55,865 nucleotides of DNA from Thermotogaceae bacterium (lineage in GTDB: Bacteria; Thermotogota; Thermotogae; Thermotogales; Thermotogaceae): positions 1-55,865 of the forward strand of contig JALWSA010000019.1 in NCBI GenBank assembly GCA_026993805.1, given 5' to 3'. The notes below the pieces were generated by a model, which was not told the origin of the DNA, made no database searches, and saw only the letters and a list, made by a program, of their open reading frames with translations. Each line of letters begins with the position of its first letter. Positions within the stretch are counted from its first letter, which is position 1. Positions 1 through 55,865 of the stretch are shown in pieces. Made by a program: the position numbers and the translations under genes.

Positions 1-31
1 ACTCCCCATCAAGAAGATCCCCAATCTTCAT
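1..31 (-). CDS. Truncated gene, N-terminus only
   Basis: An ATG at 31-29 overlaps the stop of the upstream DUF59 gene (ATGA arrangement) and opens a frame reading MKIGDLLDGE before the window ends. The 4-base overlap suggests translational coupling and co-transcription with the DUF59 gene. Ten residues are too few to assign a family. Confidence 0.55.
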   Translation of the reverse strand, partial: MKIGDLLDGE

Positions 32-339
32 ATCCCCATGGCTTTTCTGAGTTCGGGATCCATCATTTCGGGTGTCCACGGCGGATCGAATGTTAGCTCC
101 ACTTCAACATCCTCGACCCCTTCGAGCTCCTTCACGGTTCTCTCAACATCTGAAATGATCATGGGCCCCAAAGGACACATGGGAGTGGTAAGGGTCATTT
201 TTATGTAGACCTTGTTGTTATCCCTTATCTGTAGATCATATATCAAACCGAGCCTGACCACATCTATCCCTATCTCGTAATCTATAACATTTTTCAAAGC
301 TTCCATTACCTTTTCTTTGGTAATCCTATTTTCTGCCAA
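28..339 (-). CDS. DUF59/MIP18-family iron-sulfur assembly factor (SufT/PaaD-like)
   Basis: A 103-residue protein that is a complete DUF59 domain. Visible hallmarks are an N-terminal helix ending in the VxD-x-EIGIDVVRLGLIYD segment, a central TPMCPLGP loop carrying the single conserved cysteine, and a C-terminal DPPWTPEMM segment. The family assists maturation or transfer of [Fe-S] clusters in the cytoplasm. The likely start is TTG at 339-337, preceded by GGAGGTGATTTTCT. The suf operon is elsewhere in this window (34.8-39.7 kb), so this gene is unlinked to it. Its downstream neighbour overlaps by 4 bases. The family is clear; the client protein is unknown. Confidence 0.88.
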   Translation of the reverse strand: MAENRITKEKVMEALKNVIDYEIGIDVVRLGLIYDLQIRDNNKVYIKMTLTTPMCPLGPMIISDVERTVKELEGVEDVEVELTFDPPWTPEMMDPELRKAMGI

Positions 340-395
340 AGAAAATCACCTCCAGTGCCGTATTCTACCATTTCCAGTCATTACTAACAACTCTT

Positions 396-1643
396 CTATA
401 TCTCCTTGGTAACCTCCATCTCAAAAACCACTGCCCTTGTCTCGGGACCCATCAAAATCCCTTCTCTGCTCACGCCAAGAAAATCCTTCCCGAACATCTT
501 CCAAACATCCGAGCTCACCCTCAAAGGCGGAAGCTTGCCCACAAACTTCCCATCTTCGTAAAGGAGCGGCACCTGAACGGGAAGAGAGAAAGAACCTTCT
601 GGAGTATAGTCACCGCCAGAGCTCACCAAAGCGAATATGGCTCTTCCATTCACTATGTCTTTTACTTTCTGGTGCGTGGGCTTAAAAGCCATGGGCGAAT
701 ATCCCACATCTGGCACGGCGTCAAAGTCCCCAGAAGCCGATGCAGTAAGCTCGTATCCGAACTCCATTGCGTACTTCTTGGACGTGTAGGGGGTCATCAA
801 AACACCATCTTCTACAAGAGCTTTTCTGTCTCCTTCCAGAGTTGTGCCTTCCATGTCGAAGAAGGGAACATAATTGCCGTCTTCGAAGCTCCTGCTCGCA
901 TAAAGGGTGAAAGAGTCCGAAAAGATCTTTTGACCCAGTTTGCCGCTAAAGAGAGAGCCATTACTGGCAAACTTGAGCGGGTGAAGATCCCTCTGAAAGA
1001 TCATCACGGGGTATGCTTCGGCCGCAACGAATATAACTGGCATCTTCACTCTCTCTTCCTTCCACTCAAGGTCTTTCTTGAGAGCGGTCAGAACCTCGTC
1101 GAAAACTTCCCGCACCTTCTTTGGATCGTAATCCGTTCCGCCGACCCAAAGGTATCCGTCAAGCATGTTCGCGGTGTCTATTCTCTTCAAAAGAAAGAGA
1201 AACTCGTAAATCGTGATTTTATGGTGGAGAGACAGCGAAAGGTCGTTCTCAAGAGAAGTATCGAACCTTTTCATTGCACCCCATCCGTTATAAAGAAACT
1301 CCGGGTGCTTTTCCCTTAGCTCTCCCAGAAGAGCTTCAAACTCTTCCTTCATCTTTTCTTCACTCTTGAAATAACAGCCGTTTTCCACGCTCTTTTTTAT
1401 ACCCTTTGAAGGCTGCGGTTTATATTCAACGGAAAAAGCCATTTTCTCCTTCGCTTTCTCTAAAAGCTCCTCTTCTGAAGCCTCCCCTATTGCGCCTGCA
1501 ATTCCTATCTTTCCGTTTTCGTAAACCCTGACGGCCTTTCTCGTGACCTTTTTCTTTCTGAACGAAGAAATCCGGGAAGCCTCAACCTTTATCGTGAACT
1601 CCTCCTGACTGTCCCTGTAAATCTCCCTGATCACTGCGATCAC
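396..1643 (-). CDS. tldE: TldE/PmbA-like subunit of TldD-TldE peptidase
   Basis: A 415-residue member of the TldD/PmbA family. It is the partner without the HExxxH metal motif, as expected for the non-catalytic TldE-type subunit. The C-terminal half keeps the family pattern of a GTxLEGDRKALVEDGVL loop followed by several beta strands. In the family, TldD and TldE form a heterodimeric metalloprotease that trims unfolded or modified peptides. Its start overlaps the stop of tldD by 4 bases (ATGA), so the two are almost certainly translated together. No signal peptide is seen, so it should be cytoplasmic. Confidence 0.85.
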   Translation of the reverse strand: MIAVIREIYRDSQEEFTIKVEASRISSFRKKKVTRKAVRVYENGKIGIAGAIGEASEEELLEKAKEKMAFSVEYKPQPSKGIKKSVENGCYFKSEEKMKEEFEALLGELREKHPEFLYNGWGAMKRFDTSLENDLSLSLHHKITIYEFLFLLKRIDTANMLDGYLWVGGTDYDPKKVREVFDEVLTALKKDLEWKEERVKMPVIFVAAEAYPVMIFQRDLHPLKFASNGSLFSGKLGQKIFSDSFTLYASRSFEDGNYVPFFDMEGTTLEGDRKALVEDGVLMTPYTSKKYAMEFGYELTASASGDFDAVPDVGYSPMAFKPTHQKVKDIVNGRAIFALVSSGGDYTPEGSFSLPVQVPLLYEDGKFVGKLPPLRVSSDVWKMFGKDFLGVSREGILMGPETRAVVFEMEVTKEI

Positions 1644-2971
1644 CCCACTTCTAATTCTTTAACCCTCATGTAAGGACCGCCAAACCCAACGGGAAGGCGC
1701 TGCTGCTCCATCTTCCCGCACCCGCCAAGCGTGAACGAGAAAAGCTCAAGTTCGTTTGAAAGTCCCTCTATCATCGAAAGCGTCTTGAAAACATTTCCCG
1801 TAACAACGGATATCTGAACGGGCTCTTCTATCCTGCCATTCCTGATCATATAAGCCATTGAAGGCGCTATCGTGAACACCGACATTCCAGAGCCGTGCTT
1901 CACTGTCTTTATAAACACCCCTTCCTTTATGTCGGATATGAGCTCCTCAAATGTTAGATCGCCCGGCTCTATATAAGTCGTGGTCATCCTGACTATGGGC
2001 TCGTAAAGGAAGGAGATGGATCTTCCGTTGCCCGTTGGCTCTTCTGAGAGCATTGCGGCGGTGTAAACCGAATGAAGCCTTCCTGTAAGGACTCCGTTTT
2101 TTATGAGATAGGTCTTCTTTGCCTTCGTTCCTTCATCGTCAAATGGGACACAACCCGTTCCCCTGATGTTTCCATCGTCCACTATGGAGAGAATCTCAGA
2201 GCCCACCTTCTTCCCCAGCGCCCACTCCTTAAGGGCGGTCTCGTCACCGAGCATAAAGTCAGCCTCGCTCTTGTGCCCAAAGCTCTCATGCGCGAATATT
2301 CCAGTGGCAATCGGAGCCAGAACCACCGTGTACCTTCCGGGTTTCACTGCCCTGCTCTTTTTCAGGAAATCAATGGATTCCTTTATTCTTTCTTCAATAT
2401 CCTTCCTGTACCCATCGAGACCTTTGAAAACTTCCTGAGTCCTGTCAAAGCTTTCCGAAAACCTTTTATCTCCATCCGCCATATCGAAGAAGAATGCGAT
2501 TCCTGCTCTCTGGAAGTCGAACACAACATCAGTTCCAAGAGATGAGCGTATTTCCTTAACGACTCTCTCATCCACATAATATCCTCGCCACATCTTTATC
2601 TCATCCACATCGAAAAGGTCAGAATAGGACATTATTAAGTTTCTCTTATCTTCGAGCGATATCTTTTCAACGCTCACATCTTCATACTGGATGAGTCTTT
2701 CCTTGTTGATCTCCATCTTTTTGACAACCGGATCGTCTTCGATGCCATCTGACGGGCTTGCCTCCCTGTAAAGGCGCTCGATCTCATCGTCGATGGAATC
2801 GAGATCTGTGGTCGCGGAGTAAAGCCATTTCTTTCCATCGTACATTCTGATGAAAGCCCCACCACTCTTTCTCTCGTTCACATCTTCGAGCTTTCCATTG
2901 GTGAGTTTCAAACGGCTTGTGAATCTCTTTTCCACTCTCACATCCACATAAACTCCCTTCGGAAAATGCAC
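1640..2971 (-). CDS. tldD: TldD-like metalloprotease subunit
   Basis: A 443-residue TldD/PmbA family protein carrying the catalytic zinc motif HESFGH (H228, E229, H233) followed by the family's KSEADF stretch. The C-terminal part has the GNGRSISFLYEPIVRMTTTYIEPG-type segment typical of TldD. The start is taken as GTG at 2971-2969, with GGAGG 7 nt upstream. With the overlapping tldE it forms a two-gene operon. Family knowledge: peptidase acting on small or unfolded peptides, known for microcin B17 and CcdA processing. No RiPP precursor or toxin-antitoxin locus lies nearby, so the role here is probably housekeeping. Confidence 0.9.
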   Translation of the reverse strand: MHFPKGVYVDVRVEKRFTSRLKLTNGKLEDVNERKSGGAFIRMYDGKKWLYSATTDLDSIDDEIERLYREASPSDGIEDDPVVKKMEINKERLIQYEDVSVEKISLEDKRNLIMSYSDLFDVDEIKMWRGYYVDERVVKEIRSSLGTDVVFDFQRAGIAFFFDMADGDKRFSESFDRTQEVFKGLDGYRKDIEERIKESIDFLKKSRAVKPGRYTVVLAPIATGIFAHESFGHKSEADFMLGDETALKEWALGKKVGSEILSIVDDGNIRGTGCVPFDDEGTKAKKTYLIKNGVLTGRLHSVYTAAMLSEEPTGNGRSISFLYEPIVRMTTTYIEPGDLTFEELISDIKEGVFIKTVKHGSGMSVFTIAPSMAYMIRNGRIEEPVQISVVTGNVFKTLSMIEGLSNELELFSFTLGGCGKMEQQRLPVGFGGPYMRVKELEVG

Positions 2972-3070
2972 ACCCTCACCTCCATTTCCACCGGCATACT
3001 TGGGAATTCTAACACAAATTAAAAACTAACACTTCACAAACTACCAGGTACAATCTTACGCTCAAAAGGT

Positions 3071-3076
3071 TATAAT
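3071..3076 (+). promoter_or_regulatory. -10 element (TATAAT) for the Uma2/TM1410 pair
   Basis: A perfect TATAAT 21 nt before the Uma2-type ATG, in the divergent gap between tldD and this gene. I could not find a convincing -35 box 16-18 nt upstream, so only the -10 is claimed. Confidence 0.45.
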
Positions 3077-3097
3077 AGAAACGGGGGTGCAGAGCAA

Positions 3098-3619
3098 ATG
3101 CTCCAAAGCAAATCGAAATTGGAAGAATATCTTTCGCTTCCAGAAGGCGACCCAGCCCAGCTCATAGGAGGCGAGTTCTGGATGAGCCCATCTCCCACGA
3201 GAAAACATCAAAAGATTGCCGGGATCTTTTATAGGGCGCTTGCGAGATTCGTAGAAGAAAACAATCTTGGCGAGGTCTACTACGAATTCGATGTAAAACT
3301 CGACGATGAAAACATTCTCAGGCCAGATATAATCTTCGTTTCCAAAGACCATTTGAAAAACCTTGAAGAAAGATGGCTAAACGGCTCTCCGGACATCGTG
3401 GTTGAGGTCCTTTCGCCTTCTACTGCCACCATGGACACCATCGTGAAAAAGGAAATCTATGAGAAATTCAATGTACCCGAATATTGGATCATTGACCCGG
3501 AAAGCGAAGAAGTCTTCGTGTTTTGCAAAGAAAACGGCCTCAAGCTCGTATGTAAGGGTAAAAAATGCTCTTCAAAAGTTTTGGAAGGTTTCACCTGGAG
3601 TATACAAACAAGCATGTGA
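3098..3619 (+). CDS. Uma2 family (DUF820) nuclease-fold protein
   Basis: A 173-residue Uma2/DUF820 protein. The restriction-endonuclease-like core is visible: LRPDIIFVS (the acidic residue of the PD motif), VVEVLSPST (E-x-x-SPST, second catalytic region), then the K-x-x-x-Y and VPEYWIIDP block. Uma2 proteins are predicted PD-(D/E)xK nucleases that are abundant in cyanobacteria and some thermophiles; their targets are unknown. It is followed 20 nt later by a secreted TM1410-like gene, but no functional link is evident. A transposon role is sometimes proposed for the family; no repeats or transposase are seen here. Confidence 0.85.
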   Translation: MLQSKSKLEEYLSLPEGDPAQLIGGEFWMSPSPTRKHQKIAGIFYRALARFVEENNLGEVYYEFDVKLDDENILRPDIIFVSKDHLKNLEERWLNGSPDIVVEVLSPSTATMDTIVKKEIYEKFNVPEYWIIDPESEEVFVFCKENGLKLVCKGKKCSSKVLEGFTWSIQTSM

Positions 3620-3639
3620 AAATAAGGTAAGGTGAAGAA

Positions 3640-4560
3640 ATGAGGATTCTCATATTTATCGCCTCTTTTTTGTTTCTTTCTGGATTCACGGGGATAGCAG
3701 AATATTTTGAGCCGAAGAACTGGGCATATCAACTCCAAAATGCTAACCCAGAGGAGATTTCGAAAAGCGGTTTTGAGCTCTTCGTGATGGACTATTCCAG
3801 AGATGGTAGTGAAAAAGGGGAGTACAGCAAAGAAGATTTAGAGAGGATTAAAAAGAGTGGGGTTATACCAGTTGCCTACCTGAGTATAGGAGAAGCAGAA
3901 GATTACAGATTCTATTGGAAAGGTGAGTGGAATGAAAATCCACCAAAATGGTTAGGGAAAGAAAACAAAAATTGGAAAGGAAATTACGCTGTTAAGTATT
4001 GGATGGAGGAATGGAAAAAGATACTAAGAGAATACATAGATAGGATAATCGCTGCTGGTTTCAAAGGCCTTTATCTCGATAAGGTCGATGAGTACGAACA
4101 TTGGGCAGATCCGAGCAGCGGTGAGAAAGAACATTACCCGAAAAAGAAAACAGCCAAGTGGATGGCAGAGCTGATCGTTTGGATAGCGATGTATGCAAGG
4201 GAAAAGGCCGGTGAAAGTTTTCTAATAATCCCCCAAAACGGTGAAGAACTTCTAAAATATGACCGTTTCATCCTTCAAATCGTTTCCGGATGGGCAGCCG
4301 AAGACCTATTCTATGATGCAACGCGCCCAAAAAGCCAAGACGAAATAGATAAACGCACCTTTTTTCTTGACATCGTAAAGGGTTCGGGAAAATTCGTTCT
4401 TAGCGTTGATTACGTCGACAACGGAAAAAAGGACGAAGAAAATCTGAAAAGAATCAGAGATTACATCAAAAGGGCGAGAGAAAGAGAATACATTCCGTAT
4501 GCAGCACTTTCCGATAGAAAGCTCGGCGAAATAAACCGCATAAGCGGAGTCCAGCCATGA
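3640..4560 (+). CDS. Secreted TM1410/MJ1477-type glycoside-hydrolase-like protein
   Basis: A 306-residue protein with an N-terminal signal peptide (about residues 1-18, hydrophobic FLFLSGF core). The TIM-barrel domain that follows matches the TM1410/MJ1477 family, related to GH114. Typical strands are visible: FELFVMDYSRDGSEKGEY, GVIPVAYLSIGEAEDYRFYW and GFKGLYLDKVDEYEHW. The acidic residues at the strand ends are where this family is expected to have its active site. GH114 members act on alpha-1,4-galactosaminoglycan, but the substrate of the TM1410 branch is not established. The predicted location is periplasmic or toga-associated. It lies 20 nt after the Uma2 gene and probably shares its transcript. 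Confidence 0.85.
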   Translation: MRILIFIASFLFLSGFTGIAEYFEPKNWAYQLQNANPEEISKSGFELFVMDYSRDGSEKGEYSKEDLERIKKSGVIPVAYLSIGEAEDYRFYWKGEWNENPPKWLGKENKNWKGNYAVKYWMEEWKKILREYIDRIIAAGFKGLYLDKVDEYEHWADPSSGEKEHYPKKKTAKWMAELIVWIAMYAREKAGESFLIIPQNGEELLKYDRFILQIVSGWAAEDLFYDATRPKSQDEIDKRTFFLDIVKGSGKFVLSVDYVDNGKKDEENLKRIRDYIKRAREREYIPYAALSDRKLGEINRISGVQP

Positions 4561-4622
4561 AAGGTTTTTACATTTCCTTGAGTCTCCCTTCTCCCGCCCT
4601 TAACTTTAAGGGTATCATCCCT

Positions 4623-5369
4623 TTAATATGTAGTGAGATCTCCTCTGATCCTCACTGCCCTTTCGAAAAACTTGAAGACGAGAAGACCTGCCGCCAGATA
4701 AATGGCAGTTCCTATTAGTGCGAAAAGAACCGTCGCTCCTTCAGGACTTTCTCCAGACAGTATCTTTTTCATTATGTAAAAGTAAGGAGAAACTGGAATA
4801 ATCATTGCCTTAAAACCGCGCGCGTCCAAAAAGAGAAGACCGATTACAGCGAACTGTACGAGCTGCAAGAGCGCATTCGTTCTCTTGAACCGCAGAGTTA
4901 TTCCCGCGAGCATCATACCCATACCCATCGTCTGGATCATAGCCGCCACCAGATACAGGAAAAAGACCGGCGGAACTTTTATACTCACGCCTGCAAGCGA
5001 GAAGATCACGACCATCATTCCATAAAGAAGCGGGAGATTGAAAAGGATTGAAGAAAATTGATACGCCGCAAAAACCGCCAATGGCCCGTAGGGAGACAGA
5101 AACTCCTGCTCTATGATTCCCCTCTGCATCTCGTTCATTATGGTCCAGGAAAGATCTGTCAATGTGAAGAGCATCGTCATCCACATGAAATACCCTATAG
5201 CGGTGTCTCTAAGGGTTCCGGAAGCTGCGGATCCGCCAAAACTCTTAAAGCCAAGCACTATCAAAAGGAATATGATTATCATCACAACGATGCTCGAAAG
5301 AAAATTCAGGTAGTATCTTTTCATCTCGATGAAAATTCTGTAGACCATGCCAGAAACGAGCGCCATCAT
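4623..5369 (-). CDS. ABC-2 type exporter permease
   Basis: A 248-residue integral membrane protein with about six hydrophobic segments, starting around residue 20 (NFLSSIVVMIIIFLLIVLGF). The layout is that of an ABC-2 permease, with a LSWTIMNEMQRGIIEQEFLSP coupling-loop segment after the second helix. It starts 4 bases inside the end of the ATPase gene, so the two form one transporter. No substrate can be read from sequence; ABC-2 systems export drugs, lipids or polysaccharides. The gene ends facing the convergent TM1410 gene. Confidence 0.85.
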   Translation of the reverse strand: MMALVSGMVYRIFIEMKRYYLNFLSSIVVMIIIFLLIVLGFKSFGGSAASGTLRDTAIGYFMWMTMLFTLTDLSWTIMNEMQRGIIEQEFLSPYGPLAVFAAYQFSSILFNLPLLYGMMVVIFSLAGVSIKVPPVFFLYLVAAMIQTMGMGMMLAGITLRFKRTNALLQLVQFAVIGLLFLDARGFKAMIIPVSPYFYIMKKILSGESPEGATVLFALIGTAIYLAAGLLVFKFFERAVRIRGDLTTY

Positions 5370-6301
5370 GACCTCTCACCCCTCACGATCTTTATGAACA
5401 CTTCTTCGAAATCGATGTCCTCACTCTCTATGCTCTTTATTGGAACCCTTTCTTCCTTCAAAATTTCAAAGAGATCATAGATGCTACTCGAAGACTCAAA
5501 TTCAACATCCAAAGTGACCTTTTCCCCGTTCTCCGAAATCTTCGCAAAGCTCTTTAGCTTTTCAAGAAGAGATGGCGTCGGTTTTTTCTCGAGCACGATT
5601 TTGTACGCTCTCCTTCTGAACATCTCCTTTAAATTCTCGGTCTTGTCCATAGCCACAACTTTTCCCTTGTTTATGATCATCACCCTGTCAGAAACTGCTT
5701 CGACCAAATTCATATCGTGACTGGAAAGAAGAACCAGTTTCCCTTCAGACGCGATATCCCTTATTATCTTTCTCATCTCGCGGCTGCTCTCAACATCCAG
5801 CCCAAGTGTTGGCTCGTCGAGCAAAAGAACTGGAGTGTCCGGAAGGAGCGATATCGCCACGGCAAGCTTTTGCTGATAGCCCCTTGAAAGCTGTCCCGCG
5901 AGCTTTTTAACATGCTCTGAAAGACCGAACCTGTCTATGAGATTCCTTATACGGGATTTCAAAAACCTTCCCGAAAGACCTCTAATAGCCCCAAAATATT
6001 TCATGTTCTCGATCACAGTCATCCGCCAGTGTACATTTCTGTTCCCCTCCAAAACAGCGCTCATCATCCTCAAAGCTCTCTTTCTGTGCTTTAAAACATC
6101 TATTCCACCCACCTTTATCCTTCCTTCATCCGGAATAACAAGGCCCAATATAGACTTTATCGTGGTGCTCTTTCCCGCACCGTTTGGGCCAAGGAGCGCA
6201 AATACTTCACCTTCTTTGGCAGAAAAAGATATCCCTTTGACGGCCTCCACAACTCTTCCTTTGTCTCTGTATGTCTTTCTCAAACCTTCGACCAAGAGCA
6301 T
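5366..6301 (-). CDS. ABC exporter ATP-binding protein
   Basis: A 311-residue ABC ATPase. Walker A GPNGAGKST, signature LSRGYQQKLAVA (a degenerate LSxGQ with RGY), Walker B VLLLDEPTLGLD and an H-loop LLSSHDM are all present, so it should be catalytically competent. The C-terminal 80 residues form the extra domain common in exporters of the CcmA/NatA type. ATG at 6301 follows GGGGGTGAAAGG. It pairs with the overlapping permease. The bactofilin-like cassette ends only 21 nt upstream, so read-through from that cassette is possible. Confidence 0.9.
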   Translation of the reverse strand: MLLVEGLRKTYRDKGRVVEAVKGISFSAKEGEVFALLGPNGAGKSTTIKSILGLVIPDEGRIKVGGIDVLKHRKRALRMMSAVLEGNRNVHWRMTVIENMKYFGAIRGLSGRFLKSRIRNLIDRFGLSEHVKKLAGQLSRGYQQKLAVAISLLPDTPVLLLDEPTLGLDVESSREMRKIIRDIASEGKLVLLSSHDMNLVEAVSDRVMIINKGKVVAMDKTENLKEMFRRRAYKIVLEKKPTPSLLEKLKSFAKISENGEKVTLDVEFESSSSIYDLFEILKEERVPIKSIESEDIDFEEVFIKIVRGERS

Positions 6302-6322
6302 CCTTTCACCCCCAAAAGAAGT

Positions 6323-7105
6323 TCAAAATCTCTTAAAGATCGCTGTGGGGCTTACTATTCTTCCCTCCACCTCCCATTCATCCGCATTAACAGCTCCTGA
6401 TTTGATAATTCCTCCTTTATCGACCACTACGGCTTTGCAGTTCACAGCGCCAGACGTTATCCTCCCACTTCCTTCAACCTTGACACTTCTGCCCGCCTTA
6501 ATAGCACCCGCGCGCACGTTTCCTGAAACATGAAGATCTCTGCAACTAACGGCACCTGTGCGAAGATCTCCACTCACAATCACCTCTTTCTCAACTTCCA
6601 AACTGTCCACTTTTAAACTTCCTTCAACAACCACTCTCTTTGCCTTCAGTTTCACTCTTTCCATGTTGAAACTTTCATTTTCTTTCACCACGAATTCCTC
6701 GTATTCTCTGACTTCCTTTTCCTGGAGTGCTCTTTTGATTATCATGGGTTTAAAAGCTCTCAAAAGAGCGGAGAGCAAAGGAAAGTTGATTCTAACGAAG
6801 TCCCCCTCTATATACCCAAACTCTCCGGACGATTTCGAGGCTATAAGGACCATAGCCCCTTCAACGCTGCCGCTGCTCACCTTCAAAGTGCCCCCTATGC
6901 TCACAAAGTCTCCTTCTACATTCCCGGAAAACTCAACATCTGAAAATATGGCCACGACATCCCCTTCTACATTACCCATAATCCTTCCTTTGCCGTCTAT
7001 TATCACAACATCGTCTTCGTAGACTTCTGTTGATTCAAGATAAAATTCTTTAAAAACATCCTTTTTTACATCTTGAAAGCCTTCATCATGCTTCACGACC
7101 TTCAT
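6323..7105 (-). CDS. Bactofilin-like polymer-forming protein, second paralogue
   Basis: A 260-residue protein built of short beta-helix repeats (EGDVVAIFSDVEFSGNVEGDFVSIGG and similar), interrupted near residue 135 by a VREYEEFVVKENESFN hinge and followed by a second repeat block. This is the 'polymer-forming cytoskeletal' (bactofilin-like, YvlB-related) pattern. It is a paralogue of the gene just upstream (7102-7977), sharing hinge and repeat style but lacking that gene's N-terminal helical SHOCT-like part. The start overlaps the upstream stop by 4 bases. No signal peptide is seen. Inference: the two paralogues co-assemble as a cytoplasmic scaffold under DUF2089 control. Confidence 0.75.
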   Translation of the reverse strand: MKVVKHDEGFQDVKKDVFKEFYLESTEVYEDDVVIIDGKGRIMGNVEGDVVAIFSDVEFSGNVEGDFVSIGGTLKVSSGSVEGAMVLIASKSSGEFGYIEGDFVRINFPLLSALLRAFKPMIIKRALQEKEVREYEEFVVKENESFNMERVKLKAKRVVVEGSLKVDSLEVEKEVIVSGDLRTGAVSCRDLHVSGNVRAGAIKAGRSVKVEGSGRITSGAVNCKAVVVDKGGIIKSGAVNADEWEVEGRIVSPTAIFKRF

Positions 7106-7977
7106 GACTCCTCACCCCTTCTCAGGATCTCAACATCGCCCCGCACTTCTGAAATATCCGAAGACCTATTGACTACCACCTTTCCCTTTCCTCTCAAAAC
7201 ATCGCACCTGAGTTTGTCCGCGACCACTTTCCCGTTCACTTCAAGTTCATCCGCTTCTACCTTTGCGGCCCTTACCCTGCCATCTACCGTCATCTCGTCG
7301 GCCGAAATCCTAATAGCTTCGATCTCACCACTTTCTTCCACGGTTATCTCTTCTGCCTGGACATTCTTGGCCTTCATCTTTGCTTTCACACGAAGGCTTT
7401 CAACATAGATGTTTTCGTTGAAGGTTTTGTCACTTTCGACCACAAGATCCTCGTATTTTCTCAGCTTCTTACCCGGATGTATGTTCACGCCGATGCCGCG
7501 AAGGATGGGAGATACTATATTCAATATTCCAGTAGCAAGAAAGTTCGTTATCCTGACCGTATCCCCGCCGACTTCAGGAAAGTTCCCGGCAGCTTTTGCG
7601 CCTATCAGAACCAAATCTCCATCGACATAGCCACCATCGAACTTGACTTTCCCACCCAAGAAGACCAGATCGCCGTCCACTCTTCCAGAAAATTCCGTGT
7701 CACATGACATCAAAACCACATCGTCTTCCACTTCTCCCCTGATAACAACCTTCTGACCCGACAAGACGATCTCACCACTCACCTTTTCGCCTTCATCTAT
7801 CACAAAAACCCCTTTCGGCTCTTCCTTCTCTTCTCCCTTGCCCTTCTCTTTCCTCTCCTCTTTCTCTTCCTTCTTGCCTTCTCTCTCTTTTAGGGCCCTT
7901 ATAAGCATCTCTGCTTCCTCAGGCGATATATCTCCACTCGCAACGGCGTCGAGAATTCTCTTCATATCTTCCATCAT
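7102..7977 (-). CDS. SHOCT-like plus bactofilin-like protein, first paralogue
   Basis: A 291-residue protein. Residues 1-33 form a small helical hairpin (ILDAVASGDISPEEAEMLI), a SHOCT/YvlB-type N-terminal motif. Residues 34-55 are a highly charged K/E linker. From about residue 60, beta-helix repeats follow (GEVEDDVVLMS, GRVDGDLVFLGGKV, GYVDGDLVLIGAKA), then a LRKYEDLVVESDKTFN hinge and a second repeat block. The start ATG at 7977 has GGAGGG 8 nt upstream. The DUF2089 protein upstream ends in the same kind of short helical motif (VRRGKMSVEEALKLL), suggesting the two proteins recognise the same partner or each other (inference). Confidence 0.78.
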   Translation of the reverse strand: MMEDMKRILDAVASGDISPEEAEMLIRALKEREGKKEEKEERKEKGKGEEKEEPKGVFVIDEGEKVSGEIVLSGQKVVIRGEVEDDVVLMSCDTEFSGRVDGDLVFLGGKVKFDGGYVDGDLVLIGAKAAGNFPEVGGDTVRITNFLATGILNIVSPILRGIGVNIHPGKKLRKYEDLVVESDKTFNENIYVESLRVKAKMKAKNVQAEEITVEESGEIEAIRISADEMTVDGRVRAAKVEADELEVNGKVVADKLRCDVLRGKGKVVVNRSSDISEVRGDVEILRRGEES

Positions 7978-7992
7978 GGTCTATCCCTCCTC

Positions 7993-8049
7993 TCAAATTC
8001 TCATGAAACTCTCCGATATGACCCACAAAAGAAACACTAGTCTTGCCAT
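7993..8049 (-). CDS. Candidate 18-residue hydrophobic microprotein
   Basis: An open frame reading MARLVFLLWVISESFMRI lies between the DUF2089 gene and the first bactofilin-like gene. It is preceded by GGGGAGGTGATTTTG, one of the best ribosome sites in the region with ideal spacing, and ends 15 nt before the next gene's ATG. The product would be a single short membrane-seeking helix (RLVFLLWVI). The ribosome site is the main support. Without it this would be spacer; an alternative is a short coupling ORF that regulates translation of the next gene. Confidence 0.5.
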   Translation of the reverse strand: MARLVFLLWVISESFMRI

Positions 8050-8054
8050 CAAAA

Positions 8055-8417
8055 TCACCTCCCCTTTTTGAGGAGCTTCAGAGCCTCTTCAACACTCATC
8101 TTTCCCCTTCTCACGAGCTCGTAAACATCCTGCTCATCGACCTCTTCCTGCTCCTTAGACAAGGGCTCAAGCCCAAGCTTTTCTATGATCTTTTCGAGCT
8201 TTCCCCTGAGTGCGAAGTAGCCCTGACCGGTGTATCGTGCGAGCTCCTTCAGATTTCCCCGCGCGCGGAAAAAGAGAATCACGAACTCCATATCTTCATC
8301 CGAGAGAAAATCAAAGACACTCGGTTTGAATTTTCCTCTCACCACAACATCGTCTCTCTCGCATTTAAGCTCAGTAACAATCATTTCTTTCCCACAAACC
8401 GGACATCTTGGAAGCAT
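8055..8417 (-). CDS. DUF2089 family regulator
   Basis: A 120-residue protein starting at ATG 8417-8415, preceded by GGAGGTGGAAAG; a farther upstream ATG at 8450 is in frame but has no ribosome site and lies inside the promoter. The N-terminus MLPRCPVCGKEMIVTELKC supplies a zinc-ribbon CxxC plus a further cysteine. The middle (FDFLSDEDMEFVILFFRARGNLKELARYTG...) is the DUF2089 helix-turn-helix region. The C-terminal 20 residues form a SHOCT-like hairpin (VRRGKMSVEEALKLLKKGR). The family is usually found next to bactofilin/YvlB-like genes and is thought to be regulatory. Here its own promoter carries three operator-like repeats, consistent with autoregulation. Confidence 0.85.
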   Translation of the reverse strand: MLPRCPVCGKEMIVTELKCERDDVVVRGKFKPSVFDFLSDEDMEFVILFFRARGNLKELARYTGQGYFALRGKLEKIIEKLGLEPLSKEQEEVDEQDVYELVRRGKMSVEEALKLLKKGR

Positions 8418-8430
8418 CTTTCCACCTCCG

Positions 8431-8484
8431 CAAAATATTTTATACATCACCCAAATATTTTGTCAAGATATCCAAATATTTTGT
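8431..8484 (-). promoter_or_regulatory. Promoter with three phased operator-like repeats upstream of DUF2089
   Basis: On the plus strand the core AAATATTTT occurs at 8433-8441, 8453-8461 and 8474-8482, so the spacing is 20 and 21 bp, two helical turns, placing all three on one DNA face. The two distal copies share the longer form CCAAATATTTTGT (8451-8463, 8472-8484). On the minus strand a promoter overlaps them: TTGACA at 8466-8461, a 16-nt spacer and TATAAA at 8444-8439. The -35 abuts the middle repeat and the -10 lies in the proximal one. A protein bound to these repeats would block RNA polymerase; DUF2089 itself is the obvious candidate (inference). Confidence 0.7.
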
Positions 8485-8524
8485 GATGAGTCACAAACCA
8501 GGGGAGAGAGCAGTAAAAAAGAAA

Positions 8525-8543
8525 GGGCACCCGCTTGGTGCCC
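8525..8543 (-). terminator. Rho-independent terminator after the TPR gene
   Basis: Inverted repeat GGGCACC-(5 nt)-GGTGCCC followed on the minus strand by TTTCTTTTTTA. It lies about 50 nt downstream of the TPR protein stop and just upstream of the DUF2089 promoter, separating the two transcription units. Confidence 0.8.
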
Positions 8544-8590
8544 CGATTAAATCTTTCGCGAAGTAGCCTGCGCGACCTTCAAGAGATGTG

Positions 8591-9322
8591 TTAATCGCCC
8601 TTGAGCTTTTTCAGATGCTCTTTTGCCGTCTCTTTGGCTTCAAGACCGAGCGATGTGAAACCCTTCATCGGCGGGAGCTCAAGGACCCTTTTAAAAGCCT
8701 CTATCGCTTTTTCCTTCTTTCCCCACATCTCATATAAAATCCCCAGTTCCAGATAGGTGTTTATGTACCTTGGCTCTATTTCCAAAGCTTTGAGAAGGAA
8801 TTTTTCGGCCTTGGAATAGCTCTTGAAGGGCCACGGAAGGTCTCTGTACCTCATCCCCATCGCTACCATCGCTCTGTAACATTTTGGATCGAGTTCTATT
8901 GCCTTGAGCATGCTTTTGTCGAAATCCCCCACCATGAAAAGACTCTTTATTATCCCGACATACTGCGCAAGTCTTCCTATAGCAGCTCCCTTGACGAAAT
9001 ATGCGTAGGCATAATCAGGTTTTAGGTTTATGGCTTTGTCTGCGTATTCCATGGCTTTCTCGTAATACTCTCTCTTGTTGGCATCCTTGGGCAGAGCCCA
9101 CTGCGCGTATTCGACGAGAGCATCCGCAAGTATCGTGTAAAGTCTGTAATCCTTATCTTGCATAGATTCGAGTTCTTCTATTATCTTCTTCATACCCTGA
9201 GCATCGTAGCCGTCTCTGCACCGAACGAATCTTTCCTGGTAGGAAGCCACGATATCGTCTGAAACGGCAAAAATGCTCAAGGAAAATGCCAGCACCAAAA
9301 CTAATAAAACCGCCTTTCTCAC
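8591..9322 (-). CDS. Secreted TPR-repeat protein
   Basis: A 243-residue protein when started at GTG 9322-9320, which has GGGGGTGATG just upstream; the longer frame lacks a start signal. Residues 1-20 form a signal peptide (AVLLVLVLAFSLSIFAVS). Tetratricopeptide repeats follow, for example YYEKAMEYADKAINLKPDYAYAYF, FDKSMLKAIELDPKCYRAMVAMG, AEKFLLKALEIEPRYINTYLELG and EKAIEAFKRVLELPP. It is presumably a periplasmic scaffold for protein contacts. It is divergent from the response regulator gene, which also carries TPR-like helices at its C-terminus. Specific partner unknown. Confidence 0.82.
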   Translation of the reverse strand: MRKAVLLVLVLAFSLSIFAVSDDIVASYQERFVRCRDGYDAQGMKKIIEELESMQDKDYRLYTILADALVEYAQWALPKDANKREYYEKAMEYADKAINLKPDYAYAYFVKGAAIGRLAQYVGIIKSLFMVGDFDKSMLKAIELDPKCYRAMVAMGMRYRDLPWPFKSYSKAEKFLLKALEIEPRYINTYLELGILYEMWGKKEKAIEAFKRVLELPPMKGFTSLGLEAKETAKEHLKKLKGD

Positions 9323-9332
9323 ACCATCACCC

Positions 9333-9368
9333 CCTGACTTTATACTATAGCATGTTATACTTTTCCAA
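9333..9368. promoter_or_regulatory. Overlapping divergent promoters
   Basis: The 60-nt gap between the TPR gene and the response regulator holds two overlapping candidate promoters. Plus strand: CTGACT (9334-9339), 16 nt, TATACT (9356-9361). Minus strand: TTGGAA (9368-9363), 18 nt, TATAAA (9344-9339). The overlap means firing in one direction would compete with the other. Confidence 0.4.
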
Positions 9369-9382
9369 TCGGAGGGATCCGG

Positions 9383-10024
9383 TTGGCAAAGATACTCGTT
9401 GTGGACTCGGAGAGAAACGCCAGAAACTTGGTCAAAAGGACGCTGGAAGAAGAAGGCCATGAAGTAATACCTGTGGCGAGTATGGAAGAGGCCCTGGCGA
9501 ATGTCTGGTCCAAAGTAGGAGAAGGCAAGGTTGCAGCCTACGATCTCGTTATAACCGACATAAAGATATCCGGGGGATCCGGAATCGAGCTCATAAAGAA
9601 ACTGTCTGAGTCCGGAATTCCTATACCGATAATAGTAACCGGTGGTGCCGTTCCGCCAGAATCCGTTGCAGAAGCGATGAAAGCGGGAGCCATCGATTTT
9701 CTTTCAAAGCCATTTTCAGAGCAGGAGCTTTTATCGAAAGTGGAAGCAGTGCTTAAGATAGAAAAAGACACATTTGGAAAACTGGAAAGAAAAGCAAAAA
9801 GCCTTCTGGAGAGCGGCAATCTCGTCCTGGCAGACAAGGTAATCCGCCAGATGTTCTCTTTGATGCCGTCTTCTCCAGTGCCTCATTTCCTTTATTACAA
9901 ACTCTTGAGACTTCGGGGGAACGAAGAGCTTGCAATGAAACATCTAGAATGTGCGAAGACTCTGGATCCAAAATACCAGCCCGTTGTGGATGAACTTAAA
10001 CGGCTCGGGGAGGAGAAAAGGTGA
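9383..10024 (+). CDS. Response regulator receiver protein with TPR-like C-terminus
   Basis: A 213-residue protein started at TTG 9383, with GGAGG 7 nt upstream. Residues 1-125 form a CheY-like receiver with D8, phospho-acceptor D59 (VITDI), T86 (IIVTGG) and K109 (FLSKP). Position 9, often a second acidic residue, is serine. Residues 130-213 form TPR-like helices (AKSLLESGNLVLADKVIRQM, LAMKHLECAKTLDPKYQPV), not a DNA-binding domain. It therefore probably acts by protein contact, not as a transcription factor. No sensor kinase is adjacent. It overlaps the unknown gene downstream by 4 bases. Confidence 0.85.
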   Translation: MAKILVVDSERNARNLVKRTLEEEGHEVIPVASMEEALANVWSKVGEGKVAAYDLVITDIKISGGSGIELIKKLSESGIPIPIIVTGGAVPPESVAEAMKAGAIDFLSKPFSEQELLSKVEAVLKIEKDTFGKLERKAKSLLESGNLVLADKVIRQMFSLMPSSPVPHFLYYKLLRLRGNEELAMKHLECAKTLDPKYQPVVDELKRLGEEKR

Positions 10025-10788
10025 CTGCAGTTGCAATAGCCTGGTCTGAAGGAAAAGAGATAGGGAAGTTTGCCGTCCAGATCGGTAAGAAGATGCGTCT
10101 CAAAGAGCTTGAAAGGGATATATCTAAGAGGTTCGGGGGAGAAGAGTTCAGAAAGATAACTCTGATAGAAGACTTCATGAGAATGGTATTCTCTTCCGAA
10201 ATCACCGTCCCGGTTAAGATATGCAAAGAAGCAAATCTTCTTTCTTTGCTCAATCTTCATGAATGCATAAGGGTGTATTTCCTCTTCGAGAGAAGAGAAG
10301 TGCACTTCGACATATCTAACGGCCAGCTTGAAGAAGAGAGCGGTGAAAAGGAAATAAAAGAAGCTTTATTAAATTCCGGGCACTACCTCGGAACATACGC
10401 CATGCCATGCTACCTTTCCATAGAAGATCAAAACGATTTCGTCAACAGAAGAAAACGCCTCCCGGTTAAAACGGATGGGCTCGGTGATGAGATAAGAATA
10501 AAGGCGTATTTCAAGAGAAAGAAACTGCAAACATCGTTCAAAAAAGAAACAAACTTCCTGGACGTGGCCACTGCAGTTTTCGACGGTCTCAACCTTAACC
10601 CCGACTCTTACTTCCGAGTTTTTAAAGGCGACAGAGACGCCTGCCTTTTGTCCGTGGAATTCCCGCCCCATTCCATGGTGCAGGGATTCTCATTTATAAA
10701 TATAGGAGAAATGGCAGCGCTCATGGGTGATGATTTTTCAATAGATCACGAGATGGAAAGAGTGGTAAACCTGGAGGTGATCAGATGA
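10021..10788 (+). CDS. Unknown protein between response regulator and metG
   Basis: A 255-residue protein starting with GTG at 10021 inside the response regulator stop (GTGA overlap) and ending 4 bases inside metG. No signal peptide, membrane segment or recognisable domain is visible. The composition is mixed alpha/beta with charged helices (MRLKELERDISKRFGGEEFRKI). The C-terminal part has a hydrophobic strand-rich block (ACLLSVEFPPHSMVQGFSFINIGEMAAL). The double overlap indicates coupled translation with both neighbours. Function unknown; it could be the output partner of the response regulator. Confidence 0.7.
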   Translation: MTAVAIAWSEGKEIGKFAVQIGKKMRLKELERDISKRFGGEEFRKITLIEDFMRMVFSSEITVPVKICKEANLLSLLNLHECIRVYFLFERREVHFDISNGQLEEESGEKEIKEALLNSGHYLGTYAMPCYLSIEDQNDFVNRRKRLPVKTDGLGDEIRIKAYFKRKKLQTSFKKETNFLDVATAVFDGLNLNPDSYFRVFKGDRDACLLSVEFPPHSMVQGFSFINIGEMAALMGDDFSIDHEMERVVNLEVIR

Positions 10789-12701
10789 AGTTCTACATAA
10801 CGACTCCCATATACTATGTGAACGCCGAGCCACATATAGGGAGCGCCTACACGACGATAATCGCGGACATAATCGCACGCTACAAAAGGATGATAGGATA
10901 CGATGTCTTCTTCCTCACCGGAACGGATGAACACGGCCTTAAAATCCTCCAGGCAGCGCAGGCAGCGGGAAGGGATGTCAAGGAATTTTGCGATGAGCTT
11001 GCCGGAAAGTTCAAGCAGCTATGGAAGGACCTGAAGATAACAAACGACTTTTTCATAAGGACGACCGATCCGCAGCACGAAGAGACTGTGAGGTTCTTCG
11101 TGAAGAAAATGATGGAAAACGGCGATATATACAAGGGCAAGTACTCCGGATGGTACTGCGTGCATTGCGAAACATACTACGACGAGAGCGAAGTTCTTGA
11201 AAAAGATGGAAAAAAGGTCTGCCCGACATGCGGAAGGGAAGTCAAATGGGTGGAAGAAGAAAATTACTTCTTCAGGCTATCCAAATACAACGATGCACTC
11301 AAAAAACACTTCGAAGAAAATCCCGACTTCGTAGAGCCCGATTTCAGAAAGAACGAGATGTTAAAGATTCTTGAAAAGGGCCTGAAAGACATATCCATAA
11401 CCAGAACCACATTCAAATGGGGAGTTCCCTTCCCGGGAGACGAAAAGCATGTGATATATGTCTGGGTTGATGCTCTGATAAACTATGTCTCTGCCATAGG
11501 ATATGGAAGGGATGAAGAGACTTTCAACAAATACTGGCCCGCGGATGTGCATCTGATAGGAAAAGAGATAAACAGATTCCACTCTCTCATCTGGCCTGCA
11601 ATGCTTATATCCGTAGGGCTCCCGCTTCCAAAGAAGATCTTCGCTCACGGATGGCTCACCGTGAACGGTCAGAAGATCTCCAAGTCTCTGGGTAATGCCA
11701 TAGATCCCAGGAGATTCGTGGAAAAATACGGAAACGATGTAATAAGGTATTACCTTGTAAGGGATATCGTATTCGGAAAAGATGGAGACTTTTCTGAAGA
11801 GAAACTCGTCACGCGTCTCAATGCCGACCTTGCCAACGATTACGGAAATCTCCTTCACAGAACGCTCGCGATGGTTAAAAAACACTTTTCAAACAAAATT
11901 CCAAAGCCATCTGAAAGCACAGACCTTGACCCGCAGCTAAAGGAAAAAACTCTCAAGACCGTCGAAAACTACATCAAGCTCATGGACTCTTACAAACTAA
12001 CAGAAGCCCTTGAAACCGTCTGGGATTTGATCTCCTTCGTGAACACCTACTTTGACAGAACCCGCCCCTGGATCCTGGCAAAGGAAGGGAAAATGGAAAA
12101 ACTCGCCACAGTTCTTTACAACACATCAGAAGCGATACTCAAGGTCGCCATGATGACACTCCCCATTATGCCCGATACATCCGAAGAAGTCTTCAGAAGG
12201 CTTGGCTTTAAAGAAAAAGTCACGCCAGAGCTTCTGAAAACCTGGGGAACCTTGAAACCTGGAAGCGAAGCGATCCACGGGAAGCCCTTGTTTGAGAAAA
12301 TAGAGCTCAAAGATCTCAAAAAGGTTGCGGAAGTCAAGAAGGGAGTGAAGGAAAAGGTGAGGAGCGAAGAAGCCGGCATAATCACAATCGATGACTTCGC
12401 GAAAGTTGATCTGAGAGTCGCCAAGATTTTGTCTGCCGAGAAAGTGGAAGGATCCGAAAAACTCATAAAGATGGAAATAGACTTGGGAGAACTGGGAAAA
12501 CGGCAGCTTGTTGGCGGCCTTGCCAAATACTACAAACCCGAAGAGCTCGTCGGAAAACTGATAATCGTCGTGGCAAACCTTAAACCTCGCAAACTCTTTG
12601 GAATAGAGTCTCAGGGAATGCTACTGGCCGCAAAGAAAGGCGACAAACTCACTCTTCTCACCGTTGAAGGTGAGATAGAGCCCGGCGCTAAGATATCCTG
12701 A
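10785..12701 (+). CDS. metG: Methionyl-tRNA synthetase with C-terminal tRNA-binding domain
   Basis: A 638-residue class I synthetase that charges tRNA-Met. The HIGH-type motif is PHIGSAYT near residue 18. The zinc knuckle appears as CVHCETYY and CPTCGREV. The second signature loop reads KISKS rather than the usual KMSKS. Residues about 530-638 form the EMAP/Trbp111-like domain (DLRVAKILSAEKVEGSEKLIKMEIDLG), which adds tRNA affinity and dimerises the enzyme. The start ATG follows GGAGGTGATCAG. It is the last gene of the response-regulator operon. A weak hairpin plus short T-run (12792-12811) may terminate it. Confidence 0.96.
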   Translation: MKFYITTPIYYVNAEPHIGSAYTTIIADIIARYKRMIGYDVFFLTGTDEHGLKILQAAQAAGRDVKEFCDELAGKFKQLWKDLKITNDFFIRTTDPQHEETVRFFVKKMMENGDIYKGKYSGWYCVHCETYYDESEVLEKDGKKVCPTCGREVKWVEEENYFFRLSKYNDALKKHFEENPDFVEPDFRKNEMLKILEKGLKDISITRTTFKWGVPFPGDEKHVIYVWVDALINYVSAIGYGRDEETFNKYWPADVHLIGKEINRFHSLIWPAMLISVGLPLPKKIFAHGWLTVNGQKISKSLGNAIDPRRFVEKYGNDVIRYYLVRDIVFGKDGDFSEEKLVTRLNADLANDYGNLLHRTLAMVKKHFSNKIPKPSESTDLDPQLKEKTLKTVENYIKLMDSYKLTEALETVWDLISFVNTYFDRTRPWILAKEGKMEKLATVLYNTSEAILKVAMMTLPIMPDTSEEVFRRLGFKEKVTPELLKTWGTLKPGSEAIHGKPLFEKIELKDLKKVAEVKKGVKEKVRSEEAGIITIDDFAKVDLRVAKILSAEKVEGSEKLIKMEIDLGELGKRQLVGGLAKYYKPEELVGKLIIVVANLKPRKLFGIESQGMLLAAKKGDKLTLLTVEGEIEPGAKIS

Positions 12702-12708
12702 AAGAGCT

Positions 12709-12942
12709 TCATGCAAGCTCGTCAAACATGACTTTTTGGAGAGCTTTGTAAAAGAGTTTTATCGCCCTTCCGGGACTAACAATAATTTTGCGGGCCTCAA
12801 GGCCCCTTTTTGCCATAGCGCTTATCCTATCTGCAAGTTCGCTTCCAGAGCTCTGAAAGACTCCCCGGCTCGAAGGAGTATTTTCAAAAGAAGCGCCCAA
12901 GCTTTGAACGAAGGTTTGGGAAGAAACCCCCTCAACCCTCAT
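12709..12942 (-). CDS. Small hypothetical protein after the PadR-ABC operon
   Basis: A 77-residue frame whose ATG at 12942 follows TTTGGAGATGGGAGA, with GTATAAT about 20 nt further upstream in the 50-nt gap after the permease gene. The N-terminal 35 residues are rich in Ser, Gln and Gly (EGVSSQTFVQSLGASF); the C-terminal 40 form likely amphipathic helices (RAIKLFYKALQKVMF). The hairpin GAGCTT-(5 nt)-AAGCTC at 12704-12720 spans its stop codon and could end the transcript. No family is recognised. It fills most of the 290-nt gap between metG and the permease; otherwise that gap holds only a weak metG terminator. Confidence 0.5.
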   Translation of the reverse strand: MRVEGVSSQTFVQSLGASFENTPSSRGVFQSSGSELADRISAMAKRGLEARKIIVSPGRAIKLFYKALQKVMFDELA

Positions 12943-12992
12943 TCTCCCATCTCCAAATTTATTATACTCCCGCGCGCCCTACCTTTCCCACA

Positions 12993-14069
12993 TCATTCCT
13001 TAACAAGCTTTGGAAACATGATAGTAGCAAGAACGGATGTGAGCAGGGCAAAGAGAAGAAGGACCGTTATGTCGAAAGTCATGAGATCTATGGAGCTTCC
13101 TATTACAACATTCTTTCTGAGAGCATCGGCAGCGTAGGTGAGAGGGAATATCTTGGAGATGTACTGGGCGATCTTTGGCATCTGATCGATCGGGAAGAAA
13201 ACCCCAGAGAAGAACATCATGGGAAAGGTTATTGTCATCATTGTGAGCTGGGCCGTCTCCTGCTCCTTTATTCCGGCGGTTATTATTATCCCTATACCTA
13301 TGAAACTGAAAGTGGAAAGAATCAGAAGAAGCAGCGTTTCCAATATGTTTCCGTGTACTCTAACCCCAAAAAGGAGCATGGAAGTTCCAAGAACGATCAA
13401 AGCCTGCACCACGCCCCTGACGGTTTGGGCGAGTATCTTTCCAACCACTATGCTCGACCTGCTTATCGGAGTCACCATGAGCCCGTCCAGTGTCCCAAGC
13501 TCCCTTTCCCTCGTTATCGAAGCGGCAAGTCCACTCGCAACACTCATTATCGCTATCATCGCCATCATTCCCGGTGCCATGAACTGGTAGTAGCTAAAAT
13601 CTTCCCCGCCTACTCCCACGAGCTTGACTTTTACTTTCTTCTCTTCGGATTTTCCTTCCCTTCCCATGAAAGAAGCCGCCATTTTGGAGATCATTATCGC
13701 GGCCTGCGGATTCGAAGGGCTCGGTATAACCTCGAGTGTGGCATTTCCTTTTGTATAGTTTTGCATAAAACCTTTTGGAACTACAACTGCGGCGGCTATC
13801 TGGCCTTTTGCGAGCGCATCAAGCATCTCCTTTCTGCTTTTGTAGACGACGACCTTGCCGCTCTTTGCCATCTTGGGAATTGCCACCAGACTGAAGAGAG
13901 GATCTTCTGAGTAAAATCCCATCTTCACGGAAGTGTCCGAATAGTCCTTGGGAAAGATGTATCCCATCATGAGCATCATGAGTATCGGCATCAGTAACGA
14001 CATAACGAGCATTGTTCTGCTTCTTAAAAGAAATTTCAGATCCTTCCAGGCTATTCTGAGCGCGTTCAT
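12993..14069 (-). CDS. ABC-2 type permease (YhgE/Pip or NatB-like)
   Basis: A 358-residue permease with one N-terminal helix (LVMSLLMPILMMLMMGYIF), a large extracytoplasmic domain of about 150 residues, then five membrane helices (residues about 170-355). This is the ABC2_membrane_3 layout. The motif ASGLAASITRERELGTLDGLMVTPISRSSIVVGK is the typical coupling segment of drug and sodium exporters. The start overlaps the ATPase stop by 4 bases. Together with the PadR regulator upstream it suggests an inducible efflux pump. Confidence 0.9.
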   Translation of the reverse strand: MNALRIAWKDLKFLLRSRTMLVMSLLMPILMMLMMGYIFPKDYSDTSVKMGFYSEDPLFSLVAIPKMAKSGKVVVYKSRKEMLDALAKGQIAAAVVVPKGFMQNYTKGNATLEVIPSPSNPQAAIMISKMAASFMGREGKSEEKKVKVKLVGVGGEDFSYYQFMAPGMMAMIAIMSVASGLAASITRERELGTLDGLMVTPISRSSIVVGKILAQTVRGVVQALIVLGTSMLLFGVRVHGNILETLLLLILSTFSFIGIGIIITAGIKEQETAQLTMMTITFPMMFFSGVFFPIDQMPKIAQYISKIFPLTYAADALRKNVVIGSSIDLMTFDITVLLLFALLTSVLATIMFPKLVKE

Positions 14070-14965
14070 GCGGCTTCACCCCCGGTCAGCTTGACGAATA
14101 TATCTTCAAGTGATGGCTCAAAGCTCTTCACGTTTATGATTCTCACACTCTGGCCGGTCACATCGTGAAGGAACTTCTCAAGACTTTCGACTTCGACCTT
14201 CAGGTATCCTTCCGCACTTTCCAAAATCTTCACGCCAGAAGGGATCTTAAGATCTCCTTCGTATTCGATCTGGACTATCTCCTTTTCCTTGAAAAGATTC
14301 TTAAGGCTTTTAGGAGTGTCCATTGCAACGATCTTTCCCTTGTTTATTATCGCGACCTTCGTTGCCAAAAGCTCGACTTCATGGAGAATGTGAGTTGTGA
14401 GAATTATCGTTACGCCTTCTTGGTGGAGCTCCTTTATGAAATCCCGTATCTTTCTCGTTGTGTGCGGGTCGAGCCCGAGTGTTGGCTCGTCCAGAAAGAG
14501 TATGTCCGGCTTTGGAACAAGAGCCCTTACAAGGTTCACTTTTTGCTTCATTCCAGTGCTTAGCTTTGAAACCCGCATGTTCTTCCATTCCCACATATCA
14601 AGCATCTTCAAAAGACGCTCTGCTCTTTCGTAAATTTCCTTATCGCTCAGACCGTACAGCTTTGAAAAGAAGAAAACGTTCTCCAGAACGGTCAGCCTGT
14701 CATAGAGAATCAATTTATCGGAAACGAGACCTATTTTCTTCCTTACCTTTCTCTCTTCTTTCACGACATCGTATCCGGCCACGAAAGCCCTTCCAGATGT
14801 CGGAGATGCAAGGGTGGTCAAAACCCTTATCGTTGTGCTCTTTCCTGCTCCGTTCGGGCCCAAAAGCGCGAACAGCTCTCCCCATTCAACTTCAAAGCTT
14901 ATTCCATCGACCGCCTTCACTTTCCCGTAGTACTTTTTTAGGTTCTCAACTACTATGGCCTTCAT
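14066..14965 (-). CDS. ABC exporter ATP-binding protein (PadR-linked)
   Basis: A 299-residue ABC ATPase starting at ATG 14965, with GGAGGTGGAAGG directly upstream; a farther in-frame start is inside padR and less likely. Walker A GPNGAGKST, signature LSTGMKQKVNLV, Walker B ILFLDEPTLGLD and the H-loop ILTTHIL are intact. The C-terminal domain resembles that of daunorubicin/NatA-type exporters. The first 20 bases overlap padR, so the regulator and pump are translationally coupled. Confidence 0.92.
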   Translation of the reverse strand: MKAIVVENLKKYYGKVKAVDGISFEVEWGELFALLGPNGAGKSTTIRVLTTLASPTSGRAFVAGYDVVKEERKVRKKIGLVSDKLILYDRLTVLENVFFFSKLYGLSDKEIYERAERLLKMLDMWEWKNMRVSKLSTGMKQKVNLVRALVPKPDILFLDEPTLGLDPHTTRKIRDFIKELHQEGVTIILTTHILHEVELLATKVAIINKGKIVAMDTPKSLKNLFKEKEIVQIEYEGDLKIPSGVKILESAEGYLKVEVESLEKFLHDVTGQSVRIINVKSFEPSLEDIFVKLTGGEAA

Positions 14966-15404
14966 CCTTCCACCTCCTGAGCTCTCCCAAAAGCCTTTCA
15001 ACCGCGTTTATCAGATCGTCTATTCCCTTTTTGCTCTGCCAGTTCACTTTTTTGAAAGCGAAGAAAACATTTCGAAAAGAATGCCTTATGCTCTCCGGAA
15101 CCCTGTGATAGTCCATGGAAAGCCCAAGCCTCTGCAAAATCCTCTCAAGTTCTTCTTTGCTTTTATTCAGATTTCTAACGATCTTCTTTCCCTGGGCCGT
15201 CAGAGAATACACCTTCCTTTTGCCCCTTTTCTCATACCTCACATAGCCTTCTTCTTCGAGGCTCTGCAAATGCGGATATATCGTTCCGGGAGAGACGGAA
15301 AAGCCGTTTCTCTTGCAGTACTTCATGAAATCGTACCCGCTCGCCTCTCCTTCCGCATTCAAAAACTTCAGAATCATGACCTTAAGAAAACCCTTCCCCT
15401 TCAA
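14946..15404 (-). CDS. PadR family transcriptional regulator
   Basis: A 152-residue PadR protein starting at TTG 15404-15402, with AGGAG 7-8 nt upstream; this gives the family-typical N-terminus MKGKGFLKVMILKFL. The winged helix is clear: GEASGYDFMKYC, SPGTIYPHLQSLEEEGYVRYEKRGKRKVYSLT. The C-terminal helical part is the dimerisation region. PadR proteins commonly repress their own operon and an adjacent efflux pump, releasing when bound by a toxic small molecule. A nested palindrome immediately upstream is the expected operator. Confidence 0.9.
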   Translation of the reverse strand: MKGKGFLKVMILKFLNAEGEASGYDFMKYCKRNGFSVSPGTIYPHLQSLEEEGYVRYEKRGKRKVYSLTAQGKKIVRNLNKSKEELERILQRLGLSMDYHRVPESIRHSFRNVFFAFKKVNWQSKKGIDDLINAVERLLGELRRWKDEGHSS

Positions 15405-15415
15405 ACTCCCACTCC

Positions 15416-15443
15416 TATCGAAATCGATATATCGATACCGATA
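15416..15443. promoter_or_regulatory. Nested palindromic PadR operator with extended -10
   Basis: A perfect 14-bp palindrome ATCGATATATCGAT (15423-15436) is framed by TATCG (15416-15420) and CGATA (15439-15443). The outer arms are also exact reverse complements, giving a 28-bp dyad with only two mismatched inner pairs. On the minus strand TGTGATAAT (extended -10, hexamer at 15450-15445) sits directly upstream. The dyad would therefore cover the transcription start of padR. Strong candidate for autorepression. Confidence 0.7.
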
Positions 15444-15470
15444 TATTATCACAAAGAAAAAGAAAAGGAA

Positions 15471-15491
15471 GAGGGGACGCGCGGTCCCCTC
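15471..15491 (-). terminator. Terminator of the hydrogenase operon
   Basis: Stem GAGGGGAC-(5 nt)-GTCCCCTC followed on the minus strand by TTCCTTTTCTTTTTC. The stem begins inside the hydA stop codon. It cleanly separates the hydrogenase operon from padR. Confidence 0.85.
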
Positions 15492-17244
15492 AGGCTCCCT
15501 TTTCCTCGATAAGGTACTTGGGTTTGGGGGAATAATGGGTGTGGAGGAGGTGGTGCGCCTTCTCGGAAAGGGGTTTTTCAAGAAACTCTTCATATAGCTT
15601 CTTTACATCGGGATTTTCATGCGACTTCCTGAATGTTGCCTGAGTGTCCTCAAGGTATATCGCTTGAGCCCTCGCCTTCTTGATCTCGGCATCCGTTGGA
15701 ATGGGCTGGCCTCCGCCTCCGAGACAGCCGCCCGGACATGCCATCACTTCGAGGAAGATGATATCTTTGACATCTTTGCCTCCCGCTTTTATCTTTCTCA
15801 AAAGCTCGTCTGCAGCTCCAAGAGTATTGGCAACCGCTACTTTGAATTTGTTCCCGTTTATCTCAACTTCCGCGATCCTGATGTTGTCAAAGCCCCTTAA
15901 GCTTTCGAATTCCACCTTCGTGAGCTCTTTTCCAGTGAGCATCTCGTATGCACTTCTAAGAGCAGCCTCCATGACTCCACCCGTAACTCCGAATATCGCT
16001 GCAGCACCGGTGGAAAGACCGAGCGGTGAATCGAAATCATCCTCCGGGAGATTTTTCAGGTCGATATTTGCCTGCTTGAACATTCTGGCAAGCTCTCTCG
16101 TGGTTATGACAAAGTCCACATTCTTCATTCCATCTGTCCTGAGCTCGGGCCTTTCTATTTCACCTTTTTTGGCAGTACACGGCATGACGCTTACCACAAC
16201 TATCTTCTTCGGATCTATGTTCATCTTCTTTGCAAAGTAAGTCTTGGTCATAGCACCTACCATCTGCTGCGGGCTCATCGCAGAAGAGATGTTTATTATC
16301 ATCTCCGGGTAGAACTCTTCGACATACTTCACCCAAGCAGGACAGCAAGATGTGAACATTGGGAATGGACCTTTGTTCTCTATTCTCTTCAGCAGCTCGC
16401 TTGCTTCTTCGACTATTGTAAGGTCGGCTCCGAACTGTGTGTCGAAGACGTAGTCGAATCCAAGGAGTCTTAACCCTTTGACGAGCTTTCCAGTTACTAT
16501 CTCGCCGGGCTTGAGTCCGAACTCCTCCCCTATCGCCACTCTGACAGCCGGAGCCGTCTGGACTACAACGACTTTTTCCGGATCTGCGAGCGCTTTCCAG
16601 ACCTGCTCGGTGCTGTCCTTCTCGTATATGGCACCCACGGGACATGCGAGTATACACTGGCCGCATCCAACACACGGGGACTGGTAGAGATTCAGGCCGA
16701 ACGGCGGCGCTATCTCAACTTCGTTTCCTCTCCATGATCTCTCTATCGCAAACACATGCTGCATAACACCGCAGACCGTCTCGCATCTTCCACACAAAAT
16801 ACACTTGCTCGGATCCCTGACTATCGCATGGCTCGATTCGTCCTTTTTCTTGTCCCTGACCTGCACCGGGAACGGAAGCTCTTCCGGGATGTTGTAGATA
16901 CTGGAAAGCTCAAGAAGGTCACAGCTCTGGTTTCTAACACAGGAGGGGCAGTTCTGGTTGTGTGTTCCCAGAAGAAGCGAGAGAACAAATCTTCTGGTCT
17001 CCCTGAGCTGGGGTGTGTTCGTTCTGACAACCATTCCGTCCCTGACCGGGGTACTGCATGAAGGAACGGGATCCTTCATTCCTTCGACTTCAACGAGACA
17101 GATCCTGCAGGCTCCTATCTTTTCCTTTATCTCCGGGTGATAGCAGAATATCGGTATGTTTATTCCGGCCTTCTTAGCGGCTTCGTATATCGTCGTTCCT
17201 TCGGGAACTTCCACCTGAATTCCGTCTATGGTAACGCGCACCAT
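15490..17244 (-). CDS. hydA: [FeFe] hydrogenase catalytic subunit (HydA/HndD type)
   Basis: A 584-residue soluble group A [FeFe] hydrogenase. In order: a [2Fe-2S] ferredoxin domain (C34, C46, C49, C63), a His-Cys3 [4Fe-4S] site (H95, C99, C102, C108), two further [4Fe-4S] clusters (C148/151/154/158 and C191/194/197/201) and the H-cluster domain. That domain has all three signatures: TSCCPAW (C300), MPCTAKK (C356) and MACPGGCLGGGGQP (C503, C507). The length matches HndD-like subunits and is shorter than the roughly 645-residue T. maritima HydA. With HydB and HydC it should couple H2 evolution to NADH oxidation, probably with reduced ferredoxin (bifurcating type). Confidence 0.96.
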   Translation of the reverse strand: MVRVTIDGIQVEVPEGTTIYEAAKKAGINIPIFCYHPEIKEKIGACRICLVEVEGMKDPVPSCSTPVRDGMVVRTNTPQLRETRRFVLSLLLGTHNQNCPSCVRNQSCDLLELSSIYNIPEELPFPVQVRDKKKDESSHAIVRDPSKCILCGRCETVCGVMQHVFAIERSWRGNEVEIAPPFGLNLYQSPCVGCGQCILACPVGAIYEKDSTEQVWKALADPEKVVVVQTAPAVRVAIGEEFGLKPGEIVTGKLVKGLRLLGFDYVFDTQFGADLTIVEEASELLKRIENKGPFPMFTSCCPAWVKYVEEFYPEMIINISSAMSPQQMVGAMTKTYFAKKMNIDPKKIVVVSVMPCTAKKGEIERPELRTDGMKNVDFVITTRELARMFKQANIDLKNLPEDDFDSPLGLSTGAAAIFGVTGGVMEAALRSAYEMLTGKELTKVEFESLRGFDNIRIAEVEINGNKFKVAVANTLGAADELLRKIKAGGKDVKDIIFLEVMACPGGCLGGGGQPIPTDAEIKKARAQAIYLEDTQATFRKSHENPDVKKLYEEFLEKPLSEKAHHLLHTHYSPKPKYLIEEKGA

Positions 17245-17245
17245 T

Positions 17246-19138
17246 TCATGCCACCCCCTCGGTCTTTATGGCTCCAAACGGACAGGAGCTCACGCAGCTT
17301 CCACACCGGATGCATTTGTCCTGATCGATCTTGAAGACATTCCCTTCCTTGTAGATCGCTCCCACCGGACAGTTTCTGGCACACAGGGAGCATCCGCGAC
17401 ACATCGAAGGATCGATGTAGTACGAAACGAGAGCCTTACAAACCCCTGCCGGACATCTCTTATCGACTATGTGCGCCATGTACTCATCCCTGAAATACCT
17501 TATAGTCGAAAGCACGGGAGTTGGTGCGGTCTTCCCGAGCCCGCAAAGGGAAGCTTTTGAGACATTCACTGCGAGCCACTCAAGTGTGTGAAGATCTTCC
17601 ATCTTAGCCCTTCCCTCTGTTATATTCACGAGAATATCTAACATTCTCTTGGTACCTTCCCGGCACGGCACACACTGACCACATGACTCGGCCTGGGTGA
17701 AGGTCAAGAAATACTTGGCAACATCGACCATACAGGTTGTCTCATCCATAACGACCATTCCACCAGATCCCATGATCGCGCCGGCTGAAGTCAGAGATTC
17801 GTAATCTACGGGAATGTCCACGAGCTGCTCGGGTATACAACCCCCGCTCGGACCGCCTATCTGAACGGCTTTGAACTTCTTTCCGCCTATTATTCCACCG
17901 CCGATCTCGAAGATGATCTCCCTCAGGGTTATTCCCATCGGAACCTCTATGAGTCCCGTTCTGTTGACCTTTCCGGCAAGCGCGAAAACCTTCGTTCCCT
18001 TGCTCTTCTCAGTACCGTACTGGGCGTACCACTTTCCGCCGTTTGCGATTATCTTCGGAACATTGGCATAGGTCTCGACATTGTTTATGTTGGTCGGTTT
18101 TCCCCAGAGCCCTTTTTCTGCCGGATAGGGCGGCCTAGGCCTTGGAACTCCTCTCTTTCCTTCGATCGATGCCATTAAAGCCGTCTCTTCACCACAGACG
18201 AACGCCCCGGCTCCTTCCCTGATTTCGATATCAAACGAAAACTTCGTTCCAAGGATATTCTTTCCAAGAAGACCCAGTTTTCTTGCATCTTCTATTGCCT
18301 TGGAAATTCTCTTGACGGCAAGCGGGTATTCCGCCCTTATGTAGATGTAGCCTTTCGTCGCACCGGTGGCGTAAGCAGCTATCAGCATCCCTTCTATTAC
18401 GCTGTGCGGATCTCCTTCTATAGTAGCCCTGTCCATGAAAGCGCCTGGATCCCCTTCATCTGCGTTGCATATCAGGTATTTAACCTTTCCTTTGGCATCT
18501 CGCAAGAACTTCCACTTAAGCCATGTTGGAAATCCCGCTCCTCCTCTTCCTCTCAAACCCGAGGTCTTTATCTCCTCTATAACCTGCTCTGGCGTCATCT
18601 CAAGGACGGCCTTTGCAAGAGCGCTGTAGCCTCCGAGCGCTATGTAATCTGTTATGCTCTCCGGATCAACAATCCCGCAGTTTTTAAGGACGATCCTTAC
18701 TTGCTTCTTGTAAAATTCATGATCCCAGAGCCGCGGATACGGGAACTGCCTTTCAGGCTCCCCGAAAAGCTCATGTCTCAAGTCTATGACTCCAACTATG
18801 CCTTTTTCGTAAACTTCTCCTTTGAGAGCGCTCTCTACGATCTGCTCAGCTCTGTCCCTGTCCACTGCCATGTAGGAAACTCTCATCCCGTCCGGATAAA
18901 CCACATCGAGCAGCGGCTCTGCCCAGCACATCCCTATACATCCGACCTTCACTACTTTCGAGCCGCTGGCAAGCTCCTGAACCGCGTTCAGGACTTCATC
19001 CGCACCTGCAGCTATTCCACAGGTCCCATATCCGACGACGAATGTCACGCCGCTTTTCAAGGACTCTTCCCACTTTTTCAAACCTTCTTCCCTAAGATTT
19101 TTCAAATCTTCTATACTCTTAATTTTTCTGCTCGCCAT
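17246..19138 (-). CDS. hydB: NuoF-like hydrogenase subunit (HydB/HndC type)
   Basis: A 630-residue flavoprotein subunit. The N-terminal thioredoxin-like [2Fe-2S] domain has C40, C67 and C71. The NuoF core follows with the glycine-rich NADH/FMN segments (GLRGRGGAGFPTWLKWKF; ICNADEGDPGAFMDR; GAFVCGEETALMASIEG). A [4Fe-4S] motif CGQCVPCREG is present, then two C-terminal ferredoxin motifs (CRGCSLCARNC; CIRCGSCVSSC). It binds FMN and NAD(H) and is the likely bifurcation site in this family. It overlaps hydC by 20 bases and ends 2 nt before hydA. Confidence 0.95.
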   Translation of the reverse strand: MASRKIKSIEDLKNLREEGLKKWEESLKSGVTFVVGYGTCGIAAGADEVLNAVQELASGSKVVKVGCIGMCWAEPLLDVVYPDGMRVSYMAVDRDRAEQIVESALKGEVYEKGIVGVIDLRHELFGEPERQFPYPRLWDHEFYKKQVRIVLKNCGIVDPESITDYIALGGYSALAKAVLEMTPEQVIEEIKTSGLRGRGGAGFPTWLKWKFLRDAKGKVKYLICNADEGDPGAFMDRATIEGDPHSVIEGMLIAAYATGATKGYIYIRAEYPLAVKRISKAIEDARKLGLLGKNILGTKFSFDIEIREGAGAFVCGEETALMASIEGKRGVPRPRPPYPAEKGLWGKPTNINNVETYANVPKIIANGGKWYAQYGTEKSKGTKVFALAGKVNRTGLIEVPMGITLREIIFEIGGGIIGGKKFKAVQIGGPSGGCIPEQLVDIPVDYESLTSAGAIMGSGGMVVMDETTCMVDVAKYFLTFTQAESCGQCVPCREGTKRMLDILVNITEGRAKMEDLHTLEWLAVNVSKASLCGLGKTAPTPVLSTIRYFRDEYMAHIVDKRCPAGVCKALVSYYIDPSMCRGCSLCARNCPVGAIYKEGNVFKIDQDKCIRCGSCVSSCPFGAIKTEGVA

Positions 19139-19583
19139 TTCTTTCAGCCTCCTTGAGCTCGATTATGAGCTCCCTGAGTTTATCTGGATCCATCTTTCCG
19201 TAAATCGTTCCATTAACCTCCACCGCTGGAGCCAGCGCGCATGCTCCAAGACACGCAACTCTCTCGATGGTGAAAAGTCCGTCTTCAGTGGTATCCCCTA
19301 TATCAACACCAAGGAAATCCCTCAGAAAATCGAGAAGCGTCTTGCTGCCTTTGACATGGCATGCGGTTCCCTGACACACCCTGATCACATACTTTCCCCT
19401 TGGCTTTAACCTGAACTGCTCGTAAAAGGTGGCAACTCCGAAAACCCTCGTCAAAGGTACTCCCAAATACTCCGCAACCTCCACAGCATCCTCAAAGGGG
19501 ATGTAGCCTTTCTTTGTCTGTATATTCTGAAGCGCTTTTATAAGGTAAGAAGGGTCTCTCGGAACTCCGAACTTTTCCTCCAC
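19119..19583 (-). CDS. hydC: NuoE-like hydrogenase subunit (HydC/HndA type)
   Basis: A thioredoxin-fold [2Fe-2S] protein of 154 residues, started at GTG 19583-19581 with GGAGG 8 nt upstream (a GTG nine bases earlier overlaps the ribosome site). The cluster ligands are visible as CQGTAC and CLGAC. An N-terminal three-helix bundle (YLIKALQNIQTKKGYIPFEDAVEVAEYLGV) is typical of NuoE. It is the first gene of the hydC-hydB-hydA operon. Confidence 0.95.
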   Translation of the reverse strand: MEEKFGVPRDPSYLIKALQNIQTKKGYIPFEDAVEVAEYLGVPLTRVFGVATFYEQFRLKPRGKYVIRVCQGTACHVKGSKTLLDFLRDFLGVDIGDTTEDGLFTIERVACLGACALAPAVEVNGTIYGKMDPDKLRELIIELKEAERNGEQKN

Positions 19584-19592
19584 GGCGCTCAC

Positions 19593-19955
19593 CTCCAGTA
19601 AAAGGACTTTAAGTTATATAGTTCACATTTGAAATGTTCTTGCTTCGTCCAATACCAGCGCACAAAGCTGGAAATCATTATTTGAGATTTTATTCACATT
19701 TTATCTTTTACCGAAAAGTAATGTTACCAATTTCACATATGTTCTGTCAAGAGAAGTACGAGATGAAAAACGCAAGCAGGAAATTCAAAACGAAAGCTCT
19801 TGCACACGAACCTTCGAAGAGTGTATGGAGCTTTACAGCAAACGCGCTCTGAGCTGACGCCAGTTCAACAGTTGATGTTTGCAACGGTGTGCTAAAATGA
19901 AGCAAGGATAAACTTCGCGCTGTGGAGAAAAATCGATTTGGAAGGGGGAAAAAGC
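19593..19955. promoter_or_regulatory. Long divergent regulatory gap between hydrogenase operon and mreB
   Basis: A 360-nt region with no credible gene. Toward hydC it holds TATATAAC (minus strand, 19620-19613) as a possible -10. Next to it is the 13-bp inverted repeat ACATTTGAAATGT (19625-19637). The string TTCACAT recurs at 19622, 19693 and 19732, all on the plus strand. Toward mreB it holds an extended -10 TGCTAAAAT (hexamer 19893-19898), a TTGATG 15 nt before it and an 11-bp palindrome TCAACAGTTGA (19865-19875). The TTCACA half-site resembles half of the redox regulator Rex site, but no full site is seen. Confidence 0.45.
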
Positions 19956-20966
19956 GTGCCAAGAGGGGATTTGGGTATAGATCTCGGAACCGCAACCTTC
20001 ATCGTATATCAGAAAGGTAAGGGGGTCGTGGTTTACGAACCCTCGGTCGTTACTATATCGAAGAGGACAAACGCGATCATCGCGATCGGTGAAGAAGCGA
20101 GAAAAATGGTCGGAAAAACTCACGATGATCTCATAGCCATCCGGCCTATGAAAGACGGAGTCATCGCAAACTACAAAGTTATTGAAGCCGTCCTAAAAGA
20201 ATTCTTCAGAAGGGCTGTGGGGAAACTGCGGCTTTTCAAACCAAACGTCGTTATAGGCGTGCCAACGAAGATAACGAGCGTTGAGAAAAGAGCTGTTTTC
20301 GAAGCGGCTTTGAGCGCGGGGGCAAAGAAGGTTCATGTGGTTTCAGAACCTCTGGCTGCTGCAATTGGGGCGGGTGTAGACGTAACGAAATCCGAAGGCA
20401 GCATGGTCGTCGACATAGGTGGAGGAACGACGGATATAGCTGTAATCAGCCTGGGTGGAATAGTCGTTGGTGATTCCATAAAGATAGCCGGAAACGCTAT
20501 GGACGAATCCATAGTGAAATACGCGAAGAAGAAATACGGACTCGTCATCGGAGAGGCGACAGCGGAAGAAGTGAAAAAGAACATAGGAAAGGTGCATCCG
20601 GATTATGAAACCCTTGAGATGGAGATAAGAGGCAGGGATGCGGTCTCAGGTCTTCCAAGAACCGACACGATGACCTCAGACGATGTCATGGAAGCGATAA
20701 AACCTATGGTGAACAACATCATCCTGAAAATAAAGGCCATCCTTGAAAAAACCCCGCCAGAGCTCGCGTCAGACATAATCAGAAACGGAATAGTCCTGAC
20801 GGGGGGCGGTGCACTCCTAAAAGGAATCGACAAGGTTGTTGAAGAAGAAATAGGTGTGAAGGCGACGGTTGCGGAAAACCCGATAATGTGTGTGGCGAAC
20901 GGTACAGGAATATTGCTCGAAGATAGACAGCTTCTTGAAACCGTCGCGGAGGCTTACGAGAGGTGA
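19956..20966 (+). CDS. mreB: MreB-like actin homologue
   Basis: A 336-residue MreB/Mbl protein starting at GTG 19956, with GGAAGGGGG upstream. The actin-fold phosphate loops are present: GIDLGTATFIVY near the N-terminus and DIGGGTTDIAVISLGG in the middle. The adenosine loop is VLTGGGALLKGIDKVV. It polymerises under the inner membrane and guides cell-wall elongation. It is followed 4 nt later by flgF, an arrangement seen in several bacteria where an mreB-like gene heads the flagellar rod operon. Confidence 0.93.
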   Translation: MPRGDLGIDLGTATFIVYQKGKGVVVYEPSVVTISKRTNAIIAIGEEARKMVGKTHDDLIAIRPMKDGVIANYKVIEAVLKEFFRRAVGKLRLFKPNVVIGVPTKITSVEKRAVFEAALSAGAKKVHVVSEPLAAAIGAGVDVTKSEGSMVVDIGGGTTDIAVISLGGIVVGDSIKIAGNAMDESIVKYAKKKYGLVIGEATAEEVKKNIGKVHPDYETLEMEIRGRDAVSGLPRTDTMTSDDVMEAIKPMVNNIILKIKAILEKTPPELASDIIRNGIVLTGGGALLKGIDKVVEEEIGVKATVAENPIMCVANGTGILLEDRQLLETVAEAYER

Positions 20967-20970
20967 TAGG

Positions 20971-21735
20971 ATGATCAGGGGAATGTACATGGGAGCCATG
21001 GGAATGCTCAACGACATGTTCAAGCTCGATATGATAGCCAACAATCTGGCAAACGTAGACACAGCCGGCTACAAAAGGGACAGGGCTGCCTTCAAAACAT
21101 ATTTAGAGGGCATGCTCGTGTCCATTCTTCCAAGCATCTACAGGGGAAGGAAAGAAGTTCCAATAGGAAAGCTCGAAGGGGCCGTTGTTTTGGACGAAGT
21201 CCGGCCTGATCTTTCCCAGGGTAGCGTTGTCTACACCGGAAATCCTTACGACCTTGCAATATCGGGATCCGGATTTTTCGCCATCGAGAAAAACGGACAG
21301 GTTCTTTTCACAAGAGCCGGAAACTTCAAAAGGGATTTTGCAGGATATCTTGTGACAAACGACGGAGGATATGTCCTTGACGAAAAAGGAAGCAAAATAA
21401 AAATCGAAGATGGCTGGAAAATCTCAGATGACGGAACGATAAGAGATGAAAAGGGAAAAGCGGTTGCGAAGATAGCGATTTACGACTTCACAAACCCCGA
21501 AAAGCTTCAAAAAGTCGGATACACATACTTCAAACAGACAAAAGAATCCGGAAAACCCCAAAAAGCTCTTTCAGGAATCATGGTTGGGTATATAGAAAAG
21601 TCAAATGTGAACGCTTTGAGAGAGATGGTCAACATGATAAAAGCTCTCAGACATTTTGAGATCTCGCAAAGAACGATAACCACGAGTGATCAGCTCCTTG
21701 ATAGGCTTTTCAACAGCGTAGCGAGCCTTAGATAA
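20971..21735 (+). CDS. flgF: Flagellar basal-body rod protein FlgF
   Basis: A 254-residue rod protein started at ATG 20971 after GAGGTGATAGG. The N-terminal rod motif reads ANNLANVDTAGYK, and the C-terminal heptad helix is EKSNVNALREMVNMIKALRHFE. Between them is the GNPYDLAISGSGFFAI block of FlgF/FlgG/FlgE proteins. It is assigned FlgF rather than FlgG because it precedes a second, more canonical FlgG and starts with the short MIRGMYMGAMGM helix. Exported by the flagellar type III system; forms the proximal rod. Confidence 0.88.
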   Translation: MIRGMYMGAMGMLNDMFKLDMIANNLANVDTAGYKRDRAAFKTYLEGMLVSILPSIYRGRKEVPIGKLEGAVVLDEVRPDLSQGSVVYTGNPYDLAISGSGFFAIEKNGQVLFTRAGNFKRDFAGYLVTNDGGYVLDEKGSKIKIEDGWKISDDGTIRDEKGKAVAKIAIYDFTNPEKLQKVGYTYFKQTKESGKPQKALSGIMVGYIEKSNVNALREMVNMIKALRHFEISQRTITTSDQLLDRLFNSVASLR

Positions 21736-21749
21736 AGGGGGATGAAAGC

Positions 21750-22535
21750 ATGATGATCTCGCTTTATTCAGCCGCAACGGGAATGCAGGCACAGCAATTT
21801 AAATTAGACACGATAGCGAACAACCTTGCAAATGTCGATACTTCTGGTTATAAGAAGGTCAGAACCGAGTTCCACGATCTCATATACCAGCATGCGAGGA
21901 ACGCCGGAACGCCCATCACGGGAGCTTCGGTCAATCCCACAGGACTCTATGTGGGACTTGGAACCAGAGTAGCTGCAACGACGAGAATATTCACCATGGG
22001 AACTCTTGAATTCACGGGGAATTCCCTTGACCTTGCCATAACTGGCGATGGCTTCTTCCAGGTGCAGCTTCCGGATGGAAGAATAGCCTACACAAGAGAC
22101 GGGGCCTTCAAAATGGATGCCAACGGAAGACTCGTAACGGCGAACGGATACTACCTCGTTCCCAACATAACCATTCCAAACAACACCGTCTCCATCACGA
22201 TATCCGAAGACGGAACAGTAACTGTGGAGCTTGCGGATGGGACTATCCAGAATGTTGGAACTATAACGCTCGTGAGATTCGTTAATCCCGCAGGGCTTAA
22301 ATCGATAGGCGATAACCTGTTCCTTCAGACGGGGGCTTCCGGCGAACCAATAGAAGGCACCGCTGGACAAGACGGATTTGGAGCCATCAGACAAAACTAC
22401 CTTGAAAAATCCAATGTTGACGTTGTGAGAGAAATGGTTGGAATGATAACAGCCCAGAGAGCCTATGAGCTGAACTCAAGAGCCATAATAACCGCCGACG
22501 ACATGCTCAGAACGCTCACAGCCATCAAGAGGTGA
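21750..22535 (+). CDS. flgG: Flagellar distal rod protein FlgG
   Basis: A 261-residue protein with MISLYSAATGMQAQQFKLDTIANNLANVDTSGYKK at the N-terminus and EKSNVDVVREMVGMITAQRAYELNSRAI at the C-terminus, the classic FlgG ends. The centre carries GNSLDLAITGDGFFQV. It follows flgF by 14 nt with GGGGG 8 nt before the ATG. The stop is immediately followed by a TAA and by the flgA signal-peptide frame. Confidence 0.94.
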   Translation: MMISLYSAATGMQAQQFKLDTIANNLANVDTSGYKKVRTEFHDLIYQHARNAGTPITGASVNPTGLYVGLGTRVAATTRIFTMGTLEFTGNSLDLAITGDGFFQVQLPDGRIAYTRDGAFKMDANGRLVTANGYYLVPNITIPNNTVSITISEDGTVTVELADGTIQNVGTITLVRFVNPAGLKSIGDNLFLQTGASGEPIEGTAGQDGFGAIRQNYLEKSNVDVVREMVGMITAQRAYELNSRAIITADDMLRTLTAIKR

Positions 22536-22541
22536 TAATCA

Positions 22542-23468
22542 ACGAAGTCTTTCCTTCTGATACTCCTGGTATCTTCAACGATTCTGGGATTCGTATATGT
22601 TCCATCGCAAATAGAGGTGACCCCTGGGCGGGTCACCTTATTTGATATAGCAGCGACTTTTACAGGAGTCCCAACCCAGACTCTTCTTTCCATAACTCTT
22701 GCATACCTTCCCGAAGGGAGTCTGACTCTTCTTCCTTCCTATATAGAAAACTTAGCTGCCCGGAAAGGCGTGAGTGTAACCTTCGAATCGTCTTCTGTTA
22801 CTATAATCGCAGAAAAAGCAAAAGAAAGCATTAAAAAAGTTTCTGAAATTCCTCAAGAAGTGCTCAATCAAGCATCTGGGGTTGCCTTAAAAATAGCAAA
22901 GAAATTCGCCAGCTGCACTGCTCCTTCTACATGGACGCTCCTTTCCTGGTCTGGGGAAGTAGGGAATGAAGCGGAAGAAATCAACATCAACCGCATAGGA
23001 AAAGGTATCTTCAGTGCGTTCTTGAAATTCAGTGGCGAAAGCACTAAATACCTTTGGCTCAAACTTCAAGTCTCGTGCATGAAGCCTGTTTTGGTAGTGA
23101 AAAAACTCGTGAGATACGGCGAGAAAATACGGCCTCAGGATGTTGAAACCAAAATCATCGACGTTTTAACTCTATACGAGACCCCTGCCTCGAGCGAAGA
23201 TGCTATTTACGCACCTGCTGTCAAAACACTGAGGCCCGGGGACATCGTCACTCTTTCTTCCATAAAGAGAAAACCAGACGTCGTTAAGGGACAGGTGATC
23301 ATCGCATACGTTACTCTTCCAGGAATACATATCTCCGCACTCGTCGAGGCTTTGGAAGACGGATACATAGGAGATACGATTAGGGTTCGGAACATTTCGA
23401 GTGGAAAAATATTAAAGGGAGTATTAGAAAAAGGACCCGTTTTGAAAATACTGGAGGTGGAAAGATGA
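22542..23468 (+). CDS. flgA: Flagellar P-ring chaperone FlgA, apparent ACG start
   Basis: An open frame encoding about 308 residues. From 22542 it reads (ACG)KSFLLILLVSSTILGF, a textbook signal peptide, and continues VYVPSQIEVTPGRVTLFDIA, as FlgA proteins do. No ATG, GTG or TTG precedes this segment: the frame is closed by TGA TAA at 22533-22538. The ACG lies 7 nt after GAGGTG. The first standard start, GTG 22617, would remove the whole signal peptide and has no ribosome site. The C-terminal SAF/ChapFlgA region (VVKKLVRYGEKIRPQDV; GDTIRVRNISSGKILKGVL) is intact. FlgA helps FlgI assemble the P-ring in the periplasm, so export is needed. Confidence 0.85.
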   Translation, partial: TKSFLLILLVSSTILGFVYVPSQIEVTPGRVTLFDIAATFTGVPTQTLLSITLAYLPEGSLTLLPSYIENLAARKGVSVTFESSSVTIIAEKAKESIKKVSEIPQEVLNQASGVALKIAKKFASCTAPSTWTLLSWSGEVGNEAEEININRIGKGIFSAFLKFSGESTKYLWLKLQVSCMKPVLVVKKLVRYGEKIRPQDVETKIIDVLTLYETPASSEDAIYAPAVKTLRPGDIVTLSSIKRKPDVVKGQVIIAYVTLPGIHISALVEALEDGYIGDTIRVRNISSGKILKGVLEKGPVLKILEVER

Positions 23469-24061
23469 GAAAAATCATAGCCATACTTCTCCTGGCGGCT
23501 TTTGCCTTTTCACTTTTCGGAGAATCGCTCTGGAAAAAAGGACAGATGAATCTCATAAGCGTTAAAAAAGCTAGCAATGTCGGGGACATAGTAAAAGTCC
23601 TCGTTTACGAGATACCAACGGCAACCACCAAGTCTTCCGGATTCAACATTTTCAAACCCATTGCGGACTTCTTCGATTCACTTCTTGGTACGATGACAGG
23701 AAAAAGCATATCGAATAGCGTAGTCTCACTCGATAACATAAGCAGCGAATACAAAAGGGAAAACCAGGTTTCCGCAAAGGTTGTGCTTGAAATATCTTCA
23801 ACGGTGGTCGGAAAAGACGAGCATGGAAATCTTCTGATAGAGGGAAAAAAGAGAATAAAGATAGGCGGTGCAATGAAAGAGATCATCATAAAAGGTAAAG
23901 TGAGACCAGAAGATATAACAGCGGATAACACTGTGGATTCGAGGAACCTGGCCGAAGCTGAGATATGGGTAGACGATGAGATAGTGTTCAAAAAGAGTCC
24001 CGATGAACCTGACAGCTGGGTATCTTACTTTCTCAGCCTGATCGCTGGAATCTTCATGTGA
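23465..24061 (+). CDS. flgH: Flagellar L-ring protein FlgH
   Basis: A 198-residue FlgH with a signal peptide (IIAILLLAAFAFSLFG). The family core is visible as GDIVKVLVYEIPTATTKS and VVLEISSTVVGKDEHGNLLIEGKKRIKI, followed by GKVRPEDITADNTVDSRNLAEAEI. The signal region contains no cysteine, so it is not a lipoprotein as FlgH is in enterobacteria. That fits an organism whose outer layer is a protein toga. The ATG overlaps the flgA stop. Confidence 0.92.
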   Translation: MRKIIAILLLAAFAFSLFGESLWKKGQMNLISVKKASNVGDIVKVLVYEIPTATTKSSGFNIFKPIADFFDSLLGTMTGKSISNSVVSLDNISSEYKRENQVSAKVVLEISSTVVGKDEHGNLLIEGKKRIKIGGAMKEIIIKGKVRPEDITADNTVDSRNLAEAEIWVDDEIVFKKSPDEPDSWVSYFLSLIAGIFM

Positions 24062-24072
24062 GGTGATCCAGT

Positions 24073-25083
24073 GTGAGGAAAATTGCGGCCATTCTGATCC
24101 TTGTTCTCTTAACACTGAGCTTCTTTGCCGCAACAGTGAGGCTGAAGGACATTGCCACATTCCGCGGGGCGCGGGACAACCAGCTCTTTGGCATAGGACT
24201 CGTTGTGGGGCTGAACGGAACGGGAGACACGAGCAAGGTAAACTCCACGCTCCTCGCCAACATGATCTCCCATTTCGGCGTTAACATAGACCCGCAACAG
24301 CTCAAAACCAAAAACGCTGCGATAGTCATGGTTCTCGCAGACATCCCCGCTTTCTACAAAGAAGGCATGCGGCTCGATGTCGTCGTCGCTTCCCTTGGTG
24401 ATGCCAAGTCTCTCGTGGGCGGATATTTAGTGCAAACACCTCTTTACGGAGCCGACGGAAATGTCTACGCGGTGGCGCAGGGCCCAGTGAGCATGGGCGG
24501 CGAGGATGTAAAGGGTAGTGCAAACCTTCAAAAAAGGTACAAAGTCGTCGGATTCATTCCTGGAGGCGCTATCGTTGAAAACGAAATCCCCGCATCAATA
24601 GTGGATAAAGACACCGTGACGATTCTTCTAAACACTCCAGATATAACCACAGCAGCAAGAGCGGCAAACGCGATCAACGTCAAATTCTCCACAAACATAG
24701 CAAAAGCCATCGACCCTTCTACGATAAAGGTAAAAATTCCAGATGCCTTTAAAGAAGACGTAATTACTTTTCTTTCCTTGCTTGAAGAGATAGAGGTAGT
24801 ACCGGATGTGGCTGCAAAAGTCGTTGTAAACGAAAAAACCGGAACCGTTGTATTCGGAGGAAATGTGAAGATATCGGACTTCACGCTCTCTTACGGGAAC
24901 TTCAACATAACCATAAAATCGGGGAAGATAAAGACAAAAGAAGGGGAAAACGAAACGGAAGCAACGATTGGAAACCTTGTCGCGGCTCTCAAAGCGCTCG
25001 GCGCAACTCCCCAGGACATAATAGCCATACTGCAGGTTCTCCACGATGCCGGAGTGCTTCACGCACAGCTGGTGGTGATGTGA
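24073..25083 (+). CDS. flgI: Flagellar P-ring protein FlgI
   Basis: A 336-residue FlgI starting with GTG 24073. A signal peptide (IAAILILVLLTLSFFA) is followed by VRLKDIATFRGARDNQLFGIGLVVGLNGTGD, the unmistakable FlgI N-terminus. GGYLVQTPLYGADGNVYAVAQGPVSMGG and the C-terminal LVAALKALGATPQDIIAILQ are also diagnostic. It forms the periplasmic P-ring around the rod and depends on FlgA. It lies 11 nt after flgH. Confidence 0.96.
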   Translation: MRKIAAILILVLLTLSFFAATVRLKDIATFRGARDNQLFGIGLVVGLNGTGDTSKVNSTLLANMISHFGVNIDPQQLKTKNAAIVMVLADIPAFYKEGMRLDVVVASLGDAKSLVGGYLVQTPLYGADGNVYAVAQGPVSMGGEDVKGSANLQKRYKVVGFIPGGAIVENEIPASIVDKDTVTILLNTPDITTAARAANAINVKFSTNIAKAIDPSTIKVKIPDAFKEDVITFLSLLEEIEVVPDVAAKVVVNEKTGTVVFGGNVKISDFTLSYGNFNITIKSGKIKTKEGENETEATIGNLVAALKALGATPQDIIAILQVLHDAGVLHAQLVVM

Positions 25084-25084
25084 T

Positions 25085-25375
25085 ATGGAAATAAACGCAA
25101 TGAGTGAATTCACTCCGATAATCAAAAAGGATCACCAAAAAGCCCTGAGAAAAGCCGCTGCAGAATTTGCTGCATATCTTTTCTACCAAATATTCAAGGA
25201 AATGCAGGATTCCATCCCAAAGAGCGGTCTTATTCCAGAAACAAATGGCGAGAAATTCTACAAAGACATGCTGCTTTATGAGTATTCCAAGAAACTCATG
25301 GAAATGCAGATGAAACCGCTCACGGATATGATAGTCAAATCCCTTGCCAAAAAGAGTTATGCACCAAGTCGTTGA
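25085..25375 (+). CDS. flgJ: FlgJ rod-capping domain protein
   Basis: A 96-residue protein that is only the N-terminal rod-binding domain of FlgJ (KAAAEFAAYLFYQIFKEMQDSIPKSGLI, then FYKDMLLYEYSKKLMEMQ). It lacks the muramidase domain of proteobacterial FlgJ, as is common outside Proteobacteria. A separate enzyme must therefore open the wall; none is adjacent. It starts 1 nt after the flgI stop and overlaps comB. Confidence 0.9.
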   Translation: MEINAMSEFTPIIKKDHQKALRKAAAEFAAYLFYQIFKEMQDSIPKSGLIPETNGEKFYKDMLLYEYSKKLMEMQMKPLTDMIVKSLAKKSYAPSR

Positions 25376-26036
25376 AGTTCACATTTTACCTGAAGAAATC
25401 TCAGCTTCCTGCTGCGTGATGATAGATGTTCTTAGAGCGACAAGCAGTATCGTCGCCGCTCTTGCGGCTGGAGCTTCTTTTGTAAAACCGGCGAGCAGCA
25501 TTGAACAAGCTCTCTCCATGAAATCTCAAAACATAGTAGTAGCAGGCGAGAGAAACTCGGTAAAACCACCTGGTTTTGATCTTGGAAACTCTCCCGCAGA
25601 ATTTGCAGAGCAGAATCTAAAAGGAAAGGGCGTAGTTTTAACCACTACGAACGGAACGGCCGCAATAGAAAAGCTGAACTGCCAGACCCTGCTTGCCGCT
25701 TCATTTTTAAACCTGACCGCAACACTGGAATACCTGAAAAAATGCGATCACATACATGTCGTTTGTGCGGGAAGTAACGGAAAATTCTCCTTGGAAGACT
25801 TTCTCCTTGCAGGCTACATAGCCTCCCTTGATCCAGACCCCAAAGACGCTGCTGCCGTTGCCAAAAGATATGCACAAAGCGTCAGTGATATCTTAAACGA
25901 GATCAAAAAATCCTTCCATGCCTGCCATCTCAAAAAGCTTGGCTTTGAAAGGGACATCGCTTTCTCCGCCCAAAAGGACATCTACAATTTTGTTGCTGTT
26001 CTGAAAAATGGAGTGTTTGTGAAGATCAATATTTAA
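25359..26036 (+). CDS. comB: 2-phosphosulfolactate phosphatase family protein (ComB)
   Basis: A 225-residue ComB-family protein starting at ATG 25359 inside flgJ. Recognisable blocks are CCVMIDVLRATSSIVAALAAGA, AGERNSVKPPGFDLGNSP, VLTTTNGTAAIEKL and HVVCAGSNGKFSLEDFLLAG. In methanogens ComB removes phosphate from 2-phospho-3-sulfolactate on the way to coenzyme M. Bacteria without coenzyme M often carry ComB homologues with unknown substrates. The position after flagellar genes looks incidental. It ends before a strong terminator. Confidence 0.9.
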   Translation: MHQVVEVHILPEEISASCCVMIDVLRATSSIVAALAAGASFVKPASSIEQALSMKSQNIVVAGERNSVKPPGFDLGNSPAEFAEQNLKGKGVVLTTTNGTAAIEKLNCQTLLAASFLNLTATLEYLKKCDHIHVVCAGSNGKFSLEDFLLAGYIASLDPDPKDAAAVAKRYAQSVSDILNEIKKSFHACHLKKLGFERDIAFSAQKDIYNFVAVLKNGVFVKINI

Positions 26037-26108
26037 CTCCTACATTTCCTTTCCCTTGATACCACTTTAAATGACGAAAAACGGAAAAATCCACTCACTA
26101 AAAAACAA

Positions 26109-26136
26109 AGCCCGCCCGAATTGGGCGGGCTTTTTT
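26109..26136. terminator. Strong bidirectional terminator
   Basis: Perfect stem AGCCCGCCC-(GAATT)-GGGCGGGCT followed by TTTTTT on the plus strand and preceded by AAAAAACAAA, which reads as a T-run on the minus strand. It lies between the convergent comB and porin genes and can stop both transcripts. Confidence 0.95.
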
Positions 26137-26155
26137 ATCCATGTTCTAACTCACA

Positions 26156-27490
26156 TCAGAAGCTGGTGGAGTAGCTTACCTTCAGGTACCACTGCGCTTT
26201 ATCGGGAGCATGGATATCGGCTTTGCCGTCGTAATCAGCATCACCGTAGAGTGAACCATAGAAGGCCGTCGCCGTGAGACCATTCTCTATTGTGTAGCTT
26301 ACGGAAGCATTGTAAGCGTAGTCACCGCCAGCAACTGTCCTGAACGCAGCGCTCACGCTAACCGGATCGAGACCAGCACTCACGGTAGCGTAGAGATCCC
26401 AAGTATTGGCAGCGTCCATGACGTCGCTTATGTAGAAGTCTGCATTCACGCTGACTGGATCAACAGAGACAACCGCATTCACGTCAGCATCAGAACTAAA
26501 TTCAGATTTTTCAAGATCGTACTGTGGATTCGCGGAAATCGTAAGATCAATAGGAGTAATGTTTACACCGAGAGAAACAGCGGCACCAACGTATTTTCCA
26601 TCTGAAACCATTGGATAATAGACATCGGAAGTGTTTGCAAATGCCATACTTGCAAGATTTTCGCTGTATTTGAACTCTGGGGTAATGCTAACAGTAAGAG
26701 GTTCCATGGTCATGCTAAATGCATAGGTAGCGTAGACTCCATAAGCAGTTCCAGCATTTCCAGCGAGATTCGCAAACGCAGCCTCGGCGCTGAATCCTTC
26801 AAGAGCTCCTGCACCGGTTACGTAAACTGCACCACCAAATTCGTAATCAGTGGCATCGGTGAAGTCAGTATCGTAGTAAGCGCCGAAAACTTTAAGACTC
26901 ATAGTATCCATATCGTAGGTAAATTTAACAGCAACGAAATCATCAAAGTAAGTGTCATCCATTGCATTGTCCTCACTATCAATATTTGTTTCACTGTAAA
27001 CGTAGGAGGTTTCCGTGTTAGTAACAGGTGTTGCAGATCCCGCTGCATCATCCCAAGCAACATCGGTGGATACAGTGGTCACTGCGCCTATCGGGAGATC
27101 TGCGTAGTAAATCGTCAAGAATGGAACTGCGTCAAAGGAAACCGCTACATAATCCTGCGCATTTCCAACATAGAAGTATTTATCAAGAACCAACTTTCCT
27201 GTGGAGTAGTCAATGTTCACAAGCTGTCCGTCAAAGCTTATTCCGTAGAAAGTAGCTCCTCCACCCCAGCTAAGACCAAAGCTCGCCGTCACAGGAGCAG
27301 CACCCTCGGAGAAACTGTAAGGAGCCCAAGTAACACTAACATCTGCTCCACCATCGACATCGATGCCTTTTTCGTCGATTGTCAAGTTGAACCATGCACT
27401 CCCTGTCCAAGAAACTTCCGGCGTAGCCGATCCTGCAAAGAGGAAAGCGGCTACTACGACTGCAAGAAGACCTACCAGAAACTTACGCAT
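26156..27490 (-). CDS. Toga beta-barrel porin-like protein (Omp-beta type)
   Basis: A 444-residue protein started at ATG 27490, with GGGGGAGG 9 nt upstream (a TTG three codons earlier overlaps the ribosome site). A signal peptide (LLAVVVAAFLFAGSA) is followed by alternating hydrophobic/polar beta strands throughout, rich in Ala, Val, Asp, Ser and Tyr and almost free of Cys. The C-terminus ends WYLKVSYSTSF, with the terminal aromatic typical of outer-membrane barrels. The adjacent SLH/coiled-coil gene makes it the likely porin of the Thermotogota toga. Low sequence conservation in this class means the call rests on architecture and context. Confidence 0.82.
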   Translation of the reverse strand: MRKFLVGLLAVVVAAFLFAGSATPEVSWTGSAWFNLTIDEKGIDVDGGADVSVTWAPYSFSEGAAPVTASFGLSWGGGATFYGISFDGQLVNIDYSTGKLVLDKYFYVGNAQDYVAVSFDAVPFLTIYYADLPIGAVTTVSTDVAWDDAAGSATPVTNTETSYVYSETNIDSEDNAMDDTYFDDFVAVKFTYDMDTMSLKVFGAYYDTDFTDATDYEFGGAVYVTGAGALEGFSAEAAFANLAGNAGTAYGVYATYAFSMTMEPLTVSITPEFKYSENLASMAFANTSDVYYPMVSDGKYVGAAVSLGVNITPIDLTISANPQYDLEKSEFSSDADVNAVVSVDPVSVNADFYISDVMDAANTWDLYATVSAGLDPVSVSAAFRTVAGGDYAYNASVSYTIENGLTATAFYGSLYGDADYDGKADIHAPDKAQWYLKVSYSTSF

Positions 27491-27536
27491 ACCTCTCAAC
27501 CTCCCCCTAATAGGAATTTTGAAAAATTATTTTCCC

Positions 27537-28481
27537 TCACTTAATTAATATCCCCGCTATTCCAGCAGCGATGCCGGCAACACCAGCGATGAGAGCAAAC
27601 AGAGCCATCTGATTAGCGGCATCCGCTTTTTTGCCGACTTCATCTATCTTCTTTGTATTGGCATCTATCTTCTCGTTCAATGTTTTGGAAGCCTCATCAA
27701 CAGCTTTGGTTATCTCATCGCCGAGATCCTCCCTAACAGCCATAAGTCCATCGAGAACATCCTGAACTTCATTTTTGACATCTTCCACTTCATCATACAA
27801 AGAGGCTATAGAATCTTCGACATAAGAATTAACATCGTTGATTTTACTTTCAAGATCCTTGTACTTTTTATCATATGTAGCAAACTGCGAAGACAAGGAT
27901 TTAACACTCTTTTTCAATGCTTCAACATCCGTCTTCATCTTAATCAAAGAAATGTTGAGATCTCCTACTCTGTCCTCGACCGTTGTGATTCTCTCTTCAT
28001 GCTTGCCGACTTTCTTGGCGATTCCCATGTAGCCCTTCTTCAAAAAGCCCACCTGCGTCAAGAAATCGTAGTTGAGATCCTCAAGCTTCTTTTCCAAATC
28101 AGCGTAGGCACTACCTTTCTTTAACTCATAAATGTTCTTGGCAAGAGCAGTAATGGATTTCTTCAACAAAGCGATATCTCCGACTAAGGTCTGAGTTTTC
28201 GCACTAACGAGGGCAATATCATTGCTGAGATTCTGCGCTTTAACATCCAGAACTTTCATCATGTAATCAATCGTTCTGGAAATGAAAGCAGTCATCTCAT
28301 ACCTCGTTATATATCTCTTGCCTCTGAAGGTCCCGTCTGGGTAGCCAGTTACTATTCCTGTATCTACGAGTTTGCTTACATACTCGTAGGCCCAATGTTC
28401 TTTGGGAACATCTTTGAGAGTTAAGGCGAATGATGCTGCTACGAAGAGGATGGCTATCAATAAAGCTACCGCCTTCTTCAT
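27537..28481 (-). CDS. Toga anchor protein (Omp-alpha/OmpA1-like): SLH, coiled coil, C-terminal anchor
   Basis: A 314-residue protein with four parts. It has a signal peptide (VALLIAILFVAASFA) and one SLH domain at residues about 21-75 (LKDVPKEHWAYEYVSKLV, GYPDGTFRGKRYITRYEMTAF). A long coiled coil runs from about 80 to 285 with regular hydrophobic heptads. A C-terminal hydrophobic anchor (MALFALIAGVAGIAAGIAGILIK) ends it. This is the architecture of Omp-alpha, which spans the periplasm from peptidoglycan (via SLH) to the toga. It is first in a two-gene unit with the porin 46 nt downstream. GGAGG lies 7 nt before the ATG. Confidence 0.93.
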   Translation of the reverse strand: MKKAVALLIAILFVAASFALTLKDVPKEHWAYEYVSKLVDTGIVTGYPDGTFRGKRYITRYEMTAFISRTIDYMMKVLDVKAQNLSNDIALVSAKTQTLVGDIALLKKSITALAKNIYELKKGSAYADLEKKLEDLNYDFLTQVGFLKKGYMGIAKKVGKHEERITTVEDRVGDLNISLIKMKTDVEALKKSVKSLSSQFATYDKKYKDLESKINDVNSYVEDSIASLYDEVEDVKNEVQDVLDGLMAVREDLGDEITKAVDEASKTLNEKIDANTKKIDEVGKKADAANQMALFALIAGVAGIAAGIAGILIK

Positions 28482-28520
28482 ATTAATACCTCCCCCCTTT
28501 TTCAGTTTTAGCCAGAAGCA

Positions 28521-28550
28521 ATTATAACATTCTCGATCTCAGAGATGCAA
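28521..28550 (-). promoter_or_regulatory. Promoter of the toga gene pair
   Basis: On the minus strand TTGCAT (28550-28545), an 18-nt spacer and a perfect TATAAT (28526-28521), 40 nt before the Omp-alpha start. It lies in the gap after tyrS, so the toga genes can be expressed independently of the long operon upstream. Confidence 0.7.
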
Positions 28551-28553
28551 GGT

Positions 28554-29753
28554 TTAAGCGTTTGAGCCAGGTAGGAGTTTGTAGAACTTCCTTTTTCCGA
28601 CCCTGAGCACTTTCTCCCCATCTGGCTCCACTGTAAACTTTATATCATTCACCTTAAGTCCGTCAAGCTTTACGGCACCTTGAAATATCATCCTTTTTGC
28701 CTCGCTCCTGCTTGATGCTGCTCCTATTTTCACAAGAAGATCAACGATGTTCTCAGGTCCCGAAAGCTCTATTTCCTCCATTTCACTTGGAAGCTCTTTC
28801 CTGGAAAAGACCCGCAGGAACTCTTCCTGAGCACCATCAGCCGCTTCTTTTCCCCAGAAGAACTCGGTTATCCAGTGAGCAAGTCTTAATTTAACATCCC
28901 TTGGGTTAATATTTCCATCTGCCATGTTTTTCTCATAGCTATCAATCTCTTCTTTGGGAATATCCGTTAAAAGCCTCATATATTTGATTATGAGGGAGTC
29001 GGGAATAGACATGAGCTTGCCAAACATCTCGTTCGGCGGGTCGTTGAATGCGATGTAATTTCCATAGCTTTTGCTCATCTTCATCTTTCCATCGGTTCCC
29101 TCGATTATGGGCATTGTCATGACGATCTGTCGCGGAAGCCCGTGCTCTTCCATTATTTTTCTACCCACGAGAAGGTTGAAAAGCTGATCCGTCCCGCCGA
29201 GTTCGACATCGGCGCTTATTGCGACGGAATCCATGGCCTGCGCAAGTGGATAGAGAAACTCGGATATCGCTATAGGTATTCCAGCTTTGAATCTTTTCTC
29301 GAAATCATCCCTCTCGAGCATCCTTGCAACTGTGTATTTGGCAGCAAGCTTTATAACATCGGCAAATGTCATCTTTCCGAGCCATTCGCTGTTATATCTG
29401 AGTTCCGTCTTCTCCGGGTCCAGCACTTTGAACGCCTGTTCCGCATATGTCCTGGCGTTCTCCTTTATTTCCTCTTCACTGAGCATAGGACGGGTTTCAT
29501 TTCTACCGGAAGGATCCCCAATCATACCCGTGAAATCTCCTATTATGAGTATCACATGATGCCCCAGGTCTTGGAACTGCCTGAGCTTTCTTAAAACAAC
29601 CATATGTCCCAAATGAAGATCTGGTCTTGAGGGATCGACACCCAATTTCACATTAAGAGGTCTTCCTTCTTTAAGCCTTTCCAAAAGCTCTTCTTCTGTT
29701 ACCAAGTCAACAACACCGGACTTAAGAATCTGGAGTTGTTCCTCGGGACTCAA
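28554..29753 (-). CDS. tyrS: Tyrosyl-tRNA synthetase
   Basis: A 399-residue bacterial TyrRS started at TTG 29753-29751, which has GAGGTG 6 nt upstream; the in-frame ATG at 29777 overlaps secG and lacks a ribosome site. Class I signatures are HLGH (DLHLGHMVVLRK) and KMSKS (KMKMSKSYGNYIAF). The C-terminal 70 residues form an S4-like RNA-binding domain (VDLLVKIGAASSRSEAKRMI). It attaches tyrosine to tRNA-Tyr. It is the last gene of the operon beginning in the suf region. Confidence 0.96.
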   Translation of the reverse strand: MSPEEQLQILKSGVVDLVTEEELLERLKEGRPLNVKLGVDPSRPDLHLGHMVVLRKLRQFQDLGHHVILIIGDFTGMIGDPSGRNETRPMLSEEEIKENARTYAEQAFKVLDPEKTELRYNSEWLGKMTFADVIKLAAKYTVARMLERDDFEKRFKAGIPIAISEFLYPLAQAMDSVAISADVELGGTDQLFNLLVGRKIMEEHGLPRQIVMTMPIIEGTDGKMKMSKSYGNYIAFNDPPNEMFGKLMSIPDSLIIKYMRLLTDIPKEEIDSYEKNMADGNINPRDVKLRLAHWITEFFWGKEAADGAQEEFLRVFSRKELPSEMEEIELSGPENIVDLLVKIGAASSRSEAKRMIFQGAVKLDGLKVNDIKFTVEPDGEKVLRVGKRKFYKLLPGSNA

Positions 29754-29763
29754 AAACACCACC

Positions 29764-29997
29764 TCACTTGAGAACAAAAGCGGTGAGTATGGATGTCACG
29801 AAAAATGCCACACCGAGCCATGCTGTAATCTTTCCACCGGTGTCAAGACCCTTTTTCCTGCCAAAGTGCGCGTATGCTGCTCCTCCACCGAAAGCTCCAC
29901 CGAGTTCCACGTTTTTGCTCATCTGCTGCAAAGCCATCCATATAAGTCCGAGTCCTATCAAAACATGCACTACTACCATGAAGACTTCCACTTTCAT
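29764..29997 (-). CDS. secG: Preprotein translocase subunit SecG
   Basis: A 77-residue protein with two membrane helices (VFMVVVHVLIGLGLIWMALQ and ITAWLGVAFFVTSILTAFVL) flanking the conserved cytoplasmic loop ELGGAFGGGAAYAHFG. This is the SecG pattern; it stimulates SecYEA-driven export. The start overlaps the FtsA-like stop by 4 bases. Confidence 0.94.
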   Translation of the reverse strand: MKVEVFMVVVHVLIGLGLIWMALQQMSKNVELGGAFGGGAAYAHFGRKKGLDTGGKITAWLGVAFFVTSILTAFVLK

Positions 29998-32054
29998 CCC
30001 TCCTCCACAAACTCAATCTCATCTCCATCACTGAGAAATTCGGAGAAACCCACTTCAACGCCATTCTTGTATATCTTATACCTTGAAATCCTCCCTATGT
30101 CCAGAGGTAGCTGGGCCAAAAGCGTTGCTACCATTGGAACAAGTCTCTTCTTCTTAACGGTTATCTCCATACCGTTCTCGATCTCATCATCCAGGGACAG
30201 TTTCCTGCCATCTGAATCTATCTCGAACTCAACGAGTGGTAATTTAATCTCTTGTCCGTTGAATTTGACTCTTATGACATCGTTTTCGCTTTTCAAAAGA
30301 ACGTTTCTGAGCTTTGGCCGTTCTTTTAGAACTATATCCACTCTCTCGCCCACTCTCACGCTCTCACTATCTGGGAGCTCCTCGTCTCCTTTCACAACCC
30401 TGACTTCTATCTCGGGAAAAACTACCTGTCCGTTGACAATGACCCTGTAATGTTCTTTAACAGCTTCCTTTATCCTCTTAACCGGAACAAAAACTTCATG
30501 CTCTACCTTGTCTCCATCCTTGATCTCATAGTCCTCATCCACATACTCGCCATTCACCATAAACTTTGGAAGGACCGGAATTTCCTCGCCTTCAAATACC
30601 GCTGTAACTTTCTCAACGGCATCTTTTACCCTTAATTTCTCTTCTACAACTTCCTCACTCTTCTCCACTTTTATGTGATCACCGTGCTGAACGAGCGTCT
30701 TGGTCGTTGCCTCTTTCCCATTGACGGTTATTCTAACCTTTATGCCTCCCCTTCTGAAACTCTTAACCTTTCCGTTGACTTCATAAACAAGCGCTGGTGC
30801 AGGTCTTCCGATTATATCTCCCAAGTCATAACCTGCTTGCATTAAAACCTGCATAACCGTGTACTTTCCGCCAAGTCCCATCATCTTGATGGGAACATCG
30901 TTTACATAAACTCTGGAGAATATCGAGCCTTTGCCAAAGAGGGCACTCTTGGCAATTCCAACTGGCGTTACAAGATCGCTTCCAGAGAGCCTTTTGGTGT
31001 AATCCTGAAGGAAAGGAACATTCTCCACCCCTTTGAGAGATACTCTTTCCTTCGGCAAAGAGAGCTTTTCTGCCAACCTCTCAACGAATCCAGGGACTTT
31101 CGCGCCGCCCCCTACTACCATTACGGCCTTCGGACTTCCGCCATTCAGCCCTATAATCGTTTCTGCTATTTTGCCCGTGATGGCATCTATGACGGGGTCT
31201 ATAACTTGATACAAATCCTTTCTCGTTATAACTTTCACACTGTCAAGGACATCCCTTACCTTGAACTCGCTCTTTTCAACGAGACTTCTTTTCACAGCTT
31301 CAGCAACGTTGAAATCGAGCAAATATTCTTTGGCTATTGCCTCGGTTATCTCATCTCCAGCCATTGGAACCATTCCGTAGGCAATTATCACACCGTCCTT
31401 GGATATCGCTATATCTGATGTACCCGCCCCAACATCAACGAGGGCTATGTTGAGAAGCCTGACTTCTTCTGGAACTGCCACCTCTATGGCGGCTATAGGC
31501 TCGAGCGTCATGTGTTCTATTTCAAGTCCTACCCTCTTCATAACCGCGGTCATGGCATCTACAACCTGAACAGGAAGAAACGCCGAAATCACCTTCACTC
31601 TCGCAACTTTTCCCCTGTGACCTACCAGATTCATCATCCATGCTCCGTCCAGATCATATGAAAGAACGGAGTATCCAACGCAGAACATCTCATCTGGGTT
31701 TACACTATCCATGGCGTTTCTCACAGCCATCAGCTCAAGCTGCATCACATCTTCTTCATCTATTTCACCTTTTCCGGAAACATCTATCTCCGCTTCCCCG
31801 ACAATTGTTTTCAAAAACCTTCCGGCGAGCGCTATTGCAGCCTTTTCTATCTTGAGCTCGTTCCTCGTCTCTATAGCCTCTTTGACCAGCCGAACGGTCC
31901 TTGCAACTCTCTCCACATCGTGGACTGCACCATCTATCATCGCCCTCTTCTCGTGCTCGAGGACTTCTATATCAAAAACCCTCACATTCTCTCCCTCTCT
32001 ATCGGCTATAAGACCGGCTACCTTTCTCGTTCCCACATCCAATGCGAAAACCAC
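29994..32054 (-). CDS. FtsA-like actin-fold protein with C-terminal repeat tail
   Basis: A 686-residue protein. Residues 1-380 form an FtsA-type actin ATPase: MVFALDVGTRKVAGLI, a 1C-like insert (AVHDVERVARTVRLVKEAIETRNELKIEKAAIALAGRFLK), NIALVDVGAGTSDIAI and AVMVVGGGAKVPGFVERLA. Residues about 400-686 hold roughly five beta-rich modules of the form xxVNGxx...DGDxI, namely TVNGKE, MVNGEY, IVNGQV, KFNGQE and YKNGVE, with partners QHGDHI, KDGDKV, RVGERV, ENGMEI and SDGDEI. No C-terminal membrane-targeting helix of classical FtsA is seen. Similar long FtsA-domain proteins occur in Clostridia; their role is unclear. Classical ftsA function is not proven. Confidence 0.82.
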   Translation of the reverse strand: MVFALDVGTRKVAGLIADREGENVRVFDIEVLEHEKRAMIDGAVHDVERVARTVRLVKEAIETRNELKIEKAAIALAGRFLKTIVGEAEIDVSGKGEIDEEDVMQLELMAVRNAMDSVNPDEMFCVGYSVLSYDLDGAWMMNLVGHRGKVARVKVISAFLPVQVVDAMTAVMKRVGLEIEHMTLEPIAAIEVAVPEEVRLLNIALVDVGAGTSDIAISKDGVIIAYGMVPMAGDEITEAIAKEYLLDFNVAEAVKRSLVEKSEFKVRDVLDSVKVITRKDLYQVIDPVIDAITGKIAETIIGLNGGSPKAVMVVGGGAKVPGFVERLAEKLSLPKERVSLKGVENVPFLQDYTKRLSGSDLVTPVGIAKSALFGKGSIFSRVYVNDVPIKMMGLGGKYTVMQVLMQAGYDLGDIIGRPAPALVYEVNGKVKSFRRGGIKVRITVNGKEATTKTLVQHGDHIKVEKSEEVVEEKLRVKDAVEKVTAVFEGEEIPVLPKFMVNGEYVDEDYEIKDGDKVEHEVFVPVKRIKEAVKEHYRVIVNGQVVFPEIEVRVVKGDEELPDSESVRVGERVDIVLKERPKLRNVLLKSENDVIRVKFNGQEIKLPLVEFEIDSDGRKLSLDDEIENGMEITVKKKRLVPMVATLLAQLPLDIGRISRYKIYKNGVEVGFSEFLSDGDEIEFVEEG

Positions 32055-32057
32055 ATT

Positions 32058-34337
32058 TCACACCTCCACTATCGTGACTCCCGTTCCTCCCTCTCCTGAC
32101 ATTCCAAACCTGTAATTTCTGACCCTCGGATCTTTTCTCAAGATTTCCCACACACCGGCTGCAAGCCTTCCCGTTCCTTTACCATGGATTATATAGCCCT
32201 TTTCAAAGTTGGAAAGAACCAATCTGTCAATGAAGTCAATTATTATAGGCTCGGCCTCCTCCACGGTCATTCCCCTTATGTCGATCTCAGGCTTTTCCAG
32301 CAGAGGTTTTGAAAAACCTGTTCGTTCGACTCTTTCAGGCTCTTTAGGCGGGTTCGTTGGAACCAAAGAACTCTTCAAAATCTCCATCTTCCACTTTCCG
32401 AAATCCACCAAGGCTTTGTCTCCTCTATCCTCAACAACCCTTCCATGAGCTGTTCCATCTTTTATCCTAACGTAATCTCCCACCTTTATATCGCTACTTT
32501 CACCGGGTATCGCCACGCTTTTCAAAACCCTTTTACCCTCAGACAACTCTTTGACCGCTCTCTTTAGATCATCTACGCTCTTACGTTTTTTCAGCGCGTG
32601 TATCGCTCCCTCAAGTTGCTTCATAACTTCATCCACCTGTGATGTGAGCTCTTTCAGATTCCTGTCTATCTCCTCTATTTTCTTATCTTTCAATCTCTTG
32701 TATTCTCTCTCGTATTTCATGCGCTCTCTTTCAAGCCTTTCCTTCTCTTCCTGCGCTTTCCTTCTCTCATCTTCCAGCCTTTTCACTTCTTCCTGAAGCC
32801 GTCTTATTACGGATTCGACTTCTACCCCACCTCCAGCAAGGTGCTGTTTCGCCCTTTCAATAACATCCCTCGGTATTCCCAAAGAAGACGCTATTTCAAA
32901 AGCATGTGAAGCCCCGGGAACGCCCATCAAAACCCTGTACGTGGGTTTTAAAGTCTGCGGATCGAACTCAACAGAAGCACTTTCAAGTTCTTCTCTTTCT
33001 ATCGCGTACAGCTTGAGCGGGGTCATGTGCGTGGTAATCACAAACTTGCAACCCTTTTCGATGAGCTTTTCCACGACCGCAAGTGAGAGCGCCGCACCTT
33101 CTACTGGATCTGTTCCCGTACCAAGTTCATCTATCAAAACAAGGCTGGATTCATTGGCTTCCTTTAGCATCAGAGAAATCCTGCCTATATGGGAAGAAAA
33201 AGTCGAAAGGGAAAGCTCTATATCCTGTTCCTCTCCTATGTCCACAAGCAACTTTTCGAAAAATGCTATCTTGCTACCTTCATCCACATCTATCGGAAAA
33301 CCAGCCATGGCAAGAGCCGTCATGAGGCCAATGGTCTTCAAAGTCACCGTCTTTCCACCCATGTTCGGGCCTGTTATAACAAGACCCTTCTTATTCCGTG
33401 GCAGTGCCACAGTTATCGGCACGACCCTGTCTGCAGGTATGAGCGGATGCCTCACGTTGATCAGCTTTATCTCGCTGTCTTTCGAGGGATGAACAATCGT
33501 TGCCCTTCTCTTGACAGCATACAGTGCTCTTGCCCTGAGCGAATCTATATGAGATATGAGGGATAAATTCGATTTCAAGATCTTCATGCTGGCCAAAATC
33601 TCATTGGTGAGCTCCCTCAAGATCCTGTTTACTTCCCTTCTCTCCTCTTCTTCAAGCAGCTTCCTCTCGTCGTTCAGGCTTACAAGCTCTTCCGGCTCAA
33701 GATAAATGGTCATTCCGCTCGCAGATGAGTGATGGACTATTCCTTTTACCTTCGGGCGGTGGGAACTTTTGACAGCGAGCATATACCTACCATTCCTAAC
33801 TATAACCATCTCATCTTGCAAAAATGGTCTGTAACGCTCCTTAAGCCTCTCGGAAATCCTTTTGAGTTGTGAGATTATTTCCTTTTTCCTTGTTCGTAAA
33901 TTCTGAAGCTTTTTCGAGGCAGTGTCTCTCACCTCTCCGTCTTCGGAAACAACGCTCTTTATGGAATGAATCAATCCGGGAAGCTCTTTTATAGAAAGCA
34001 TGATCGATTTCAACCTGCTTCCGTCCATCTTTCTGCCGTAATCCTTCATTGCTTGGCAACCGAGGAGGAAGCTACGAAGCCGCAGAAATTCAGCGGGTTC
34101 AAGGAGAGATCCCATTGAAGCTTTGTGAAGAATCTCGCCGATATTGAAATCGTAGTTCACCGGAAGGTCGGATATTCTTAAAGTTTTGAGCATTTCCTCA
34201 ACCAAATAAAGCTCATCCCATGGATGAACGGTGGGATAAAGAGAATCTATATGCTTTTTTCCACCATCTGAAAAGGTATATTCCTTGAAAAGTCGTTTTA
34301 CCTTCCCGAATTCTAAAAGGTCAAGGGCTTCGTTCAA
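32058..34337 (-). CDS. mutS2: Endonuclease MutS2
   Basis: A 759-residue MutS2. The core and clamp helices occupy roughly residues 1-280. The ATPase domain carries GPNMGGKTVTLKT (Walker A) and SLVLIDELGTGTDPVEGAAL (Walker B/signature). A long coiled coil follows (EEVKRLEDERRKAQEEKERLERERMKYEREYKRLKD), then a KOW-like strand set (VGDYVRIKDGTAHGRVVEDRGDKALVDFG). The C-terminal Smr nuclease domain shows DIRGMTVEEA and HGKGTGRLAAGV. MutS2 limits recombination and, in other bacteria, rescues collided ribosomes. Confidence 0.96.
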   Translation of the reverse strand: MNEALDLLEFGKVKRLFKEYTFSDGGKKHIDSLYPTVHPWDELYLVEEMLKTLRISDLPVNYDFNIGEILHKASMGSLLEPAEFLRLRSFLLGCQAMKDYGRKMDGSRLKSIMLSIKELPGLIHSIKSVVSEDGEVRDTASKKLQNLRTRKKEIISQLKRISERLKERYRPFLQDEMVIVRNGRYMLAVKSSHRPKVKGIVHHSSASGMTIYLEPEELVSLNDERKLLEEEERREVNRILRELTNEILASMKILKSNLSLISHIDSLRARALYAVKRRATIVHPSKDSEIKLINVRHPLIPADRVVPITVALPRNKKGLVITGPNMGGKTVTLKTIGLMTALAMAGFPIDVDEGSKIAFFEKLLVDIGEEQDIELSLSTFSSHIGRISLMLKEANESSLVLIDELGTGTDPVEGAALSLAVVEKLIEKGCKFVITTHMTPLKLYAIEREELESASVEFDPQTLKPTYRVLMGVPGASHAFEIASSLGIPRDVIERAKQHLAGGGVEVESVIRRLQEEVKRLEDERRKAQEEKERLERERMKYEREYKRLKDKKIEEIDRNLKELTSQVDEVMKQLEGAIHALKKRKSVDDLKRAVKELSEGKRVLKSVAIPGESSDIKVGDYVRIKDGTAHGRVVEDRGDKALVDFGKWKMEILKSSLVPTNPPKEPERVERTGFSKPLLEKPEIDIRGMTVEEAEPIIIDFIDRLVLSNFEKGYIIHGKGTGRLAAGVWEILRKDPRVRNYRFGMSGEGGTGVTIVEV

Positions 34338-34339
34338 AC

Positions 34340-34849
34340 TCAGTATTCACCCCCAACCCCTACTTTTATGGGGATGAATGTAACGGAAGAATCCGGGAAA
34401 GCGTAACTCTTCATCGAAACTCCACCAAATATGTGAAAACTACCCATGAAATAGGCTATTTCAGCTGTCACTTCGACGAAGTACCCACTCAGGGAAAAAT
34501 CGTGATTTGGTACTGAGATACCTCCTCTCGATACGATGAGAATATCCAAAACGCTTGAGAGCTCCGTTCTGTAACTTGCAACCGAGTAGAAATCAACGGT
34601 GTGATCGACTGTCCTTCCAAAAAATTTCTCTCCCCCTTCAACTACGCTGTACCCAAAACCAAAGCCCATCTGAACATTACCGGGAGATATGAGAAGAACA
34701 TCTATCTGGACGCCGTAAAAGTGTATATCCGAAGCCGGTGTTGCATCTAATACAAAATAATCTGCATCAAACATTCCGTCGAATCTCACGGAAGCTCCTA
34801 AAGCCACTATTGAAATTGCAAGAATCACGAAAACGGCCGCTTTTTTCAA
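34340..34849 (-). CDS. Small secreted beta-rich protein, possible outer-membrane barrel
   Basis: A 169-residue protein starting at TTG 34849 (overlapping the sufU TGA) after GGGGGG. It has a signal peptide (AAVFVILAISIVALGAS) and then about eight amphipathic strands such as VQMGFGFGYSVVEG and VEVTAEIAYFMGSF. It ends with a terminal aromatic (GGEY). The size fits an eight-stranded barrel of the OmpA/OmpX size class. No family is recognised. The position between sufU and mutS2 gives no functional hint. Confidence 0.7.
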   Translation of the reverse strand: MKKAAVFVILAISIVALGASVRFDGMFDADYFVLDATPASDIHFYGVQIDVLLISPGNVQMGFGFGYSVVEGGEKFFGRTVDHTVDFYSVASYRTELSSVLDILIVSRGGISVPNHDFSLSGYFVEVTAEIAYFMGSFHIFGGVSMKSYAFPDSSVTFIPIKVGVGGEY

Positions 34850-35283
34850 TTCGATCCCCCCTGAGAGATTCTATCATATAGCCTCTCGAGCACGCTCCAT
34901 GCAAGGTAGAAGCACTTTGAGCGCTGTGGAATTTCGGATATGTTCGAGAAAACAACCAGATCTCCCACCTTCTCTTCGTCGAAATCTTCACCTTTGAGCA
35001 TTTTTTTGACATTGTCCAGAATCTCTCTCACTTCCTGCAAATTTTTCCCCTTTATGAGCTTAACGAGCATCGCAGCTGAAGCTTGACTTACGACACATCC
35101 CACACCTTCAAATGCGGCATCCTTTACCCTGTCGTCTTCGATCTTCACGTAAAGTGTCACCTCATCGCCGCATGACTCGTTCATGTCCCGCTCTTCAAGC
35201 GCCCCTTCAATCTTTCCCCTGTACTTCGGATCCTTCGCGTAAGAAACCACAACTTCAGAATAAAGTTCTTTCAGCCAATCCAC
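34846..35283 (-). CDS. sufU: Iron-sulfur scaffold SufU/IscU-like
   Basis: A 145-residue NifU-N/SufU protein starting at GTG 35283, overlapping sufS by 13 bases. The cluster or zinc ligands are C38, D40 (ESCGDE), C63 (GVGCVVSQASAAML) and C124 (RSKCFYLAW). It receives sulfur from SufS and passes it to SufBCD, acting as a Zn-dependent sulfurtransferase in Gram-positives. Its position directly after sufS matches the Gram-positive/Thermotogota suf order. Confidence 0.93.
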   Translation of the reverse strand: MDWLKELYSEVVVSYAKDPKYRGKIEGALEERDMNESCGDEVTLYVKIEDDRVKDAAFEGVGCVVSQASAAMLVKLIKGKNLQEVREILDNVKKMLKGEDFDEEKVGDLVVFSNISEIPQRSKCFYLAWSVLERLYDRISQGGSN

Positions 35284-36467
35284 TCTTTCACCTTCTTTAA
35301 ACCTTCTATCAAAACATCAACTTCTTCTTTCGTGTTGTAAAGGTAAAAACTCGCCCTGCAGGTTCCGCTTACTCCCAACTTTCTCATAAGAGGCTGCGCA
35401 CAGTGATGCCCGGTTCTTATGGCTATGCCCATCTCCTCATCCAAAATATGAGCGACATCGTGCGGATGTATTCCTTTGATGTTGAAAGAGATTATCGAAG
35501 TGTGTCTTTCATCGAGCGGACCGTAAAGCTCCACGAAATCTAACTTTTTCATCTCTTCAATAGCGTGCTGCACGAGCTCTCTCTCATGCTTTTCTATCTC
35601 TTCCATGCCAACGCTCTCAAGATAATCCACAGCGGCGGCAAAACCCACCGCCCCGGCTATGTTCGGCGTTCCGGCTTCGAACTTCTCGGGCGGCTTGGCA
35701 TATGTGCTGCTCTCCAGAGTCACCCTGTCTATCATCCCGCCACCCACAAAGAATGGCTCGAGCTTTTCAAGGAATCTCTCAGAAATATAGAGAGCTCCTA
35801 TCCCGGTGGGTCCAAGCATCTTATGGGCGGAGAAAGAGAGAAAGTCCATCCCTTCAACATTCACCTTGGCGTGCGGTACGAGCTGTGCGCCATCAATGTG
35901 GACCAAGACACCCTTTTTCTTGGCCGCTTCTATTATCATCCCTATATTCACTTTCTGGCCTGTGACATTCGAAAGACCTGTTATGGAAACAAGTCGCGCT
36001 CCACTCAAAAGCTCTACGACCTTCGATTCATCAAGCACTCCCTTTTCATCGACCCTGGCAAATCTCAGCTCTATGCCGTACCTCTTCAGAGACTGCCACG
36101 GAAGGAGATTAGAATGGTGCTCAAGCTCGGTTAGAACCACCACGTCCCCTTCTCTGAGTATTCCCGAGCCTCTCAAAGCGTTTGCGAGAAAGTTTATCGA
36201 AGAAGTGGTGCCGTAGGTGAATATGAGCTCTTTTGCCTTCGCACCTACGAAAGAAGCCACTCTTTCTCTTGCTTTCTCGTACATATCGGTGGCTTCCATG
36301 GAGAGTGTGTGAATCCCCCTGTGGATGTTGGCATTGTGCCTCCTGTAGTAATTAGCTATGGCCTCGATCACTTGATTTGGCTTTTGGGTCGTAGCGGCGT
36401 TGTCAAGATATATGACCTTCCTCTCAAGATAAGGAAAGTCCTCCCTCACATTCTTCAACGCCTTCAC
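35271..36467 (-). CDS. sufS: Cysteine desulfurase SufS
   Basis: A 398-residue class V aminotransferase-fold enzyme. The start region YLDNAATTQKPNQVIEAI is classical. The PLP lysine lies in FLSFSAHKMLGPTGIGALY and the catalytic cysteine in AIRTGHHCAQPLMRKLG (group II, SufS type). It releases sulfur from cysteine as a persulfide that is handed to SufU. It lies between sufD and sufU in the operon. Confidence 0.96.
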   Translation of the reverse strand: MKALKNVREDFPYLERKVIYLDNAATTQKPNQVIEAIANYYRRHNANIHRGIHTLSMEATDMYEKARERVASFVGAKAKELIFTYGTTSSINFLANALRGSGILREGDVVVLTELEHHSNLLPWQSLKRYGIELRFARVDEKGVLDESKVVELLSGARLVSITGLSNVTGQKVNIGMIIEAAKKKGVLVHIDGAQLVPHAKVNVEGMDFLSFSAHKMLGPTGIGALYISERFLEKLEPFFVGGGMIDRVTLESSTYAKPPEKFEAGTPNIAGAVGFAAAVDYLESVGMEEIEKHERELVQHAIEEMKKLDFVELYGPLDERHTSIISFNIKGIHPHDVAHILDEEMGIAIRTGHHCAQPLMRKLGVSGTCRASFYLYNTKEEVDVLIEGLKKVKEWIG

Positions 36468-36475
36468 CCCCGATT

Positions 36476-37570
36476 TTAAAATAGGCGATCTACTATATCG
36501 GCTGCCTCTTCCGGAAACTCCAGGTCCATTATAAACCCTTTGGCTATCATTTCGGTCGCTTCCTGTTTGTCAAATCCCCTGCTCAAGAGGTAGAAGAGCT
36601 CATCATCCGGAAGTGGGGATGAAGAGACTCCATGGCTCGCCGAAACCTCGTTATCCGCCACGAAAAGCGATGGAATGGCCTCGAAGGAAGATTTCTCATC
36701 GAGTAAAAGCGTCTTGAAATGCTCGTGATATTCCCCGCTTTTGAAACCCCTGTTTATGTTCATAACACCCCTGAAGATCATCTTTCCGTTTCCCGCAACG
36801 ATCCCTTTTCCTTCAACTTCCACCGTGCTTTCTCTCTCTGCCTTCGACCAGAACATCGAATCAAAGACACCGTTTTTCACGCCAAGCCTCGGCGACACTT
36901 TCGCAGCGCTACCCTCTTTTCCTTCGGTCATAACCGCAACCGCGGCCTTCCCAAGCGAAACCTGAAGTATCTCAAACTCCACCTTCGCACCTTCCTCAAG
37001 AAAGATGTAGATGTTGGAAATGGAAAAGCCTTCGTCAAGCGAGACGAGCCTCATAAGAAGCGAAGATCCCTTTTTCACCAAGACCCTGATATTCGACACC
37101 CTAAAACTGCTCTTGTAAAGCACGTCGAGCTTTGAATCGCCTTCAACAACCACAGCAGAGGAATCTATGGAGTTTCCTTCCATTCTCATGAAGCCAAATC
37201 CGTTAAGTGCAGAGCAAACGCCGCAGGTGTGGAAGACATCTGCCAAAAGCACATATTTTCTGTCGCTTCCAGGAAAATCCAGAGATTCGAAGAGTGAAAG
37301 ATCAGAACAGTCCATAACGCTTTGAAGGTTGGTGTCAAAAGTGCAGGCCGGTGGAAAATCCGGAAGTTCCAGACCCGCAAGTTCCATTCTCTTCCAAACG
37401 GGAAAGCCAAGTTTTCTATACTCTTCAAATTTCCTTTCCCTGAAAAAACTATTTGGAAGGTCTTTCAAAAGCTCGGCGCCGTAATCTTTTTTTAAAACCC
37501 TTTCCGGTTTCCTTACAACCGTCTCGAAACCCTCGTGAAAAGTCTCAAAGATCCCCTTCAAAGCACTCAC
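36476..37570 (-). CDS. sufD: SufD
   Basis: A 364-residue SufB/SufD family protein. The C-terminal helical end (SSPLPDDELFYLLSRGFDKQEATEMIAKGFI) and the beta-helix middle (GEYHEHFKTLLLDEKSSFEAIPSLFVADNEVSASHG) are typical. It is more divergent and shorter than the neighbouring SufB, as expected for SufD. It forms SufBC2D with SufB and SufC. GTG 37570 is taken as the start; TTG 37561 has slightly better ribosome-site spacing and is equally possible. Confidence 0.92.
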   Translation of the reverse strand: MSALKGIFETFHEGFETVVRKPERVLKKDYGAELLKDLPNSFFRERKFEEYRKLGFPVWKRMELAGLELPDFPPACTFDTNLQSVMDCSDLSLFESLDFPGSDRKYVLLADVFHTCGVCSALNGFGFMRMEGNSIDSSAVVVEGDSKLDVLYKSSFRVSNIRVLVKKGSSLLMRLVSLDEGFSISNIYIFLEEGAKVEFEILQVSLGKAAVAVMTEGKEGSAAKVSPRLGVKNGVFDSMFWSKAERESTVEVEGKGIVAGNGKMIFRGVMNINRGFKSGEYHEHFKTLLLDEKSSFEAIPSLFVADNEVSASHGVSSSPLPDDELFYLLSRGFDKQEATEMIAKGFIMDLEFPEEAADIVDRLF

Positions 37571-37571
37571 C

Positions 37572-38972
37572 TCACCCTATGCTGCTCTCTATCTCCATCG
37601 TTATAAGCCTGCTTATCTCTATGGCGTATTCGAGCGGAAGCTCTTCTATCACGGGCTCCATGAAGCCGCGAACTATTAGAGTTCGCGCTTCTATTTCTGT
37701 CAGGCCCCTGCTCATGAGATAGAAGATCTCTTCATCCGAGATCCTACCTATTGTGGCTTCGTGTCCGACATCGCTAAGCGGTTCGTGAACTTCTATTATC
37801 GGGATTGTGTCAGACCTCGAATGATCATCTAACATCACGGAAGTACATTCAACCGAAGACCTCGAATCTTTCGCACCCTTTCCTATTCGAAGGAGAGCCC
37901 TGAAAACGCCCCAACCTCCACCCATGCTTATTCCCTTTGAAGATATCGTCGAAGAAGTCCTTGGAGCAAGGTGATATACCTTCGTTCCAGCGTCTATGTG
38001 CTGACCCTTTCCAACAAGGCTCACCGAGATCACATTCGCCGTCGCTCCTTCTCCCCTGAGAATCACGGAAGGATAGACCATCGACTTGTAACTCCCGAAG
38101 GAAGCGGATATCCATTCCATGAAACCGCCTTCGTCCACTATCGCTCTCTTCGTTTCCATGTTGAAGACACTCTTGCTCCAGTTTTGAAGCGTCAAATATT
38201 TCAGGTGTGCACCCTTTTTTACATAAACTTCCACGACCCCTGCGTGAAGATTGTGAACACCGTAGAGCGGAGCCGAGCACCCTTCTATGTAGGTGGCCTG
38301 AGCGCCTTCGTCCAGAATTATTATCGTGTGCTCGAACTGGCCCATCGAAGGAAGATTAACCATGAAGAAGGACTGCAGAGGCATGGGAACTTTCACGCCT
38401 TTTGGTACATAAAGGAATGTTCCGCCGCTCCATAGAGCCCCGTGAAGAGCCGCAAACTTGTGATCTGAAGGTGGAACCAGCTTCATGAAGTGCTTTTTGA
38501 CGAGCTCGGGATATTCTTTGATCGCAGTTTCCATGTTTGTGAATATTATTCCGAGCCTGTCCAATACCTTTCTGACGTGTGAATACACAACTTCGGAATC
38601 GAGCTGAGCTTCAACCCCGGCAAGCACCCTTCTCTCTGCTTCCGGTATTCCGAGCCTGTCGAACGCCTCTTTTATCTCTTCTGGAACCTCATCCCAGTTT
38701 CTTGCTTTTCTCGCACCGGGCTTTGCATATGCAACGACGGAATCGTAATCTATCTCATCAAGCGACGGACCGAACCCCGGATCCTTGCTCCTTTGGAAAA
38801 CTTCAAGGGACTTTAGCCGCATCTGTAGCATCCAATCGGGTTCTTCCTTAACCCTCGATATCTCCCTGACAACGCTCTCGTCAAGACCAGGGAGAACCAC
38901 TTCGTATTCGGTCTCAAAGCTCTCGGCGGTCTTGTTTTCAACGCTCTCTTTGAGTTTTTTCAGATCGTTCAT
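37572..38972 (-). CDS. sufB: SufB scaffold subunit
   Basis: A 466-residue SufB with the long N-terminal part (EPDWMLQMRLKSLEVF), YVPKGVKVPMPLQSFF, YIEGCSAPLYGVHNLHAGVVEVYVKKGAHLKYLTLQNWS and the C-terminal GHEATIGRISDEEIFYLMSRGL. All are diagnostic of SufB. It is the main scaffold on which new [4Fe-4S] clusters are built. It starts 4 bases inside sufC. Confidence 0.96.
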   Translation of the reverse strand: MNDLKKLKESVENKTAESFETEYEVVLPGLDESVVREISRVKEEPDWMLQMRLKSLEVFQRSKDPGFGPSLDEIDYDSVVAYAKPGARKARNWDEVPEEIKEAFDRLGIPEAERRVLAGVEAQLDSEVVYSHVRKVLDRLGIIFTNMETAIKEYPELVKKHFMKLVPPSDHKFAALHGALWSGGTFLYVPKGVKVPMPLQSFFMVNLPSMGQFEHTIIILDEGAQATYIEGCSAPLYGVHNLHAGVVEVYVKKGAHLKYLTLQNWSKSVFNMETKRAIVDEGGFMEWISASFGSYKSMVYPSVILRGEGATANVISVSLVGKGQHIDAGTKVYHLAPRTSSTISSKGISMGGGWGVFRALLRIGKGAKDSRSSVECTSVMLDDHSRSDTIPIIEVHEPLSDVGHEATIGRISDEEIFYLMSRGLTEIEARTLIVRGFMEPVIEELPLEYAIEISRLITMEIESSIG

Positions 38973-39706
38973 ACGCCCACCGCCTCGTAGCCCTTATCTT
39001 CTATCTCAAGTGCAAGATCTATTCCTCCGCTTTTCACTATCCTGCCATCAACCATCACTTTGACTTCATCGACATCCAAATGATGGAGAAGTCTCGGATA
39101 ATGGGTTATAAGGAGAAATCCGATTCCGGAATTTCTGAGTTCGGTTATCATCGAAGAGATGGCTTTTAGAGCATCGACATCGAGGCCGGAATCTATCTCA
39201 TCCAGGATAGCAAGCTTTGGTTTTATTATGTAAAGCTGAGCTACTTCCGCTCTTTTCTTCTCCCCGCCAGAAAATCCAACATTTATATGCCTTTTAAGGA
39301 AACTCTCATCGAGCCCCACTCTTTTGAAAGTCTCTCCCATCATCTTCCTGAGCTTCGGAATTGGCGTGTCGTCATCGGGGTGGTATTTCTGGAGGACCAT
39401 GGGGATGAAAGAAGCAAGCCGTACTCCATCCACTTCCGGTGGGTGTTGGAAAGAAACGTATATTCCTTTCTTTGCCCTCTCGTGAGTCGGAAGATCCGTT
39501 ATATCCTGACCGTCAAATTCTATCTTTCCGGAAATGACTTCGAACTTCTCGTTCCCCATTATCACATTCACAAGCGTGGATTTGCCCGAACCGTTCGGGC
39601 CCATTATCGCCACAATCTTTCCCTTCCCGACTTCTATATCAACACCCTTCAAAATTTCTTCACCCGTTTCTCTGAGTCTTGCCTTAAGCTTCTCTATTTT
39701 CAGCAT
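38969..39706 (-). CDS. sufC: SufC ATPase
   Basis: A 245-residue ABC-type ATPase with GPNGSGKSTLVNV (Walker A), FSGGEKKRAEVAQL (signature), LAILDEIDSGLDVDAL (Walker B with the SufC-specific 'DEIDSGLD') and ITHYPRLL (H-loop). It powers SufBC2D. The start ATG follows GAAAGGAGGTAAGGAG. It is the first gene of the suf operon. Confidence 0.97.
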   Translation of the reverse strand: MLKIEKLKARLRETGEEILKGVDIEVGKGKIVAIMGPNGSGKSTLVNVIMGNEKFEVISGKIEFDGQDITDLPTHERAKKGIYVSFQHPPEVDGVRLASFIPMVLQKYHPDDDTPIPKLRKMMGETFKRVGLDESFLKRHINVGFSGGEKKRAEVAQLYIIKPKLAILDEIDSGLDVDALKAISSMITELRNSGIGFLLITHYPRLLHHLDVDEVKVMVDGRIVKSGGIDLALEIEDKGYEAVGV

Positions 39707-39735
39707 CTCCTTACCTCCTTTCTTAGGTCTGCCTC

Positions 39736-39741
39736 ATTATA
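39736..39741 (-). promoter_or_regulatory. -10 element (TATAAT) for the suf operon
   Basis: A perfect TATAAT on the minus strand overlapping the priA stop codon, 29 nt before the sufC ATG. No clear -35 is seen in the priA 3' end. It would let the suf operon fire independently of the upstream genes. Confidence 0.4.
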
Positions 39742-41911
39742 CCACATATATTGATGGAGGATCTACAAAAATTTTCCATCCCCTCTTTTCAACCTTAGAT
39801 ATGGCACTGTCGATTTTTCTCAAAGCACTTTGGACATCTTCTGTCTTTATGAGAAAGTGGCTCGTGTACTTGCCCTTGATCCTCGGCACCGGATATTCCG
39901 AAGGGCCCAGGATATCTTCTCCCTCTATTCTCGAAGCCACCTCCTTTATGATTTCTAAACCCATATCTTTATCGTAAGAGCTGTAAAGAACATGTATAAG
40001 GTGGTTGAAAGGAGGATACCCAAAAATCCTTCTCCTTTCAAGTTCTTCTGAATAAAAACCTTTTACATCGCCCTCTTCCAATTTTCTCAATAGCTCCTCG
40101 TCCATCCCCCAGTGCTGAACTATCGCCTTGCCTCCCCCTACTCTTCCCGCTCTCCCTGCCGCTTGAATTAAGAGTTGAAAAACTCTTAAACGTGCGGAGT
40201 GATCAGGTATAGAGAGCATTCCATCCACATCGGTTATCACCATAAGACCAACCCTTGGAACATCAATGCCCTTTGATATCATCTTCGTGCCTACGATTAT
40301 ATCCACTTCACCTCTTGAAAATCTCTCCAGAGCGTCTATTATCAAGTCGGGACGCGAGAGAACCTCTCTGTCCACCCTCTCGATCTTCCTCTCTGGAAAT
40401 ACCTTCTTCAGCTGGCGTTCAACTCTTTCCGTACCTGTACCAACGACTTTCAAAACGCCACCGCATACAGGGCATGTACTGAACGCCTTTTCCTCATATC
40501 CGCACACATGACACTTGAAGGTCTTCGTGCTTATGTGGAAAGTCATTGCAACATCACAGTTCTTACACATATGGACATACCCGCAGTTTTCGCACATAAC
40601 CCTTCCAAAACCCTTCCTCCGAACGAACACCATCACTCCCATTCCGTTTTCAAGCGTTCTTCTCATCTCTTCCAAGGTCTTTTTGGCAAAACTCCCAATC
40701 CTTTCCTCTTTTCTCATGTTCATAATCACGATATCCGGCGGTGGCGTAATTCTCTTAATGAATACCTTTTTCACGCTGGGCGCACTGAAATCTTCTATTC
40801 TTGGAGTCGCCGAACCCATCAACAGCGGGATTCCGTAAAGCTCTGCCAGCTTTTTGGCAGCCTGAACGGCATCGTAAACTACACCGTCCCTCTGGTAAAA
40901 ACTCTCATCATGCTGCTCGTCCATGACTATGATGTCCCATCTCACGGGCACGAAAAGTGCACTCCTCGTTCCGACCAGAACGTCTACTTCACCTTCCACA
41001 GCCTTTAACCATTCAAGAGCACGCCTTCCTTTTGTTAGATAGCTGTGATACACACCAATCCTCGCCTTGGGAAGTCTCTCGCTAAGCCTCCTCACAACCT
41101 GCGGAAGTAGGGAAACTTCCGGAACAAGGTAAAGAGCCCTCTTACCTCTGATGGCCTCTATATACACCTCCGTCTTTCCGCTTCCGGTCGGGCCTATGAG
41201 AAGATTCGCTCCTCTTTCAATGCTTTCAACCGCCCTTGCCTGATCCTCTCTGAGATTTATCCTTCTTTCCCTGCTCCCTCTACCTATTACGCCCTTCTTT
41301 TCCAAAGAGAAAACAACAAAGTCCACGAATTCTTTTAAAAGCTGTCTATACGTCATAACACCGGTTTCCATCAATCTTTGAACCACCGCGATCTCATCTC
41401 TCGTTAGATCCATCCTTAAAATCTCGGAAAGACTCTTTTTCAAAACGACAGTCTCTTCATGTCTGACTCTCACCCTTGGTTTTCTCCACTCGATTTCTAT
41501 TTTCAAGAGGCCATCTGATAAAAGCTTCACTATCTTCCTCTTCCCAATGCTCCTTTCCACTTCCTCCGGCTCTCCCTCTGCACCTTCATAAAGCGGGGAG
41601 GAGGGAACAAAACGGAGTTTCATGTAATTATCAAGCTCTGAAGGGAAGGAAAGAGAAAGGACAGAAGATGGCGGGTTATGGTACATCCGGGATATCCACA
41701 AAGAGAGCTCTACCCTCTCTTCATCCAAGAACTCGTCCACAAGACCCAAAAACCGTCCCTGAGGTTCCCCGCCCTCTCCCACGACAAATCCTCTTCTCCA
41801 TTCGCTGCCATCGAAGAAATAGATTCTTGCCCCCGGCTTGAGAAAAACGGGAGAGCTCACACCGATCGGCTCGAAAGATAGGCTATCTTCCGGAAATACC
41901 TTATATATCAT
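39737..41911 (-). CDS. priA: Primosomal helicase PriA
   Basis: A 724-residue PriA. Walker A is LIGPTGSGKTEVYIEAI; the DEAH-equivalent box reads MDEQHDESFYQ. Eight zinc cysteines occur in CENCGYVHMCKNCDVAMTF and CHVCGYEEKAF...CPVCGG. Helicase motifs V-VI are VGTKMISKGIDVPRVGLM and QLLIQAAGRAGRVGG. It restarts stalled replication forks. The ATG overlaps the hflC stop (ATGA). Confidence 0.95.
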   Translation of the reverse strand: MIYKVFPEDSLSFEPIGVSSPVFLKPGARIYFFDGSEWRRGFVVGEGGEPQGRFLGLVDEFLDEERVELSLWISRMYHNPPSSVLSLSFPSELDNYMKLRFVPSSPLYEGAEGEPEEVERSIGKRKIVKLLSDGLLKIEIEWRKPRVRVRHEETVVLKKSLSEILRMDLTRDEIAVVQRLMETGVMTYRQLLKEFVDFVVFSLEKKGVIGRGSRERRINLREDQARAVESIERGANLLIGPTGSGKTEVYIEAIRGKRALYLVPEVSLLPQVVRRLSERLPKARIGVYHSYLTKGRRALEWLKAVEGEVDVLVGTRSALFVPVRWDIIVMDEQHDESFYQRDGVVYDAVQAAKKLAELYGIPLLMGSATPRIEDFSAPSVKKVFIKRITPPPDIVIMNMRKEERIGSFAKKTLEEMRRTLENGMGVMVFVRRKGFGRVMCENCGYVHMCKNCDVAMTFHISTKTFKCHVCGYEEKAFSTCPVCGGVLKVVGTGTERVERQLKKVFPERKIERVDREVLSRPDLIIDALERFSRGEVDIIVGTKMISKGIDVPRVGLMVITDVDGMLSIPDHSARLRVFQLLIQAAGRAGRVGGGKAIVQHWGMDEELLRKLEEGDVKGFYSEELERRRIFGYPPFNHLIHVLYSSYDKDMGLEIIKEVASRIEGEDILGPSEYPVPRIKGKYTSHFLIKTEDVQSALRKIDSAISKVEKRGWKIFVDPPSIYVV

Positions 41912-42753
41912 TTCAAGTCTTTCAAGAAATCGCTGTCTTTTCCAAATATGATGATGCCCTTAAGGCCTTGGTAAAGCTGCATCTTTCTCCAGAATTCATA
42001 AAACTTCTCGTTCTTTGAGAAAGCCTGAGCATAAACGGCCGCCGCACTTGCCTCGCCTGTGCCCTTTATAACCTGAGCTTGTTCGTAAGCCTGCGCCAAA
42101 ATCGTCCTTGCTTTTCTGTCCGCTTCGGCTTTTATCCTCGCAGCTTCCTTTTCTCCCTCAGCTCTTATCTTCGCGGCTATCGAATATCTTTCGGCCTTCA
42201 TCCTGTTGTAGACCGCCTGTGTGTTCTCCTTCGGAAAATCCGCGTGCTTAACCCTGACATCCACCACTTCTATTCCAAAAGGCGTCAAATCCTTCCTGCA
42301 GAGCTCCGTTACTCTGGTCAGGAATTCTTCCCTTTTAAGCGAGACCACCTCATCGAAGTTTCCCTTTGCAAAAACATCTCTGATGTGAGAGTATACGACA
42401 TCGTCTATTCTTGTCTGCGCGAGCTTTACAGTCTTCATGCTCGTTAAAAACTTCAGAGGATCTGCTATCTTCCAAAGGGCATATGTATCGATTATGAGGG
42501 TCTTTTTATCAGCAGTTATTATCTTCTCAGGTTCTATATCGTAAAGGAGTATTCTCTTCTCGAAATAAGCAACCTCGTCCACAAAGGGCTGTTTGAAATA
42601 AATCCCGGGGTCCTTAACAACCCTTATAATCTTTCCAAAGCGCATGACTATCGCCTGCTTAGTCTGGTCTACCACAAACATGGAAGCTGGAAGAACTATG
42701 ACTATAACTATAAAAATCAGCACTCCTAAAGTTATCCAAAGGGCCTTCTTCAT
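41908..42753 (-). CDS. hflC: HflC-like SPFH/prohibitin protein
   Basis: A 281-residue SPFH protein started at ATG 42753 with GAGG 8 nt upstream (a GTG three codons earlier lacks spacing). One N-terminal membrane helix (LWITLGVLIFIVIVIVLPASMF) precedes the SPFH domain (VVDQTKQAIVMRFGKIIRVVKDPGIYFKQPF). A long AEGEKEAARIKAEADRKARTILAQAYEQAQVIKGTGEASAAAVYAQAF helical tail follows. With HflK it forms a membrane cage that controls the FtsH protease. FtsH itself is not in this window. Confidence 0.93.
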   Translation of the reverse strand: MKKALWITLGVLIFIVIVIVLPASMFVVDQTKQAIVMRFGKIIRVVKDPGIYFKQPFVDEVAYFEKRILLYDIEPEKIITADKKTLIIDTYALWKIADPLKFLTSMKTVKLAQTRIDDVVYSHIRDVFAKGNFDEVVSLKREEFLTRVTELCRKDLTPFGIEVVDVRVKHADFPKENTQAVYNRMKAERYSIAAKIRAEGEKEAARIKAEADRKARTILAQAYEQAQVIKGTGEASAAAVYAQAFSKNEKFYEFWRKMQLYQGLKGIIIFGKDSDFLKDLK

Positions 42754-42754
42754 T

Positions 42755-43678
42755 TCACTCACCTCTCAGCATCTTGTTCAGATCTATGATCTTCAAAGTT
42801 CCGCTGTCAAGATTCATCAATACGGTGGAAGATTGAAGGATACTCTCAAGTGCATCGTACAGGAGCCTCGCTTCCATGACTTTAGGAGCTTTTTCGTACT
42901 GCTCAAGGACCTTCAAAAATCTTTTGGCATCACCCATTGCTCTCAAATAAACCTCGTTTGCGTAGGCTTGAGCCTCATTCAAAATCTTTTGAGCCTGACC
43001 CTCCGCTTTGGGAACAACATCGTTAGCGTACCTGTTGGCTTCGTTTATGAGTTTCTCCTTATCTTGCTTGGCGTTGTTCACATCATCGAAAGCAGCTAAG
43101 ACCTCCTCGGGTGGTGTAACTTCCTGCAAGAGCACGTTCTCTACCCTTATTCCAGCGCCGTATTCATCCAATATCTTTTGAACTCTCTTTGCAGTTTCCA
43201 TGGCTATCTTGTCTCTTCCCACGGTCAGGATCTCATCTATAGAAACCATAGCCACGTTTTCTCTCAAGACAGACTCCGTCGTAAACCTCACCAAATACTC
43301 ATCGTCCATTATGTTGAATGCGAAGGCTACGGGATCTTTTATCTTATATTGAATAACCGCCTCCACGCTGACGATATTTCCATCACCCGTTATCATCAAA
43401 GCTTCAGACGGTACAGACTCGTAATAAACCTTTCCATACCTATCTGTCTTCGTTCTGAAACCTATATCGATCTTCCTCAGACTCTCAACGTCCACCTTCA
43501 CATGACTCTGGAATGGATAAGGAAGATGAAAGTGTATACCTGGTCCGGTTGTGCTGGTGTACTTCCCAAAGGTCTTAACCAATGCCACTTCAGAAGGTCC
43601 CACCTGGTATACACCGCTTCCAAAATAAACTACGACAGCTATAAGTGCTATTGAAATCCATATGAGCTTCCTTTTCAC
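42755..43678 (-). CDS. hflK: HflK-like SPFH/prohibitin protein
   Basis: A 307-residue SPFH protein with an N-terminal helix (LIWISIALIAVVVYFGSGVY), VGPSEVALVKTFGKYTSTTGPGIHFHLPYPF, and the HflK helical stretch APEEVLAAF-type segment (TPPEEVLAAFDDVNNAKQDKEKLINEANRY). It is shorter than E. coli HflK, lacking the glycine-rich N-terminal extension. It overlaps the upstream cNMP-fold gene by 4 bases and leads directly into hflC. Confidence 0.93.
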   Translation of the reverse strand: MKRKLIWISIALIAVVVYFGSGVYQVGPSEVALVKTFGKYTSTTGPGIHFHLPYPFQSHVKVDVESLRKIDIGFRTKTDRYGKVYYESVPSEALMITGDGNIVSVEAVIQYKIKDPVAFAFNIMDDEYLVRFTTESVLRENVAMVSIDEILTVGRDKIAMETAKRVQKILDEYGAGIRVENVLLQEVTPPEEVLAAFDDVNNAKQDKEKLINEANRYANDVVPKAEGQAQKILNEAQAYANEVYLRAMGDAKRFLKVLEQYEKAPKVMEARLLYDALESILQSSTVLMNLDSGTLKIIDLNKMLRGE

Positions 43679-44139
43679 ATCATCTCCCCCCTCAGCTTCT
43701 CAAAAGCCATGGCATCGTTTATATCGAGGCTAACCAAAATTTGGTTCATGGAAGCTTCAGAAACCTCTTTATCCTTTAACTCCATCAATATGTCGTTCAT
43801 CCTACCCTCGGTATCCATGTTGTATCTCTTGCTCAAAAGCCATTCCCAGTGCGCTAAAGTTCTCAAAACCCCTCTTTTGCCTCTCTCATCGAGCCTTTCT
43901 CTGAATTCACTCGGCTCATAGAGATCGAGCTCCACAAAAGTGAGCGATTTCACATTATACATCACTTCCATGCCAAAAAGCGATTCGTATCCGAAACCTT
44001 CGTTTTCATAAACGACTATGAGGAGCCTGTCCAGCCTGTCGAATACACCAATGAGACCCTTCCTCAGTACATAGACACCATCTGGCGTGGTTTTGGACAT
44101 TATCAAAACACTTCCAGCGGGAAGTTCAAGAGATCTCAT
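43675..44139 (-). CDS. Short cyclic-nucleotide-binding-fold protein
   Basis: A 154-residue protein. Residues 1-75 look like a cNMP-binding beta-roll (LPAGSVLIMSKTTPDGVYVLRKGLIGVFDRLDRLLIVVYENEGFGYESLFG, compare 'G..L...G.......Y.I..G.v.v'). The ligand-binding phosphate cassette with its Arg is not recognisable, so nucleotide binding is doubtful. Residues 75-154 are helical and charged. No DNA-binding domain is visible. It overlaps a second protein of the same fold upstream by 14 bases. Confidence 0.7.
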   Translation of the reverse strand: MRSLELPAGSVLIMSKTTPDGVYVLRKGLIGVFDRLDRLLIVVYENEGFGYESLFGMEVMYNVKSLTFVELDLYEPSEFRERLDERGKRGVLRTLAHWEWLLSKRYNMDTEGRMNDILMELKDKEVSEASMNQILVSLDINDAMAFEKLRGEMM

Positions 44140-44923
44140 CGAATTTCACCTCTTCCTCTGGGAATAACATTACGAGCCTTTCGAGATATTCGAACCATTC
44201 TGGATCCTGAGACCGCCTGAGCACCTTGACCATTCTTAAAAGAATCTCTCTCAAATATTCGTGTTCGGGATAAAAGTACAAGAAGAGCTTTAGAGTGTAT
44301 TTCGCACCGTATCTATCATCTAATTCGTCCATGTATATTTCCACAGCCTCTTTGAGAAGATCGGGGGATTTTGAGTGTTCCGGAAATTTCTTCACAAAAG
44401 CTATTCTGTAGAGCACATACCTCAATATATCGGCTTCTTTCTTAACCTTGTCGAGTATTCCGAGCGCGACATCGTCTTCATCAGGTAAGTACGGAAGTTT
44501 CTTCAAAGTCATCATCTCTTCCAAGGCTTCAAACGCTTCGGAAACTTCACCTTCCATTGTGGCGAGCTCGGCTATTCCATCGACGTTCACACTCTTCTCA
44601 AGATCTTCTACTACTTTTTCGCCAGGGGCCATGAAAATTCGGGAATTTATGGATTCCAAAACGTATCTCAATATTTCGTTGAATTTTTCCTCATCTTCTA
44701 CAAGCTCATCCTCTCTATACCTAACGATCTTGCCATCTTCTTCTACAACAACATCGCTCCCGTAAGGCAAAGAGAGCATATATTCTGCTATGCCGACTAT
44801 GTCATCTTCCATGTAAACCTCGCTTCCCACTCTAACTTTTCCAGAGATTATCTTGAAGAAAAAATCGGGTCTATCACCGGCTCCAAAGATGGTTTGCCCT
44901 TTGTAAACATTCACTTCCTCCAC
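44126..44923 (-). CDS. Cyclic-nucleotide-binding-fold protein with helical C-terminus
   Basis: A 265-residue protein starting at GTG 44923 (GGAGG 8 nt upstream), overlapping the PBP gene by 13 bases. Residues 1-72 form a degenerate cNMP-like beta-roll (VYKGQTIFGAGDRPDFFFKIISGKVRVGSEVYMEDDIVGIAEYML) without a visible phosphate-binding cassette. Residues 75-265 are strongly acidic helices, some TPR-like (PDLLKEAVEIYMDELDDRYGAKYTLKLFLYFYPEHEYL). It appears to be a non-canonical sensor or scaffold. Co-translation with PBP1A and HflK suggests an envelope role (inference). Confidence 0.7.
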   Translation of the reverse strand: MEEVNVYKGQTIFGAGDRPDFFFKIISGKVRVGSEVYMEDDIVGIAEYMLSLPYGSDVVVEEDGKIVRYREDELVEDEEKFNEILRYVLESINSRIFMAPGEKVVEDLEKSVNVDGIAELATMEGEVSEAFEALEEMMTLKKLPYLPDEDDVALGILDKVKKEADILRYVLYRIAFVKKFPEHSKSPDLLKEAVEIYMDELDDRYGAKYTLKLFLYFYPEHEYLREILLRMVKVLRRSQDPEWFEYLERLVMLFPEEEVKFDEIS

Positions 44924-46863
44924 TCTATCAACCTCCCGAGTTCTTTTTTCACCTCCTCGGCTATTCCCGGGTCCAACTCAGAAAGCCTCTGAAGGACGGT
45001 AGAAGAATATATTTCATCGGCTTTTGAAAGAAAGTAAGCCAGGTCTTCCACGGTCACTGAAGCGCTTTTCAATTCCTCTACAAGTTGCTCGTAATCTATC
45101 TCATCTACCATCTTTTCATCCAAAATGGCTTTCCCTTCAGATTCTACTCTTTCAACCCTTCCAACGACTCCTTTGAATTTCCCCCAATCCACCATGATCT
45201 CTTTCCAAACGGGAGCTGCATCTTCTCCCCCCATTAAATCCTTACCATCTTTCACCACAGCCATTATAACCTCATCATCGCCACCTATGAACCAAGCATT
45301 TATATCGGATGTTCCGGTCTTACCGAACATTTCTTTTCCCACCATTTTAGCCCTCATCCCCGTTCCTCTCCTCACAACATCCATCAATATAGCTTTTAGC
45401 CTTGCTATAGCTTCATAAGCGCTTATCTCCCCATCTGGTACCTTTCCTATAACCTGCGGCATAAAGGTGTATATCGCACCGCCACTTATTCTCCTTATCT
45501 CCTTTATTATAGTGGGTTTCATCACGACCCCACCTGTTGAAAGTGCCGTGTAAAACTTCAAAACTTCTTCCGGAGCGGTCTCAATTGTACCCAGCGAGAT
45601 CGTCATATCCGGTGGATACATACCCTTTATCTTGAAAACATCCCTTATGAAAGAAACGACATTCCCGTATCCAAGATGAGAAAAGAGATACACAGATGGC
45701 ACATTCCGGGACCAAACGAGCGCGTTCTTAACCGTGGAATATCCACCAAACTTCTTTGTGAAATTTTTGGGGCTCCAATCCCCTATCTTTATAGGCACAT
45801 CTGGGAGCAAGTCGTTCGGGGAAACACCGTTTAGAAAAGCCAAAAGGTAATACATGGGCTTTATGGCAGAACCTACTTGTCTACGTCCCTCGTCGGCCTC
45901 TTTGCCTTTGAAAGCCAATATCCTTCCTGCTCTGTCTACGGCAACACATGCCATGTCTTCGGTGAGATGCCTATTTACCGCCTTCTGGAGATCTTCATCG
46001 AGAGTCGTGACTATCTCGTACCCACTTCTGAGCTCTTCAAGAGAAAGCCCTGTCACTTCCATAGCTTCCCTGACTATCCTCCAGAAGAGATTCTCATCGA
46101 AGGCCATCTTTGTCTTTCTGAACTCCATCGAATCTATCTCATTTGAAAGCCTCGAAAACTCCTCAGCACCAATTACGCCAGCGTCCAGTGCCGCTTTCAA
46201 AACTGTCTTTCCTTTTTCTTTAGCCATCTCCGAATCCGCAAATGGGTTGTAATTTTCGGGAGATTTGACTATTCCTATCAAAACTGCCATCTCCGCTTTA
46301 TCGAGGGCGTTCAAAGGTTTTCCAAAGTAATAAAGCGAAGCAACACCAAAGCCGTAAAGCCCATTACCCAGATACACGGAATTTATGTACATCTCCAAAA
46401 TCTCATCCTTTGAACGTACTCTCTCCAGCCACAGCGCTATGGCTATTTCCTTTATCTTCCTTGAGAAAGATTTCTTGTATGTCAAATACAGGGTTCTGAC
46501 GAGCTGCTGGGTTATAGTACTCCCACCCTGAGCCATGGGATTTCCAGACGTCAAATTAACGAAGAGAGCTCTCAAAATACCCTTTATCCTCAAACCGGCA
46601 TGCCTGTAAAATCCCCTGTCCTCAGATGCCAAAAGCATTCTCACGAAGTCTTTCGGAACCTCGTTGAGTCCCACCCAGACGCTCCTCGAAAGGTAGAGTG
46701 GCGAGCCGTTCGAGTAAAGAAGTCTTGCACTCGAGGGTAGAAGCTTTTCGGGAGGTTGCAAGTCCCTCGTGTAATAGTAAAAAACGGAAAAGGAAACTAT
46801 CATGGCGAGGAGAATACCTACCATGAAAGGTATCAAGATGTGCAGCACTTTCCAGAGCTTCAC
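44911..46863 (-). CDS. Class A penicillin-binding protein (PBP1A type)
   Basis: A 650-residue bifunctional peptidoglycan synthase, started at GTG 46863 (GGGGG 7 nt upstream). An N-terminal membrane helix (ILIPFMVGILLAMIVSFSVFYYY) is followed by the GT51 domain: LLASEDRGFYRHAGLRIKGILRA, GGSTITQQLVRTLYL, KIKEIAIALWLERVRSKDEILEMYINSVYLGNG. The transpeptidase domain has SAIK (active serine, VGSAIKPMYY), SRN and KTGTS (GKTGTSDINAW). It polymerises and cross-links peptidoglycan. It overlaps ogt by 4 bases. Confidence 0.95.
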   Translation of the reverse strand: MKLWKVLHILIPFMVGILLAMIVSFSVFYYYTRDLQPPEKLLPSSARLLYSNGSPLYLSRSVWVGLNEVPKDFVRMLLASEDRGFYRHAGLRIKGILRALFVNLTSGNPMAQGGSTITQQLVRTLYLTYKKSFSRKIKEIAIALWLERVRSKDEILEMYINSVYLGNGLYGFGVASLYYFGKPLNALDKAEMAVLIGIVKSPENYNPFADSEMAKEKGKTVLKAALDAGVIGAEEFSRLSNEIDSMEFRKTKMAFDENLFWRIVREAMEVTGLSLEELRSGYEIVTTLDEDLQKAVNRHLTEDMACVAVDRAGRILAFKGKEADEGRRQVGSAIKPMYYLLAFLNGVSPNDLLPDVPIKIGDWSPKNFTKKFGGYSTVKNALVWSRNVPSVYLFSHLGYGNVVSFIRDVFKIKGMYPPDMTISLGTIETAPEEVLKFYTALSTGGVVMKPTIIKEIRRISGGAIYTFMPQVIGKVPDGEISAYEAIARLKAILMDVVRRGTGMRAKMVGKEMFGKTGTSDINAWFIGGDDEVIMAVVKDGKDLMGGEDAAPVWKEIMVDWGKFKGVVGRVERVESEGKAILDEKMVDEIDYEQLVEELKSASVTVEDLAYFLSKADEIYSSTVLQRLSELDPGIAEEVKKELGRLIEWRK

Positions 46864-47369
46864 AATGCCGCCCCCTCGAGCTCCAACAAAAACCTCTTCC
46901 ATTCAAGACCTGGCCCGAATCCTCCCAATCCGCTCTTCGCAACTACCCTGTGACAGGGTATATAAATGGGAAGGGGATTCTTCGCCATAGCCATACCTAT
47001 TGCCCTCGGAGATGTCTTGAGTTTTTTTGCCAGACTTCCGTATGTCACGACAGTTCCATAAGGTATTTTTCTAACTTCTTTCCAAACTCTCATGAGAAAG
47101 GGCGTAGAGGATATCTTAACCGGAAAATCTACCCACTTTATCCTACCTTCGAAATATCCCTTGAGCTGAGTTAAAAACGGCTCAACATCCGCTCGTGGGA
47201 CACCTTCAAAAGTCCCTCCAAGCCTTATTTCTATAGCCCTTCCTTCTTCTATCAAAACACTCACAGGCCCCATGGGCGTCTGGAGGACCGTCTGGAGCAG
47301 GGATATCCCTCCCGTAATCTCAATGATATCATGCCCAGCTTTGCCATAGAGTATTTCCAAAGGATACAT
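46860..47369 (-). CDS. ogt: Methylated-DNA--protein-cysteine methyltransferase
   Basis: A 169-residue O6-alkylguanine-DNA alkyltransferase. The DNA-binding helix-turn-helix is GTVVTYGSLAKKLKTSPRAIGMAMAKNP and the active site is IPCHRVV, followed by GGFGPGLEWKRFLLELEG. The N-terminal ribonuclease-like domain is about 90 residues. The homologous part begins near residue 24 (LLQTVLQTPMGPV); the ATG at 47369 is the only standard start but lacks a ribosome site. It is a suicide repair enzyme. It heads the long minus-strand gene row. Confidence 0.92.
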   Translation of the reverse strand: MYPLEILYGKAGHDIIEITGGISLLQTVLQTPMGPVSVLIEEGRAIEIRLGGTFEGVPRADVEPFLTQLKGYFEGRIKWVDFPVKISSTPFLMRVWKEVRKIPYGTVVTYGSLAKKLKTSPRAIGMAMAKNPLPIYIPCHRVVAKSGLGGFGPGLEWKRFLLELEGAAL

Positions 47370-47375
47370 TGATGG

Positions 47376-47381
47376 TAAAAT
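47376..47381 (+). promoter_or_regulatory. -10 element giving a near-leaderless transcript
   Basis: TAAAAT preceded by TGG (extended -10 style) ends 9 nt before the ATG of the AOR-like gene, and no ribosome site is present. With a usual start 6-8 nt after the -10, the mRNA would begin within a few bases of the ATG. Confidence 0.45.
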
Positions 47382-47390
47382 CTATCCGTC

Positions 47391-48386
47391 ATGAGAATCC
47401 TATTCGTGGATCTATATTTCAAAAGGAGCGAAATCAGAGAATATAACTGGAAAATAGGGGGATATGAGCTCGCTCGGGAGCTACTCAAGGAATACCCGAG
47501 CGCTGTTGTTATAGCTCCGGGCCTTCTTACCGGAACGCCCGCACCAACGGGCGGAAGGTATTCCATAGGCGCAACGACCAGAAACGGGATACATATAGGA
47601 AATGTCGGTGGATTCATAGGTGCCTACATAAAAGGTTACGGTTTTGGTGCGATAGTGATCCTCAAGAGCAGTCAGGGACCCATTGTACTTGAATTCGGCC
47701 CCGAAGGAGTCTCCTTTAAAAGCGCTTTCGATCTCTTAGGGAAAAGAGTAAAACAGATCGTCCCGCTTTTGGAGGGAAAAGGCAAAAAATCCATTGTTGT
47801 AGGACCGGCTGGAGAAATGGGGGGTAGAATCTCCGCCGTGGTTGCCGAGGGCTTTCGGATAGTTGGAAGAGGAATGGGTGAGGTTTTCTTCAGAAAAGGT
47901 ATCAAAGCAATGGTTTTCCACCCAAAAGCCGTGGAATTCATTCATCCCATATTCAAAACCGTCGCGAGAAAAATGCGAGAAGGCTTGAGAGCTGTAGAGG
48001 AAGGGGTAAACACGAATCATCCCTGCTACGGTTGTCCCATAAAATGTTTGGCATACGAAAAGCGCGGAAAGAAGGGTGCGGTCAAAGCCCTAAAGGAGCT
48101 GGGAATCCCTGAAGAAGAACACCCTCAGATAATAGAACTCGCCAATGACCACGGAGTTGATCTCTTTGGAGCCGCAATAGTTGCTCGGGAAAGAATCATG
48201 GATGTCAGGGATGTTATAGCTCAGGCCGCAGAAGGCGAGGACTTCGAAGTGGACTATCCTCCAATCCAGAGAGACGATTGGAAGGAATTTTTAGACAGTG
48301 TGGGAATATGCGAATACGCTGCCAAATACATGGAACGTTCGATGATAGAGAAATTGGTCAAAATATACCAGGAATATATGATGTAA
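47391..48386 (+). CDS. Compact aldehyde:ferredoxin oxidoreductase-like protein
   Basis: A 331-residue protein of the AOR family, about half the usual 600 residues. The N-terminal domain is well kept: APGLLTGTPAPTGGRYSIGATTRNG and GNVGGFIGAYIKGYGFGAIVI. The cluster motif CYGCPIKC gives C212, C215, C219. The fourth ligand region LDSVGIC gives C307, matching the D-x-x-G-x-C near the C-terminus of full AORs. In P. furiosus AOR these are C288/291/295 and C494; here the spacing is 88 instead of about 199 residues, so a large part of domain 2 and domain 3 is missing. Tungsten-pterin binding is uncertain. No frameshift is seen. Confidence 0.85.
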   Translation: MRILFVDLYFKRSEIREYNWKIGGYELARELLKEYPSAVVIAPGLLTGTPAPTGGRYSIGATTRNGIHIGNVGGFIGAYIKGYGFGAIVILKSSQGPIVLEFGPEGVSFKSAFDLLGKRVKQIVPLLEGKGKKSIVVGPAGEMGGRISAVVAEGFRIVGRGMGEVFFRKGIKAMVFHPKAVEFIHPIFKTVARKMREGLRAVEEGVNTNHPCYGCPIKCLAYEKRGKKGAVKALKELGIPEEEHPQIIELANDHGVDLFGAAIVARERIMDVRDVIAQAAEGEDFEVDYPPIQRDDWKEFLDSVGICEYAAKYMERSMIEKLVKIYQEYMM

Positions 48387-48407
48387 CTTCCAGGGGGTGA
48401 AATTGAT

Positions 48408-49478
48408 ATGAAGGCAATCGTGCTTTGTGCTGGAAAAGGAACGAGACTCCGGCCTCTAACCCACACTACAGCAAAGCACTTAATACCCGTCGCCAACAAA
48501 CCTGTCCTTTATTACAGCTTGGAAACCATTAAGAAGACAGGAATACACGATGTCGGGCTCGTGGTCAATCCCCAAAACGGGCCTGTTTTCAAAGAAATCC
48601 TTGGAGATGGGAGTGAATTCGGTCTTAATATCCAGTACATAGTCCAGGAGCAGCCAAAAGGCCTTGCCCACGCGGTGTGGGTCTCTAAGGACTTCTTAGG
48701 AGACGATGACTTTCTCATGTACCTCGGAGATAACATGATAACGGAAGATCTCACACCATTCGTCGAAGAATTCAAAAAAGAATCTCTCGATGCTTCCATA
48801 CTCCTCACCCCTGTGGAAGACCCAAGAAGATTTGGTGTAGCCGTGCTTGAAGGGAGTAGAATCGTAAAAGTCGTGGAAAAACCAAAAGAACCACCGAGCA
48901 ACCTTGCCATCGTGGGGGTTTATCTCTTCAGAAACGTTATATTCGAGGGAATAAAAAACATAAAACCTTCATGGAGAGGGGAATTAGAAATAACAGACGC
49001 CATAGGATGGCTCATAGAAAACGGATACAATGTGAAAGGGCACGTCATATACGGATGGTGGAAGGACACGGGGAAACCAGAAGATTTGTTAGAAGCGAAC
49101 AGAAAGATCTTGGAAGCGATGAAAGGCTCTGAAATTCTGGGAAAGGTGGACGAAGCTTCAGAGATACAAGGAAGCGTGCATATAGGTGAAGGAACCGTAA
49201 TAGTTAATTCGATGATAAGAGGACCCGTTGTTATAGGAAACAACGCGGTGATAAGGAATTCTTACATAGGCCCATACACATCAGTGGGAGACGGCGTAAC
49301 GATAGAGAGCTGCGAGGTCGAGAACTCCATAATAATGGAAGAGAGCGTTCTAATGGATGTAAAGACGAGAATAGATTCTTCTATATTCGGCAAGAAAGTG
49401 AAACTCGTAAGATCAGAGAGGAAACCAAGAACGATAAAACTCGTTGTCGGAGATTTTTCTTCGCTGGAACTCTTATAA
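48408..49478 (+). CDS. rmlA: Glucose-1-phosphate thymidylyltransferase, long form
   Basis: A 356-residue nucleotidyltransferase. The N-terminus MKAIVLCAGKGTRLRPLTHT carries the GxGxRxxPxT nucleotide loop. Residues about 255-340 form a left-handed beta-helix of hexapeptides (GSVHIGEGTVIVNSMIRGPVVIGNNAVIRNSYIGP). This is the long-form RfbA/RmlA architecture that makes dTDP-glucose or a related nucleotide sugar. The rest of a rhamnose pathway is not in the window. It ends before a strong terminator. Confidence 0.88.
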   Translation: MKAIVLCAGKGTRLRPLTHTTAKHLIPVANKPVLYYSLETIKKTGIHDVGLVVNPQNGPVFKEILGDGSEFGLNIQYIVQEQPKGLAHAVWVSKDFLGDDDFLMYLGDNMITEDLTPFVEEFKKESLDASILLTPVEDPRRFGVAVLEGSRIVKVVEKPKEPPSNLAIVGVYLFRNVIFEGIKNIKPSWRGELEITDAIGWLIENGYNVKGHVIYGWWKDTGKPEDLLEANRKILEAMKGSEILGKVDEASEIQGSVHIGEGTVIVNSMIRGPVVIGNNAVIRNSYIGPYTSVGDGVTIESCEVENSIIMEESVLMDVKTRIDSSIFGKKVKLVRSERKPRTIKLVVGDFSSLELL

Positions 49479-49496
49479 GAAAATGATTGAGTCTTA

Positions 49497-49523
49497 GGGG
49501 CGACGCGACGCGTCGCTCCTTTT
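49497..49523 (+). terminator. Rho-independent terminator after rmlA
   Basis: GGGGCGACGCG-A-CGCGTCGCTCC forms an almost fully paired stem (one G-T pair) followed by TTTT. The innermost pairs must open to make a loop. It separates rmlA from the DtxR operon promoter, which starts 4 nt later. Confidence 0.8.
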
Positions 49524-49526
49524 GTG

Positions 49527-49555
49527 TTAACATATCTTGACCGAAGGAATATAAT
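49527..49555 (+). promoter_or_regulatory. Near-consensus promoter of the DtxR-MoxR operon
   Basis: TTAACA (49527-49532), a 17-nt spacer and a perfect TATAAT (49550-49555), 34 nt before the regulator start. This is the best sigma-70-type promoter in the window. I could not identify an obvious operator dyad overlapping it. Confidence 0.8.
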
Positions 49556-49588
49556 CTGAATTAGCAAAGCCGAAATAAACGAGGTGAT

Positions 49589-50083
49589 ATGGTGAAGCTC
49601 AGTGCTGGCGAGAGAAAATACCTGCTCGGGGTCATATTGACCCTCTCTGAAAACGGATGGACTCGCCTGAAGAAGGTCGCCGACTTCTTTGGCGTGAGAA
49701 TGCCTACTGCGAAAGAATTCCTCGACTCGCTAACCAAAAAAGGACTTCTCGACTACGAAAGACGCGGGTCGATATTTCTAACCAAAAGAGGGCAACAGAT
49801 GGCGGAAAAGGAGAAAAATAAATACGACGTTCTCGTAACTTTCATGACAAGGTGCCTACTCGTTGGGGAGGAAACGGCAAAGAAAAACGCTATAAAGATT
49901 ATGTTCGATTTGGACGAAGAAGTTGCCGAAAGGATGTACGAATTCATAGATTTCATGACTAAATGCCCTTCAAGGCCTGTGTTTATCGAAAAATTCGAAC
50001 AGTTTGTAAAAGACGGAACATATCAGCCCTGTGCCTTCTGTCCAATAGTTAAAAGAGAAGGGGTGAAAGAAAATGACTGTTAA
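49589..50083 (+). CDS. DtxR/MntR-like metal-dependent regulator
   Basis: A 164-residue protein with an N-terminal winged helix (WTRLKKVADFFGVRMPTAKEFLDSLTKKGLLDYERRGSIFLTKRG). A helical dimerisation domain resembles DtxR/MntR (LLVGEETAKKNAIKIMFDLDEEVAERMYEFIDFM). The C-terminus has a CAFC pair plus a terminal cysteine that could bind metal or a cluster. The canonical Asp/Cys/His metal ligands of DtxR are not all clear. ATG 49589 and GTG 49592 are both possible; the GTG has the better 7-nt spacing. It is first of five overlapping genes, so it probably regulates that operon. Confidence 0.82.
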   Translation: MVKLSAGERKYLLGVILTLSENGWTRLKKVADFFGVRMPTAKEFLDSLTKKGLLDYERRGSIFLTKRGQQMAEKEKNKYDVLVTFMTRCLLVGEETAKKNAIKIMFDLDEEVAERMYEFIDFMTKCPSRPVFIEKFEQFVKDGTYQPCAFCPIVKREGVKENDC

Positions 50084-51137
50084 TGAGGCCATGTACCTTG
50101 CATGGAAGATCATGGAAGCGGGAGAGGTGCCTTTGCTTGTCGGACATTTCGGCGTTGGAAAGACAGACCTGATGAGGGAAATAGCTGCCCAAACTGGTAG
50201 AAAGCTTATCATTCTCATACTCTCACAGATGGAACCAGGAGACCTCATAGGCCTCCCTGCAAAAGGGGAAGACAAAACCGTATTTCTCAAACCCGATTGG
50301 TGGCCGGAAGACGGGAACACAATTCTGCTTTTAGATGAGATAAACAGGGCTCACAGATCGATAAGAAACGCCATAATGCAGCTCTTGATAGACAGAAGGA
50401 TACACAATCATGTACTTCCCGAAGGAACCTGGATTGCAGCCGCCATGAACCCACCCGACGACGAGTACGACCAGGCCGAGCTTATAACTGATCCGGCTTT
50501 CATATCGAGATTCTTCATCCTCGAAGTAAATCCGGATCCGGCAGAATGGGTGAAGTGGGCTGAAAAGATGGGAGTGCACGGTAAAGTAAAAGAATTCATA
50601 AAGCAATACCCCGAATTTCTGGCAGCCGAAAGAAACGTATCCATAAGAGCTGACCTAAAACCAAGTCCGAGAAGTTGGTACAAATTAGCGAGAGTATTGT
50701 CCAAACTGGATGAAAAAGACATAGAAAAATACGGTTATACATTGGCGGCAGGAATAGTAGGGCCTGAAGCAGCCAAGGTCTTTCACGATTCATTCCTCAG
50801 CCCAAGCAAGATACCGTCCGTGGAAAAGCTTCTGTACGAAGGTGATTTGGGAAAACTTGAAACCATAGACGATTACAGCTCTCTCATTGTCAGAATAATA
50901 GATTACCTGTCAAACTTGAGCGATTTGAAACTCATACAATTGGAGAAAAACGCGGCCACCGTCGCGGAGAATCTCTCAAAACTCGCAAGGACCATGCCAA
51001 AAGAATCCTTTTACGCTCTGATGAGATTCATTGTGGACAGCTCGGAAAAAGGTGGTCTCACGGGAAAGGTAATGGACAAGCTCCTTTCAAAACTCATGGA
51101 GTATGATGAAATCACGGAGATGGTAAAGGAGTTATGA
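50073..51137 (+). CDS. MoxR-type AAA ATPase
   Basis: A 354-residue AAA ATPase of the MoxR/AAA_5 class. Walker A is GHFGVGKT (K30, T31) and Walker B LLLDEINRAH (D88, E89). The sensor segment TWIAAAMNPPDDEYDQAELITDPAFISRF fits MoxR proteins. MoxR ATPases act as chaperones with VWA-domain partners to insert metals or mature enzymes. It overlaps the regulator by 11 bases and the VWA gene by 4. Confidence 0.92.
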   Translation: MTVNEAMYLAWKIMEAGEVPLLVGHFGVGKTDLMREIAAQTGRKLIILILSQMEPGDLIGLPAKGEDKTVFLKPDWWPEDGNTILLLDEINRAHRSIRNAIMQLLIDRRIHNHVLPEGTWIAAAMNPPDDEYDQAELITDPAFISRFFILEVNPDPAEWVKWAEKMGVHGKVKEFIKQYPEFLAAERNVSIRADLKPSPRSWYKLARVLSKLDEKDIEKYGYTLAAGIVGPEAAKVFHDSFLSPSKIPSVEKLLYEGDLGKLETIDDYSSLIVRIIDYLSNLSDLKLIQLEKNAATVAENLSKLARTMPKESFYALMRFIVDSSEKGGLTGKVMDKLLSKLMEYDEITEMVKEL

Positions 51138-52306
51138 AAAAACTCGAAGATGCCCTGCTCAGCCTTGGAAGAGAATCCCCGTTTTACCTATATGTCCTTT
51201 TAGGAATGAAGAGGGTCAGCACTGATACCGTAAGAACCCTCTCTATGGGATTTTCCAGAAACGGCGACATCATACTCTTTTACAACCCAAAGATAGAGCA
51301 AAAAGACACGAGAATGATAAAGGCTCTCCTCAAACACGAAGTGCTCCACATCATAAACCAGCACTTTCTCATAAAGCCAAAAGATGAAAGGGATAGAAAA
51401 ATTTGGGACCTTGCTATGGACGCCGCTATAAACCAATACATAGAAGAGTTAGACGCTTTCGGAGTCTCTCTCAGCCAGCTCATAGAAGAAGGGCACGGCG
51501 TCGACAACGAGTACATATTCGCGGTTCCGCCGGCAGAGCATCCTGGAGAAACGGCCGAGTTCTATCACGATTGGATGATGAAGAAATTCGAAGAGCTTGG
51601 AAGATTTGACATAGAAGCACTTCCAGATTCTCCGGACCAGCACGACCACATGCAAAACCCGGAAACCTCGATCGACATGATACTGGAGATAACGAAGAGC
51701 AAAATCGGAAAAGCTTTCAACCTCTACGGATCAGACCTTCCATCTGGTGTTCAGAGAATGGTTGAGAAATTTTTGAAAAAGCCTTCCCTCAACTGGCGCG
51801 TGCTCATAAGAAGATTCATGGGAGTCTCTGTGAAAGGTGACAGATACACGACCCCACTCCGACCTAACAGAAGGTACGAAGATCAGCCTGGGTGGAGATA
51901 CGAATACCAGTCTCGGATCGCAGCAGTCGTGGACACATCTGGAAGCATAATAGAGAGCGAGATAAACGATTTTCTATCTGAAATAGAAGGTCTAATGAGA
52001 ATGTTTGACGGGGAGTTACATTTGATACAAGTGGACAACGTTGTGACGTCCGTCTCCAAGTACAGAAAGGGCAAGTGGCAGCAGCTCGAAATAATTGGAG
52101 GCGGTGAGACGGACCTCCAGCCAGCTGTTATTCACGCTGAAGAAACCCTGCGCGTTGAGGGAACGATCGTATTCACCGACGGACATGTCGATGTCCCGGT
52201 TGCTCGGAGAAGGATTCTCTTTGTCCTCTCAAAATTCCACAATCCCGAGTTCAAAAGGGAAGCCATGAGGATGTACGGGCCATCCAGCGTGGCGGTGATA
52301 GAGTGA
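51134..52306 (+). CDS. VWA-like protein with HExxH metallopeptidase-like domain (DUF2201)
   Basis: A 390-residue protein. Residues 1-150 carry a zinc-metallopeptidase-like motif HEVLH (H68, E69, H72) with a downstream WDLAMDAAIN (D96), typical of the DUF2201 N-terminal domain. Residues 260-390 form a VWA-like domain with the metal-site motif DTSGS (D267, S269, S271). The family pairs with MoxR ATPases, exactly as here. No signal peptide is seen. Proteolytic activity has not been generally established for the family. Confidence 0.9.
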   Translation: MKKLEDALLSLGRESPFYLYVLLGMKRVSTDTVRTLSMGFSRNGDIILFYNPKIEQKDTRMIKALLKHEVLHIINQHFLIKPKDERDRKIWDLAMDAAINQYIEELDAFGVSLSQLIEEGHGVDNEYIFAVPPAEHPGETAEFYHDWMMKKFEELGRFDIEALPDSPDQHDHMQNPETSIDMILEITKSKIGKAFNLYGSDLPSGVQRMVEKFLKKPSLNWRVLIRRFMGVSVKGDRYTTPLRPNRRYEDQPGWRYEYQSRIAAVVDTSGSIIESEINDFLSEIEGLMRMFDGELHLIQVDNVVTSVSKYRKGKWQQLEIIGGGETDLQPAVIHAEETLRVEGTIVFTDGHVDVPVARRRILFVLSKFHNPEFKREAMRMYGPSSVAVIE

Positions 52307-53103
52307 ATCTCGGTCCTGGCAGGATAACGGAGAAACTCGAAAACCTTAGGAAAAACCTCGAATTTCTGATGCAGCCTTCCATGCAATTTCTCAATGCCCA
52401 CAGCGAACGGGTCGAAGCTTTCCACAGAGCCGGGGTGGTTCACTGTTTCTCGTGGAATTTTCCCGTTATATTCGTTGTCACTGCAAATTCCGAGACATTC
52501 GCTGCCCTGCTCCTGTCAGATCCTTTCACAAAATCTCCATCACCATACAGAATGAAAATAGACCATGAAAAAGCTTTCGAAGCCTTCGAGAGAGCTTTCG
52601 GGCAGCCGCCATCTTCCGTGCGTTCCGGAATATTTGACCTTCCTCCAAGGACAAGATTTTTAGCCATAAGCTCTTCTGAGTCCTGGCTAAAGAAGTCCCT
52701 TCTTCAGGAAAGCATAAAGGGCACAAAGTTTGTTTCTTTCGCTCAGAGAATGGATGAAGAAACCTTCAGAAAGATCGAACTTTTGAACGGTGCTCAGGTA
52801 ACGGAGCTCGTCCACGCGACCATAGACGATGACGGCCTGCACCTCGCGGTAACGGCCCCCAAATCTCTCCCTGAATCTCATAAAGCTCTATTGTCTGAAA
52901 TGGCAAAGGTCATAAGAGAAAAAATGGGGCTGAAACCCTCCAAACTCTCCAAACTTCCAAACCTTGAAAGGAGCATACTCGCTGTATTCACAGTGAGATT
53001 AGAAGATCTATTCGACATAGATCCATGGGAGCTGGCACGTAGCTTCGAGAGAAAATTGACAGCTGGCTACGAGGCTTTTTTGAAAGGGGTTGAAAGATCT
53101 TGA
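52303..53103 (+). CDS. Unknown protein in the MoxR-VWA operon
   Basis: A 266-residue protein starting at GTG 52303, overlapping both the VWA gene (4 bases) and the protease gene (4 bases). No signal peptide, membrane segment or known motif is visible. The N-terminus is helical (RITEKLENLRKNLEFLMQ), the centre mixed alpha/beta (HCFSWNFPVIFVVTANSETFAALLL) and the C-terminus helical. The tight overlaps make it very likely to work with the MoxR/VWA pair, perhaps as client or adaptor (inference). Confidence 0.75.
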   Translation: MNLGPGRITEKLENLRKNLEFLMQPSMQFLNAHSERVEAFHRAGVVHCFSWNFPVIFVVTANSETFAALLLSDPFTKSPSPYRMKIDHEKAFEAFERAFGQPPSSVRSGIFDLPPRTRFLAISSSESWLKKSLLQESIKGTKFVSFAQRMDEETFRKIELLNGAQVTELVHATIDDDGLHLAVTAPKSLPESHKALLSEMAKVIREKMGLKPSKLSKLPNLERSILAVFTVRLEDLFDIDPWELARSFERKLTAGYEAFLKGVERS

Positions 53104-53687
53104 AGATCTCGACCTTCAGGTTCATAGTTTACATCTTAGCTTCCATACTGCTGATGCCCATAGGTTCTGGAAATACAGGACTTCTGCTCATAATGGCGTA
53201 CTACGCTTTTATGTTCTTTTTAACTCTCCTCTTCATGAAGAGAGACTCCATTCACCTCAAATTTTGGTTTCCCAACATCTGGCCAGGAGTGATAAAAGGT
53301 CTTATTGCCTTTCCGATTCTGGTAGCTTTGAACCTCCTCATGAATTTTCTGTTTCCCGAGATAAAAAACCTGCAGTCTGACACCTCCGACATATCCCAAA
53401 CACTCTTTTTCATAACCGCGATCATGATCGCCCCTGTGGTAGAAGAGATGATGTTTCGCGGATACATACAGGAATACTTCAGAAAGCGCCTCAAAACCGA
53501 ATGGGCGATAGTTATATCAGCGCTAATCTTTTCTCTTTACCACCCCATCCAACTATTCCCACAGGTTCTGGTCATGGGTGTCTTTCTCTCGGCACTGAGG
53601 GAGATGACAGGATCCCTCATCCCCGGCATGATAGCCCATGCAGCGAGCAATGCTGTCGCTTTTATGCAAATAACTTTCTCCTCATAA
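53100..53687 (+). CDS. CPBP family intramembrane metalloprotease
   Basis: A 195-residue membrane protein with about six hydrophobic segments, started at TTG 53100. The three CPBP/Abi motifs are present: EEMMFR (E115, E116, R120), FSLYH (F144, H148) and HAASN (H180, N184). The active site should thus be complete. Family members include Rce1-like CAAX proteases and bacteriocin-immunity proteins. It is the last gene of the DtxR-MoxR operon. The start overlaps the preceding stop. Confidence 0.92.
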   Translation: MKISTFRFIVYILASILLMPIGSGNTGLLLIMAYYAFMFFLTLLFMKRDSIHLKFWFPNIWPGVIKGLIAFPILVALNLLMNFLFPEIKNLQSDTSDISQTLFFITAIMIAPVVEEMMFRGYIQEYFRKRLKTEWAIVISALIFSLYHPIQLFPQVLVMGVFLSALREMTGSLIPGMIAHAASNAVAFMQITFSS

Positions 53688-53706
53688 ATCCTCCTTCAAA
53701 TTGAGG

Positions 53707-53712
53707 TATAAT
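53707..53712 (+). promoter_or_regulatory. -10 element (TATAAT) for the GH4 gene
   Basis: Perfect TATAAT 47 nt before the ATG in the 72-nt gap after the protease gene. No clear -35 was found. The ATG itself is preceded by GAGGAGGTGCATTT, a strong ribosome site. Confidence 0.45.
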
Positions 53713-53747
53713 CGCTCAGAATGCCACCAAAAATCCTGCGAAGATGA

Positions 53748-55211
<1,464 letters not shown>

Positions 55212-55224
55212 GGGGGGGATGATC

Positions 55225-55746
55225 TTGAATCCCGTGCTTTCTTCGATGATCAAATTCGCCATTCTGGGAACTGCTGGTGAAGTCGCGGCAAAGATCATTT
55301 CTCGCTCGAAGATCAACATTCTCAAGATACTCTACTCTGTCGTAGTCTGGGCCATCCTTGGAGCTGCCATAAAGTACGCTTTCGTCGGATTCGACGGATT
55401 CGTAAACGCGCTTTTGGCGGAAAATCTCCTTCCACACGGCAGGTTCTGGGAGGCTTTCTTCAAATCCGTATTCATAAATGTGATGTTCGGGCCTTGGCTC
55501 ATAATCCTTCACAGATTTTTGGACAACCTCATAGTAAAACCCGGAACGATCAAAAAAGAAGGGCTCATTGGAGCCGTGCTAACGCTCCTTTGGTTCTGGA
55601 TTCCAGCTCATACCATCACATTCATGCTACCGCCACATCAGAGGATAACGCTTGCCGCCATCTGGAGCTTTGTTTTGGGATTGATACTCGGGATCTTCAT
55701 GAGCTTTAAAGTCGTTAGAAAAGGCGGGGAACAAGAGAGTGAATAA
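55225..55746 (+). CDS. Multi-spanning membrane protein
   Basis: About 173 residues when started at TTG 55225, which has GGGGGGG 6 nt upstream; ATG 55219 and ATG 55201 are in frame but lack spacing. Four hydrophobic segments are visible, including LYSVVVWAILGAAIKYAFVGF, AVLTLLWFWIPAHTITFML and IWSFVLGLILGIFMSF. The overall pattern is faintly similar to Mpv17/PMP22-type proteins but I do not claim membership. It follows the GH4 gene by 13 nt and overlaps the next gene by 8 bases. Confidence 0.75.
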   Translation: MNPVLSSMIKFAILGTAGEVAAKIISRSKINILKILYSVVVWAILGAAIKYAFVGFDGFVNALLAENLLPHGRFWEAFFKSVFINVMFGPWLIILHRFLDNLIVKPGTIKKEGLIGAVLTLLWFWIPAHTITFMLPPHQRITLAAIWSFVLGLILGIFMSFKVVRKGGEQESE

Positions 55747-55865
55747 AAAAGGATTTGTCAAAGCGTTTATTGCAGTAGCCGTAGCGGCTGCCGTCGGTTC
55801 TTATCTGAGTCTCAGTCCCAGCATCTCACTTCCAAACGGCTGGGATAAGCTCGCACATCTCATTT
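55739..55865 (+). CDS. VanZ-like membrane protein, truncated by window end
   Basis: A frame starting at GTG 55739 reads a hydrophobic N-terminus (FIAVAVAAAVGSYLSL) and then LPNGWDKLAHLI, the DK-x-x-H motif at the start of VanZ-like domains. The rest lies outside the window. VanZ-like proteins are small membrane proteins, one of which gives low-level teicoplanin resistance; most have unknown roles. Confidence 0.65.
   Translation, partial: MNKKGFVKAFIAVAVAAAVGSYLSLSPSISLPNGWDKLAHLI

Follow-up and report, generated by a model that had tools for sequence, protein, structure and literature searches.

DUF2089 proteins occur in a four-gene context shared with Toastrack (DUF4097) proteins, which has been predicted to be a functional analogue of the PSP and Lia systems (PMC11237479). 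In the same work SHOCT-like domains were proposed to bring proteins to the inner face of the membrane and the DUF2089/Toastrack operons to work in the manner of lia; bactofilin goes unmentioned there. The helix-turn-helix (HTH) of DUF2089 had been likened to the NarL/LuxR type on the basis of an earlier profile search (PMC2686095), and the Bacillus gene cluster for bawcin, a leaderless bacteriocin, encodes a BawC-type DUF2089 protein of 98 residues alongside HlyD and Yip1 proteins (PMC10707071). Our search of the literature open without subscription found DUF2089 operons discussed in PMC11237479 only, no experimental study of DUF2089, and no report of a DUF2089 operator, regulon, bactofilin-like partner or 18-residue open reading frame (ORF). 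The association of DUF2089, SHOCT and Toastrack and its envelope-stress reading are already published as predictions; the operator, the regulon and the exchange of partner described below are, as far as we found, new.

The DNA considered here, called the window, is a stretch of 55,865 nucleotides that makes up contig C19 of a draft genome (1.69 Mb). The named contigs nearest to it come from Thermotogaceae metagenome-assembled genomes (DUF2089 identity of 92% in WGAO01000117 and 69% in JAGHBG010000122), and no match was found in the plasmid and phage sequences searched. DUF2089 loci were present in 98 of the 103 Thermotogota genomes searched, and the DNA upstream of these loci was inspected. 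Families carry the anonymous labels f1, f2, f3 and so on, and genera g1, g2 and so on; family f1 comprises the window's genome and 13 others of the phylum set, f3 we take to be Fervidobacteriaceae, and f2 the Pseudothermotoga group. Automatically predicted DUF2089 starts in relatives are sometimes wrong, lying too far downstream at some f2, f3 and f8 loci and upstream at locus L045, and promoter positions in f1 and f3 were therefore anchored on the -35 element rather than on predicted starts. Two loci misplaced by this anchoring (L045 and L080) were treated separately, the promoter of L045 being located by sequence.

The operon and its promoter in the window

An earlier note on this DNA had described a core sequence repeated three times, at 20- and 21-bp spacing, across the only promoter of a cassette encoding a zinc-ribbon DUF2089 protein, a small ORF and two beta-helix-type paralogues. 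The coordinates and a shuffle test bear out the repeat: AAATATTTT (letters of the plus strand) occurs at the three places given in Table 1, with starts 20 and 21 bp apart, and has five matches in the whole window against 0.93 expected, a number that none of 100 dinucleotide shuffles reached. The promoter overlapped by the repeats is indeed the only promoter-like site on the minus strand between 4400 and 8700. Its TTGACA pairs either with TAAAAT, giving 11 of 12 consensus matches and an 18-nt spacer, or with TATAAA, the choice of the earlier note, giving a 16-nt spacer. The ORFs and their Pfam matches also agree with the gene order described before. The cassette does not, however, end at 7102 as had been supposed, since the operon continues through the second bactofilin-like gene and an ABC-2 transporter. 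We take the transcription unit to reach 4623 because the gaps between genes are short or negative and no other promoter-like site lies on this strand. The ABC transporter ATPase gene is found 3' of the cassette at other loci as well. The ATG at 8417, behind GGAGGTGG, is the most likely start of DUF2089; an in-frame GTG at 8450 was rejected as a start, as it would fall within the promoter.

Table 1. Features of the DUF2089 operon and its promoter (positions in the window).
Feature	Position	Strand	Basis or remarks
Operator copy 1, upstream of -35	8474..8482	-	In relatives the counterpart lies near -16, counted from the -35 start; weakest conservation among the three
Operator copy 2, between -35 and -10, directly next to TTGACA	8453..8461	-	Kept in both f1 and f3
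Operator copy 3, over the -10 and the region of transcription start	8433..8441	-	Kept even with a long 5' leader (f3 g12/g13)
Promoter	8437..8466	-	TTGACA 8461-8466; TAAAAT 8437-8442 or TATAAA 8439-8444; conserved in f1/f3
DUF2089 protein, 120 aa	8055..8417	-	Pfam; AlphaFold2 model
18-codon ORF MARLVFLLWVISESFMRI	7993..8049	-	Length, Shine-Dalgarno, spacing and consensus kept in three genera
SHOCT and bactofilin-like beta-solenoid protein, 291 aa	7102..7977	-	SHOCT at 7879-7971; Pfam, model
Second bactofilin-like protein, 260 aa, without SHOCT	6323..7105	-	Pfam Bactofilin 33.6 bits; aligned with the first
ABC transporter ATPase, same operon	5366..6301	-	Pfam ABC_tran; 22-nt gap
ABC-2 permease, last gene of the operon	4623..5369	-	Pfam ABC2_membrane; 4-nt overlap with ATPase ORF
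Intrinsic-terminator-like stem of the preceding TPR gene	8524..8544	-	Separates the operon from the upstream gene

The DUF2089 protein consists of a zinc ribbon (PF22747, 47.5 bits against a cut-off of 27.6), a central HTH (PF09862, 60.6 bits against 33.4) with the recognition helix GYFALRGKL, and a C-terminal SHOCT-like segment that scores 23.5 bits with PF22746, below the 27-bit cut-off, at an E-value of 4e-5. Its AlphaFold2 model (mean pLDDT 71.5) shows a hairpin, the HTH and, at the C-terminus, a pair of helices with pLDDT of about 60, and a Foldseek search with the HTH gave NarL/LuxR-type domains, including VraR and LiaR, as the nearest folds, weakly (E > 0.1). The first bactofilin-like protein matches the SHOCT-like family with 31.5 bits (cut-off 27), so that the similar motifs previously placed at opposite ends of the two proteins are present, that of DUF2089 below its cut-off. 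Both bactofilin-like proteins are marginally over the Bactofilin cut-off of 27.9 bits (PF04519; 29.1 bits for the first), and most of their relatives lie below it. The model of the first opens with two helices, which lead into a solenoid and, past one more helix, into another solenoid (pLDDT of 85-92 over most of the solenoids), and a fold search of the PDB with this model returned only generic beta-helices, with no bactofilin structure among the hits. Sequence searches of the PDB with the DUF2089 protein alone or the bactofilin-like protein alone gave no hits, and the only PDB sequence hit otherwise was 6RIA (E 0.098). The bactofilin assignment is weak, hence the name bactofilin-like.

Between these two genes lies the 18-codon ORF, which reads MARLVFLLWVISESFMRI in g1, MIRFWFLLWIFSESFMRI in g5 and MDRYYFLLWMICCSFMRI in g2. 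All three versions have exactly 18 codons and the full Shine-Dalgarno sequence GGAGGTGA, 5 nt from the ATG, in which the TGA is the stop codon of DUF2089, and they share the consensus FLLW....SFMRI. Comparison with g2 shows that a conserved serine (AGT to TCT) and the second leucine (TTG to CTC) are kept through changes of codon. The evidence that the ORF is translated, drawn from comparing these three sequences, is good but not final. The earlier proposal of a membrane microprotein holds as far as conservation in three genera goes, but the hydrophobic core is only about 8 residues long and a membrane role for the peptide is a guess. In g3, g4 and f3 the ORF is absent and DUF2089 is followed directly by the SHOCT protein; f2, f5 and f7 have membrane proteins of 68-76 residues in its place. 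Other ORFs (c78 in g4 and the antisense ORFs c31) were judged spurious.

Conservation and targets of the operator

Conservation of the repeat upstream of DUF2089 orthologues had been suggested as a test of its function, and when the comparison was made the repeat proved strongly conserved. At the bactofilin-type loci of f1, the copies abutting the -35 and overlapping the -10 are found nearly everywhere, and the upstream copy is present and more variable. Promoters of f3 share this layout: counted from the start of the -35, cores of A/T that close with TTTG or TTTGG lie near -16, +5 and +26. When a matrix trained on f1 was applied to held-out f3 promoters, 53 of its 60 hits fell within the three expected windows, which cover 22% of positions. 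A simple motif searched over 180 bp of each of 30 promoters placed 169 of 172 hits on a 21-bp ladder, where 18% would be expected if hits were uniform; the count includes overlapping hits and is a descriptive figure rather than a p-value. A rule requiring all three sites above a high score was passed by only one of 17 f3 loci, and some f3 promoters have degenerate copies that fail a strict rule. A test of phase was used because the copies keep their positions rather than their precise letters. In the f3 genera with long leaders the third copy tracks the -10 and not the Shine-Dalgarno sequence, which indicates that it belongs to the promoter. On this comparative evidence, the repeat is a conserved operator at DUF2089 promoters throughout f1 (Thermotogaceae-like) and its sister family f3.

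The site is also highly specific to these promoters. The pattern AAATATTT-N11-14-AAATATTT marks the DUF2089 promoter in 11 of the 14 f1 genomes and has a single further site, in genome G087, and exact TTGACAAAATATTTGG is found in the 14 genomes of the family at DUF2089 promoters only. At the level of the order, TTTTKG-N4-8-TTGACAWWWWWTTTKG matches in 19 of 45 genomes, the site being that of DUF2089 in 18 of them and preceding a GGDEF gene in the remaining one, and its reversed version has no match in the same 45. A paired pattern that is more relaxed again yields nothing but DUF2089 promoters in f1 and further genes too in f3, where the background of site pairs is 0.06 per 10 kb.

These additional f3 targets are an unlinked MFS transporter and a 72-residue membrane protein. 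Homologues of the MFS gene lie inside the DUF2089 operon in g3, g4, f8 and f3 g12/g13, and there they are without operator sites. At the 11 loci in f3 g10/g11 where the gene is unlinked, the copy abutting the -35 is seen at all 11 and the -10 copy at 10 by eye, with 6 of 11 passing a strict rule. A similar picture emerges for the 72-residue protein, which resembles small membrane proteins encoded 3' of DUF2089 in f5 and f7, and which has operator sites at nine of nine f3 loci by eye (7/9 by the strict rule). The operator was absent from the f2 MFS orthologues at readable loci and from the f2 homologues of the membrane protein (0 of 6 readable loci). The regulon thus looks genuine by comparative sequence evidence, since the MFS gene is in the operon in some genomes and bears the operator when moved out, and since both genes have the operator in f3 while their f2 homologues lack it. 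A gene that bears the operator once it has left the operon is close to the best support that sequence alone can give for a regulon. The window's own genome shows no second operator target, so the regulon there may be its own operon alone. These observations, with the conservation of the repeat at orthologue promoters, support the self-regulated operon of the earlier note. DUF2089 probably switches its own operon and, in relatives, an MFS drug-exporter-type pump and the 72-residue membrane protein.

Regulator, partner and possible mechanism

The DUF2089 proteins at promoters with the operator all group in a single clade, which has a long branch and a support of 100/100. Their recognition helix reads GYF[A/T]LRG, compared to ISYPT[A/V] in the remainder of the phylum; among the loci tallied, all GYF copies are in f1 or f3, and ISYPT-type copies never occur with a bactofilin-like partner. 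Genome G089 contains one locus of each kind: L035 is of the GYF type with a bactofilin-like partner and the operator present, while L034 is of the ISYPT type with a Toastrack partner and the operator absent. Together with the clade, this contrast suggests that operator, recognition helix and partner are tied together, the tie being a correlation along one tree plus one contrast within a genome.

The genes after DUF2089 encode, across most of the phylum, a Toastrack protein with a C-terminal SHOCT, LiaF-TM proteins and a small SHOCT protein. The partner in f1 and f3 instead has SHOCT at its N-terminus, joined to the bactofilin-like solenoid; in 27 aligned proteins of this family SHOCT was matched 21 times, Bactofilin 18 times and DUF4097 not once. 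Toastrack is found in 69 of the 103 genomes and, among the f1 and f3 genomes listed (14 genomes without a Toastrack match lie outside that listing), it is above cut-off only in G089, the exception that carries both cassettes. No match to PF13349 (Toastrack, DUF4097) was found in the window's genome. This distribution shows f1 and f3 as having apparently replaced the usual Toastrack partner by a bactofilin-like one. A profile comparison of the two partner families gave no support for an origin of the bactofilin-like protein from Toastrack, the alignment being confined to SHOCT.

What the sequences show directly is an operator that is phased, conserved and placed almost uniquely on genes of one functional set. 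We consider that the locus is probably an autoregulated, Lia/PSP-like operon for envelope stress and efflux, with DUF2089 as the autorepressor. Our confidence falls from binding by DUF2089 to repression, to a trigger by envelope stress, and to signalling by contact between SHOCT segments. DUF2089 would bind the three copies, each a near-palindromic CAAA(W)TTTTG site, along a single face of the helix; such a core would suit one dimer per copy, and the 21-bp ladder suggests several dimers side by side. Bound over the region upstream of the -35, the spacer and the -10/start, the protein would exclude RNA polymerase. Sites over a promoter usually mean repression, and here they cover the spacer and the -10 of a near-consensus promoter, which argues for that role. 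The likely route by which DUF2089 would be taken up or released by a membrane-associated beta-helix scaffold is contact between the regulator's SHOCT tail and the N-terminal SHOCT of the bactofilin-like protein, although such contact is conjecture. Envelope damage would then derepress the regulator, the small hydrophobic peptide, the beta-helix scaffold and the exporter, and in Fervidobacteriaceae-like relatives the same regulator would also govern the unlinked pump and membrane protein. The envelope-stress setting claimed before fits the published DUF2089/Toastrack context (PMC11237479). A bolder version, possible but less likely than not, is that SHOCT on both the HTH regulator and the scaffold lets scaffold assembly at the membrane titrate the repressor directly, with the 18-residue peptide as a third component, and that the f1/f3 lineage exchanged the whole scaffold (Toastrack for bactofilin-like), the recognition helix and the operator together.

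Several other explanations of the repeats can be weighed against autorepression. As the copies are rich in A/T, lie two helical turns apart and include one upstream of the -35, they could be phased A/T tracts producing a bend in the DNA, or elements of promoter strength similar to UP elements, with no dedicated regulator. This seems very unlikely to us, given that the TTTG edge is conserved beyond A/T content, that the site is nearly restricted to one promoter per f1 genome, and that it recurs in f3 on functionally linked genes, whereas a general strength element would be expected on many strong promoters. A regulator encoded elsewhere might bind the repeats and control the DUF2089, MFS and membrane-protein genes, DUF2089 itself being a partner of RNA polymerase or of another protein. 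We think this unlikely, for DUF2089 has an HTH and heads the operon, and the type of its recognition helix goes hand in hand with the operator even between two paralogues in one genome. NarL/LuxR-type HTH proteins are often activators, and with the fold hits of DUF2089 in this group and one copy upstream of the -35 it could be an activator of its own operon; activation is nonetheless an unlikely role, since the two best-conserved copies cover the spacer and the -10 and the hexamers are already near consensus.

The earlier note had favoured a self-sensing cytoskeletal module, in which a bactofilin polymer, the microprotein and the regulator bind one another. The shared SHOCT-like modules, the marginal bactofilin matches and the conserved ORF between the two genes are all consistent with such a module. 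It appears distinctly improbable, however, when the bactofilin match is near its cut-off and below it in most relatives, when the PDB fold hits include no bactofilin, and when the microprotein is missing from most of the genera that keep the operator and the SHOCT protein. Autorepression of an envelope-stress operon remains our preferred reading. With a defined operator and target genes, the function of DUF2089 becomes directly testable, and the target set (an ABC-2 or MFS exporter and small membrane proteins) hints at what the system protects against. The presence of SHOCT on two beta-helix bodies that cannot be aligned suggests that such a shared module is a general means of linking a regulator in the cytoplasm to a scaffold at the membrane.

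Comparison with known systems

The two window proteins resemble bactofilins (PF04519; PDB ID: 6RIA) in scoring just above the Pfam cut-off. A bactofilin polymerises without nucleotides and is a single short beta-helix core with unstructured tails, whereas the modelled window protein begins with SHOCT and has two solenoid segments separated by a helix. Like BawC, the window's regulator is a small DUF2089 protein beside an ABC transporter; unlike it, BawC belongs to a bacteriocin cluster with HlyD and Yip1 proteins. Similarity to the Lia operon of Bacillota (LiaIHGFSR) is seen in the proteins with LiaF-TM domains in f3 cassettes and in other families, none being found by Pfam among the proteins of the window's operon, and in one Toastrack partner that matches the LiaG model weakly, below cut-off. 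The regulator here is a one-component HTH protein, in place of the two-component system of Lia. The DUF2089-Toastrack context, like the window, has first a DUF2089 protein with zinc ribbon, HTH and a SHOCT-like tail, which in the window scores below the Pfam cut-off, and second a SHOCT-bearing beta-helix protein, and across most of the phylum it has LiaF-TM-type proteins, small membrane proteins and transporters nearby. It differs from f1 and f3 in the partner, which in these families is bactofilin-like with an N-terminal SHOCT, the only part of the two that can be aligned.

Sequences matching or adjoining the phased operator

Immediately 5' of operator copy 1 in the window lies an inverted repeat, TTTGTGA-CTCA-TCACAAA, which was not seen in the closest relative, locus L043. 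Outside the DUF2089 promoters, the phased operator pattern also occurs 5' of a gene for a GGDEF-type protein in one genome of the sister family f3 (L179), and this is either a stray match or an additional target.

Coordinates of individual features
Feature	Position	Strand
Inverted repeat beside operator copy 1	window 8480-8497	minus
Operator pattern at L179	G082:C6:6080	
Second DUF2089 copy with internal stop codon	G028:C60:104435-104560	
Second DUF2089 copy with internal stop codon	G029:C5:4986-5111	

Further DUF2089 copies and neighbours

A second DUF2089 paralogue, of the SYPT type, is present in families f2 (L047, L049, L056, L058, L060, L062) and f10 (L130, L132, L134, L137, L139, L141), where it sits in a different neighbourhood, with c10, a conserved membrane protein about 170-200 aa long, on one side and c4, a small SHOCT protein, on the other. 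The two copies containing a stop codon are apparently decaying. Throughout f2 (L046, L048, L050-L055, L057, L059, L061), the gene after DUF2089-Toastrack is c11, whose product is a membrane protein about 580-595 aa long that has a tail rich in Gly and Ser. The f1 genome G089 carries an extra DUF2089-Toastrack cassette (L034), which falls on a long branch of the tree and may have been gained from an outside source.

Promoters of other DUF2089 types

At seven f10 loci (L129, L131, L133, L135, L136, L138, L140) a conserved inverted repeat around ACCACTTGACTTTTTTAAAGTTAAGTGGTATT lies 5' of DUF2089, overlapping its promoter and unlike the phased operator. DUF2089 proteins of other types may thus have operators of their own.

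Follow-up and report, generated by a model that had tools for sequence, protein, structure and literature searches.

The locus lies in a window of 55,865 nucleotides (the whole stretch of DNA that was analysed, contig JALWSA010000019.1) from a 1.69 Mb Thermotogaceae genome (G000) and consists of five open reading frames preceded by a terminator-like hairpin, a putative promoter and a candidate operator (Table 1). ORF analysis of the window bears out the overlapping arrangement described in the initial annotation, with overlaps of 11, 4, 4 and 4 nt in gene order; the DUF4895 frame begins with GTG and the CPBP frame with TTG.

Table 1. Features of the five-gene block and its upstream region (positions within the window).
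Feature	Position	Strand	Remarks
Intrinsic-terminator-like hairpin	49496..49520	+	Stem of 11 bp with 8 GC pairs, followed by a T-rich tail; ends upstream rmlA-like gene
Sigma-70-like promoter, TTAACA-17-TATAAT	49527..49555	+	Score 11/12; ends 33 bases 5' of gene 1
Candidate REG operator, GAATTAGCAAAGCCGAAATAA	49558..49578	+	Dyad of the AATWAG-N6-CTWATT type; directly 3' of the -10 box
REG, DtxR/MntR-fold winged-helix regulator (gene 1)	49589..50083	+	164 aa; degenerate metal site, four clade-conserved Cys
MoxR-type AAA+ ATPase (gene 2)	50073..51137	+	354 aa; Walker A GHFGVGKT, Walker B ILLLDEINRA
VWA protein, DUF2201_N + DUF2201 (gene 3)	51134..52306	+	390 aa; MIDAS, PNRR(Y) hairpin
Protein of family DUF4895 (PF16236), putative third component or adaptor (gene 4)	52303..53103	+	266 aa
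CPBP (Rce1-like) glutamic intramembrane protease (gene 5)	53100..53687	+	195 aa; EEMMFRG, FSLYH, HAASN motifs; clade-specific addition

The regulator (REG) and the CPBP protease have been added to the block in one small Thermotogaceae clade (g1–g3, six genomes). G000, G001, G002, G005 and G008 all show the five-gene order, the relatives of G000 being Thermotogaceae metagenome assemblies. The DUF4895 frame is broken in G005; in G006 DUF4895 is cut off by the end of its contig, and part of CPBP lies at the start of another. The CPBP motifs (EExxxR, FxxxH and HxxxN, here EEMMFR, FSLYH and HAASN) are conserved in five g1–g3 homologues, and relatives of this Rce1-like Pfam family member outside the clade are weaker and unlinked to MoxR/VWA. 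The role in envelope quality control first suggested for the operon drew on the CPBP gene alone, which adjoins MoxR/VWA only in this one clade, and is not supported. A chance rearrangement may have placed REG in front of the block.

The near-consensus promoter noted earlier before gene 1 is real. The region contains eight sites scoring at least 9/12 against 7.3 expected from shuffles, so only the score of this promoter and its place just before gene 1 set it apart. Its TATAAT box recurs at the same position in the g2 homologues and its -35 box does not. The hairpin separates the promoter from the upstream gene, which is rmlA-like in g1 and g2; in g3 the upstream gene encodes a 626-residue protein whose start looks like a transketolase, and the downstream gene is also different. 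Since the flanking genes differ between g1/g2 and g3, the five-gene block is a self-contained unit, and its anatomy supports a single transcription unit.

Distribution and co-inheritance of DUF4895

Gene 4, initially annotated as an unrecognised 266-residue protein, matches the Pfam family DUF4895 with a score of 123.5 bits (gathering cut-off 25, E = 1.2e-35). Profile searches of 103 Thermotogota genomes detected DUF4895 in 81 and the VWA protein in 84, and T. maritima was the only one of 14 named control genomes to contain DUF4895. With a profile derived largely from family f9, DUF4895 was also detected in G101 (as a fragment) and in G089 (as a frameshifted gene), giving a final count over the 103 genomes of 82 with both proteins, 18 with neither and three discordant. 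The discordant genomes are G093, which has DUF4895 without MoxR/VWA, and G095 (99% complete) and G102 (in 520 contigs), which have MoxR/VWA without a detected DUF4895. For genomes at least 90% complete the counts are 70 with both, ten with neither and one each way (Fisher P = 6e-11, ignoring shared ancestry). Families f4, f5 and f7 have no DUF4895 or VWA protein throughout and no MoxR in the genomes searched. MoxR and VWA go together in the eight genomes checked in which DUF4895 and VWA were discordant or both negative: four have both MoxR and VWA and four neither. DUF4895 is co-inherited with MoxR–VWA across the phylum. The pattern clusters by phylogeny, and independent losses are few.

The DUF4895 gene lies directly 3' of the VWA gene in f1, f2, f8, f10 and f11, usually with a 4-nt overlap, and is adjacent to it in f6. 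The linkage of gene 4 to the MoxR/VWA pair seen in the window therefore extends to six families; the gene-neighbourhood survey upholds this part of the initial annotation and not the association of gene 5, which is confined to g1–g3. DUF4895 is at a separate locus in f3 (Thermosipho, Fervidobacterium) and f9 (Marinitoga, Petrotoga); MoxR and VWA are separated from each other in f3 and together in part of f9. These dispersed genomes retain all three genes in nearly every case.

The dispersal bears on the most probable of the alternatives, that MoxR and VWA by themselves form the functional unit, with DUF4895 an independent Thermotogota housekeeping protein that merely shares an ancestral operon. 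Its separate location in f3 and f9, beside genes resembling (by eye) urocanate hydratase and UvrC, and its retention in G093 are both consistent with such independence. However, DUF4895 is absent together with MoxR/VWA in f4, f5 and f7 and also in G091, a genome that is 99% complete in two contigs. In G087, which belongs to the same genus, the MoxR, VWA and DUF4895 genes lie at about 551, 444 and 344 kb, and if this three-locus layout is ancestral then one operon deletion cannot explain G091. If the three genes had no function in common, their joint loss from unlinked loci would be difficult to account for. Independence of DUF4895 is considered unlikely.

An AlphaFold2 single-chain model of DUF4895, calculated from 19 sequences, is confident (mean pLDDT 92.8) and yields no significant Foldseek match (best E = 0.056), nor any in a viral library. 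VIA-align places residues ~156–266 on ARPC2/ARPC4 of the Arp2/3 complex (Z up to 6.8, rmsd 3.7, 95 residues), which is under the level that the tool treats as trustworthy and too weak to name a fold. Searches found no sequence relative in the PDB, profile comparison showed no internal repeat, and the conserved positions form no obvious catalytic motif. Identity between G000 and its g2/g3 relatives is 40–42% for DUF4895, compared with 69–75% for MoxR and 75–81% for VWA. This rapid divergence and the lack of an enzyme-like signature suggest a client adaptor; from its co-inheritance DUF4895 is most likely a third component of the MoxR/VWA system and, judged by context and divergence rate, probably a fast-evolving adaptor.

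Conserved features of the MoxR and VWA proteins

Gene 2 is assigned to AAA_5/MoxR by Pfam, and its product has the invariant residues Gly27-x-Gly29-Lys30, Asp88-Glu89 and Arg146, with the VWA gene adjacent. Its best relative of solved structure by profile is midasin (E = 9e-18). The orthologue at 947,849–948,895 in G010, which is presumably T. maritima MSB8, is 65% identical, and the gene numbering leads us to expect TM0930 at about that position. The MoxR literature recognises a TM0930 subfamily (PMC11432383, PMC9964418). Pairs of MoxR and DUF2201 genes are also present in Treponema and Bacteroidaceae, where no DUF4895 gene was found in flanks of up to 6 kb. MoxR and the VWA (DUF2201) protein are an ancient pair present in most Thermotogota.

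The MIDAS of the VWA protein (Asp267-x-Ser269-x-Ser271, Thr326 and Asp349) is invariant in 35 homologues, including those of Treponema and Bacteroidaceae. Equally invariant in the 35 sequences is a PNRR(Y) hairpin (residues 244–248); in the model of the VWA protein it has low confidence and is followed by a strand that runs into the MIDAS. The VWA domains matched by this model include that of NorQD (9qhe_G) and the MIDAS domain of MDN1.

The window protein also carries the HExxH motif reported in the initial annotation (HEVLH, residues 68–72); this motif, unlike the MIDAS, is not kept across the family. Glu69 is replaced by Gln or His in f2, f6, f10 and one g3 genome (L139), and both His68 and His72 are absent in the Treponema and Bacteroidaceae homologues, so protease activity is not a conserved property of the VWA protein. 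These substitutions weigh against a proteolytic system in which MoxR would unfold an envelope substrate for degradation or processing by the HExxH domain and the CPBP protein. Such a system would account for HEVLH in the window protein, for a PF13203 match named 'putative metallopeptidase' and for the complete and conserved CPBP motifs, but with the variable HExxH set against an invariant MIDAS, and with CPBP unlinked outside g1–g3, it is improbable.

Genes resembling the tails of FlhA/FlhB follow MoxR–VWA in Treponema and suggested flagellar export as a client. As the sole client it was rejected, because FlhA does not track the MoxR–VWA–DUF4895 triad: f11 and Thermosipho g12 have the triad and no FlhA, and f4, most of f5, f7 and G091 have FlhA and no triad.

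The regulator and its candidate operator

REG scores 40 bits against PF02742, the DtxR C-domain (cut-off 27), and 25 bits against PF01325, just under the cut-off of 26, and by sequence has DtxR-type winged-helix and dimerisation domains. Its score against the curated MntR equivalog NF008273 is 43.7 bits, below the cut-off of 153. The label 'DtxR-like regulator' in the initial annotation holds for the fold and not for the metal site. Alignment onto the MntR structure 6kta places Lys, Leu, Tyr, Ile, Met and Phe at the positions of the MntR ligands Asp8, Glu11, His77, Glu99, Glu102 and His103, and none of the six ligands is kept in any of the 24 Thermotogales REG orthologues aligned; two DtxR proteins of f5 retain most of them in the same alignment. 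With all six MntR ligands missing from REG, the unit is probably not metal-responsive. Cys89, Cys126, Cys148 and Cys151 are invariant in six sequences within g1–g3, suggesting Fe–S, zinc or thiol sensing. The conservation of these cysteines was seen in only these six close relatives.

The 21-bp dyad overlying the start region occurs once in the G000 genome at up to one mismatch, immediately before REG, and looks like the operator of a dedicated autoregulator for that reason. G006 and G008 likewise have a single copy, in each case ahead of the regulator, and G002 has two; a reversed control pattern gave no sites in the same scan of the four genomes. The dyad is significant in shuffles (P < 0.01) for most upstream regions of g1–g3 and of the Thermosipho group. 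It takes the form GAATTAG-N5-CCRAAWTNA in g1 and g3, is weaker in g2 and lies near the -35 box in g3. In Thermosipho the form is TAATTAG-N5-YCTTATT; of five exact matches in genomes of the Thermosipho group four precede the regulator, though one-mismatch matches are at background level.

Outside g1–g3 the REG orthologue sits away from MoxR/VWA. In T. maritima it lies upstream of two genes that resemble rpsF and ssb by eye, and in Thermosipho and Fervidobacterium it precedes a gene of 76–88 codons. No dyad was found upstream of the moxR, VWA or DUF4895 genes outside g1–g3, and regulation of MoxR in trans by REG was therefore rejected there. These arrangements fit a dedicated autoregulator that moved with its own promoter and took over the MoxR block in g1–g3, and REG looks like such an autoregulator, possibly cysteine-based, rather than a metal regulator.

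The alternative closest to the metal-responsive role originally proposed is that REG senses Fe, Mn or Zn through a DtxR site and induces MoxR/VWA to metallate an apo-enzyme; although REG scores to the DtxR/MntR family and metal insertion is aided by other MoxR/VWA pairs, NorQ/NorD among them (PMC9976466), it is improbable given the six ligands replaced in every aligned orthologue, a second DtxR-family protein in most genomes searched (G000 included), an operator essentially unique to one promoter and a regulator unlinked to MoxR/VWA elsewhere. A metal regulon was rejected in view of the replaced ligands and the number of operator sites.

Proposed function and relation to known systems

The reading favoured here, with a probability of roughly one half, is a three-component ATP-driven remodelling (maturation) machine of MoxR, VWA and DUF4895, to which REG and CPBP have been added in one clade. 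It builds on gene order, co-inheritance, loss of the metal ligands, conservation of the MIDAS and a conserved, near-unique operator sequence. By analogy with NorQ/NorD, MoxR would form a hexameric ring that the invariant PNRRY hairpin of the VWA protein plugs, the VWA protein would grip an acidic surface of the client through the MIDAS metal, and the VWA finger, driven by ATP hydrolysis in the ring, would shift and so remodel the MIDAS-held client. DUF4895 may bring or position the client and supply specificity. In g1–g3 a formerly stand-alone regulator of DtxR fold, its metal site lost, would now govern the set, presumably repressing its own promoter through the dyad over the transcription start, with the cysteines possibly sensing via Fe–S, zinc or thiol chemistry. 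The added CPBP membrane protease suggests that in this clade the membrane may be where the client or its by-products are found. A more specific version of this machine, with DUF4895 as an obligatory adaptor throughout the phylum and one clade under a metal-blind, cysteine-bearing, single-promoter offshoot of DtxR, is put forward tentatively, at a little under even odds.

NorQ/NorD, CbbQ/CbbO and RavA/ViaA share with this system a hexameric MoxR and a VWA partner with a MIDAS. In NorD, a finger that one strand connects to the MIDAS has been proposed to enter the NorQ pore (PMC9976466). The ring is a prediction in the present case, and the resemblance to NorQ/NorD lies in the VWA-domain structure and in the PNRR hairpin, modelled at low confidence. 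The Thermotogota system differs in having DUF2201_N as the N-terminal half of the partner and DUF4895 as a third component. The TM0930 subfamily likewise pairs a MoxR motor with a VWA protein, but the papers found name the subfamily only and none gives DUF4895, a regulator or CPBP as parts; DUF4895 is named in no paper found. The MoxR–vWA ternary conflict systems (Kaur et al., 2020, PMC7159879) also combine MoxR, VWA and a third component. However, the window proteins include no effector, STAND, FtsH or beta-propeller part, the bpMoxR match is below the cut-off and the Thermotogota set is phylum-wide and mostly vertically inherited. A defence system was rejected, only weak domain-level matches having been obtained. 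REG resembles the DtxR/MntR metalloregulators in its winged-helix and dimerisation domains and differs in keeping no canonical metal ligand and in being apparently a single-site autoregulator.

REG is an example of a metal-sensor fold reused after loss of the metal site, and a caution that 'DtxR-like' need not mean 'metal-responsive'. DUF4895 is most likely an undescribed, phylum-wide third part joined to a known kind of machine. For the MoxR subfamily named after TM0930, the papers found report no client, and VWA proteins are the only partners they give. Its co-inheritance makes DUF4895 the protein to look for in co-purification, and the T. maritima proteins are thermostable and easily handled.

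Genes flanking the five-gene block

In groups g2 and g3 of the small clade with the complete block, the end of the CPBP gene is touched or overlapped by a gene encoding a PEMT/ICMT-like methyltransferase region fused to a PlsC-type acyltransferase, possibly with a zinc ribbon as well; aglA occupies this place in the window. A 331-aa ORF (window 47391-48386) lies 5' of the rmlA-like gene; judged by eye, its product resembles aldehyde ferredoxin oxidoreductase-like proteins but is short. Among the genomes with the five-gene block, the DUF4895 reading frame is broken in one (G005), into ORFs of 132 and 84 aa (C1:3590-4392, L035), reflecting either an assembly error or decay.

Neighbours in other lineages

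In Thermosipho and Fervidobacterium the gene after the regulator encodes a small conserved protein of 76-88 aa, possibly the regulator's ancestral partner. In Kosmotogaceae, a 542-558 aa permease-like protein precedes MoxR at gaps of 17-23 nt, and in part of the family the 3' end of DUF4895 runs into the gene for another conserved protein, of 149-177 aa; both are further clade-specific additions. The spirochaete MoxR-VWA(DUF2201) pairs have other third and fourth partners: the proteins encoded after them are similar to C-terminal regions of FlhA (FHIPEP, E 3e-60) and of FlhB (E 1e-10).

Loci of the neighbouring genes
Feature	Position	Taxon or group	Remark
Fusion gene directly 3' of CPBP	L031:9561-11042	g2	
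Fusion gene directly 3' of CPBP	L032:5038-6540	g3	
Small gene 3' of regulator	L098:5764-5994; L113:5652-5918	Thermosipho, Fervidobacterium	
Permease-like gene just 5' of MoxR	L155:3243-4868; L158:3196-4869	Kosmotogaceae	ABC_tran_2-type similarity
MoxR-VWA(DUF2201) pair and downstream genes	L170:4439-8933	Treponema bryantii	
MoxR-VWA(DUF2201) pair and downstream genes	L169:4346-8396	Spirochaete	Likewise at L171
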